Shown here: one piece after another, positions 1 through 36,906 of the stretch | Numbering within the stretch: position 1 is the first letter of the stretch | Layout: each line of letters opens with the position of its first letter | Origin: Verrucomicrobiota bacterium | Lineage (GTDB): Bacteria > Verrucomicrobiota > Verrucomicrobiia > Opitutales > UBA953 | NCBI GenBank assembly: GCA_030831965.1 | Contig: JAURJZ010000005.1 | Span: 1-36,906 of the forward strand | DNA: 36,906 nt | Direction of reading: 5' to 3' | The notes under the pieces: model-generated | The model's input: only the letters and a program-made list of their open reading frames with translations | Database searches by the model: none | What the model was told of the DNA's origin: nothing | Translations under genes and position numbers: made by a program

Positions 1-366
<366 letters not shown>

Positions 367-368
367 TC

Positions 369-516
369 GGTCCTTGCGGACCTACTCTTTCGGTGAGGTT
401 CGAATCCTGGGATCCGAACTAGTTTACATTAACTCTCCTAGTGAACCGCCGGTATAATGTCTTCGTGTGTTACCATTGCTGGGAACCACGATAGAAAATA
501 CCGGTGGTTCACCAGG
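369..516 (-). promoter_or_regulatory. 16S leader: three processing-type stem-loops
   Basis: In the pre-rRNA (minus strand) three hairpins lie just upstream of the mature 16S end. One is 369-382, stem GGTCC/GGACC with a GCAA tetraloop in the RNA. The second is 398-419, a 9-bp stem with one G-U pair. The third is a long stem pairing 437-455 with 498-516 (19 positions, one mismatch, one wobble; core GTGAACCGCCGGTAT against ATACCGGTGGTTCAC), with a 42-nt loop. Leaders of bacterial rRNA operons are known to carry such stems for RNase III processing; the role here is inferred. Confidence 0.6.
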
Positions 517-550
517 TTATAAAGGTTGACCATACGATAGGCCGTATAGT

Positions 551-599
551 CGCACAAAGTGACTCTCAAAGAACCGAAAGGGGCTTTCCCGAAGGAAAG
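551..599 (-). promoter_or_regulatory. rRNA antitermination signal (boxB-like hairpin, boxA, boxC-like)
   Basis: In minus-strand order, a 6-bp hairpin with a UUCG loop (584-599, stem CTTTCC/GGAAAG) is followed by GGTTCTTTGA at 566-575 and a GU-rich TTTGTGCG at 551-558. The middle motif matches boxA of rRNA leaders, and hairpin-boxA-GU-rich is the boxB-boxA-boxC order of the E. coli rrn antiterminator, where the NusB-NusE complex binds boxA. The boxA match is good; the boxB and boxC labels rest on position. Confidence 0.6.
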
Positions 600-900
600 G
601 GAGGGCGGACGGTGGCGCCGTCGAGGCGCTCGTCAATACCCAAATGGCAGATTTTTTGCCCGGCTTGCCGGACGACGCTGCCAACCTCGGTGATCAAGGA
701 ACGTGTGCTGGTGAACCAGCAGGAAGGGCGAAAATGACCAACGAACTCGACCTCATCAAGGCTTTTTTGCGGTTTTTGACGATTTTTTTCATGCCGAGAA
801 ACAGAATCTTAAATCGTTGATTAGCAATAATTTATGTTGAATTTAAAGGGTGTTTTGGCTCTTTTGGCCCATTCCCAGCTAGATTATAGCCTAGTCCCTG
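600..900 (-). promoter_or_regulatory. rRNA operon upstream region; promoter not pinned down
   Basis: No convincing gene lies here. Bases 765-890 are AT-rich with runs of T, unlike the GC-rich flanks, as expected for an rRNA promoter with UP-type sequence. A perfect minus-strand TATAAT lies at 883-888, but no matching -35 hexamer sits 16-18 bp upstream. TTGACG on the minus strand near 632-637 also lacks a partner. The rRNA promoter is therefore likely in this stretch but not identified. Confidence 0.35.
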
Positions 901-1059
901 GGGGCTCTCCCCGGGGCCCGCCGATCCCGGAGCGAACCCCATGCCCGCCTCGGCCGCGGAAGGCGGGCCGCGCCGCGACCAGTTATAATGACTAAACCAT
1001 TACAGATCGGCACGCCGCGGGGAGTTGCCTCCGGTCGCGGGAGGGCCAGGCTGGGCACC

Positions 1060-1965
1060 ATGCGCACCCTCCTCCTCGTCCCCGCCCTGGCTCCCGCCCT
1101 GCTCCTGGCCGCGGCGGGGGGCAGCGTGCGCGAGCCGATCGACGACCCCCGGGTCTTCGCCAAGCTCAACGCCGAGGTGACCAAGCTCGCCAGCTCGGGC
1201 AAGTCGCCCCTCGCCTCAGCCGATCGCCTGGCGCAGGCCAGGCGCCCCGCCACCGCCGCGGTCGAGCTCCTTCCGGCCTCGGCCCAGCCCCTGAGCCGCG
1301 AGGAGGTCCGGGCCCGGGCCGCCGCCAGCACCGTGCTCTTCGGCACGGCCTTCAAGTGCGACCGCTGCCCGAACTGGCACTCGAGCATGGCGAGCGGCGT
1401 CATCGTGCACCCCTCGGGCGTGATCGCGACCAACCACCACGTGGCCGCCGCGGCGAAGGGCGACGCCATGGGGGTGCTGCTCGCGGACGGCACCTTCCTC
1501 CCCGTCGTCGAGGTCCTCGCGGCGCGCACGCCCCAGGACGTGGCGCTGGTGCGGGTCGACACCCAGGGGCGCCGGCTCCCGGCCCTTCCCGTGCGCGGCG
1601 ACCTCCCGGCCGGGGCCGACGTCGTCTGCCTGAGCAACCCCGACGGCTCCTTCGGCTACTTCACCCAGGGCATCGTCTCGCGCTACAGCCGCGGGACGGG
1701 GCCGGCCGACCGAGCCGCCGTCTGGATGCAGGTCACCTGCGACTACGCCAAGGGTTCGAGCGGCGCCGCGATCCTCGACCTCTGCGGCAACGTGGTCGGC
1801 CTGGTCTCCTCGACCAACTCGATCTATTACAGCACGGACAAGGAGGGCGACCAGCAGAACCTGCAGATGGTCCGCCGCAACTGCGTCCCGGGCAAGGCCA
1901 TCGCCGACCTGATCGGGGAGGCGACCTCGCCCAAGCCGGCCGGCCCCGCGCCCGCGGTCAAGTGA
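1060..1965 (+). CDS. exported trypsin-like serine protease
   Basis: A 301-aa protein with a signal peptide (MRTLLLVPALAPALLLAAAGG) followed by a trypsin-like (chymotrypsin fold, HtrA-like) domain. The triad is visible: His127 in IATNHHVAA, Asp160 in PQDVALVRVD, and Ser234 in KGSSGAAILD, the last a variant of the usual GNSGG. No PDZ domain follows, so it is not a full DegP/HtrA. Six cysteines (two in CDRC at 100-103, then 190, 227, 242 and one near the C-terminus) suggest disulfides or a metal site. An in-frame ATG at 988 would add 24 residues ahead of the signal peptide, so I chose ATG 1060, which has a purine-rich GGGAGGG about 12 nt upstream. A TATAAT lies at 984-989 without a clear -35. 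It ends 9 bp from the convergent asnS. The substrate is unknown; a periplasmic or secreted location is inferred. Confidence 0.85.
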   Translation: MRTLLLVPALAPALLLAAAGGSVREPIDDPRVFAKLNAEVTKLASSGKSPLASADRLAQARRPATAAVELLPASAQPLSREEVRARAAASTVLFGTAFKCDRCPNWHSSMASGVIVHPSGVIATNHHVAAAAKGDAMGVLLADGTFLPVVEVLAARTPQDVALVRVDTQGRRLPALPVRGDLPAGADVVCLSNPDGSFGYFTQGIVSRYSRGTGPADRAAVWMQVTCDYAKGSSGAAILDLCGNVVGLVSSTNSIYYSTDKEGDQQNLQMVRRNCVPGKAIADLIGEATSPKPAGPAPAVK

Positions 1966-1974
1966 GGCCCGCGC

Positions 1975-3357
<1,383 letters not shown>

Positions 3358-3363
3358 GAGGGC

Positions 3364-3391
3364 GAATTAAGAATTAAGAATTAAAAATTAA
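3364..3391. repeat. tandem heptamer GAATTAA x3 plus AAATTAA
   Basis: Four consecutive 7-nt units (3364, 3371, 3378, 3385) lie 6 bp upstream of the asnS start. They would be in the asnS 5' UTR or core promoter and contrast sharply with the GC-rich surroundings. Confidence 0.9.
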
Positions 3392-3486
3392 GAGGAGAAA
3401 AGGCGGCTGGACCATGACTCGCGAGGGGTTGCGGCCCGCGCGCAGGGCGATTTTAGCCATTTTAATTCTTGGTTTTAATTCTTAAT
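3373..3486. repeat. AT-rich inverted repeat in the asnS/tal divergent region
   Basis: ATTAAGAATTAAAA at 3373-3386 recurs inverted as TTTTAATTCTTAAT at 3473-3486, an exact 14-bp match separated by 86 bp. It spans the divergent promoter region between asnS and tal. No confident -35/-10 pair was found. A shared regulator site, a mobile-repeat relic or a promoter-melting element are all possible. Confidence 0.75.
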
Positions 3487-3532
3487 TTCCTCCCCTTCGG
3501 TGACTCTTCCACTTAACAATCGCCCTCCCACC

Positions 3533-4486
3533 ATGAACGCCCTCGAGCAGCTCCGCCAACACACCAAGGTCGTCGCCGACACCGGCGACTTCGCCGCCAT
3601 GAAGGCCTTCAAGCCCCTCGACGCGACGACCAACCCGAGCCTCATCCTGAAGGCGGTCCAGATGCCCGAGTACCAAGCCCTCCTCCGGAAGGCGGCCCAG
3701 GACAACAAGGCCAAGGGCGTGGCCGCGGCGGTCGACGCCCTCCTGATCGCCTTCGGCACCGAGATCCTCAAGATCGTCCCCGGCCGCGTCTCGACCGAGG
3801 TCGACGCCCGCCTGTCCTTCGACAAGGCCGCGACGGTGGCCAAGGCCCGCGAGCTCATCGCCCTCTACAAGGCCGCCGGCATCCCCCGCGAGCGCATCCT
3901 CGTGAAGATGGCCTCGACCTGGGAAGGCATCCAGGCCGCCGCCGAGCTCGAGAGGGAGGGCATCCGCTGCAACCTCACCCTGCTTTTCTCGTTCGCCCAA
4001 GCCGTGGCCTGCGCCGACGCCAAGGTGCAGCTCATCTCGCCCTTCGTGGGGCGCATCTACGACTGGCACAAGAAGTCCCAGGGCGCCAACTGGAACGAGG
4101 CCGCCTCGGCCGGTGCGAACGACCCGGGCGTGCAGTCCGTCCGCCGCATCTTCGCCTACTACAAGCGCAACGGCGTCAAGACCGAGGTCATGGGCGCGTC
4201 CTTCCGCAACACCGGCCAGATCAAGGCGCTCTGCGGCTGCGACCTCCTCACCATCGCCCCCAACCTGCTCGACGAGCTGTCCAAGGACGCCGCCGCCGTG
4301 CCGCAGGCGCTCAACGCCGCCAAGTCCGCCGCCGAGGGCGAGCCCGCCAAGGCCTGGGCCGAGAAGGAGTTCCGCTGGCACCACAACGAGGACGCCATGG
4401 CCACCGAGAAGACCGCCGAGGGCATCCGGCTCTTCGCCGTCGACGGCAAGAAGCTCGACGACCTCGTCGCGCAGGCGATGGGCTAA
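3533..4486 (+). CDS. tal: transaldolase
   Basis: Pentose-phosphate pathway enzyme that transfers a dihydroxyacetone unit from sedoheptulose 7-phosphate to glyceraldehyde 3-phosphate. The 317-aa protein matches the length and sequence of E. coli TalB. Conserved segments include [24 protein letters not shown] at the N-terminus, [13 protein letters not shown], and ILVKMASTW with the Schiff-base Lys125. The partner acids are Asp16 and Glu89. [26 protein letters not shown] and [12 protein letters not shown] are also typical. I chose ATG 3533 because it starts at the family N-terminus; a GTG at 3500 would add 11 unrelated residues. The start is preceded by CGCCCTCCCACC rather than a Shine-Dalgarno. 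The last 61 bp of the gene recur 115 bp downstream. Confidence 0.97.
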
Positions 4487-4599
4487 GCGACCGAGGCGGG
4501 CACGGCCAAGTCCGCAGGACGAGGCCAAGCCCCTCTTGATCCGGCTCTTCGCCGTCGACGGCAAGAAGCTCGACGACCTCGTCGCGCAGGCGATGGGCT
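4424..4599 (+). repeat. 61-bp direct duplication of the tal 3' end
   Basis: Bases 4424-4484 (inside tal, up to its stop codon) recur without a mismatch at 4539-4599. The copy encodes the last tal residues ([20 protein letters not shown]) in a different frame from tal, since the 115-bp offset is not a multiple of three. It is followed by TGA instead of TAA. It has no start or upstream gene body, so it is a non-coding relic. The 54 bp between the copies hold nothing recognisable. Confidence 0.95.
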
Positions 4600-4622
4600 G
4601 ATAGCCCAGGGATTATCAGCCC
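4595..4622 (+). terminator. hairpin after tal, possible terminator
   Basis: GGGCTGATA (4595-4603) pairs perfectly with TATCAGCCC (4614-4622) across a 10-nt loop. The left arm is the end of the duplicated tal segment. There is no T tract, so intrinsic termination is unproven. Confidence 0.4.
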
Positions 4623-4625
4623 AAG

Positions 4626-4672
4626 AGGCACAGGGGCACAGGAGCACGGGAGGGAGACCCCTTCGGGTTGCC
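4626..4672. repeat. G-rich dispersed repeat, copy 1
   Basis: This stretch contains GGCACAGGGGCAC and GCACGGGAGG followed by a CCCTTCGGGT mini-hairpin. The same modules in the same order occur at 16222-16277 downstream of the peroxiredoxin gene. No reading frame is convincing here, and the rest of the gap to 4766 shows nothing recognisable. Confidence 0.6.
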
Positions 4673-4766
4673 TTGGGAGAAGGATTCGAAGGAGACGTGG
4701 GAGCAAGAAGGCTCAGCGACCATCCCTTCATCCTTTCATACCCGTCGATAGGCAACGGGGAGGGGC

Positions 4767-5567
4767 TCAGCGGCGCTGGCGGACAGCCTCGAAGAGGCAG
4801 ACGGCGGCGGCGGTGGCGACGTTGAGCGAGTCGGAGAGCCCGGCCTGGGGAATGAACACGCGCGCGTCGGCCGCCTGGAGCCAGGCAGGGGCGAGGCCGT
4901 CCTTCTCCGATCCCATGACGAGGGCCACCGGACCCCGGGCGTCGACATCCCAGAGGGGCTTGGCGCCATCCGGCGTGGTCGCGAGGATGCGCAAGCCCCT
5001 GGCCTTGACCCAGGCGATGGCGTCGGCGGACGAGGCGACGGCGACGGGGACCGAGAAGGCGGCGCCCTGGGAGGCGCGAATGACGTTGGGGTTGAAGAGG
5101 TCGGTGACCGGATCGCAGATGATCAGGGCGGCGCAACCGGCGGAATCAGCCGTGCGCAGCAGGGCGCCGAGGTTACCCGGCTTCTCGACCGCCTCGGCGA
5201 CGAGCACGAGGGGATCCTTGCCGAGGGAGAGCCGGGCGAGGGACAGATCCCAGGTCTCGGCCACGCCCAGAAGCCCGTCGGGCCCCTCGCGCCCGCTGAC
5301 CTTGTCGAACGCCGACTCGCCCAGCTCGCAGCAATCGACGCCGGCGCCGCGGGCCCGGTCGACGAGGTCGGCCGAGCCGGGGTCCTTGAAGAGGGCTGGG
5401 CAGAAGTAAATCTCCTCGAGCGCGACCTTGCTCCCGAGGGCCCGGGCGAGCTCGCGGAAGCCCTCGACGAGGAAGCGGCCGCGCGCGTCGCGCACGGCGC
5501 GGTCGCGCAGCTTGGCGACGCCCTGGACGCGCGGGTTCTGGCGGCTGTGGATGACCTCGTCGGGCAC
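4767..5567 (-). CDS. TrmH/SpoU-family RNA 2'-O-methyltransferase
   Basis: Probable tRNA or rRNA ribose 2'-O-methyltransferase of the SPOUT knot fold. At 266 aa it has an N-terminal RNA-binding part (RFLVEGFRELARAL) and the three SpoU motifs. Motif 1 is EKPGNLGALLRTADSAG (about 129-145, Asn132 and Arg138), motif 2 is VALVMGSEKDGL (about 214-225), and motif 3 is VFIPQAGLSDSLNVATAAAV (about 237-256, with the Ser-Leu-Asn core). The frame is open further upstream, but that extension is low-complexity Arg/Pro/Gly. I chose GTG 5567, which begins VPDEVIHSRQNPRVQ as relatives do. It is divergent from the neighbouring RNA methyltransferase, 94 bp away. The exact target cannot be read from sequence; RlmB, TrmH and TsnR-like enzymes share these motifs. 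Confidence 0.88.
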   Translation of the reverse strand: MPDEVIHSRQNPRVQGVAKLRDRAVRDARGRFLVEGFRELARALGSKVALEEIYFCPALFKDPGSADLVDRARGAGVDCCELGESAFDKVSGREGPDGLLGVAETWDLSLARLSLGKDPLVLVAEAVEKPGNLGALLRTADSAGCAALIICDPVTDLFNPNVIRASQGAAFSVPVAVASSADAIAWVKARGLRILATTPDGAKPLWDVDARGPVALVMGSEKDGLAPAWLQAADARVFIPQAGLSDSLNVATAAAVCLFEAVRQRR

Positions 5568-5661
5568 GGGATGATTTAGGGGCGCCGCGGCGCCGAGGGC
5601 GAGCCGAAGCCGCGCGCCCTTTGCTCTCGACCCCGGGGGCGGGCGGGGGGAAGGTCGCCCC

Positions 5662-6894
5662 GTGGAAGACCGTCCCCGCCAGGCACCCCCGCGATTCAAG
5701 GCCGAGCCCTTCGCCTACCACCAGGAGGTGACGCTGACCATCGACCGGCTGACCAACCTCGGCGAGGGGGTGGGCCGGGTCGACGGGTGGGTCGTCTTCG
5801 TGTCCGGCGCCCTGCCCGGCGAGCGCGTCGTCGCCCGGATCTGGCACAACGCGGCCAACTTCTCCCGCGGCGACCTCGTCAAGGTCCACCTCCGCTCGCC
5901 CCACCGGGTCGAGCCCCGCTGCCCCCTCTTCGGCGCCTGCGGCGGCTGCCAGTACCAGAACCTCGCCTACCCCGAGCAGCTGCGCTGGAAGCAGGAGCAG
6001 CTGCGCGAGGCCCTGTCCCGCCTGGGCGGGGTGGAGGTCGCGGTCGACCCCTGCCACCCCTCGCCGCGCGAGTGGGGCTACCGGACGAAGCTGACGCCCC
6101 ACTTCCAGCCGCCCCGCGGCGGCGCCGGCGACTTCCCCATCGGCTTCCTTCACGCCCACAACGCCCGGAGGCTCGTCGACGTGCCCGCGTGCCCCATCGC
6201 GACGGACAAGGTCAACGTCGCGCTGCGCGAGGCCCGGGCCGAGGTGCGGGCGCGGGCCGGCGAGTTCCGCCGGGGGGCGACGCTGCTCCTGCGCGAGACG
6301 CAGGAGGGCGTGGCGACCGACCCGCGGGCCTCGGTTACGGAGAAGGTCGGGGACCTGACGCTGCGCTTCGTCGCGGGCGACTTCTTCCAGAACAACCCCT
6401 TCATCCTGCCCGCCTTCGTCGAGCATGCGGTCGGCCTGGCCAAGGCCTCGGGGGCGCGGCACCTCGTCGACGCCTACTGCGGCTCGGGGCTCTTCGCGCT
6501 CTCCGCCGCGCGCCACTTCGAGTCGGTCCACGGCGTCGAGGTCTCGGAGGACGCGGTGCGCAAGGCGGCGGAGAACGCCGCGGCGAACCGCATCCTCAAC
6601 TGCCGCTTCGTGGCGGGCTCGGCGGAGCGCATCTTCGACCGGCTGCCGGTCAAGGGCCCCGAGACGGCGGTGCTCATCGACCCGCCGCGCAAGGGGTGCG
6701 ACGAGCCGTTCCTGGCCCAGCTCGACGCCTTCGGCCCCCGCCGGATCGTCTACGTGAGCTGCGCGCCGGACACCCAGGCGAGGGACATCCGGTGGCTGGC
6801 GGCCAGGGGCTGGAAGGTGCTCTCGGCGCGCCCGTTCGACCTCTTCCCCCAGACCCGGCACATCGAGTCGATCGTAGACCTCGGGCGGGAGTGA
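5662..6894 (+). CDS. 23S rRNA/tRNA uracil-C5 methyltransferase (RlmD/TrmA family)
   Basis: SAM-dependent m5U methyltransferase acting on rRNA or tRNA; 410 aa. A TRAM RNA-binding domain (about 21-80, VTLTIDRLTNLGEGVGRVDG) is followed by a 4Fe-4S cluster motif: Cys87, Cys93, Cys96 (CPLFGACGGC) and Cys177. The methyltransferase domain shows the SAM loop LVDAYCGSGLFALS (268-281), IDPPRKGC (339-346), the nucleophile Cys367 in YVSCAPD, and the base Glu402 in RHIESI. All catalytic residues are intact. The GTG at 5662 is the best available start; GTG 5728 would clip the TRAM domain. The cluster cysteines favour RlmD/RlmCD over TrmA, but substrate is not certain. It ends at a shared palindrome with convergent gyrA. 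Confidence 0.92.
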   Translation: MEDRPRQAPPRFKAEPFAYHQEVTLTIDRLTNLGEGVGRVDGWVVFVSGALPGERVVARIWHNAANFSRGDLVKVHLRSPHRVEPRCPLFGACGGCQYQNLAYPEQLRWKQEQLREALSRLGGVEVAVDPCHPSPREWGYRTKLTPHFQPPRGGAGDFPIGFLHAHNARRLVDVPACPIATDKVNVALREARAEVRARAGEFRRGATLLLRETQEGVATDPRASVTEKVGDLTLRFVAGDFFQNNPFILPAFVEHAVGLAKASGARHLVDAYCGSGLFALSAARHFESVHGVEVSEDAVRKAAENAAANRILNCRFVAGSAERIFDRLPVKGPETAVLIDPPRKGCDEPFLAQLDAFGPRRIVYVSCAPDTQARDIRWLAARGWKVLSARPFDLFPQTRHIESIVDLGRE

Positions 6895-6907
6895 CCGGAC
6901 GCGGGAA

Positions 6908-6927
6908 GGGGCCCCGCGCGGGGCCCC
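6908..6927. terminator. perfect palindrome between convergent genes
   Basis: GGGGCCCC-GCGC-GGGGCCCC is self-complementary and sits 13 bp after the RNA methyltransferase stop and 24 bp before the gyrA stop. It can form the same hairpin in both transcripts. T tracts are weak, so efficiency is unknown. Confidence 0.6.
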
Positions 6928-6951
6928 TGTTCGCCGTCCTTGGCGCCGGAG

Positions 6952-9438
6952 TCAGGCCTGGGCGGCGGGCGCGTCGCCCTCCTCGTCCTCGGCCTTCTCG
7001 ACCTTGGAGATGCCGATGAGGGACTCGCCGTCCTTCAGCCGCATGACGCGGACGCCCTTGGTGTTGCGGCCCGCGGTGCAGCGGATGTCCGACACCTTGG
7101 TGCGGATGGACTGGCCGCCCTTGGTCAGGAGCATGACCTCGTCGTCCTCGCGGACGCTGAGGGCGCCGGCCACGCCGGCGTCGGTGTTGATGGCGATGAC
7201 GCCCTTGCCGCCGCGGGACTGCTTGCGGTAGACGGGCTCCTTGGTCTCGGGGTCGTCGTAGGGCGTGCGCTTGCCGATGCCGTCGACGCCGACCACGAGC
7301 AGGGTGCAGGCCGGGTCGACGATCTCCATCGACTTGACGCTGTCGCCCTTGTCCAGGTTCATGCCGATGACGCCGGTGGTGTCGCGGCCCATCGACCGGA
7401 CGTCGGTCTCGTGGAAGCGGATGCTCATGCCGGACTGGGAGATCATCACGACCTCGTTGTCGCCGCCGGTCAGCTTGACCGAGATGAGGGCGTCGCCGTG
7501 CTCGATGTTGACCCCGATGATGCCGCCCTTGCGGTAGTTGGCGTACTTGGAGATCTCGGTCTTCTTGATGATCCCGTTGCGGGTGGCCATGACGAGGAAC
7601 TTGCCGGGCTCGAAGTTGGACACGCAGACCATGGCCGCGAGCGACTCGCCGTCCTGCAGCTCGAGCAGGCGGGCGATGGACTTGCCGCGGGCGGCGCGGG
7701 CGGCCTCCTCGATGTCGTAGACCTTCTCCACGTAGACCCGGCCGTTGTTCATGAAGAACAGGATGTGGTCGTGGGTGTTGGCGGTGAAGAGGTGCTCGAC
7801 GAAGTCGTCCTCGCCCTCGACCGGCTTGGAGAGCTCGGCGCCCTTGGTGCCCTTGCCGCCGCGCTTCTGCAGGCGATACTGGGCGACGGGGGTGCGCTTG
7901 ATGAAGCCGGCGTGGGAGACGGTGACGACGCAGCCCTCGTTGGCCACGATGTCCTCCATCGAGAGCTCGCCCTCGTGGGCGCTGACCTTGGTCAGGCGGG
8001 GGGTGAGGTGGCGCTTGGCCATCTCGCGGAGCTCCTCCTTGATCAGGGCGAGGAGCTTGGCCTCGCTGCCGAGGATGGACTGGAGCTCCTCGACCAGGGC
8101 GAGGAGGGCGCGGTACTCCTCCTCGATCTTGTCGCGCTCGAGGCCGGTCAGCTGGTAGAGGCGGAGGTCGAGGATGGCGAGGGCCTGGCGCTCGCTCAGG
8201 CCGTACTTGTCCATCAGCTTGACCCGGGCCTCGTCGCGGTTGGAGGAGGCGCGGATGATCTTGACGAAGTCGTCGAGGTTCTTGAGGGCGATCTTGAAGC
8301 CCTCGAGGATGTGGGCGCGGTCCTCGGCCTTGCGCAGGCGGAACTGGGTGCGGCGGGTGACGACGTCGCGCCGGTGCTCGATGAAGCAGTCGAGCAGCTC
8401 GCGGATGTTCATCTGCTTCGGGCGGCGCTTGTCGAGGGCGAGCAGGATGACGCCGAAGGAGCTCTCGAAGGCGGTGTGCTTGTAGAGCTTGTTGATGACG
8501 ACCTTGGGGTTCTCGTTGCGCTTGAGCTCGATGACGATGCGGGTCCGCTCGTCGGACTCGTCGCGCAGGTCGGAGACCTCGTCGAGGACCTTCTCCCCGA
8601 CCAGGCGGGCGATGTCGACCACGAGGGAGGCGCGGTTGACGTTGTAGGGGATCTCGGTCAGGACGACCTGCTCCTTGCCGTTCTTGAGCTCCTCGGTGTG
8701 GGCGACGCCGCGGGTGCGGACGATGCCGCGGCCGGTGGTGAGGTACTGCCGGATGCCCTCCTTGCCGTTGATGACGCCCCCGGTGGGGAAGTCGGGCCCG
8801 AGGATGACCTTGGTCAGGTCCTCGGCGGTGGTGGCCGGCTTGTCGATGATGCGGCAGACGGCCTCGACGAGCTCCCCGAGGTTGTGCGGGGGGATGTTGG
8901 TCGTCATGCCGACGGCGATGCCGGTCGACCCGTTCATCAGGAGGTGGGGGAGGCCGCTGGGGACGACGGTGGGCTCGGTGGTCGACTCCTTGTAGTTGGG
9001 GGCGAAGTCGACGGTCTCCTCGTCGATGTCGGCCAGGATGTCCTCGGCCAGCTCGCTCAGGCGGCACTCGGTGTAGCGGTAGGCGGCGGGCGGGTCGCCG
9101 TCGACCGAGCCGAAGTTGCCCTGGGGCTGGATGAGCGGGTAGCGCATGACCCAGCTCTGGGCGAGGCGCACGAGGGTGTCGTAGACGGAGCTGTCGCCGT
9201 GGGGGTGGTAGTTCTTGAGCACCTCGCCGACCACGCCGGCGCACTTGTCGAAGGCGCGGTTGTGGAGGAGCCCCTCGCGGAGCATGGCGTAGAGGATGCG
9301 GCGCTGGACGGGCTTGAGGCCGTCGCGCGCGTCGGGGAGGGCGCGCGAGATGATGACGGACATCGAGTAGTCGATGTAGGCCGTCTGCATGATGTCGGTG
9401 ATGCTCGCGGGCGTGAGCTTCTCGTTCTCGGAATACAT
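6952..9438 (-). CDS. gyrA: DNA gyrase subunit A
   Basis: Catalytic subunit of the type IIA topoisomerase that introduces negative supercoils with GyrB. The 828-aa protein starts at ATG 9438. The winged-helix/tower breakage-reunion domain carries the active-site Tyr122 ([12 protein letters not shown]), with numbering identical to E. coli. The quinolone-resistance region reads [12 protein letters not shown], with Ser83 and Asp87 in the susceptible form. The C-terminal DNA-wrapping pinwheel contains a canonical GyrA box, [10 protein letters not shown] (about 523-532), which argues against ParC. The tail is short and mildly acidic ([14 protein letters not shown]). It follows gyrB by 37 bp and is presumably co-transcribed. 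That spacer is almost pure C/T with no Shine-Dalgarno (CCGCCCCTTCCC directly before ATG). Confidence 0.98.
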
Positions 9439-9475
9439 GGGAAGGGGCGGGTTGGCGGGTCGGCGGGGGTCGGGG

Positions 9476-12360
<2,885 letters not shown>

Positions 12361-13233
12361 TTAAGCCAGGAAATCGGCGGCTTTGTCGACAGCCTCGGGG
12401 CCTCCGTCCTCGAACAGGTAATGGCCGGCGCGGGGCAGGAGAATCTTGGCGGCGCGGGGCCAGCGGAGGGCGAGCTCGTCGGCGAAGCGGGGGGTGAAGC
12501 AGAAGTCGCGCGCGCCCCAGAGGATCAGCGACGGATGCGAGGCGAGGGCGTCGAGGCCGCGCGAGACGGCCTCGAGCGCGGCGCGCGAGGGATGGCCGGG
12601 CTCCATCGGGATGTCGGCCACGAAGTCGGCGACGGCGCGGCGGCGCGCGGCGGCGCCGTAGGGCGCGAGGAAGCCGGCCTTCACGGCGGAGGGAAGGGCG
12701 CGCTCGGTGGACATCCAGGTGGCGGGCCAGGCGAAGCCGTCGAGCTGCTGCACGAGGAATCGGCCCACGGCCGGGGCGCGGCAGAGGGCGATGCGCAGCG
12801 GGATGCGGGGCGAGGGCCAGGCGGCGGTGTTGGTGGCGAGAAGGCGGCGGAAGCGCGCGGGCTGGCGGCCGGCGAGGCCGAGGCCGATGGCGCCGCCCCA
12901 GTCGTGGACGCCGAGGTCGATGTCGCGCAGGCCGAGGGCGTCGACAAGCGAGCCGAGGTGGCGGATGCGGTCGTCGAGCCGGAGGAAGCGGTCGGGGCGG
13001 TCGGAGAGGCCCATCCCGACGTGGTCGGGCACGACGACGCGCCGTCCGCGTCGGGCGAGCTCGGCGGCGAGGTCGCGCCAGAGGAAGCCCCAGGAGGGGT
13101 TGCCGTGGACGAGGAGGACGGGGGCGGCGTCGCGCGGCCCGATATCCGCATAGTGCATGCGGCCGGCGTCGGTCTCGTGCCAGCGGGGCTCGTGCGGCCA
13201 GAGGGCGCGGAGCGGCTCGGGGATGCGGTCCAT
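12361..13233 (-). CDS. oleB: OleB-like alpha/beta hydrolase (haloalkane dehalogenase fold)
   Basis: In the long-chain olefin pathway OleB decarboxylates a beta-lactone to the alkene. The 290-aa protein has the alpha/beta hydrolase core of the haloalkane dehalogenase/OleB group: HGNPSWGFLW (Asn45 in the oxyanion/halide position), nucleophile Asp111 followed by Trp112 in GVHDWGGAIG, Asp243 in WGARDFCF, and His271 in RAGHYLFED. The IPMEPGHPS segment (208-216) is also characteristic. Family membership is clear. The choice of OleB over a true dehalogenase rests on its place 2 bp after oleA, in the same order as known ole operons. oleC and oleD do not follow; gyrB does. The start at ATG 13233 is fixed by the tight junction with oleA (TGAGCATG). 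Confidence 0.78.
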   Translation of the reverse strand: MDRIPEPLRALWPHEPRWHETDAGRMHYADIGPRDAAPVLLVHGNPSWGFLWRDLAAELARRGRRVVVPDHVGMGLSDRPDRFLRLDDRIRHLGSLVDALGLRDIDLGVHDWGGAIGLGLAGRQPARFRRLLATNTAAWPSPRIPLRIALCRAPAVGRFLVQQLDGFAWPATWMSTERALPSAVKAGFLAPYGAAARRRAVADFVADIPMEPGHPSRAALEAVSRGLDALASHPSLILWGARDFCFTPRFADELALRWPRAAKILLPRAGHYLFEDGGPEAVDKAADFLA

Positions 13234-13235
13234 GC

Positions 13236-14273
13236 TCAGAGCGCCTCGGCGGCGAGCATGAGCGAGCTGAGGCCGCTGCCGATGCCGAGCAGGGCGACCT
13301 TGTGGCCGGGGGCCACCCTGCCCTCCTGGCGGGCGAGCGCGAGGGTGGCGGGGAGCGAGACGGAGCCGACGTTGCCGAGGCGGGCGAGGCTGGGGCAGTC
13401 CTTGGCGGGGTCGAGGCCGAGGCGCTCGAAGAGGAGGGCGGCGTGGCGGCGGCCGACCTGGTGGGTGACGACGCGGTCGGGCGTGGCGGCGTCCCAGCCG
13501 GAGGCGGCGCGGAAGCGGTCCCAGCAGGACTCGGCCAGGGCGACGCCGGCGTGGAGGAGGGCCTCGGAGTCGGTGCGCATGTCGAGCTCGGACGAGGCGC
13601 TGTCGCCCTCGCAGAGCCGGTTGGCGGCGGAGTCGGTCGCGGCGGCGGCGGCGAGGAGGCGGAAGCCGCCGGGAGCCGCGAGGTCGTCGCGCGAGAGCAC
13701 GGCGGCGGCGGCGCCGGCGCCGATGGTGAGGTTGGCGAAGTAGGGCTTGATGCCGTCGCGGTCCAGGGAGAGGTCCTCGTTGAGGGTGCGGAGGGTGCGC
13801 TCGAGGAGGGGAAGGCCGTCCTCGCCGGCGCAGAGGAGGGCGCGGCGGATCTGGCCGGACTCGACGAGGCCGGCGGCGAGGACGAGGGCGTTGGCGAAGC
13901 CGAGGCAGGCGTTGGAGATGTCGAGGATCTGGGCCTGGGGGCCGAGGCCGAGGAGGCCGTGGACGTAGGCGGCGGTGGCGGGCTCGAGGCGGTCGCGGCA
14001 GACGGAGCAGTGGACGAGCAGGTCGATGTCGGCCGGCCCCGCGCCGGCGGCGGCCATGGCCTTGCGGCCGGCGGCGGCGGAGGCCTCGGAAGGGCGGATG
14101 GGGGAGGGCCAGAAGCGTCGCTCGCGGATGCCGGTCATCAGCTCGAGGCGCCCCTCGGGCAGGCGGAGGCGGCGGTAGAGGGGCTCGAGGCGGCGCTCGA
14201 TGTCGGCCGAGGTGACGACCTCGGGGGGAAGCTCGGCGACGAGGCCGGAGAGGGCGACGCGGGCGAAGCGCAT
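13236..14273 (-). CDS. oleA: OleA-like thiolase-superfamily condensing enzyme
   Basis: OleA joins two fatty acyl-CoAs head to head to a beta-keto acid. This 345-aa protein aligns along its length with Xanthomonas OleA as I remember it. It has the catalytic Cys123 in DISNACLGF, His271 in THQVGRRH and Asn301 in LGNVGSVSLP. It also has Glu97 in SVCRDRLEPAT, which matches the Glu117 that OleA uses across the dimer (numbering offset 20) and that FabH lacks. The C-terminal LLGIGSGLSS is likewise OleA-like. It could instead be a FabH-type 3-oxoacyl-ACP synthase with a new role, given the fabI and fabZ neighbours. The start ATG overlaps the fabI stop by one base (TGATG). Confidence 0.82.
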   Translation of the reverse strand: MRFARVALSGLVAELPPEVVTSADIERRLEPLYRRLRLPEGRLELMTGIRERRFWPSPIRPSEASAAAGRKAMAAAGAGPADIDLLVHCSVCRDRLEPATAAYVHGLLGLGPQAQILDISNACLGFANALVLAAGLVESGQIRRALLCAGEDGLPLLERTLRTLNEDLSLDRDGIKPYFANLTIGAGAAAAVLSRDDLAAPGGFRLLAAAAATDSAANRLCEGDSASSELDMRTDSEALLHAGVALAESCWDRFRAASGWDAATPDRVVTHQVGRRHAALLFERLGLDPAKDCPSLARLGNVGSVSLPATLALARQEGRVAPGHKVALLGIGSGLSSLMLAAEAL

Positions 14274-15073
14274 CAGCCGAGGCGGGTGGCGGCCTTGACC
14301 ACGGCCTCGTCGAAGTAGTTCCAGCCCATGCCGGCGTCGACCACGATGCCCTGGGCGTTGACGCCGGAGGAGCGGGGCGAGAGGAGCCAGACGGCGGCGT
14401 CGGCCACCTCCTGGGTGGCGAGGGCGCGCCGGCGCAGGGTCAGCTTCTCGGCGAACAGGTAGTTGTCGAGGTAGCCGGGGATGCCGGCGGAGGCGCTGGT
14501 CTTGAGCGGGCCGGCGTTGACGCTGTTGAAGCGCACCTCGGTGTCGGCCGAGAAGGACTTGGCGAGGAAGCGGGAGGCCGACTCGAGGGCGGCCTTGATG
14601 GGGGACATGTAGCCGTAGCTGGCGGCGGTGACCTGGGAGGAGATGCCGATGGAGACGACGGAGGCGTCGCGCCGGAGGTGGGGCTTGAGGGCGCGGGCGA
14701 GCTCGACGAGCGAGAAGGCGGAGACGGCGGTGGCCTGGAGGAAGTCGGCGCGCCCGGTCTCATGGAAGGGGACGAGCCCCTGGGAGTAGTTGGCGAAGGC
14801 GACGCTGTGCAGGACGCCGTCGATCGGCCCGTGCTCGCGGCCGACCGCGGCGGCGAGCGCCTTGGTCTCATCCTCGCGCTCGAGGTCGCAGACAAGCGTC
14901 GGCTTGCCGGCGAGGAGCTTGTCGAGCGAGGCGCGGCGCGCCTCGGAGCGGACGGAGTAGACGACCTTGGCGCCCTCCTGCTCCAAGGTCTGCGCGACGT
15001 GCCAGGCGACCGACTTGCGGTTGGCGACGCCCAGGACGAGGTAGGTGCGGCCGGCGATGCCGAGGAAGGACAT
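14273..15073 (-). CDS. fabI: FabI-like enoyl-[acyl-carrier-protein] reductase (SDR)
   Basis: Would reduce the trans-2 double bond of enoyl-ACP with NAD(P)H, the last step of fatty acid elongation. The 266-aa protein has the divergent SDR cofactor loop GVANRKSVAWHVA (15-27) typical of FabI, HSVAFA (89-94), catalytic Tyr153-x6-Lys160 (YGYMSPIK) and FNSVNAGPLKTSASAGIPGY, like the FabI substrate loop. One feature is odd: the position of the second active-site tyrosine of E. coli FabI (Tyr146) is a glycine here (SIGISSQV), so chemistry or substrate may differ. It is not OleD, which is an extended SDR with Tyr-x3-Lys. It lies 9 bp after the fabZ-like stop, with a pure C tract before ATG, and overlaps oleA by 1 nt. 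Confidence 0.85.
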   Translation of the reverse strand: MSFLGIAGRTYLVLGVANRKSVAWHVAQTLEQEGAKVVYSVRSEARRASLDKLLAGKPTLVCDLEREDETKALAAAVGREHGPIDGVLHSVAFANYSQGLVPFHETGRADFLQATAVSAFSLVELARALKPHLRRDASVVSIGISSQVTAASYGYMSPIKAALESASRFLAKSFSADTEVRFNSVNAGPLKTSASAGIPGYLDNYLFAEKLTLRRRALATQEVADAAVWLLSPRSSGVNAQGIVVDAGMGWNYFDEAVVKAATRLG

Positions 15074-15082
15074 GGGGGGATT

Positions 15083-15523
15083 TCAGGCGGATTTCGGGAT
15101 GAGGGCGAGCGCGTAGCGGAGCGTCAGCACCGCCTTGCCGTCCTTGCGGACCGTCCCGGCCATGAAATGGAACTGCTGGAGGGTCTCGGTGGGCCGGGCC
15201 TCGATGGTCACGCGGTCGCCGGGCAGCACCATGCCCTTGAACTTGGCCTCCTCGATCCGGCAGAGCACGGGGGTGCTGTCGGCCGCCGAGCCGCCCTGGG
15301 ACTTAAGCCGGTGGGTCAGGAAGACGGCGCCGGCCTGGAAGACGGCCTCGCAGAGGAGGACCCCCGGTGTGAGGGGATTGCCCGGATAATGGCCGGCGTA
15401 GAAGGGCTCGTCGGCCCGGAAGGTCCGGGCGCAGAGCGCATGCTGGTCGTCAAGCTCCAGGACCTCGTCGATGAACAGGAAAGGGGGGCGGTGGGGAATG
15501 AGGTCCGAAGGCCGGGGAAGCAT
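15083..15523 (-). CDS. fabZ: FabZ-like 3-hydroxyacyl-ACP dehydratase (hotdog fold)
   Basis: Expected to dehydrate 3-hydroxyacyl-ACP to the trans-2 enoyl-ACP that the adjacent reductase uses. The 146-aa protein has the standard FabZ size and hallmarks: IPHRPPFLFIDEV at the N-terminus, then GHYPGNPLTPGVLLCEAVFQ with catalytic His45 and Glu59. The frame is open upstream, but ATG 15523 gives the family N-terminus (MLPRPSDLIPHRPP). It is the first gene of a four-gene minus-strand unit (fabZ-fabI-oleA-oleB). In many Gram-negatives fabZ lies between lpxD and lpxA; here lpxD is nearby, but its downstream neighbour is prs. Whether this is the housekeeping FabZ or a pathway-dedicated copy cannot be told. 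Confidence 0.85.
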   Translation of the reverse strand: MLPRPSDLIPHRPPFLFIDEVLELDDQHALCARTFRADEPFYAGHYPGNPLTPGVLLCEAVFQAGAVFLTHRLKSQGGSAADSTPVLCRIEEAKFKGMVLPGDRVTIEARPTETLQQFHFMAGTVRKDGKAVLTLRYALALIPKSA

Positions 15524-15635
15524 GGAGGCATTAAGGCGGCCAAGGGAGGGGGAGGAAAGGGAGTATTCGCCCGGGTCTCCCCTGCCCTCCCGCTTGCCTC
15601 CGGCGCGCTTCCTCTTCCCATGCAGGCACAGTCCC

Positions 15636-16151
15636 ATGCGACTCCCCCTCCTCTCCGCCATGATGCTCTCCCTGTTCTCCGGCCTCGGCTCAGCCGAGGC
15701 CGCCCCCCTCAAGGTCGGCGACCCCATCCCGGCCGTCACGGTTAACGACCAGGACGGCAAGCCGGTGGACGTGGCCGAGGCGGGCGCCAAGGGGCTGCTC
15801 CTCGTCTACTTCTACCCCAAGGCCGACACCCCGGGTTGCACCAAGCAGGGCTGCTCGCTGCGCGACAGCTGGGGCGAGCTGCAGAAGCGCGGCGTGACGG
15901 TGCTCGGGGTGAGCTCCGACGACGAGAAGGGCCAGAAGGCCTTCCGCGAGAAGTACAACCTGCCCTTCCGGCTCCTGGCGGACAAGGAGAAGAAGGTCAT
16001 CGCCGCCTTCCGGGTCGGCTCGACCTTCGGCTTCGCGTCGCGCACCGCCTTCCTCTTCGAGGACGGCAAGTGCGTCTGGATCGACCCCAAGTCCTCGACG
16101 GGCGACCAGGGCGAGGTGGTGCTGAAGTTCCTCGACTCGCGGGGCCGCTAG
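15636..16151 (+). CDS. exported Bcp/PrxQ-type peroxiredoxin
   Basis: Thiol peroxidase that reduces hydroperoxides. The 171-aa protein has a signal peptide (MRLPLLSAMMLSLFSGLGSAEA) and a thioredoxin-fold AhpC/TSA domain. The peroxidatic Cys68 (ADTPGCTKQGC) and resolving Cys73 five residues on are the Bcp/PrxQ signature. LGVSSDDEKGQKAFREKYNLPFRLLAD is typical. The export signal is unusual for Bcp, which is normally cytosolic, and implies a periplasmic role needing an external thiol donor. A longer in-frame reading from 15471 would bury the signal peptide, so ATG 15636 is preferred. It is divergent from the fabZ unit, 112 bp apart. Confidence 0.9.
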   Translation: MRLPLLSAMMLSLFSGLGSAEAAPLKVGDPIPAVTVNDQDGKPVDVAEAGAKGLLLVYFYPKADTPGCTKQGCSLRDSWGELQKRGVTVLGVSSDDEKGQKAFREKYNLPFRLLADKEKKVIAAFRVGSTFGFASRTAFLFEDGKCVWIDPKSSTGDQGEVVLKFLDSRGR

Positions 16152-16188
16152 GCCGCTGGGGCGGCCGCCGCGACCCAACTGCACAGCT

Positions 16189-16277
16189 GCACGGGGGCTC
16201 AGGGGCACGGGGCTCCGGCAAAGGGCACAGGGGCACGGGGGCTCAGGGGCACGGGAGGTGGAACCCTTCGGGTCACC
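16189..16277. repeat. G-rich repeats after the peroxiredoxin gene (includes dispersed copy 2)
   Basis: A 23-bp unit at 16189-16211 recurs exactly at 16233-16255 (44-bp period); each copy holds GGGGGCTCAGGGGCACGGG. Bases 16222-16277 repeat the modules seen at 4626-4672, including the CCCTTCGGGT hairpin. Inverted, degraded versions (CCCGTGCCCCC, CCTGTGCCGCCGTGCCCCC) lie at 16402-16412 and 16463-16481. The remainder of the 348-bp gap between 16152 and 16499 has no visible gene. Confidence 0.7.
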
Positions 16278-16481
16278 CCTTAAGTTGGGATGCCAATGCC
16301 TCGAGGAACAAGGTGCGTCCTTTGATCCGTTCATCTCCTCGGTTCCTCTCCCGCAAGCCAGTCCTGCCATTGGTGGCCTGTCAGCGGTCACCAATGTCTT
16401 TCCCGTGCCCCCAAGCCCCTGTGCAGCCGCGCACTTTTCCGGGGCCCTCAGGCCCCGGCGTACCTGTGCCGCCGTGCCCCC

Positions 16482-16499
16482 GCGCCCCCTAGGGGGCGC
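16482..16499 (-). terminator. perfect palindrome directly after prs
   Basis: GCGCCCCC-TA-GGGGGCGC, an 18-bp perfect palindrome, starts at the base next to the prs stop codon and can end the dnaB-prs operon. No T tract follows in the minus direction. A second hairpin, GGGGCC-CTCA-GGCCCC, lies at 16441-16456. Confidence 0.5.
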
Positions 16500-17450
16500 T
16501 CAGAACCCCTTGACCTTGAAGAGGTCGGTCACGCTGGAGTTGCCGTGGATGCGCTTGATGGCGTCGGACAGCAGGGGCGCGATGGAGAGGACGGTGATGG
16601 GGAGGCCCTTGGTCTCGACCGGCACGGAGTTGGTCGTGATGAGCTCGTCGATGGGGCCGCCGCGGAGGCGGGGATAGGCGGCCTCCTGGAGCATGCAGTG
16701 GGAGACGAGGGCGCGGACGGAGCGGGCGCCGTTCTTCTTGAGGAGCTCGGCGGCGGCCACGAGGGTGCCGGCGGTCTCGGTCATGTCGTCGACGAGGAGG
16801 ATGTCGCGCCCCTCGACCTCGCCGACGAGGCTGGTGGCCTGGACGGTGGTGTCGCTCGTGCGGCGCTTGGCCACGAAGCCGAAGGGCAGGTCGAGGTTCT
16901 CCGCCATGGCGGCGGCGTACTTGAGGCCGCCGACGTCGGGCGAGAAGACGGTGCACTGGCGGACCCAGGGCTTGTTGCGGATGTGCGCGAAGAAGACCGG
17001 GGAGGCGAAGAGGTGGTCGACGGGGATGTCGAAGAAGCCCTGGATCTGCTGGGCGTGGAGGTCGACGGCGAGGACGCGGTTGACGCCCGCGGCGGTGAGC
17101 AGGTTGGCCACGAGCTTGGCCGTGATGGGCACGCGGGGCTTGTCCTTGCGGTCCTGGCGGGCGTAGCCGAAGAAGGGGATGACCGCGGTGATGCGGTTGG
17201 CGGAGGCGCGGCGGAGCGCGTCGACCATGATGAGCAGCTCCATGATGCACTCGTTGGCCGGGGAGCTCGTGGGCTGGATGACGAAGACGTCGCAGCCGCG
17301 GATGTTCTCGTTGATCTGGACGAAGGTCTCGCCGTCGGGGAAGCGGCGGACCGTGGCGGCGCCGAGGGGCACGCCGAGCCCGTCGCAGATCTCCTTGGCC
17401 AGCGCCGGGTTGGCGTTGCCGGCGAAGATCTTGAGCGGGGGGAGGTTCAT
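16500..17450 (-). CDS. prs: ribose-phosphate pyrophosphokinase
   Basis: Makes PRPP from ribose 5-phosphate and ATP for nucleotide, His and Trp synthesis. The 316-aa protein has the normal bacterial PrsA length. It shows [16 protein letters not shown] (37-52), the ATP-site [14 protein letters not shown] (93-106), catalytic His132 in [12 protein letters not shown], Lys195 in VAKRR, and the PRPP loop [15 protein letters not shown] (216-230), where DMTETAGT replaces the more common DMIDTAGT. It overlaps the end of lpxD by 4 nt (ATGA), so it is translationally coupled and is the last gene of the dnaB-bamA-skp-lpxD-prs unit. PRPP synthase in an outer-membrane biogenesis operon is unusual. Confidence 0.97.
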
Positions 17451-18508
17451 GGCGCGTCCTTGCGCAGAGAGTCCAAGGCGGCGGCGAGCGAATCAACCTT
17501 TTTGAAGAGGTCGGGCAGGCGGCGGGCCAGCACGGCCACGCGGCGCTCGAGGCCGAAGGGCATGGCGGGGGTGCCGTTCATGAAGCCGCCGGCGGGCACG
17601 TCCTCGAAGAGGCCGGCCTGGGCGCCGAGGCGGACGCCGTCGCCGAGGCGGAGGTGGCCGGCCACGCCGGACTGGCCGCCGAGGACGCAGCCGTCGCCGA
17701 GCACGGTGGAGCCGGCGATGCCGACCTGGGCGGTGATGAGGCAGTGGCGGCCGATGCGCACGTTGTGCGCGACCTGCACGAGGTTGTCGACCTTGGTGCC
17801 GCGGCCGACCACGGTCCGGCTGAAGCGGGCGCGGTCGAGCGTGGCGTTGGCGCCGATCTCGACGTCGTCCTCGAGGACGACGACGCCGACCTGGGGCAGG
17901 CGCTCGATGCGGCCGCCGACCGGCTCGTAGCCGAAGCCGTCGGCGCCGACCACGGCGCCGCTCTGGAGGCGGCAACGGGCGCCGACCGCGCAGTAGTCGG
18001 CGACGGTCACGCGGGGCTTCAGCCAGCTGTCCTCGCCGACCGAGGCGCCGGCGCCGAGGTGACACTGGGCCTCGAGGACGGCGCGGGGGCCGACCGACGC
18101 GCCCGCGAGCAGGGTGCAGCCGGGGCCGACATGGGCGGAGGGGTCGACCCGGGCGGAGGGCTCGACAACGGCCGAGGGGTGGATGCCGGCGGGCGGGCGG
18201 GGCCAGAGGCGGGCCTCGAGGGTGGAGCAGACGAGGGCGAGGGCGTGGGTGGGGTTGGCCACGCGGAGGAAAACCTGGCCGGCGGCGGGCGAGCCGGGGT
18301 GGTCGGCGGGCACGAGGATGGCGCCGGCGCGCGAGGCCGGGACCTCGGCGGCGTAGCGGGGATTGCCGAGGAAGGAGAGGTCGGCGGGGCCGGCGTCGGC
18401 CAGGGCGGCGATGCCGGCGAGGGGGCGGGAGCGCGCGGCGACGTCACCCTCGACCGCTGGCGCCTCGGTCAGGGCGGCGAGCTGGTCGGGCGTGAGGTCG
18501 AGTCGCAT
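17447..18508 (-). CDS. lpxD: UDP-3-O-(3-hydroxyacyl)glucosamine N-acyltransferase
   Basis: Third step of lipid A synthesis: adds the N-linked 3-hydroxyacyl chain to UDP-3-O-acylglucosamine using acyl-ACP. The 353-aa protein starts with an LpxD N-terminal uridine-binding domain (about 1-105, with [15 protein letters not shown]). A left-handed beta-helix of hexapeptide repeats follows (about 108-300, [20 protein letters not shown]). The GADGFGYEP segment (188-196) and catalytic His248 in [11 protein letters not shown] are LpxD-specific. A C-terminal helix completes the trimer fold. It lies 42 bp after skp and overlaps prs by 4 nt. It implies an LPS-type outer membrane. Confidence 0.95.
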
Positions 18509-18550
18509 GGTCCCCGGAAGGCGCGCCCCGGACGGGCCGGGGCGCAGGGC

Positions 18551-19147
18551 TCACTTCTTCTCCTCGGGCTTGGCGTCCTTGGCCGCGGGGGCGGCGGGAG
18601 CGGCCGGGGCGGCGGGCTTGTAGTTGGCGTTGAGCTCGGCGAGGACGGCCTCGGTGATGTCGAGCGAGGCCCCGGCGTAGAGGGTCGTTCCCTTGGCGAG
18701 GACGAGTTCCAGCCCCTTGGCCTTGGCGATCTTCTCCACGGCCGGGCGGAGGTCGGCGTCGATCCCGCGCTGCATCTCCTGGACGCGGCCCTGGATGGTG
18801 TTGCGGGCCTCCTGGTCGAGCTGCTGGAGGGCGCCGTAGCGCTGGCGGAAGCTGTCCTCCTTGGTGCGGAGCTCGGCCACGACCTGCTGCTTGCCGGCGT
18901 CGTTGAGCAGGGGGGACTGGGCGCGCTTCTGGGTCTCCTGGAGGTCGGCCTGGAGCTTCTGCACCTCGTCGACCTTCTCCTGCACGGCGATCTTGGCGTT
19001 GTCGATGGACTTCTGGATGCTGGCCTGCTGCTCGACGGCCTTGTTGTACTTCTTGTTGATCTCGGCGTAGTCGACGACGCCGACCTTCGGCGGATTGGCG
19101 GTCGCGACGGCGGCGGCGAGGGCGAGGAGTGCGGTGAGGGTCTTCAT
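18551..19147 (-). CDS. skp: OmpH/Skp-family periplasmic chaperone
   Basis: Periplasmic holdase that carries unfolded outer-membrane proteins toward the Bam complex. The 198-aa protein has a signal peptide (MKTLTALLALAAAVATA), the Skp start KVGVVDYAEINKKYNKA, a long coiled coil (about 35-140, rich in Gln, Lys, Glu), and the closing DITEAVLAELNANYK segment. The tail is a low-complexity Ala/Pro/Lys stretch (PAAPAAPAAPAAKDAKPEEKK). The ATG at 19147 gives the signal peptide; the longer open frame upstream is antisense-type read-through over bamA. The placement between bamA and lpxD is the classical order. The leader is pure C/T with no Shine-Dalgarno. Confidence 0.92.
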   Translation of the reverse strand: MKTLTALLALAAAVATANPPKVGVVDYAEINKKYNKAVEQQASIQKSIDNAKIAVQEKVDEVQKLQADLQETQKRAQSPLLNDAGKQQVVAELRTKEDSFRQRYGALQQLDQEARNTIQGRVQEMQRGIDADLRPAVEKIAKAKGLELVLAKGTTLYAGASLDITEAVLAELNANYKPAAPAAPAAPAAKDAKPEEKK

Positions 19148-19236
19148 GGGGGCGGAGGGGAGAGGGAAGCCGACCCGGGGTGGGTTGGCAACCCCCAAGC
19201 GGGAGGCGGCGGGCACCTTTCGGGCCGGGAGGGGGC

Positions 19237-21684
19237 TCAGAAGAAGGTGCCGAAGCTGAAGTTCAGCTGCATCCCGTCGTCGTTCACATCCACCCCGTCC
19301 TTGACGGTGCTGGACAGGGGGAAGCCGAAGTCGAGCCGGAGGACGGCCCCGCCGAGAAGGATGCGCAGGCCGATCCCGGCGTCGCCGTTGACCTGGCCGG
19401 GATTGAAGTCGTTGGACTCCCGGTTGACGAAACCCCAGTCGGTGAAGGCGGCCCAGCGGAGGGTGTCGGAGGCCTTGATGGTGTACTCGGCGCTGACGAA
19501 GCCGTAGGTGAGGCCGCCGACCGGCTGGAAGAGGGTGGGGGAGCCGACGGGCGCCTGGAAGACCTCGGGCGACCCGACATAGTTGTACTTGAAGCCGCGG
19601 AGGTCGTAGGCGCCGCCGAGCTGCTGTCGCTCGTAGAACGGGAGGTCCGCGAAGTCCTGGTAGGTGCCGGCGCGGGCGACGAGGGCCAGGGTCTGGGTGG
19701 CCTCGCGGGAAATGAGAAACCAGCGGCCGAGGCGCAGGTCGGTCTTCAGGTAGTCGACGTCGCCCCCGAGGCCGCCGCCCGCGTAGGTGTTGGTGAGGGC
19801 GGCGCGGAACCCGCGGGTGGGGAAGGTGAAGTCGTCGCGCGTGTCGCGGGCGAGGGAGAGGCTGAGCTCGGGGATGGAGACGGCGCCCTGGGTCGCGGCG
19901 TCCAGGATGTCGGGCGGCAGGAGCGGGGTGTTGGGGTCGCGCAGGTCGACCGAGCGCACGCCGGCGGAGAGCCGGGTCTGCACGCCGAGGATGTTGCGGC
20001 GGGCGTAGACGTCGAAGCCGCGCGTCTGCAGGTCGTAGTAGCTCGACTGGAAGCCGGAGAAGCGCTGGTAGAGGTTGTAGCCGACGGCGAGGTCGCGCTC
20101 CCAGAGGGCGGGCTCCTCGAAGCTGTGCTCGATGGAGTTGGAGAGGTTGCCCGCGGAGACGCGGAGCCGGAACTTCTGGCCGCCGCCGCGGAACCAACCG
20201 TCGGGGTTGAGCGCGTCGAAGTTGCCCTCCGAGTACTCGACGAAGCCGACGAGCTGCTCAACCGAGCTGAAGCCGGCGCCGAAGGAGACCATGCCGGTCG
20301 GCCCCTCCTTGAGGGCGACGAGGAGGTCGCGCTGCTCGGGGACGGCGGTGGGCACGGGCGCGACGCGGACGCTCTCGAAGAAACGGGTGTTGCGGAGGCG
20401 CGACTCGGTGCGGCGGGCCGCCTCGAGGTCGAAGACGTCGCCGGGCTGCAGGGTCATCTCGCGGGCGACGACCGAGGCGCGGGTCTTGGTGTTGCCCTCG
20501 ATCACGACCTGGCGGACGGTGCTGGGGTTGCCCTCGCGGATCTCGAGTCGCAGGTCGATCGCGCCGGTCGCGAGGTTGGGGCTGCGCACGACGGCGACCT
20601 GGACGTCGAGATGGCCGCGGCGGCCGTAGGCCTCGCGAACCTTGTCGACGGCCACGTCGACCGCGGCGGCGCTGTACCAGCCGCCCGGGGTCAGGCGGTC
20701 GGTGGCCTCGGCGATGAGGCCGGCCCGGGCGGAGGGGCGGCCGACGAGCTCGAGCAGGGCGGCGGAGGAGAAGGGCGAGCCCTCGGCCTTGCCGAGCTCG
20801 TTCCCGGAGACGGCGAGGGTGCCGACGGCGTAGCGCCGGCCCTCCCTGAGGCGGAAGACGACGTCGACCCAGCCCTCGTCGCCCCTGACATCGCGCACGA
20901 CGCAGGCGAGGGCGGCGTCGGTCGTCTCCAGCTCGGCGTCGAGGAAGCCGCGCGCCCGGTAGTGGGCGACGATCCGCTCGCAGTCCTCGCGGTAGTCGTC
21001 GGCCGAGAGGCGGCCGCCGCCGGTGAGCCCGGAGAGCTTCCACCAGCGCCAGGTGGCCGACTTGACCCCGGCCTCGGCCAGGACCTCGTCCTCGTCGAGC
21101 TGCCCGGCGCCGAGGATGCGGACATCGCCGACGCGGAGCTCGGGGGTGAGGACGGCGGCGGCGGCGAGACGGACGCGGCCGTCGGCGAGGGGCTCGGGGC
21201 GGATCTCCAGGCCGGCGAAGGGGCGGTTCTTGCGCAGGCGCTCAAGCGCCTTGACCCGGCCTTGGTTGAGGGCGACGGGGTCGAGGGGATCGCCGGCCTT
21301 GACCCCGAGGTCGGCGAGGAGGTCCTCCTCGTCGACCATGCCCTCGAGCCCGCTGAGGACGACGGACTCGACCAGCGGGCGGAGCTGGACGCGGATGCGC
21401 ACGTCGACCTTGCCGGCGGCGGCGTCGAGGGAGGGCAGCACCTCGGCCTGGGAGAACCGGCCGGTGGCGTAGAGCATGCGGACGCTGTCGGCCGCGGCCT
21501 CGCGGTTGAAGGCCTGTCCCTCGCGGAGGGAGACGTGGCCCAAGACGTAGGCGTCGGCGACCGCCCCGGGCCCGTCGAGCTCGACCTGGATCTTCCGGAC
21601 GGTCGGGTCGGCGGCGAGGGCGCAGACCGGCAGGAGCGACGCGGCCAGGAGCAGGCGGGCGAGGCGGGAGGCGTTCAGGGTCAT
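19237..21684 (-). CDS. bamA: outer membrane protein assembly factor BamA
   Basis: Central beta-barrel of the Bam complex that folds and inserts outer-membrane proteins. The 815-aa protein has a signal peptide (ending CALAAD), a run of POTRA domains (about 28-430, e.g. VRQVVIEGNTKTRASVVAREM), then a 16-strand Omp85 barrel. The conserved lid-loop motif appears as LGGAYDLRGF (about 684-693), equivalent to the RGF motif of BamA. It ends FSFGTFF with a terminal Phe, as outer-membrane barrels do. The ATG overlaps the dnaB stop by 4 nt (ATGA). It precedes skp by 89 bp, a gap with a GGGTT-GGC-AACCC hairpin at 19182-19194. Confidence 0.95.
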   Translation of the reverse strand: MTLNASRLARLLLAASLLPVCALAADPTVRKIQVELDGPGAVADAYVLGHVSLREGQAFNREAAADSVRMLYATGRFSQAEVLPSLDAAAGKVDVRIRVQLRPLVESVVLSGLEGMVDEEDLLADLGVKAGDPLDPVALNQGRVKALERLRKNRPFAGLEIRPEPLADGRVRLAAAAVLTPELRVGDVRILGAGQLDEDEVLAEAGVKSATWRWWKLSGLTGGGRLSADDYREDCERIVAHYRARGFLDAELETTDAALACVVRDVRGDEGWVDVVFRLREGRRYAVGTLAVSGNELGKAEGSPFSSAALLELVGRPSARAGLIAEATDRLTPGGWYSAAAVDVAVDKVREAYGRRGHLDVQVAVVRSPNLATGAIDLRLEIREGNPSTVRQVVIEGNTKTRASVVAREMTLQPGDVFDLEAARRTESRLRNTRFFESVRVAPVPTAVPEQRDLLVALKEGPTGMVSFGAGFSSVEQLVGFVEYSEGNFDALNPDGWFRGGGQKFRLRVSAGNLSNSIEHSFEEPALWERDLAVGYNLYQRFSGFQSSYYDLQTRGFDVYARRNILGVQTRLSAGVRSVDLRDPNTPLLPPDILDAATQGAVSIPELSLSLARDTRDDFTFPTRGFRAALTNTYAGGGLGGDVDYLKTDLRLGRWFLISREATQTLALVARAGTYQDFADLPFYERQQLGGAYDLRGFKYNYVGSPEVFQAPVGSPTLFQPVGGLTYGFVSAEYTIKASDTLRWAAFTDWGFVNRESNDFNPGQVNGDAGIGLRILLGGAVLRLDFGFPLSSTVKDGVDVNDDGMQLNFSFGTFF

Positions 21685-23114
21685 TGAGGAGGGTGCGCGT
21701 GGCCGGGGGCGGGGGTCTCGAAGCGGGTCAGGCTGGGGTTGAAGAGGAGGAGGATGTCATCCGTAGGCCCGTTGCGGTTCTTGGCAACGATTAGCTCGCG
21801 GGGGAGCATCCCGTTGGAGCCGGGCACCTCCTGGTCGGCCTCGAGGGACTTGCGGTCGGCGGCGGAGGCGCGGGAGATGAGGAGGACGATGTCGGCGTCC
21901 TGCTCAATGGAGCCGGACTCGCGGAGGTCCGACATCCGGGGCTGGCGGCCCTCGTCCTCCGACTTTCGGTTCAGCTGGGCGAGGGCGACGACGGGCACGT
22001 CGAACTCCTTGGCCATGGCCTTGATGCTGCGGGAGACCTCGGCGATCTGCTGCTCGCGCGGCAGGGAGGGATCAAGCCCGTTGATGAGCTGGATGTAGTC
22101 GATGACGATCATGTCCAGCGGCTGGCGGGCGTGGGCCCGGCGGCACTTGGCGCGGATCTCGAGGATGTTCTGGCCGCCGTTGTCGTCGATGAGGAGGGGG
22201 CGCCCCTTGTACTCCATGGCGGCCTCGGCGAGGTCGCGCTGGGCCTGGGGATCCGGGTAGGCGCTGCGGAGCTTGGTCAGGTTGACCCGGGCGCGGGAGC
22301 AGAGGAGGCGCAGGGCGAGCTCGCGCGAGGGCATCTCGAGCGAGAAGAGGAGGATGCGGGCGGGCGGGTTTCCGCCCTTGGGAAAGAGGGCGGCCTCGAT
22401 GAAGTTGAGCGCGATGGAGGTCTTGCCCATGCCGGGGCGGGCGGCGACGACGACCATCTGGCCGGGCTGGAAACCGAAGGTGAGCTCGTCGAGCTTGTCG
22501 AAGCCGGTGCGCAGGCCCTGGGCCGCGTTGCGGTCGCTCATGATGCGGCCGACCAGCTCCATCGCATCGCCGACCGACTTGTCGACCGGCTGGACGCTGT
22601 CGGCGATCCGCGACTCGCTGATGCGGAAGAAGGCCTGCTCGACGTCCTCGAGGAGGCGGTCGATACCCTCGGCGTGCGCGTGCGCCTTCTCGACCGTGGC
22701 CGTCGAGGTCGCGATGAGCTGGCGGAGGAAATATTTCTCGCGGACGATCACCATCCAGTGGCGGGCGTTGGCGGTCGTGGCGACGAGGCTGGAGAGCTCG
22801 TTGATGTAGGCGGGCCCGCCGACCGACTCGAGTCGGCCGCCGGCGCGGAGCTCCTCGGCGAGCGTGATCTCGTCGATGCCGACGTTGCGCTGGGAGAGGG
22901 TCACGGCGGCCCGGAAGATGTCCTGGTGCGCCGGGCTGAAGAAATGCTCCGCCGAGATGCGCTCCTGGAGGCAGACCTGCAGGGTGTCGCCGCCGTCGAT
23001 GAGGATGCTCGCCATCAGCCCGCGCTCGGCGTCGAGGTTGTGCGGGGGCACCCGGCCCTCGACCGGGACGTTGGGGTCGGGGAGACGGCGCTTCTGGGAC
23101 GGACGCTCGGCCAT
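21681..23114 (-). CDS. dnaB: replicative DNA helicase DnaB
   Basis: Hexameric 5'-3' helicase that unwinds the replication fork. The 477-aa protein starts with a DnaB N-terminal domain (about 22-125, PPHNLDAERGLMASILIDGG). The RecA-like C-terminal domain has Walker A ARPGMGKTS (225-233), catalytic Glu260 in FSLEM, Walker B MIVIDYIQL (335-343), ALAQLNR and DLRESGSIEQDAD. The frame is open for 106 codons upstream, but ATG 23114 gives the proper N-terminus. The start is preceded by CATCCCCCTCCC, not a Shine-Dalgarno. It heads the unit dnaB-bamA-skp-lpxD-prs and overlaps bamA by 4 nt. A DnaA box lies about 60 bp upstream. Confidence 0.96.
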   Translation of the reverse strand: MAERPSQKRRLPDPNVPVEGRVPPHNLDAERGLMASILIDGGDTLQVCLQERISAEHFFSPAHQDIFRAAVTLSQRNVGIDEITLAEELRAGGRLESVGGPAYINELSSLVATTANARHWMVIVREKYFLRQLIATSTATVEKAHAHAEGIDRLLEDVEQAFFRISESRIADSVQPVDKSVGDAMELVGRIMSDRNAAQGLRTGFDKLDELTFGFQPGQMVVVAARPGMGKTSIALNFIEAALFPKGGNPPARILLFSLEMPSRELALRLLCSRARVNLTKLRSAYPDPQAQRDLAEAAMEYKGRPLLIDDNGGQNILEIRAKCRRAHARQPLDMIVIDYIQLINGLDPSLPREQQIAEVSRSIKAMAKEFDVPVVALAQLNRKSEDEGRQPRMSDLRESGSIEQDADIVLLISRASAADRKSLEADQEVPGSNGMLPRELIVAKNRNGPTDDILLLFNPSLTRFETPAPGHAHPPQ

Positions 23115-23157
23115 GGGAGGGGGATGGTGCCAAGGGGAGGCTGGGAGGACAGCCGCA

Positions 23158-23182
23158 AATATACCCATGGGGGTGTGAATAA
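23158..23182 (-). promoter_or_regulatory. dnaB promoter candidate with DnaA box
   Basis: On the minus strand a consensus DnaA box TTATTCACA (23174-23182) lies 10 bp upstream of a -10-like TATATT (23158-23163), about 45 bp before the dnaB start. The box would sit in the -35/spacer area, so DnaA binding could repress or activate. No -35 hexamer resembles TTGACA, so the promoter call is tentative. The rest of the 23115-23307 gap shows no further feature. Confidence 0.5.
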
Positions 23183-23307
23183 CCTCTCCCATCGACCAAA
23201 AAAGGCGACGAGGGAAAGATGGGGCAACGGGTGGGAAACAGCGAAAAAACCTTTGGATTCCCGAACTTTGGGGTGGCTGATTATGGCTGGGTTTTTTGCA
23301 TGGTAAC

Positions 23308-24081
23308 GTGCTGCTACCGCTGCTGAGCATCCTCGCCGCCACCGCGGCGCCGACCCCCCAGGTTGAGATCAGGGCGATGAGCTTCGACGAGCCGAGCGTG
23401 GAGGTTTTCCTGGTCGACGCTCCCGACGCCAAGGAGGCCAGGGAATCGAAGACCGAGGCCCGGCCCCTGGCCCTCTATTCCCATGCCCTGACCCACGCCG
23501 TCAAGGCGCGTTGCCCGGAGGGCCGCCTGACCTTCCACCGCAAGGTGACAGACGCCGAGGGCAAGGTGAACCACGTCCCGCTCGCGAGCGCCGCGGTGCC
23601 GCCGGAGGGCGGCACCTTCATCGCCATCCTCCACGGCTCGGCCGGCAACCATGGGTTGTCGCTCGTTCCTGACACGGGCACGGAAGGGGCCGGCGGCACG
23701 CTCCGGTTCTTCAATCTCTGCCCCACCCCCTTGGCCCTGAACTTCCCCGGCCTGCGCCAGGTGATCGCGCCGAGCAAGCAGGCGCTGTTCCGCCCCCCGG
23801 TCAAGTCCGAGGACTACGGCCAGGGGCAGTTCTTCCTGCCCGACGGCGACGAGTGGCGCGTGGCGGGTGGGCTGCGCTGGCTGCAGCTGGACGACATCCG
23901 CACGCTTTGGTTCGTGCTTCCCGCGCCTGGGCAGCCCGGCATCGTCACCCTTCGCGGCATCGAGGAGCGCATCACCCCGCCCGCCGTCCAGCCCCCGCCC
24001 GGCAACCCCGCGGGCGCCGCCAACGGAAACGGGGCGGCCTCCGCGGCGAACCGCGGGCCCGGCGGAGCCGCCAGCCGCTGA
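23308..24081 (+). CDS. exported protein of unknown function, upstream partner of Verru_Chthon protein A
   Basis: I do not recognise a family. From GTG 23308 the product is 257 aa with a short hydrophobic N-terminus (MLLPLLSILAATAAP) that looks like a signal peptide. The middle part is beta-rich, with segments such as VEVFLVDAPDAKEA and GTLRFFNLCPTPLALNFPG. The C-terminal 35 residues are Pro/Gly/Asn/Ala-rich and disordered. The start is uncertain: TTG 23296 and ATG 23377 are in frame, and no Shine-Dalgarno is visible. Its stop is one base before the ATG of the next gene, so the two are almost certainly co-translated. A role with the pilin-like Verru_Chthon protein is inferred from that coupling alone. 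Confidence 0.75.
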   Translation: MLLPLLSILAATAAPTPQVEIRAMSFDEPSVEVFLVDAPDAKEARESKTEARPLALYSHALTHAVKARCPEGRLTFHRKVTDAEGKVNHVPLASAAVPPEGGTFIAILHGSAGNHGLSLVPDTGTEGAGGTLRFFNLCPTPLALNFPGLRQVIAPSKQALFRPPVKSEDYGQGQFFLPDGDEWRVAGGLRWLQLDDIRTLWFVLPAPGQPGIVTLRGIEERITPPAVQPPPGNPAGAANGNGAASAANRGPGGAASR

Positions 24082-24082
24082 G

Positions 24083-27000
24083 ATGAGGCCGCCGGGCGAG
24101 AGCGCGAGACGCCGCGGGGGCTTCGCCCTCGTGCTCGCGCTGACGGTGATGTCGCTGCTCGTCCTCATCGTCCTCTCGCTCGCCGGCTTCCTCACCATCG
24201 AGACCCGGCTGGCGGAGAACGGCCTCCAGCTGACCCGCGCCCGCCTCAACGCGATCATGGGGGGCCGCCTCGCCCTGGGCCATCTCCAGCAGGAGGCCGG
24301 CCCGGACCAGCGATCGACGGCGACCGGCGAGCTGGCCGGCGTGCCGCCAACCGCCTCGCTGCCCTCACCCTGGGTGCTCGGGACGGCGGCGACGGAGCGG
24401 ATCTCGCAGGGCCGCACCCGCTGGACCGGCGTCTGGCGGACGGACCAGCCGGACCAACCCCCTGCCTGGCTGATCAGCGGCAAGGGGGGCGCCAACCCCT
24501 CGCTCGACAGCACAGCCTACTTGGCCCAGTCGGCAAGCCTCTCCGGGTCGACCGACTACCCGACCACACACTGGGCGCCCTGGCAGGTCGATTACCCCTC
24601 GGCCTTCTCGGGCGAGCCGATGGCCGTCCTCGTCGGCGACGGCAGCGCGGGGCTCGACCCGGGGCCGGACGGCGCCCTCGGGACGACGGACGACATCGAC
24701 CTGCGCGTCGCCCTGCCCCGCATGCCCTTCCCCGGCGCCCAGCGCGGCCAGGTCGCGGGCGGCTTCGCCTACTGGATCGGCGACGAGGGCGTGAAGGCTC
24801 GCGTCAACCTTCCCGAGCCGCGCAGCCTGGCCGGTGCGGCGCCGGGCAATCTCGAGGCGGTGGACGCGCTGCGGGCGCCCTCGCGGCAGGGCACCCACCT
24901 GCTGACAGGCTTGAAGTCGGTCGACGTCGCCTCGCCCGCCACCCTGCTCGCCCTCGTGCAGGCGGATGCGCTATCCGCGCCCAATGTGCCCGGCTACACC
25001 CTGGCGGACCCCGACGCCCGCCTGCCGTCCAACCGGGCCATGTTCCACGACCACACCTACTGGTCGGCGGGCGTGCTGGCCGACGGCTACCGCGGCGGCC
25101 TGCGGCGCGATCTCTCGCTCGCCTTCGAGATGGACGACCGCGAGTTTGACCGCTCCGAGTTCGGCAACGGCCTCGGCGAGCCCGCGGGCATCGGCCACGC
25201 CACCGAGCTCTACACCAGCTGGACCAACCCGGCCAACGGCGCCCTGCAAGGTCGCCGCTCCTGGCATCCCGGATTTCCCCAGCGCGCCGACGGGGGAATC
25301 CTGGCGGCCGACCCGCGCCCCCGGGTCTGGGTGCCCATCTGGGAGGGCAACCCCGACAATCCGGAGCGGGCCATCACGACGTCGGGATCCCTCTACAAGG
25401 CGTGGTCTCCGGTGTTCATCCGGGAAGACGAGATGGGGCAACCGCTCAAGAACCCGCTCACCCTGCCCAACTTCAACCTCGAGGCGCCGTTCAACCAGCC
25501 GCGCCGGCTCGTCGGCCCGCTCTGGCACCTGGTCCGCGACTACTATCGCCTCTACAAGGAGGTGGACTGGGTCTCGGGCAGCCCCCGCCTTGACGCCAGG
25601 GCGTTCTTCCCGAACATCGACCAGTTCGTGCGCGGCGGCTACCGCCCCGACCCGGCGTCGGGCGGGGACGCGGCCTTCAGCCGCTACGACACCGACAACG
25701 CCTACTGGTCCAACGGCGGCACCGCGGGCGACGGCCAGAACATCTACGGCGACACGCCGGACCCGATGGGCGTGATCAACGGCACCAAGGCGTTCCGCTT
25801 CCAGCCCCGGGCGGTGCGCGGCGCGTACATGCCGACCCTCCATCGGCTCTCGCTCGTGCTGTCGATGAAGAAGGTGGCGGACGGCCCGGACTTCCGGCTG
25901 AAGCTCTTCTGCACCCCGGTGGTCGCGCTGCACAACCCGTACAACGTGAGCCTGCGCCTCCGGGCGCCGGCCAGCTCGACCGACCCCCGCACCCAAGGCT
26001 ACGCCGGGAGGCTCAGCTTCTCGGGTTTCTACGACCTCAAGATCCTGGTCCGCACGCACGTCGGGAACGACCCGCTGAACGCCGCCATGGAGACCCGCGG
26101 CACCCGGCTCGACTACGCCTTCGGCATCCGGGCGGGGACCAGCAATGTCAATGACGAGAATTTCAGCGCGCTGATCCCGGAGCTGACGCTGGCGCCCGGG
26201 GAGACGGTGGTGCTAAGCTCGCGGGATTCCCTGTCGTCCACCGAGATAGCCGGCCCCACGGGCAACCTGCTGCGGATGACCCCGGGCTTCTTCATCACCG
26301 GCGGATTCCACACGGACCTGGTCACCCACGCCCTGTCCTCGGCCGGCAACCCGAACCACTCGACGACGCCCCAGGCCTCGCGGTTCCTCGGCCCGGGCAG
26401 GAGCGCGGCCCTGCCCAACGGGGACACCATCTCGACCTGGTTCAACGCCGAGGACATGTACTGGCGGCATTGGTTTTACCTGAGCTCCTTCGGGAGGCAG
26501 AGTCGCGCCAACGACTCCACGCAGGACACGCCGCCGACCCTGCACGAGGTCCTGGGGGCGAGAAAGGCCAGCTCGCGGGCGAGCCATGCGCTGATGATCA
26601 ACCTGGGGAACTTCAACTCCGACGGGAACCTGAACTTCGGCGACCCCGGCTCCGCGGCGCTGCCGGTGAGAATCGGCCCGATGGCCAACATCCGCGATTT
26701 CGCCGAACCCGGCAAGCCGCCCAGCGTCATCGGCGTGATCGACACGCAGATGAGGGTGGCGGACACGGCCCGGCGAACGAGCTACAACCGCGCCCTGCTC
26801 AGCTGGGCTGACGCGCAGGCCAACCCGGTCCCCGCTCCCCATCCGAACTGGCTCTTCAGCAACCCGCTGGCCCAGACCTCGGGTTCGCCCGGCCATATCT
26901 TCGCGGATATGCTAGGCCTACCCAAACCTCAGATATCGACCTCCATCGGGAACCCCAACCTCCGGACGCAGTTCTTCAGCGGCGACGAGCTCGCGCTCAA

Positions 27001-28696
27001 CGGCGCGAGCCTGTCCTGGAGCGGCCTCCTCCAGGTCGACAGCGCCTCGCCCGATGGCCGGCGGGCCTTCGGGGGCGCCTCGCACGGCACCAATGGCTCG
27101 ACCTCGGTCACCCAAGTCGAGGTGCCGGTCACCGCCCCGCTCTCGATCGGCCAGCTCATGCACGCCAACGTCAGCGTCTGGGCCTGGTTTCCCTATCACA
27201 CGGTCGGCAATTCCTTCGCCAATGTCAGCGTGCCCAAGGACAAAAGCTGGGTCCACAGTATCAATCCGGCAGAAGTTAACGCCACCAGTGGCATCAAGCA
27301 GACGCCGCGCAGCGGCGGGCACACCATGCCCGACATGGCCTGGCTGATGAACAACGCCCTCTGGGACGCCTTCTACTTCTCCGGGGCCGCGCCGCGGCTC
27401 AAGGCCTCGCGCTCGGGCGACTACAACAACGTGCGGAGGCAAACCACCCAGGAGGTGCTCGACGCCTTCGCCGCGGGCGCCCAGCCCCTGGCCAACCCCC
27501 GCATGCGCCTGGTGCAGCCGTCCGGCCAACCCCGGGCCGCCGAGGCCTTCGCGGCGGCGGGCTTCCACTCGCCCGACGGGACGAACGCGCCCGACGGCCA
27601 CCGGCGCTTGGCGGGCTACCTCCTGAACGACGGCGCGCTCAACGTGAACTCGCTCTCGGTCGAGGCCTGGGTCTCCCTGCTGGGCTCCGTCCGCCAGGTC
27701 GGGCTGGGCGCCACGGGCGCGGGCAGCGTCCGCTTCCCCCGCCTCGTCGGCACCGAGGCCCAGCAGGCGGCCGCCCGCAACCTCCGCGACAGGAGCTACT
27801 GGGACGGCTTCGTGGCGATGAGCGACGCGCAGGTCCGCGCCCTGGCCGAGGGCATCGTCGACGAGGTCCGCGCGCGCGCCCGCTTTCACCAGAGGACCGA
27901 GCGCGACCAGGAGTACCCGCCGGCGAGCCGCCGCTTCCGCGGCTTCCCCACGGCGCTCGAGCCGGGCACGCCTTTCCTCGGGCTGAACGAGTTCGTCAAC
28001 CGCTTCCTCGGGCCGACCAAGCAACCCGGCGCCCACGTCAGGCGCTCGCTCTACACCATCCGCAGCGACTCGGCGGAGGCGGCCAGCCCCGCCCTTCCCG
28101 CCACGGCCAGGAAGCACTTCTGGACCTTCGGCTCGGGCACCCTGGAGTCCGCCATCGGGCGAGCCGACAGGGCCCTGGGCGCCAACGCGATCGCCGGGCC
28201 GCCCGCCGGCGCCCAGGCCATCGTGGCGGCCGTCTCGCACAACTGGACCTATGCCTCTCGCGGCTTGCCCTACGGGGGCGGCGGCAGCCGAACCGGGATG
28301 CCCATCGGCTACTTCCTCAGGAATGTCCAGACACCCGCGCCCGACGCGACCGACTCGGACACAGGCGCGGCGGCCAACCGGTCGCACACCGGCTTCGGCG
28401 CTCCCGGCTGCCTGTTCCAAGGCGACCTGCTCCAGGCGCTCGGACCGGCCCTCGCCTCGCGGTCCGACACGTTCGTCATCCGCGCCCACGGCGACGGCGC
28501 CACGCTGGCCGAGGCGTCGTTCCGCCCCGCCAACGCCGTGCTCGAGCTCGTCGTCCAACGCCTACCCGAGTACCTCGACGCGCGCAACGCCCCCGAGGTC
28601 CGCCCGAGCGACCCCGGCCTGCGGGCCGTCAACCGCGCCCTCGGCCGCCGCTTCAAGGTCGTCTCCGCCCGCTGGCTGACCCCGGGCACGCTCTGA
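24083..28696 (+). CDS. Verru_Chthon cassette protein A
   Basis: A giant envelope protein of unknown function (1537 aa), recognised from memory as the Verru_Chthon cassette protein A family of Verrucomicrobia. The N-terminus is prepilin-like: positively charged RRRGG followed by a hydrophobic helix FALVLALTVMSLLVLIVLSL (14-33), with a possible prepilin-peptidase site between Gly13 and Phe14. This resembles PilX-type minor pseudopilins. The rest is predicted extracytoplasmic, with Trp/Tyr/Asn-rich segments such as YWSAGVLADGYRGGLRRDLS and RRLVGPLWHLVRDYYRLYKE. The frame is open 72 codons upstream, but ATG 24083 fits the N-terminus and abuts the preceding stop. In the family the gene usually travels with pilin-like proteins B, C and D; none is seen here. 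Confidence 0.82.
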   Translation: MRPPGESARRRGGFALVLALTVMSLLVLIVLSLAGFLTIETRLAENGLQLTRARLNAIMGGRLALGHLQQEAGPDQRSTATGELAGVPPTASLPSPWVLGTAATERISQGRTRWTGVWRTDQPDQPPAWLISGKGGANPSLDSTAYLAQSASLSGSTDYPTTHWAPWQVDYPSAFSGEPMAVLVGDGSAGLDPGPDGALGTTDDIDLRVALPRMPFPGAQRGQVAGGFAYWIGDEGVKARVNLPEPRSLAGAAPGNLEAVDALRAPSRQGTHLLTGLKSVDVASPATLLALVQADALSAPNVPGYTLADPDARLPSNRAMFHDHTYWSAGVLADGYRGGLRRDLSLAFEMDDREFDRSEFGNGLGEPAGIGHATELYTSWTNPANGALQGRRSWHPGFPQRADGGILAADPRPRVWVPIWEGNPDNPERAITTSGSLYKAWSPVFIREDEMGQPLKNPLTLPNFNLEAPFNQPRRLVGPLWHLVRDYYRLYKEVDWVSGSPRLDARAFFPNIDQFVRGGYRPDPASGGDAAFSRYDTDNAYWSNGGTAGDGQNIYGDTPDPMGVINGTKAFRFQPRAVRGAYMPTLHRLSLVLSMKKVADGPDFRLKLFCTPVVALHNPYNVSLRLRAPASSTDPRTQGYAGRLSFSGFYDLKILVRTHVGNDPLNAAMETRGTRLDYAFGIRAGTSNVNDENFSALIPELTLAPGETVVLSSRDSLSSTEIAGPTGNLLRMTPGFFITGGFHTDLVTHALSSAGNPNHSTTPQASRFLGPGRSAALPNGDTISTWFNAEDMYWRHWFYLSSFGRQSRANDSTQDTPPTLHEVLGARKASSRASHALMINLGNFNSDGNLNFGDPGSAALPVRIGPMANIRDFAEPGKPPSVIGVIDTQMRVADTARRTSYNRALLSWADAQANPVPAPHPNWLFSNPLAQTSGSPGHIFADMLGLPKPQISTSIGNPNLRTQFFSGDELALNGASLSWSGLLQVDSASPDGRRAFGGASHGTNGSTSVTQVEVPVTAPLSIGQLMHANVSVWAWFPYHTVGNSFANVSVPKDKSWVHSINPAEVNATSGIKQTPRSGGHTMPDMAWLMNNALWDAFYFSGAAPRLKASRSGDYNNVRRQTTQEVLDAFAAGAQPLANPRMRLVQPSGQPRAAEAFAAAGFHSPDGTNAPDGHRRLAGYLLNDGALNVNSLSVEAWVSLLGSVRQVGLGATGAGSVRFPRLVGTEAQQAAARNLRDRSYWDGFVAMSDAQVRALAEGIVDEVRARARFHQRTERDQEYPPASRRFRGFPTALEPGTPFLGLNEFVNRFLGPTKQPGAHVRRSLYTIRSDSAEAASPALPATARKHFWTFGSGTLESAIGRADRALGANAIAGPPAGAQAIVAAVSHNWTYASRGLPYGGGGSRTGMPIGYFLRNVQTPAPDATDSDTGAAANRSHTGFGAPGCLFQGDLLQALGPALASRSDTFVIRAHGDGATLAEASFRPANAVLELVVQRLPEYLDARNAPEVRPSDPGLRAVNRALGRRFKVVSARWLTPGTL

Positions 28697-28731
28697 GCCC
28701 CGCGCGGCGCCGCCACACAACCCCCTCGCCC

Positions 28732-29808
28732 ATGGAATCCCTCACCATCGCCGCCGTCACCAAGGCCTTCCCGGCCAAGCCCAGGGCCCACGTGGCCCTC
28801 GATGGCATCGACCTCGCCATCCGGCCCGGCGAGCTCTTCTTCCTGCTCGGCGCCTCGGGTTGCGGCAAGACGACGCTCCTGCGCTGCATCGCGGGCCTCG
28901 AGACCCCGACCTCGGGCCAGATCCGCTTCGGCGAGCGCGACGTGACGAGGCTCCCCCCCCACCTGCGCGAGGCCGCGATGGTCTTCCAGAGCTACGCGCT
29001 CTGGCCCCACCTGACGGTCGGGCAGAACGTCGCCTTCGGCCTCGAGGAGCGCAAGGTGCCGCGCGACGAGGTGGCGCGCCGCACCGCCGAGGCCCTGGCG
29101 GGCGTGCGCATGGGCGACCTTGCCGACCGCGGGATCGACCAGCTCTCCGGCGGGCAGCAGCAGCGCGTGGCCCTCGCCCGCGCCCTCGTGGTGCGCCCCC
29201 GCGTGCTCCTGCTCGACGAGCCCCTGTCCAACCTCGACGCCCAGCTGCGGGTCGAGATGCGCCGCGAGATCCGCCGCATCGTGAAGGAGAATGGCCTGAC
29301 GGCGATCTACGTGACGCACGACCAGGAGGAGGCCCTCGCCATGGCCGACCGGATGGCCGTCCTCCACCGGGGCAAGCTGGCCCAGGTCGGCACGCCCGAG
29401 CAGATCTACCGCCGGCCCGACAACGCCCATGTCGCGAAGTTCATCGGCGAGACCAACCTGCTGGCTGGCAAGGCGACATCCGTGGACGCAACCGGGGCCG
29501 ACATCGCGACGGCCGCCGGCGCGCTCCGCGCGACCTTCGGGGCGGCCGGCTGGAGGCCGGCCGCGGGCGAGGCCGTCCAGGTCTCCGTCCGACCCGAGGG
29601 CTGGGCGCTGGCCGAGGGCGAAGCCCCGGACGCCATCCGCGGCGTCATCACCGACCAGGTCTACCTTGGCCAGCGCGCCCAGCTGACGGTGCGGACGGAT
29701 CTCGGCGAGCTGCAGGTGCTTCGCCTCAACCCCGAGGGACCCGCGCCCGTCGGCGCGGCGGTCGGCCTCGTCGCCCGGGCGGAGAACGCCATCGTCCTGC
29801 CGGCATGA
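28732..29808 (+). CDS. ABC importer ATP-binding protein (iron/polyamine type)
   Basis: Energises a binding-protein-dependent importer. At 358 aa it has a complete nucleotide-binding domain: Walker A GASGCGKTT (40-48), Q-loop Gln86, signature LSGGQQQR (138-145), Walker B VLLLDEPLSNLD (158-169) and switch His196. A C-terminal TOBE domain (about 240-355) is typical of the FbpC/PotA/CysA subgroup. The ATG at 28732 follows a C-rich ACCCCCTCGCCC with no Shine-Dalgarno. The stop overlaps the next start by 4 nt (ATGA). The substrate is not evident from the ATPase; relatives carry Fe3+, polyamines, thiamine or phosphonates. Confidence 0.93.
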   Translation: MESLTIAAVTKAFPAKPRAHVALDGIDLAIRPGELFFLLGASGCGKTTLLRCIAGLETPTSGQIRFGERDVTRLPPHLREAAMVFQSYALWPHLTVGQNVAFGLEERKVPRDEVARRTAEALAGVRMGDLADRGIDQLSGGQQQRVALARALVVRPRVLLLDEPLSNLDAQLRVEMRREIRRIVKENGLTAIYVTHDQEEALAMADRMAVLHRGKLAQVGTPEQIYRRPDNAHVAKFIGETNLLAGKATSVDATGADIATAAGALRATFGAAGWRPAAGEAVQVSVRPEGWALAEGEAPDAIRGVITDQVYLGQRAQLTVRTDLGELQVLRLNPEGPAPVGAAVGLVARAENAIVLPA

Positions 29809-31292
29809 CCTCCTCGCGCCCCATCCTCGTCGTGGGCGGCCTGCTGGCGCTGCTCGTGGCCCTGCCCATCGCCCTGCGCGAGGACACGGTGCAGGCGCAC
29901 GACGCCGGGGCCCGCCGCCTCGTCGTCCTCACCCCGCATGGCGAATCCATCCGCAAGGAGTTCGGCGAGGCCTTCGCCCGCCACGTCATGTCGACCCGCG
30001 GCGAGGCCGTTTACGTCGACTGGCGCTCGCCTGGCGGAACCTCGGAGATTCGCATGGTGCTCGACGCCGGCTACAAGGCCGCCGCGGAGGAGGGGCGCGC
30101 GGGCGTGGGCATGGACATCCTGTTCGGCGGCGGGGTGCCCGACTTCGCCAGCCAGGCCCGCCACGGGCGGCTCGTCCCCCTGCGCGTCCTCGAGCGCCAA
30201 CCCTCCTGGTTCGGGCCGGACGCCGCCATCCCCCCCGCCTTCACGGGAGAGAACTTCGTCGCGGCCGACCGCACCTGGGTCGCCTCCTGCCTCTCCCAGT
30301 TCGGCATCTGCCTCAATCCCGCCGCGTGGGAAGGCCTCGGGCTGCAGCCGGCCCGCGGCTGGCGCGACCTCGGCCATCCCGCGCTCGCCGGCAAGCTCGC
30401 CCTGGCCGACCCCACGAAGAGCGGCTCGGTCGCCCGCTCCTTCGAGCTGATCGTGCAGGCGGAGATCCAGCGGAGCCTGGCCGACCCCGCGAGGGCCGGC
30501 CTGCCCGAGGAAGAGCGCATGGCCCTGGGCTGGCGCGACGGCCTCGTCCTGCTCCAGCGCATGGCGGCCAACGCGCGCTACTTCACCGACAACGCGGGGA
30601 AGATCCCCCAGGACGTGGCCCACGGCAACGCCGTCGCCGGCATGTCCATCGATTACTACGGCCGGGCGTACGAGGCGCACCTCAACCGCCCGGGGGCGAC
30701 CCGGATTGCCTGGTTCGCGCCCGCGCGCGGCACGACGGTGAGCGCCGATCCCATCGCGGTGCTGAAGGGCGCGCCCGAGCCGGAGCTCGCGCAGGAATTC
30801 GCGGAGTTCGTCCTCAGCCCGGCCGGACAGCGCCTCTGGCACGCCGAGGCGGGCAGCGCGGGCGGGCCGATCTGGCGCGAGCTGCATCGCCCGCCCGTCC
30901 GGCGGGACCTCGGCCTGCCCAGGCGGGATGAGCCGGGCGGATGGGCCGATGTCTACGGCGCGGGGGAGCACCTCGTCTACCGACCTGAGCTCACCGCGAA
31001 GAGCTTCAACTCGCTGCGGCGCATCGTGCGGGCGATGTGCATCGACACCCATGACGAGCTCCGCGAGGCCTGGCTGGCCATCATCGGGGCGGGCATGCCG
31101 CCCGAGGCCCTCGCCGCGCTGACCGACATGTCGGCCCTGCCCTACCGCCCGGGCGGCGCCGGCGACCCCTTGCTCGACAACGCCGACCCCCTCGTGGTGG
31201 CCCGCCGCATGCGCGAGCTGGCCGAGGGCTTCCGGGCCAACTACCTCCGCGCCGCCGAGATCGCGCGCCGCACCCCCGCCGAGACCCGCTGA
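29805..31292 (+). CDS. ABC transporter substrate-binding protein
   Basis: Captures the substrate in the periplasm for the flanking ATPase and permease. The 495-aa protein has a single N-terminal hydrophobic segment (MTSSRPILVVGGLLALLVALPIAL), which could be an uncleaved signal anchor. The type 2 periplasmic-binding fold is recognisable from RRLVVLTPHGESIRKEFGEAF, MDILFGGGVPDF, KLALADPTKSGSVA and FAEFVLSPAGQRLW, as in Fe3+ or phosphonate binding proteins (family 1). It is longer than the usual 330-350 aa: about 130 extra C-terminal residues follow the normal end. The ligand is unknown. It lies between the ATPase (4-nt overlap) and the permease (6 bp). Confidence 0.88.
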   Translation: MTSSRPILVVGGLLALLVALPIALREDTVQAHDAGARRLVVLTPHGESIRKEFGEAFARHVMSTRGEAVYVDWRSPGGTSEIRMVLDAGYKAAAEEGRAGVGMDILFGGGVPDFASQARHGRLVPLRVLERQPSWFGPDAAIPPAFTGENFVAADRTWVASCLSQFGICLNPAAWEGLGLQPARGWRDLGHPALAGKLALADPTKSGSVARSFELIVQAEIQRSLADPARAGLPEEERMALGWRDGLVLLQRMAANARYFTDNAGKIPQDVAHGNAVAGMSIDYYGRAYEAHLNRPGATRIAWFAPARGTTVSADPIAVLKGAPEPELAQEFAEFVLSPAGQRLWHAEAGSAGGPIWRELHRPPVRRDLGLPRRDEPGGWADVYGAGEHLVYRPELTAKSFNSLRRIVRAMCIDTHDELREAWLAIIGAGMPPEALAALTDMSALPYRPGGAGDPLLDNADPLVVARRMRELAEGFRANYLRAAEIARRTPAETR

Positions 31293-31298
31293 ACGACC

Positions 31299-32993
31299 AT
31301 GGATCGCCGCACCGCCTGGTTCCTCCTCGTCGCCGTCTCGCTGAGCATGGCCGCGGGCTTCCTCTACCCCGCCTACAGCGTGCTGCAGGAGGCCTTCCTC
31401 GACCTGCGGACCGGCAAGCCGACCCTCGAGTACCTCGGGATGATCCTCGCCGACCCGGTTTACCGGGAAGGGCTGGCCAACTCGCTCCTGCTCGGGCTCT
31501 GCACGACCGTCCTCGCCCTCGGCATCGCCCTGCCGCTCGCGGTCATCAACCACCGGCACGACTTCCCGCTGCGCCGCGCCCTCGCCCTCGCCGTGCTGGC
31601 CCCGATGATCCTGCCACCCTTCGTCGGGGCGGTCGGGATCAAGCACATCCTGGGCGTGGAAGGCTCGCTCAACGCCGTCCTCGGCTCGCTCGGGCTCGTC
31701 CCCGACTCGGGCCCGGTAGACTGGCTCGCGCGCGGGCGCTTCGCCGGCATCGCGCTGATGAACGCCCTCTGCCTCTACCCCATCCTCTACCTCAACCTCT
31801 CGGCCTCGCTCGCCCAGCTCGACCCGGCGTTGGAGCAGGCGGCGGAGAACCTCGGGTGCCGCCCATGGCGCCGGTTCGCGCGCATCACCCTGCCCCTCAT
31901 CCTGCCGGGCATGTTCGCCGGCGGCTCCCTGGTCTTCATCTGGGCCTTCACCGACCTCGGCGTGCCCCTCGTCTTCGACTACACGCGGGTGGCGTCGGTG
32001 CAGATCCTGGACGGGATCAAGGGGCTCGACCGGAATCCCCTGCCGTACGCGCTGACCGCGGTCGTGCTCATCGTCGCGGCCACCGTGTTCCTGCTCTCGA
32101 AGCTCCTCTTCGGCGGACGCCGGGCGGGCAGCGCGCCCCGGCCGCGGATGCAGGCCAATCCGGCGCGCCTCGGCGGCCTCGGGGGCTGGGCCTGCAGCGC
32201 CTTCTTCCTCGGCATCACGGCGGTGGCGACGCTGCCGCATCTCGGCGTGCTCCTGCTGTCGTTCGCCTCCCATTGGCACGGCACCGCCCTGCCCGCCGAG
32301 CTGACCCTGGCCCATTGGCAGGAGGCCCTGGGCAGCGCCCTCGTCGTGCCCTCCATCCAGAACAGCCTGGCCTACGCGGGCGCGGCCACCGTCCTCGCCC
32401 TGGTGGTGGGCTTGGCCTCGGCCTGGGTGGTGGTGAGGTCGGACCTCCGCGCCCGGCACGTGCTCGACACCCTGACGATGATGCCGCTGGCGGTGCCCGG
32501 GCTCGTCCTGGCCTTCGGTTACCTGGCGCTGTCGCAGGAGGGCAAGCCCTTCCACGGGCTGATCGGCGAGAACGGCAGCCCCTTCCTCCTCCTCGCCCTG
32601 GCCTATGCGATGAGGCGCCTTCCCTATGTGATGCGCTCCTCGGTGGCCGGGCTCCAGCAGAGCGACCCGGTGCTTGAGCAGGCCGCGAGGTCGCTCGGCG
32701 CCGGCGCGTGGTCGACCTTCCGGCGGATCTCGCTGCCCCTGCTCGCCGCGCACCTCGCGGCGGGCTGCATCCTCGCCTTCGCCTTCGCCATGCTGGAGGT
32801 CAGCGACAGCCTCATCCTCGCCCAGCAGGCCGAGCACTATCCCATCACCAAGGCGACCTTCGCCCTGCTGACGACGCTCGGCAACGGGACGGAGCTGGCG
32901 GCCGCGCTGGGCGTGTGGTCGATGGTCTTCCTCTCCACCGCGCTCATCGGGGCCGCCCTCCTCGGCGGCAAACGCGGCGGGCTAGGGGGATGA
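31299..32993 (+). CDS. ABC transporter permease, two fused domains (FbpB-like)
   Basis: Forms the membrane channel of the importer. The 564-aa protein is a tandem fusion of two binding-protein-dependent permease domains with about 12 membrane helices. Each half has an EAA loop that contacts the ATPase: EQAAENLGCRPWRRFARITL (about 179-198) and EQAARSLGAGAWSTFRRISL (about 456-475). Fused permeases of this type are typical of Fe3+ (FbpB/SfuB) and 2-aminoethylphosphonate importers. ATG 31299 follows the binding-protein stop by 6 bp. It ends the ABC operon; a weak AGGCTA/TAGCCT hairpin (32997-33018) follows. The gap to 33248 is described under the REP element. Confidence 0.92.
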   Translation: MDRRTAWFLLVAVSLSMAAGFLYPAYSVLQEAFLDLRTGKPTLEYLGMILADPVYREGLANSLLLGLCTTVLALGIALPLAVINHRHDFPLRRALALAVLAPMILPPFVGAVGIKHILGVEGSLNAVLGSLGLVPDSGPVDWLARGRFAGIALMNALCLYPILYLNLSASLAQLDPALEQAAENLGCRPWRRFARITLPLILPGMFAGGSLVFIWAFTDLGVPLVFDYTRVASVQILDGIKGLDRNPLPYALTAVVLIVAATVFLLSKLLFGGRRAGSAPRPRMQANPARLGGLGGWACSAFFLGITAVATLPHLGVLLLSFASHWHGTALPAELTLAHWQEALGSALVVPSIQNSLAYAGAATVLALVVGLASAWVVVRSDLRARHVLDTLTMMPLAVPGLVLAFGYLALSQEGKPFHGLIGENGSPFLLLALAYAMRRLPYVMRSSVAGLQQSDPVLEQAARSLGAGAWSTFRRISLPLLAAHLAAGCILAFAFAMLEVSDSLILAQQAEHYPITKATFALLTTLGNGTELAAALGVWSMVFLSTALIGAALLGGKRGGLGG

Positions 32994-33080
32994 AAAAGGC
33001 TATAGAGCCCACTAGCCTCTGGCTGAATAGCGGAATAGCGGCATAGCTGATTGGCGGAGGGCAATGGGCAGTGGGAATGG

Positions 33081-33148
33081 GTAGGGAAGCTTGTCCCAAG
33101 CCTCCGGGAGGCGGTGGAGATGGAGGCCTGGGGACAGGCCTCCCTACC
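33081..33148. repeat. REP/BIME palindrome, left copy
   Basis: The left arm GTAGGGAAGCTTGTCCC... (33081-33105) is the imperfect inverse of the right arm GGAGGCCTGGGGACAGG... (33122-33147). Each arm also folds by itself, e.g. AGGCCTG-GGGA-CAGGCCT. The same sequence flanks the RAYT gene on the other side. Within the 255-bp gap after the permease, 33019-33080 and 33149-33248 show no gene. Confidence 0.85.
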
Positions 33149-33248
33149 AGGCTGAGGATGAGGGATTGGGCTTAGGCAAAAGGGCCCAGCGGCTGGATGA
33201 GGAACCGGGGAGCGGGCAATGCGAGCGCCATCGGGCTAATAGGCTGAT

Positions 33249-33683
33249 ATGGGAAACCGAAAATGGTTGCGACATGACATACCGAGCTGGGTGGAGGCGG
33301 ATGACTATTGGTTCATCACATTCTGCTGCGTCGAGCGGGGGCGAAACTCATTAGCCACAGGGCCCGCGCACGAGGCGATCAGGGAAAGCCTGCTCACCTA
33401 TCAAGGCCAAGGCCGGCTAAGGGTACTCGAGGCGGTGACGATGCCCGACCACCTGCATCTCGTAGCGCAATTCAACCTTGCGCAGGGAATGCGCGGAACC
33501 GTCTCAAACCTGAAGCGTTACCTCTCGCGCACGCAGGGTATCCGCTGGCAAGAGGGGTTCTTCGACCATCGGATTCGATCCGATAAGCTTCTGCGCGAGA
33601 CGGTTGATTACGCGCGCATGAATCCGGTCAGGGCGGGGTTGGCGAAGCGGCCCGAGGATTGGCCGTATCGGTGGTCACGGTAG
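33249..33683 (+). CDS. REP-associated tyrosine transposase (RAYT, IS200-like Y1 fold)
   Basis: Single-strand DNA nuclease/transposase that moves or maintains REP palindromes. The 144-aa protein is the usual size. It has the HUH motif in TMPDHLHLVAQF (His68, His70) and the catalytic Tyr121 in ETVDYARMNPVRAGL, a RAYT hallmark. The N-terminal YWFITFCCVER is also family-typical. REP palindromes lie 100 bp upstream and immediately downstream. The stop codon TAG (33681-33683) is part of the downstream REP sequence. All catalytic residues are intact, so it may be active. The less GC-biased codon use compared with neighbours fits a mobile origin. Start ATG 33249 has no clear Shine-Dalgarno. Confidence 0.9.
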   Translation: MGNRKWLRHDIPSWVEADDYWFITFCCVERGRNSLATGPAHEAIRESLLTYQGQGRLRVLEAVTMPDHLHLVAQFNLAQGMRGTVSNLKRYLSRTQGIRWQEGFFDHRIRSDKLLRETVDYARMNPVRAGLAKRPEDWPYRWSR

Positions 33684-33745
33684 GGAGGCTTGTCCCAAGC
33701 CTCCGGGATATGGCGGAGATGGAGGCCTGGACAGGCCTCCCTACC
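33680..33745. repeat. REP/BIME palindrome, right copy
   Basis: GTAGGGAGGCTTGTCCCAAG... (33680-33704) and GGAGGCCTGGACAGGCC... (33721-33744) form a long imperfect inverted repeat. The sub-hairpins AGGCTTG-TCC-CAAGCCT and GGAGGCCTG-GA-CAGGCCTCC are perfect. The element begins one base before the RAYT stop codon. Confidence 0.9.
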
Positions 33746-33784
33746 CAGGCAGGTCTCGGGGGCGCGGGGGCAAGGGAGATGAGC

Positions 33785-33810
33785 GGAGGCCTGGGACAGG
33801 CCTCCCTACC
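33785..33810. repeat. REP half-element, third copy
   Basis: A single arm, GGAGGCCTGGGACAGG followed by CCTCCCTACC, matches the right arms of the two complete elements. It forms the GGCCTG/CAGGCC hairpin. The remaining bases up to 33882 hold no recognisable gene. Confidence 0.85.
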
Positions 33811-33882
33811 CGAGGCAGGATGGGGATGAGCGTCGCTGAGCCACGCAAGGGGAGGCCACGGACGTAGCCGCGGCCCTACCCC

Positions 33883-36800
33883 TTAGGGCTTGCGGCGGCG
33901 GCGGATGGCGGCGGCGGCAAGGGCGAGGCCGCCGAGGAGGAGGCCGTAGGTCGAGGGCTCGGGGATGGCCGAGTAGCTGAGGACAAGGTTGTTATTGTCG
34001 AGGGTGACGCTGAACCGGCTGGCGTCGATGGGCGTGACGCCGTCGGCGGCGAGGAAGGACTTGCCGGTGGCGTTGGTCTCGATGGTGAAGAGGTCGGACA
34101 ATGTCCTTCCACCAAGGTCGATGTTCCCGGCGACGCTGAACAGGATGAGGTCGAAGTCGACCTCGGGGAGGAAGTCCTCGGCCACGACATTGGAGCTGTT
34201 GGCGTCGATCGAGACCAGGCGGATGATGTAGCGCTGGGTGTCGCTGAGGTTCGCGAGGATCAGGTCGCCGATGACGTCGGTGGTGTCGTAGTCGGTCCCG
34301 GCGGCGGCGGGGTTGGCGATGGAGCCGACGCGGATGGCCTCGACCTCATAGATGGCGCCGCCGGCCAAGGTGACATTGCCGGCGACCTGGACGCTCCCGG
34401 GCGAATTGCCGGGGGCGAGAACCGAGCCGGACTCCTGGCTGAGATCGCCGACGATGATGGCGTTGCCGCCAAGACGCCCGCCTTGGCCGATGACCACCGC
34501 GCTGCCGCTGTTGATGGCGCCGACGGTGCCGTTGGCGACGAGGGCGCTGCGCAGCGTGAGCTGGCCGCCGATGAGGTTGAGGCCGGTGATGGAGCCGCCG
34601 TTGAGGGTGATCGCGTTGGTGATGACCTCGCTGAGCGAGATGGAGTTGCCGGTCGCCACGTTGAGCGCGGCGGTCGAGGTCATGTTGGTCCCGGTGATTG
34701 AGACGTTGGTGCCGAGGACGTTGACCGTGCCGGCGTAATTGGCGCCGAGGATGGCGGCGCCGGAGCGGAAGTGGGTGGGCGTGGAGCAGACCTGGCCGCC
34801 GGAACCGAACTGGGCGGTGGCGCCGTCGTTGACGTAGAGGCCGAAGCCGAGGTCGCCGAGGCCGGAGAAGCTCTGGGTGCCGCCGGTGAGGGTCAGGATC
34901 CCCGTGTAGGTGGCGAGGCCGCTCAGGGTGGCGCCGTTGGAGGAGATGTTGAGGGATAGGCCGCCGAGATTGGCGGACTGCCCGGAGGCGAGGAGGACGC
35001 CGCCGCCGATGCCGGAGAGCCCGGCGAGCTGCGAGGTGACGTCGCCGGAGCCGGTCGGGGAGACCGAGCCGGTCCAGCTGGAGGCGTTGAGGAAGGAGCC
35101 CGAGACGAAGGTGATGATGTTCGTCGGGTTCAGGCTGTTCAGGTCGAGGGTGCCCCCGTCAAGGGTGAGACCGGCCGCGCCGAAGGTGCCGAGATTGACG
35201 AAGGCGAGGGTGCCGGACTGGATGACGAGCTCGGCGGCGGAGGTGAGGGAGCCGGTGCCGGTCACGGAGCCGCCGTTGAGGACGATGGTGTTGCCGACAG
35301 CCTGGCCGTTGATGTCGAGCGTCCCGCCGGTGAGCGTGACGGTCGAGGTGCCGAGGGCGGCGGCTGAGCCCAGCTCGAGGGTGCCCGCGCTGACCGAGGT
35401 GGCTCCCGAGAAGGTGTTGCTGCCGGTGAGGCGGACCGTGCCGGCGCCGACCTTCTCGAAGCCGGCGGCACCTGAGATGACACCGCTGAGGACGACGGTG
35501 GAGCCGGCGGCGGAGGTGAGGATGGCCTTGGAGCCGAGGGACACGGCGCCGGAGAAGATGGCCCCGGCGTTCTCGGCCTCGATGCCGATGGTCGCGCCGA
35601 CCCCGGCGGGCAGGTTCATGGTGTGGCTACCGAGATTGGAAACGGTGTTCTGAGGCAGGGTGTCCCACTCGGTGGTGAGGGTGGCAAAGGCGGAGGCGCC
35701 GGTGCCCGAGGGATTGACGCTGACACCGGTGAGCACGGAGGCCTTTCGGACAAGCGTGCGCTCAGCGGTCTCGTAGCCGGAGCCAAGGGTGCCCCAGATG
35801 GAGCCCGGGTCGTTGCCAATCACGCCGAAGATGTCGATCCGGGCACCGGCGGAAGTCTCGAGCGCGATGGCGTCGTCGCCGTTGTAGAACATGAGATCCC
35901 CGGCGCTGTAGGTGGTGAGGCCCGCGGGAGTGACGGCGGCGCCGGAATTTGCGAGGACCATGGTCTCCCCGGCGCCCAGAGTTGACTTATAACTGCTGAG
36001 GTTGACCAGGGTGGTCGAATTAGTGGGGGTCGCGGAACCGTTGGCATACAGGCGCATGCGGTACTGGCTGAGGTCCAGGGTGTCGCCGGTGCCGTTGAAA
36101 AGCTCGATGTATTTGTTGTTGTTGGAACCCTCGATGTACTCGGAGATGATGAAGCCGCCGGTCACGGACGGGCGGACATTGATGGAGTTTCCTATGGTGG
36201 CACCGAGGCCGGCCAGGAGCGAGGCCCCGTCCTTCACCGTGACGGCGCCGGCGCCGAGGGCGCTGTCATTGGAGACGAGAACCGAACCCTCGTTGACGAC
36301 AGTGCCGCCGGTGTGGGTCGAGGCGGCGCCGAGGGTGAGCCGGCCGGCGCCGGACTTGGCCAGGGCCAGGGTGCCGCCGCCCGTGCCGTCGGCAAGCGAG
36401 GCGCCGAGCGTCGCGGCCGAGGCGAGGTTCAGGGTGAGGGTCGAGTTGGCGGAGCCGCCGTTCTCGACCGTGCCGGAGCCGGCAAGCGAGGTGAGGGTGG
36501 CGGACTTGCCGTTGAGCTGGATTTTGGCGGAGGCGGTGGCCGACTCGCCGAAGGAGACGGTGGCGCTACCAAAGCCGCCGGCGCCGCCCAGGCGAAGGGT
36601 GCCGTTGTTGACGGTGACGGCGCCGACGGAGAGGGGGCCGTTGACGGTCAGGGTGCCGGTGCCGGCCTTGACGAGGTCGCCGTTGCTGACTGGTCCGCCA
36701 AAGGACGCGCCCGAGTCGGCCACGGTGACGGTGCGCGAGGCGCCACCGAGGTCGATGGGGCCGCCGAGATTGAGCGCTCCGGTGGAAGCGGCCGTGCCGA

Positions 36801-36906
36801 GGCCGAAGTCGGCGTTGACGGCGACCGGATTGAGGATGCTGACCGCGGAGCCGCTGGTGTTGCCGATCGCGCCACCGTTGATCTCAAGGGCTCCGGCGCC
36901 GAAGGC
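33883..36906 (-). CDS. PEP-CTERM protein with autotransporter-type beta-strand repeats and lamin-tail domain (5' truncated)
   Basis: Secreted or surface-anchored protein; 1007 residues are visible and the frame is open to the window edge, so the N-terminus is missing. It is a beta-helix of autotransporter-associated repeats with recurring LVKAGTGTLTV, ALAKSGAGRLTLG and EKVGAGTVRLTGSNTFSGAT motifs. A lamin-tail domain (about 252-430 of the visible part, DNA 35617-36153) starts IISEYIEGSNNNKYIELFNGT. The C-terminus is a PEP-CTERM signal: IPEPSTYG, a hydrophobic helix, and RRRRKP. PEP-CTERM proteins are processed by exosortase and linked to the exopolysaccharide layer. There is no C-terminal barrel, so it is not a true autotransporter. 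The function (adhesion or polysaccharide interaction) is inferred. Confidence 0.9.
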   Translation of the reverse strand, partial: AFGAGALEINGGAIGNTSGSAVSILNPVAVNADFGLGTAASTGALNLGGPIDLGGASRTVTVADSGASFGGPVSNGDLVKAGTGTLTVNGPLSVGAVTVNNGTLRLGGAGGFGSATVSFGESATASAKIQLNGKSATLTSLAGSGTVENGGSANSTLTLNLASAATLGASLADGTGGGTLALAKSGAGRLTLGAASTHTGGTVVNEGSVLVSNDSALGAGAVTVKDGASLLAGLGATIGNSINVRPSVTGGFIISEYIEGSNNNKYIELFNGTGDTLDLSQYRMRLYANGSATPTNSTTLVNLSSYKSTLGAGETMVLANSGAAVTPAGLTTYSAGDLMFYNGDDAIALETSAGARIDIFGVIGNDPGSIWGTLGSGYETAERTLVRKASVLTGVSVNPSGTGASAFATLTTEWDTLPQNTVSNLGSHTMNLPAGVGATIGIEAENAGAIFSGAVSLGSKAILTSAAGSTVVLSGVISGAAGFEKVGAGTVRLTGSNTFSGATSVSAGTLELGSAAALGTSTVTLTGGTLDINGQAVGNTIVLNGGSVTGTGSLTSAAELVIQSGTLAFVNLGTFGAAGLTLDGGTLDLNSLNPTNIITFVSGSFLNASSWTGSVSPTGSGDVTSQLAGLSGIGGGVLLASGQSANLGGLSLNISSNGATLSGLATYTGILTLTGGTQSFSGLGDLGFGLYVNDGATAQFGSGGQVCSTPTHFRSGAAILGANYAGTVNVLGTNVSITGTNMTSTAALNVATGNSISLSEVITNAITLNGGSITGLNLIGGQLTLRSALVANGTVGAINSGSAVVIGQGGRLGGNAIIVGDLSQESGSVLAPGNSPGSVQVAGNVTLAGGAIYEVEAIRVGSIANPAAAGTDYDTTDVIGDLILANLSDTQRYIIRLVSIDANSSNVVAEDFLPEVDFDLILFSVAGNIDLGGRTLSDLFTIETNATGKSFLAADGVTPIDASRFSVTLDNNNLVLSYSAIPEPSTYGLLLGGLALAAAAIRRRRKP

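Follow-up and report, generated by a model that had tools for sequence, protein, structure and literature searches.

A probable olefin (Ole) pathway kept at separate oleAB and oleCD loci, apparently in the order Opitutales

According to excerpts of PMC7064751, the purified OleA enzymes come from gene contexts that include oleABCD clusters, oleBC fusions and oleACD arrangements without oleB. In freshwater Opitutae MAGs, an 'oleABCD operon' was reported in 2017 (excerpt of PMC5673642), and in some marine gammaproteobacteria, the ole operon adjoins the Pfa synthase genes and the synthase feeds OleA (excerpt of PMC6463001). Surveys of the pathway have used proximity as a criterion; as given in excerpts of the two sources, one asks for oleBCD at no more than 5 kb from oleA and lists Verrucomicrobia (PMC7158056), and the other for a minimum of two ole genes at its flanks (PMC7064751).

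Here, we analyzed a 36,906-nt stretch of DNA (the window) in which fabZ and fabI precede oleA and oleB (Table 1), together with 177 genomes of its order, apparently Opitutales. We propose, with a probability of roughly 0.78, that a complete head-to-head olefin (Ole) pathway is encoded and that it is kept in two places in the order; this figure covers the complete, split pathway, and the supply role of fabZ-fabI is graded apart.

Table 1. Location of the cassette genes, the gyrB neighbour and the oleC-oleD pair
Gene	Location	Strand	Length	Remarks
fabZ	15083..15523	-	146 aa	ATG start, TGA stop
fabI	14273..15073	-	266 aa	
oleA	13236..14273	-	345 aa	
oleB	12361..13233	-	290 aa	oleB-like alpha/beta hydrolase
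gyrB	9476..12115	-		named in the initial annotation and by its position before gyrA
oleC	G000:C48:26508-28190			other contig of the same genome; start codon uncertain
oleD	25516-26511, contig C48			overlaps oleC by 4 nt

The oleA-oleB unit and its flanks

The minus-strand order fabZ-fabI-oleA-oleB was described in the initial annotation, and its coordinates, start and stop codons and spacing were reproduced, with 9 nt between fabZ and fabI, a 1-nt overlap of fabI with oleA, and 2 nt between oleA and oleB. A promoter and terminator scan found neither. The full four-gene order is present in 61 of the 80 named loci, which are the best 80 of 582, and in 26 of the 40 other fetched loci, with ten loci common to the two sets; this recurrence indicates an arrangement beyond chance. 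Cephaloticoccus primus, DG1235 and IMCC26134 are named relatives in which this layout was confirmed, and Cerasicoccus maritimus has oleA-oleB with no adjoining fabZ-fabI. The likely gyrB start codon, an ATG at 12115, is located 245 nt past the oleB stop codon, so gyrB is a neighbour and probably lies outside the unit. It follows oleB in 14 of the named loci (best 80 of 582) and in four of the 40 others, all four from genus g2, in the same family as the window's genome; we therefore consider gyrB a local flank and not a component of the system.

The OleA protein scored 385.9 bits (cut-off 285) against NF006720, which we take to be the OleA-type model and whose own title reads 3-oxoacyl-ACP synthase III, and the FabH models scored far under their cut-off. 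Its best PDB match has an E-value of 7e-61, and the top solved relatives, 3fk5/3row and their kin, are labelled 3-oxoacyl-ACP synthase III and are presumably Xanthomonas OleA. The residue alignments used throughout keep only rows that reach 100 bits and 75% of the length of the query, and each still contains 8 to 10 duplicate rows. Glu97, Cys123, His271 and Asn301 are invariant in all 128 aligned rows (118 distinct), in agreement with the earlier reading that the OleA-specific Glu97 (Glu117 in Xanthomonas) is kept along with Cys/His/Asn, and the FabH of the same genome has a Phe at the position of Glu97. Additionally, Glu97 is next to Pro98, which gives the Glu-Pro at Xanthomonas position 117 described as an OleA feature in an excerpt of PMC7064751, and the translation, read by eye, fits the survey pattern EPxx[AS]x(14,18)DxxNACL (excerpt of PMC7158056) as EPATA, 16 residues and DISNACL. 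The product of the cassette oleA is predicted to be an OleA-type head-to-head Claisen condensing enzyme. An identity as FabH was ruled out by the profile scores, the PDB relatives, the conservation of Glu97 and the Phe in the genome's own FabH.

OleB is a haloalkane-dehalogenase-type hydrolase with an Asp nucleophile and a His. Family searches relate the OleB-like protein to the haloalkane dehalogenases, whose models match under cut-off; no OleB model appeared among its NCBIfam matches, and no curated model used separates OleB from haloalkane dehalogenases. Asp111, His271, Asn45 and Trp112 do not vary over the 108 aligned rows (100 distinct), and Asp111, named earlier as the retained nucleophile, is thus kept across the alignment. 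In 77 of the 80 named loci (best 80 of 582) and in 31 of the 40 other fetched loci, oleB lies no more than 400 nt behind oleA, and outside the order, it follows oleA in only two of eight fetched loci. Judged by its family and residues, the OleB-like protein is a probable beta-lactone decarboxylase.

Location of oleC and oleD in the genome and across the order

Neither oleC nor oleD was found within the 36,906 nt of the window, for which the initial annotation had offered two options: oleCD located elsewhere, or an OleA product processed by dehydration and enoyl reduction. The genome search showed the first to hold: oleC and oleD overlap each other on a different contig, which rules out the loss of oleCD from the genome and would make the olefin pathway complete though split. 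OleC scored 538.5 bits against NF006754, over the curated cut-off of 478; olefin beta-lactone synthetase models came next, NF045786 with 464 bits, under its own cut-off of 900, and the score of the Xanthomonas OleC model is under its own strict cut-off. OleD scored 374 bits against NF042422, under the model's own cut-off of 580, and the first non-OleD family scored 135 bits.

Ole chemistry is assigned from known families. OleA would condense a pair of fatty acyl thioesters to a 2-alkyl-3-keto acid, which OleD would reduce; OleC would close the beta-lactone after the OleD step, and OleB would remove CO2 from this lactone, yielding a long-chain internal olefin. In this layout, oleA and oleB stand behind a second fabZ-fabI pair, and the overlapping oleC and oleD elsewhere in the genome.

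For the survey of the order, presence was defined as E <= 1e-60 for OleA and for OleC and as a score over about 55 bits for FabI, a threshold that admits two partial matches (G018 and G047) and omits one weak SDR match (G016). Both OleA and OleC are present in 128 of the 177 genomes, OleA only in 7, OleC only in 9, and neither in 33; the 33 genomes that lack OleA, OleC and FabI, like those that lack FabV, include G081, for which no search gave a match. The initial annotation had named an oleC or oleD close by, in near relatives sharing these flanks, as counter-evidence. This was not borne out: neither oleC (>200 bits) nor oleD (>150 bits) was found around 120 oleA matches (110 distinct), with 84 of the 120 stretches extending at least 3 kb on both sides. 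Likewise, oleA, oleB and fabI (>150 bits) were absent around 40 oleC matches, and oleD was located within 4 kb downstream of oleC in only 25 of these 40 loci. Where oleA and oleC occur on one contig, in 15 genomes, no less than 25 kb lies between the two genes. In this order, oleAB and oleCD are as a rule found at separate loci.

OleC was unseen (E <= 1e-60) in seven of the 135 OleA genomes (G026, G043, G063, G079, G098, G159 and G167), two of which, G026 and G079, are estimated to be at least 95% complete, as would be expected if oleAB without oleCD were a true minimal system in some members, with an OleB substrate other than a beta-lactone. Nevertheless, the seven assemblies comprise about 20 to 470 contigs, so the missing oleC is possibly an assembly gap, and both halves are present in the window's own genome; we regard such a minimal system as highly improbable.

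The fabZ-fabI pair and its association with oleA

The cassette FabZ matched PF07977 with 77.5 bits and remained under the curated cut-offs of NF000582 (96.7 vs 113) and TIGR01750 (92.8 vs 155), while FabI matched PF13561 with 186 bits and its best FabI model with 162 bits vs a cut-off of 370; neither protein thus reaches the cut-off of any listed FabZ or FabI model. The closest PDB relatives of the cassette FabI are FabI proteins (E 2e-37). FabZ residues His45 and Glu59, counted from the Met at 15523 (47 and 61 in alignment numbering), are the same in all 91 rows (83 distinct), and so are Tyr153 and Lys160 (Tyr-x6-Lys) of FabI in all 107 rows (99 distinct). Where S. aureus FabI has its first active-site Tyr, the alignment shows a Gly in 90 rows and a Ser in 17, and given that this Tyr is missing, the substrate may differ. 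Standard copies are present in the same genome, namely, LpxC-FabZ (524.6 bits, over 465) and FabV (598.7, over 403). On sequence grounds, the cassette proteins are assigned as a 3-hydroxyacyl-ACP dehydratase and a FabI-type enoyl-ACP reductase and as divergent second copies; the pair looks like a dedicated second set and not a new lipid pathway.

Within the order, FabI follows OleA: both are present in 129 of the 177 genomes, OleA only in 6, FabI only in 4, and neither in 38. No genome sampled from families f7, f17 and f28 has FabI or the ole genes, and the same holds for one genus each of f5 and f8; these joint losses are counted by family and genus labels, in counts uncorrected for kinship. 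Within five families of small genomes, 15 of 17 genomes with FabI and 1 of 23 without it have two FabA-type matches, the second of which need not be the cassette FabZ in each genome. FabK-type matches (E <= 1e-20) were obtained in five of the 177 genomes, none over cut-off. FabI as the sole enoyl reductase of the order was ruled out by FabV, which is present in 164 of the 177.

Based on these observations, we infer, at somewhat better than even odds, that fabZ-fabI is a hydrocarbon-supply branch for OleA beside the housekeeping LpxC-FabZ and FabV, in which the cassette FabZ and FabI would complete the acyl chains meant for OleA, from beta-hydroxyacyl through enoyl to acyl. The pair might instead be ordinary backup fatty acid synthesis (FabV plus FabI), merely co-directional with oleAB and with no functional link, a reading that we hold to be plausible but the less probable of the two. 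It would agree with the better conservation of FabI than of OleA over the order (55-82% vs 47-79% identity among the full-length matches listed) and with G065 (99% complete), in which FabI and OleC are kept without OleA. Furthermore, fabI is directly upstream of oleA in 94 of the 129 genomes with both genes and not in the remaining 35, which include all six sampled g3 genomes (same family) and may reflect contig ends. Six genomes, five of them from family f26, have OleA without FabI, indicating that FabI is dispensable. Against the backup reading, it is FabI, and not FabV, that is lost with the ole genes, as 28 of the 33 genomes devoid of OleA, OleC and FabI retain FabV.

At E <= 1e-40, FabI was found phylum-wide in 109 and OleA in 110 of 387 genomes; outside the order, the numbers are 47 and 49, with 42 in common (counted from tables), and in one of the 47, G252, FabI is only 36% identical. 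OleC was found in 39 of the 67 genomes searched outside the order. FabV is present in none of the 54 genomes outside the order that carry FabI or OleA. FabI may therefore have a housekeeping role in them, and the two genes could simply be markers of the same clades; for this reason, we rejected the phylum-wide co-occurrence as independent evidence. That FabI may be the sole enoyl reductase outside the class is also in line with the backup reading. The FabI and OleA genes outside the order co-occur yet are unlinked, and the Pfam matches of 20 genes neighbouring an unlinked fabI or oleA revealed no shared partner. A ketoacyl synthase gene adjoins one oleA from another class.

The second option of the initial annotation, with its alpha-branched acid, gained no positive evidence, but its attention to the dehydratase and the reductase was justified: they are second copies that follow the ole genes in the order. 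In that scheme, the OleA product would stay bound as a thioester; after a first reduction, FabZ would dehydrate it and FabI would reduce it again, to give an alpha-branched long-chain acid. FabZ and FabI retain their catalytic residues, 61 of the 80 named loci (best 80 of 582) have their genes in the same direction as oleA, and the absent first active-site Tyr of FabI might allow a different substrate. However, the substrates of FabZ and FabI are thioesters and not the free beta-keto acid, OleC and OleD are encoded in the same genome with the OleB-like protein beside OleA, and five genomes (G044, G059, G148, G158 and G160) keep OleA and OleC without FabI. Moreover, OleA is reported to yield a beta-keto acid that is passed to OleBCD (excerpt of PMC7158056). 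We consider this scheme very unlikely, and similarly so a variant in which FabZ and FabI would act on OleA-derived branched thioesters to give alpha-branched acids beside olefins, the oleAB/oleCD split separating the two fates.

Comparison with described systems

The ole genes of freshwater Opitutae were already known (excerpt of PMC5673642); no description of the split oleAB/oleCD layout was found in the literature searched, nor any paper combining FabV, FabI and Opitut-. Proximity-based surveys, as excerpted from PMC7158056 and PMC7064751, can miss or mis-describe split ole loci, since no examined oleA adjoins oleC or oleD, yet OleC is present in 128 of 135 OleA genomes. A testable partner for the ole pathway is the second FabZ-FabI pair, which tracks the ole genes in an order where FabV is near-universal; its role, if true, would tie the making of membrane hydrocarbons in aquatic bacteria to the supply of fatty acids.

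The cassette FabI resembles FabI enoyl-ACP reductases in being a FabI-type SDR by sequence search and in keeping Tyr-x6-Lys; it differs in scoring under all FabI model cut-offs listed, in having Gly or Ser for the first active-site Tyr, and in the additional presence of FabV. The system shares with the oleABCD pathway of Xanthomonas, Shewanella and Micrococcus the Glu-Pro/Cys/His/Asn of OleA, an OleB-like hydrolase of the haloalkane dehalogenase kind, and OleC and OleD as assigned by family models. Unlike the contiguous oleABCD, it comprises two units, oleAB and oleCD, and fabZ-fabI precede oleA. The Opitutae report excerpted from PMC5673642 concerns the same lineage and the same pathway, but in contrast to its single operon, oleC and oleD are located elsewhere in every locus examined here, and fabZ-fabI accompany oleAB. 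As in the pfa-ole linkage (excerpt of PMC6463001), genes for making acyl chains adjoin ole genes; whereas a multidomain Pfa synthase is involved there, the present locus has just a dehydratase and an enoyl reductase, for which we infer the supply role.

Location of oleC and oleD

The initial annotation had considered that oleC and oleD might lie elsewhere, and an oleC-oleD pair was found on contig C48 of the same genome, with the two genes overlapping by 4 nt. OleC scored 538 bits against NF006754 (cut-off, 478), and its next-best models were olefin beta-lactone synthetases. The two top models of OleD reached 374 and 327 bits (strict cut-offs, 580), with the next family at 135. The genome's ratings of 98.35% completeness and 0.38% contamination make a foreign origin of C48 unlikely. 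Judging from these gene assignments, the ole pathway appears to be complete in the source genome.

Coordinates of the cassette, neighboring features and the oleC-oleD pair
Feature	Sequence	Positions	Strand	Remark
fabZ	window	15083-15523	minus	
fabI	window	14273-15073	minus	
oleA	window	13236-14273	minus	
oleB	window	12361-13233	minus	
nonamer	window	12298-12306		oleB-gyrB intergenic
peroxiredoxin-like gene	window	15471-16151	plus	
oleC	source genome (G000), contig C48	26508-28190		passes NF006754
oleD	source genome (G000), contig C48	25516-26511		best models, 2-alkyl-3-oxoalkanoate reductases

Among the 177 sampled genomes of the order (apparently Opitutales, judging by relatives named Opitutae, Opitutales, Puniceicoccaceae and Cephaloticoccus), 128 have both OleA and OleC at E <= 1e-60, seven OleA alone, nine OleC alone and 33 neither. 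Both genes share a contig in 15 genomes of the order, never less than 25 kb apart. The initial annotation had also raised the case of relatives with oleC or oleD close to oleA; none was found around 120 oleA matches (110 distinct; in 84 of the 120, the stretch extends 3 kb or more in both directions). Conversely, no oleA, oleB or fabI was found near 40 oleC matches, where oleD lies downstream within 300 nt in 23 loci and within 4 kb in 25. The oleAB/oleCD split is the usual state in the order. Three genomes from other classes, each assembled into few contigs, likewise have oleA and oleC apart, by at least 0.9 Mb on the same contig (G250 and G356) or on two contigs (G341).

The genomes with OleA and without OleC at this threshold are G026 (locus L122), G079 (L250), G043, G063, G098, G159 and G167; OleC may have fallen into gaps of these assemblies, or the genomes may be genuine members with oleAB alone. 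In G026, OleB is retained beside OleA. Genome G081 gave zero matches in five order-wide searches, including FabZ and FabV, which is probably a data problem.

The cassette and its products

The cassette genes are separated by 9, -1 and 2 nt, and the complete ordered fabZ-fabI-oleA-oleB arrangement is present in 61 of the 80 named loci (the best 80 of 582) and in 26 of 40 other loci. The gyrB start is probably 245 nt past oleB and, because of this spacing, gyrB is likely a separate unit; it follows oleB in 14 of those 80 loci and 4 of the 40, and this flank is therefore local. Neither a sigma-70-type promoter nor a terminator was detected in the cassette region by a simple scan, which is little informative for this organism. 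The oleB-gyrB intergenic region contains the nonamer TTATCCACA, a perfect DnaA-box-like sequence and the sole exact match within the window. A divergently oriented gene, named peroxiredoxin-like from its translation by eye, overlaps the cassette start region.

In the profile search, OleA scores 385.9 bits against the curated model NF006720, above its cut-off of 285, and fails the FabH models; its nearest solved relatives are presumably the Xanthomonas OleA structures. All 128 aligned rows (118 distinct) retain Glu97, Cys123, His271 and Asn301, and the FabH encoded in this genome carries Phe at the position of OleA's special Glu. OleA is in two pieces in G174 (C5:9585-10716, separated by about 110 nt within a single contig) and in G044 (separate contigs, C15 and C1), a possible frameshift or assembly break.

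Family searches identified OleB as a hydrolase of the haloalkane-dehalogenase type, with Asp111 and His271 invariant in all 108 aligned rows. None of the curated models used tells OleB from dehalogenases, so its name rests on gene context: oleB follows oleA in 77 of the best 80 of 582 loci and in 31 of the 40 others, and outside the order in only 2 of 8 fetched loci.

The cassette FabZ and FabI are family members, yet fall below each FabZ or FabI cut-off among the models listed. FabI Tyr153 and Lys160 are kept in 107 of 107 aligned rows; at the S. aureus FabI position that we take to be the first active-site Tyr, 90 rows have Gly and 17 Ser. Both proteins are second copies: the source genome also encodes an LpxC-FabZ fusion (NF009667, 524.6 bits; cut-off, 465) and FabV (NF010177, 598.7 bits; cut-off, 403), the latter present in 164 of the 177 genomes.

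Co-occurrence of FabI and OleA

In raw tallies uncorrected for shared ancestry, as are all FabI, OleA and FabA/FabZ co-occurrence counts here, FabI (over about 55 bits) tracks OleA across the order: both are present in 129 genomes, OleA only in 6, FabI only in 4 and neither in 38. The corresponding counts are 107, 4, 3 and 22 for the 136 genomes at least 90% complete, and 57, 2, 0 and 7 for the 66 genera. In 94 of the 129 genomes having both, fabI is directly upstream of oleA (median gap, 23 nt). OleA, OleC and FabI are all missing from 33 genomes, 28 of which keep FabV; the 33 belong to families f17 (13), f7 (9), f28 (7), f8 (2), f5 (1) and f24 (1), those of f5 and f8 representing one genus each and that of f24 having a completeness of just 67%. 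Among the five families with small genomes (f7 and f25-f28), 15 of 17 FabI-bearing genomes yield two FabA/FabZ-type matches, as does 1 of the 23 FabI-less genomes.

A strict need of OleA for FabI is contradicted by six genomes with OleA and without FabI, five from family f26; by G065 (locus L167; 1.7 Mb, 6 contigs, 99% complete), which keeps OleC and the fabZ-fabI pair and has no OleA; and by genus g3, where fabI is unlinked to oleA in all six sampled genomes. Cerasicoccus maritimus (L189) has oleA-oleB without adjoining fabZ-fabI; thus, linkage varies among cultured relatives. Outside the order, FabI and OleA co-occur with their genes apart and FabV missing, and FabI may be housekeeping there. 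One locus from a different class of the phylum (L149:3623-6094) has oleA adjacent to, and divergent from, a FabF-type ketoacyl synthase gene.

Proposed acyl supply and described ole systems

The suggestion that the OleA product becomes an alpha-branched acid through dehydration and enoyl reduction found no support in this analysis and would need thioester release by OleA. PMC7158056 describes the OleA product as a beta-keto acid. Most likely, FabZ-FabI contribute acyl chains for OleA: they would help build the chains, which OleA would then join.

The ole genes of Opitutae are already known: an 'oleABCD' operon was reported in freshwater members in 2017 (PMC5673642), and OleA homologues in 2020 (PMC7064751). 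The gene contexts listed in the latter are clusters of oleABCD, fusions of oleBC and, where oleB is missing, oleACD. An oleAB/oleCD split accompanied by fabZ-fabI was not found described in the literature searched, whose scope left out a 2010 survey. According to PMC6463001, in marine bacteria the Pfa synthase feeds OleA and the ole and pfa operons can adjoin, a published parallel to the acyl supply for OleA proposed here.

Follow-up and report, generated by a model that had tools for sequence, protein, structure and literature searches.

We describe a locus in a Verrucomicrobiota genome that is very probably a REPtron, in which a single-copy, vertically kept HuH/Tyr transposase of the RAYT type is accompanied by REPs of its own, which form two inverted pairs and a single copy, and is proposed to know them by a fixed foot and a loop. 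The anatomy of the locus, its family membership, the association of REPs with RAYTs, and the agreement of loops with the RAYT tree are all directly observed.

Organization of the locus

The window, which is the whole stretch of 36,906 nucleotides that was analysed, is contig 91 of a 1.85-Mb host assembly that is 98% complete and contains one RAYT. Its features are listed in Table 1. The contig starts within a 16S rRNA gene (1-366, minus strand, 3' end cut off), and the assembly therefore breaks at an rRNA operon.

Table 1. Features of the RAYT locus in the window, and related sites at other loci.
Feature	Position	Strand	Description
ABC-transporter permease gene	31299-32993		PF00528; precedes the RAYT locus
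REP 1	33081-33105	+	Left arm of upstream REPIN; GTAG and 9-bp stem with one A.C mismatch, loop TCC
REP 2	33122-33147	-	Right arm of upstream REPIN; 9-bp stem, loop TCCC
RAYT (TnpA-REP) gene	33249-33683	+	144 aa, ORF intact
RAYT motif residues			HuH H68/H70; catalytic Y121; GTAG contact W100, Q101, D106, H107, R110
REP 3	33680-33704	+	Left arm of downstream REPIN; GTAG foot holds the RAYT stop TAG
REP 4	33721-33744	-	Right arm of downstream REPIN; 8-bp stem
REP 5	33785-33809	-	Single perfect REP
REP, other family	33854-33879	-	Stem CCGCGG, loop CTACG; just 3' of the PEP-CTERM gene
Autotransporter-repeat (PATR)/PEP-CTERM gene	33883-36723	-	Convergent; large protein with lamin-tail domain and PEP-CTERM sorting motif
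Stop-in-REP loci	Window 33681-33683; L058, L059, L060, L064, L069-L074, L119-L136		RAYT stop within or directly against a REP
Near-repetitive text of the GCACAGGGGCACGGGAG type	L010:760-1000; L007:1370-1500; window 33010-33080		Intergenic
Other PVC RAYTs	L144, L145, L148-L150, L153-L157, L159, L161, L165, L167, L168, L170, L172		Mostly GTAGC

The REPs of the locus follow one plan, namely GTAG, a stem of 8-9 bp (mostly 9 bp) that starts with GG, and a loop of 2-4 nt; as a single strand the REP is GTAGGGAGGCTTGTCCCAAGCCTCC, with the loop TCC. Two inverted pairs (REPINs; 33081-33147 and 33680-33744) bracket the RAYT gene and are joined by a single REP, and all of these are still near-identical. 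The 16-mer GGACAGGCCTCCCTAC, with up to three mismatches, occurs five times, always inside the locus, a count that was reached in none of 100 shuffles (expected 0.49). Both pairs fold as DNA (z -3.9 and -6.2), and the perfect single hairpins have z between -3.8 and -5.3. An earlier sequence-only reading, in which each arm folds singly, placed the elements to within a base or two; its "half element" at 33785-33810 is really one complete REP, and the sixth REP, of a different family, was absent from its list. The TAG that ends the RAYT gene is the TAG within the GTAG foot of REP 3.

Near-repetitive intergenic text such as GCACAGGGGCACGGGAG recurs beside REPs of differing stems.

The RAYT protein and its relatives

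Pfam assigns the protein encoded at 33249-33683 to Y1_Tnp, and it scores 87.9 bits against the NCBIfam equivalog for REP-associated tyrosine transposases (NF047646), whose cut-off is 80. In the PDB it is matched best, in sequence as well as in fold, by 4er8, the E. coli TnpA-REP in complex with a REP hairpin. The AlphaFold model has a pLDDT of 90 and superimposes on 4er8, the best solved match, with a TM score of 0.77 and an rmsd of 2.9. When the two sequences are aligned, H68 and H70 form the HuH motif, Y121 corresponds to the catalytic Y115, and N125 corresponds to N119. Residues W100, Q101, D106, H107 and R110 align with W94, Q95, E100, H101 and R104, which are the residues of the E. coli protein that touch GTAG (PMC6006769); the change from E to D at the E100 position has been reported for subclasses 2.5 and 2.7 (PMC6006769). 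Each of these residues, catalytic and GTAG-touching alike, is invariant or at least 90% conserved across 30 relatives. The identification as a RAYT with REPs and REPINs is thus correct, given the NF047646 score, the 4er8 fold and the GTAG hairpins on both sides, and the gene is intact as had been claimed, since its reading frame is unbroken and all catalytic residues are kept. The nearest named matches are from Verrucomicrobia, allied MAGs, and Geminisphaera colitermitum, in agreement with the Verrucomicrobial setting proposed earlier.

The E. coli rayT (b0228; 4er8) resembles the window RAYT in being a single-copy HuH-Tyr protein of the same fold, with the same GTAG-contact residues except that E100 is D here, and with inverted REP pairs on both sides. 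However, the REPs in the window are perfect short palindromes of 24-26 nt without the E. coli bulge, and the protein is shorter, without the C-terminal tail. A short perfect stem (8-9 bp, against 8 bp in theirs), a loop of about 3 nt and D at the E100 position are features in common with the Group 3 / subclass 2.5 TnpA-REP proteins of Stenotrophomonas and Marinomonas (PMC8266576, PMC6006769), a likeness in REP type and D106; the loop of these REPs is critical in vitro (PMC8266576). They come from another phylum, and a further difference is the fixed GG with which the stem in the window starts.

Closer in phylogeny are the GTAG repeats of Opitutus terrae (Di Nocera 2013, PMC3733652), which, as described, are GTAG-tagged hairpins from the same phylum, occurring as singles and dimers with several families per genome. 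Because these were described in 2013, both the system and its presence in the phylum were already known. Geminisphaera colitermitum TAV2 (L169) has a RAYT that is 42% identical, flanked by GTAGGGAGGCCTCTCCGAGGCCTCC, in which only the closing pair of the stem is different; its ORF differs in continuing, in the frame that was read, for 76 aa beyond the match. In PVC RAYTs that are more distant, the stem is mostly preceded by GTAGC, with one unpaired C, and the geometry differs from that of the GTAGGG type.

REPs elsewhere in the host genome

The sequence-only reading had presented the locus as a REP-spreading system with palindromes to be counted across the genome. The exact palindromes and stems are essentially absent from the rest of the 1.85-Mb genome: the stem is present in five copies at the one locus and in one decayed copy at C84:1318-1391, which has a spacer in common with the window pairs and is the only dispersed copy seen in an intergenic position. 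As a refutation of dispersal this search gave a first impression only, as a search for GTAGGG hairpins with any stem revealed a wider set. A covariance model, R1, in which GTAGGG and the pairing are fixed and the stem sequence is free, identified 28 sites, of which the window locus accounts for five plus the one from the other family, while about 20 lie elsewhere with other stems. About ten of these dispersed REPs (about half) have the loop TCC, as in the window RAYT's own REPs, and about six have the loop TAC, for which no RAYT is detectable in the host genome. Copying has therefore been slight in this host, and one loop class is without a RAYT. The claim of spreading is thus a weak one for this genome: it fails for the exact stem, and what stands of it is the scatter of GTAGGG hairpins with other stems, about half of them with the loop TCC.

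The family of the REP at 33854-33879 is also found at C52:1383, C61:75077 and C51:3808. This class, with the loop CTACG, has no matching RAYT in the 98%-complete genome, and seems to have been orphaned by the loss of its RAYT.

Such thin dispersal raises the question of whether the locus is a decaying relic, in which the RAYT no longer acts and the hairpins have at most a role as terminators or stabilisers of mRNA 3' ends. The host has 16 REPs at E<=0.1, compared to about 100 in its relatives; the stem of REP 1, in the upstream pair, contains a mismatch, and in several dispersed copies the foot is worn to GCAG. Against this, the ORF is intact with every catalytic residue in place, and both REPINs, like the single REP, have kept nearly the same sequence. 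We consider it unlikely, though by no means negligible, that the locus is such a relic.

Mobility of the RAYT gene

RAYTs that occur in the same genome are at most 56% identical, while in most clades the DNA flanking a given RAYT lineage is collinear between genomes. Each RAYT lineage thus has a single copy at a fixed place, without IS-like mobility, and the description of the locus as domesticated was well founded. This fits the accepted picture of domesticated single-copy RAYTs with slow copying of REPINs (PMC8049555). In a genome of the same genus (G002), what comes after the orthologous 3' end of the permease gene (86% identical as DNA) is a different gene, and both RAYT and REP are missing; lineages therefore differ in whether they have the block, through its gain, its loss or a rearrangement.

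This junction is among the observations that favour an autonomous insertion sequence like IS200/IS605, moving as a unit with the REPs as its ends; the inverted hairpins at both ends, together with the stop codon in an end hairpin, also recall IS termini. The G002 difference could also be loss or rearrangement, however, and an element of this kind is hard to reconcile with one copy in the genome, with within-genome RAYTs that are never close copies, with flanks that are collinear in most genomes of a clade, or with a score of 20.5 bits for the IS200 model, below its cut-off of 55. We therefore regard an insertion sequence as highly improbable.

Association of REPs with RAYTs across the family

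A match to the window RAYT was found in 36 of the 79 genomes of the family. The 31 genomes with a strong match were treated as carriers and the other 48 as the comparison group. The median number of R1 REPs per genome is 102 in carriers and 8 in the others (p 1e-8), or 103.5 and 2 respectively among genomes at least 90% complete. These counts saturate near 100, with 99 candidates scored per genome, and differences among the carriers are therefore meaningless. One genus of eight genomes (g4) has neither RAYT nor REP. Relatives lacking the RAYT thus do not have equal numbers of REPs overall, which would have spoken against the reading given earlier; tens of REPs are nonetheless present in several genomes in which no RAYT was detected, but not all of these genomes are complete, and a search made with a single sequence could miss a divergent RAYT.

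A census of all 9-bp hairpins with a loop of 3-4 nt and any foot, at 30 RAYT loci, gave 168 with GTAG, which was present at 30 of 30 loci, and 24 with the next real tetramer; a 312-kb sample of the host genome showed no such excess of GTAG. The count of covariation on the REP alignment was excluded as proof, because the sequences had been chosen as hairpins. That the hairpins are chance features, or simple intrinsic terminators beside a gene, has next to no probability: the genome is GC-rich, with many short inverted repeats, and in the host sample GTAG plus hairpin (minimum 8 bp) is no more frequent than average feet, a signal emerging only when GG/CC ends are required, but this idea is contradicted by the dominance of GTAG in the census, by five near-identical copies at one locus, by GTAGGG..CC hairpins, of which the sampled genomes have 11-58 each where control feet give 0-4, and by the genus that lacks both RAYT and REPs.

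Proposed recognition of REPs by foot and loop

REPs within 350 bases of 48 RAYTs were recorded, and a tree of the RAYTs was built. In 198 of the 202 REPs, GTAG is followed by GG. On this tree the most frequent loop of each RAYT undergoes 12 changes, where eleven loop states require at least ten changes, and shuffled labels gave a mean of 33.7 and a minimum of 28; the tree alone cannot separate loop from stem, because both are inherited within a clade. Within loci, the difference per site is 0.33 for the stem and 0.11 for the loop, and at 24 of 30 loci the stem is the more variable of the two. Five relatives of the window RAYT (L056, L061, L057, L018 and L066) have the TCC loop in common, and their stems are as unlike as ACGCCT, CGGGCT and CTGGGT. 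In two genomes with several RAYTs (G028 and G052), the dispersed REPs are enriched for the loops of the resident RAYTs (p 0.002 each, in a post hoc comparison of these two genomes). The commonest dispersed loop in G052 is CGC, for which no RAYT was detected there.

In 35 of the 48 loci, the downstream REP starts between -14 and +2 relative to the RAYT stop, and in about three quarters the stop lies inside or against the first downstream REP. The part of the REP that supplies it differs by clade, being the TAG of the foot, a TGA in the stem or a TAG in the loop. This is partly expected, since the domain ends so near the REP. Earlier work has already described REPs that lie at, or within, the ends of RAYTs (Nunvar 2010; Di Nocera 2013, PMC3733652), and GTAG was noted to supply TAG stops in GTAG repeats (Di Nocera 2013, PMC3733652); as a novelty, the observation was dropped as partly known.

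Taken at the level of sequence, these comparisons suggest that RAYTs recognise the fixed foot of the hairpin and its loop, and not the sequence of the stem. For REPs that are perfect palindromes, cleavage depends on the loop, single loop bases are recognised, and effects of the stem are modest (PMC8266576); the lineage-specific loops and variable stems found here agree with such recognition. We propose that DNA made single-stranded by replication or recombination would let the RAYT bind a REP as a folded hairpin, with the GTAG foot acting as a guide and the unpaired loop, TCC here, as an identity mark, and that the stem sequence would matter little beyond pairing and its GG start. Y121 would then nick beside the hairpin and rejoin the DNA, such that a REP or REPIN is occasionally copied elsewhere, while the RAYT gene itself would not hop. 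Binding, cleavage and copying, which we infer, would have led to only slight spread in this host, with close copies round the gene and TCC-loop relatives thinly scattered.

The window locus by itself is an ordinary REPtron; what is new is a large natural series of RAYTs that points to recognition by foot plus loop. We see even chances that, across the family, the loop together with the fixed GTAGGG foot is an identity code for each RAYT lineage, with a nearly free stem, that orthogonal pairs of RAYT and loop coexist within a genome, and that orphan loops mark lost RAYTs. The discrimination by RAYTs of their own REPs has been tested in vitro for few pairs, three of them in PMC8266576. The 48 RAYTs collected, whose REPs combine a constant foot and free stems with at least eleven classes of loop, make the idea of loop recognition testable by loop swaps.
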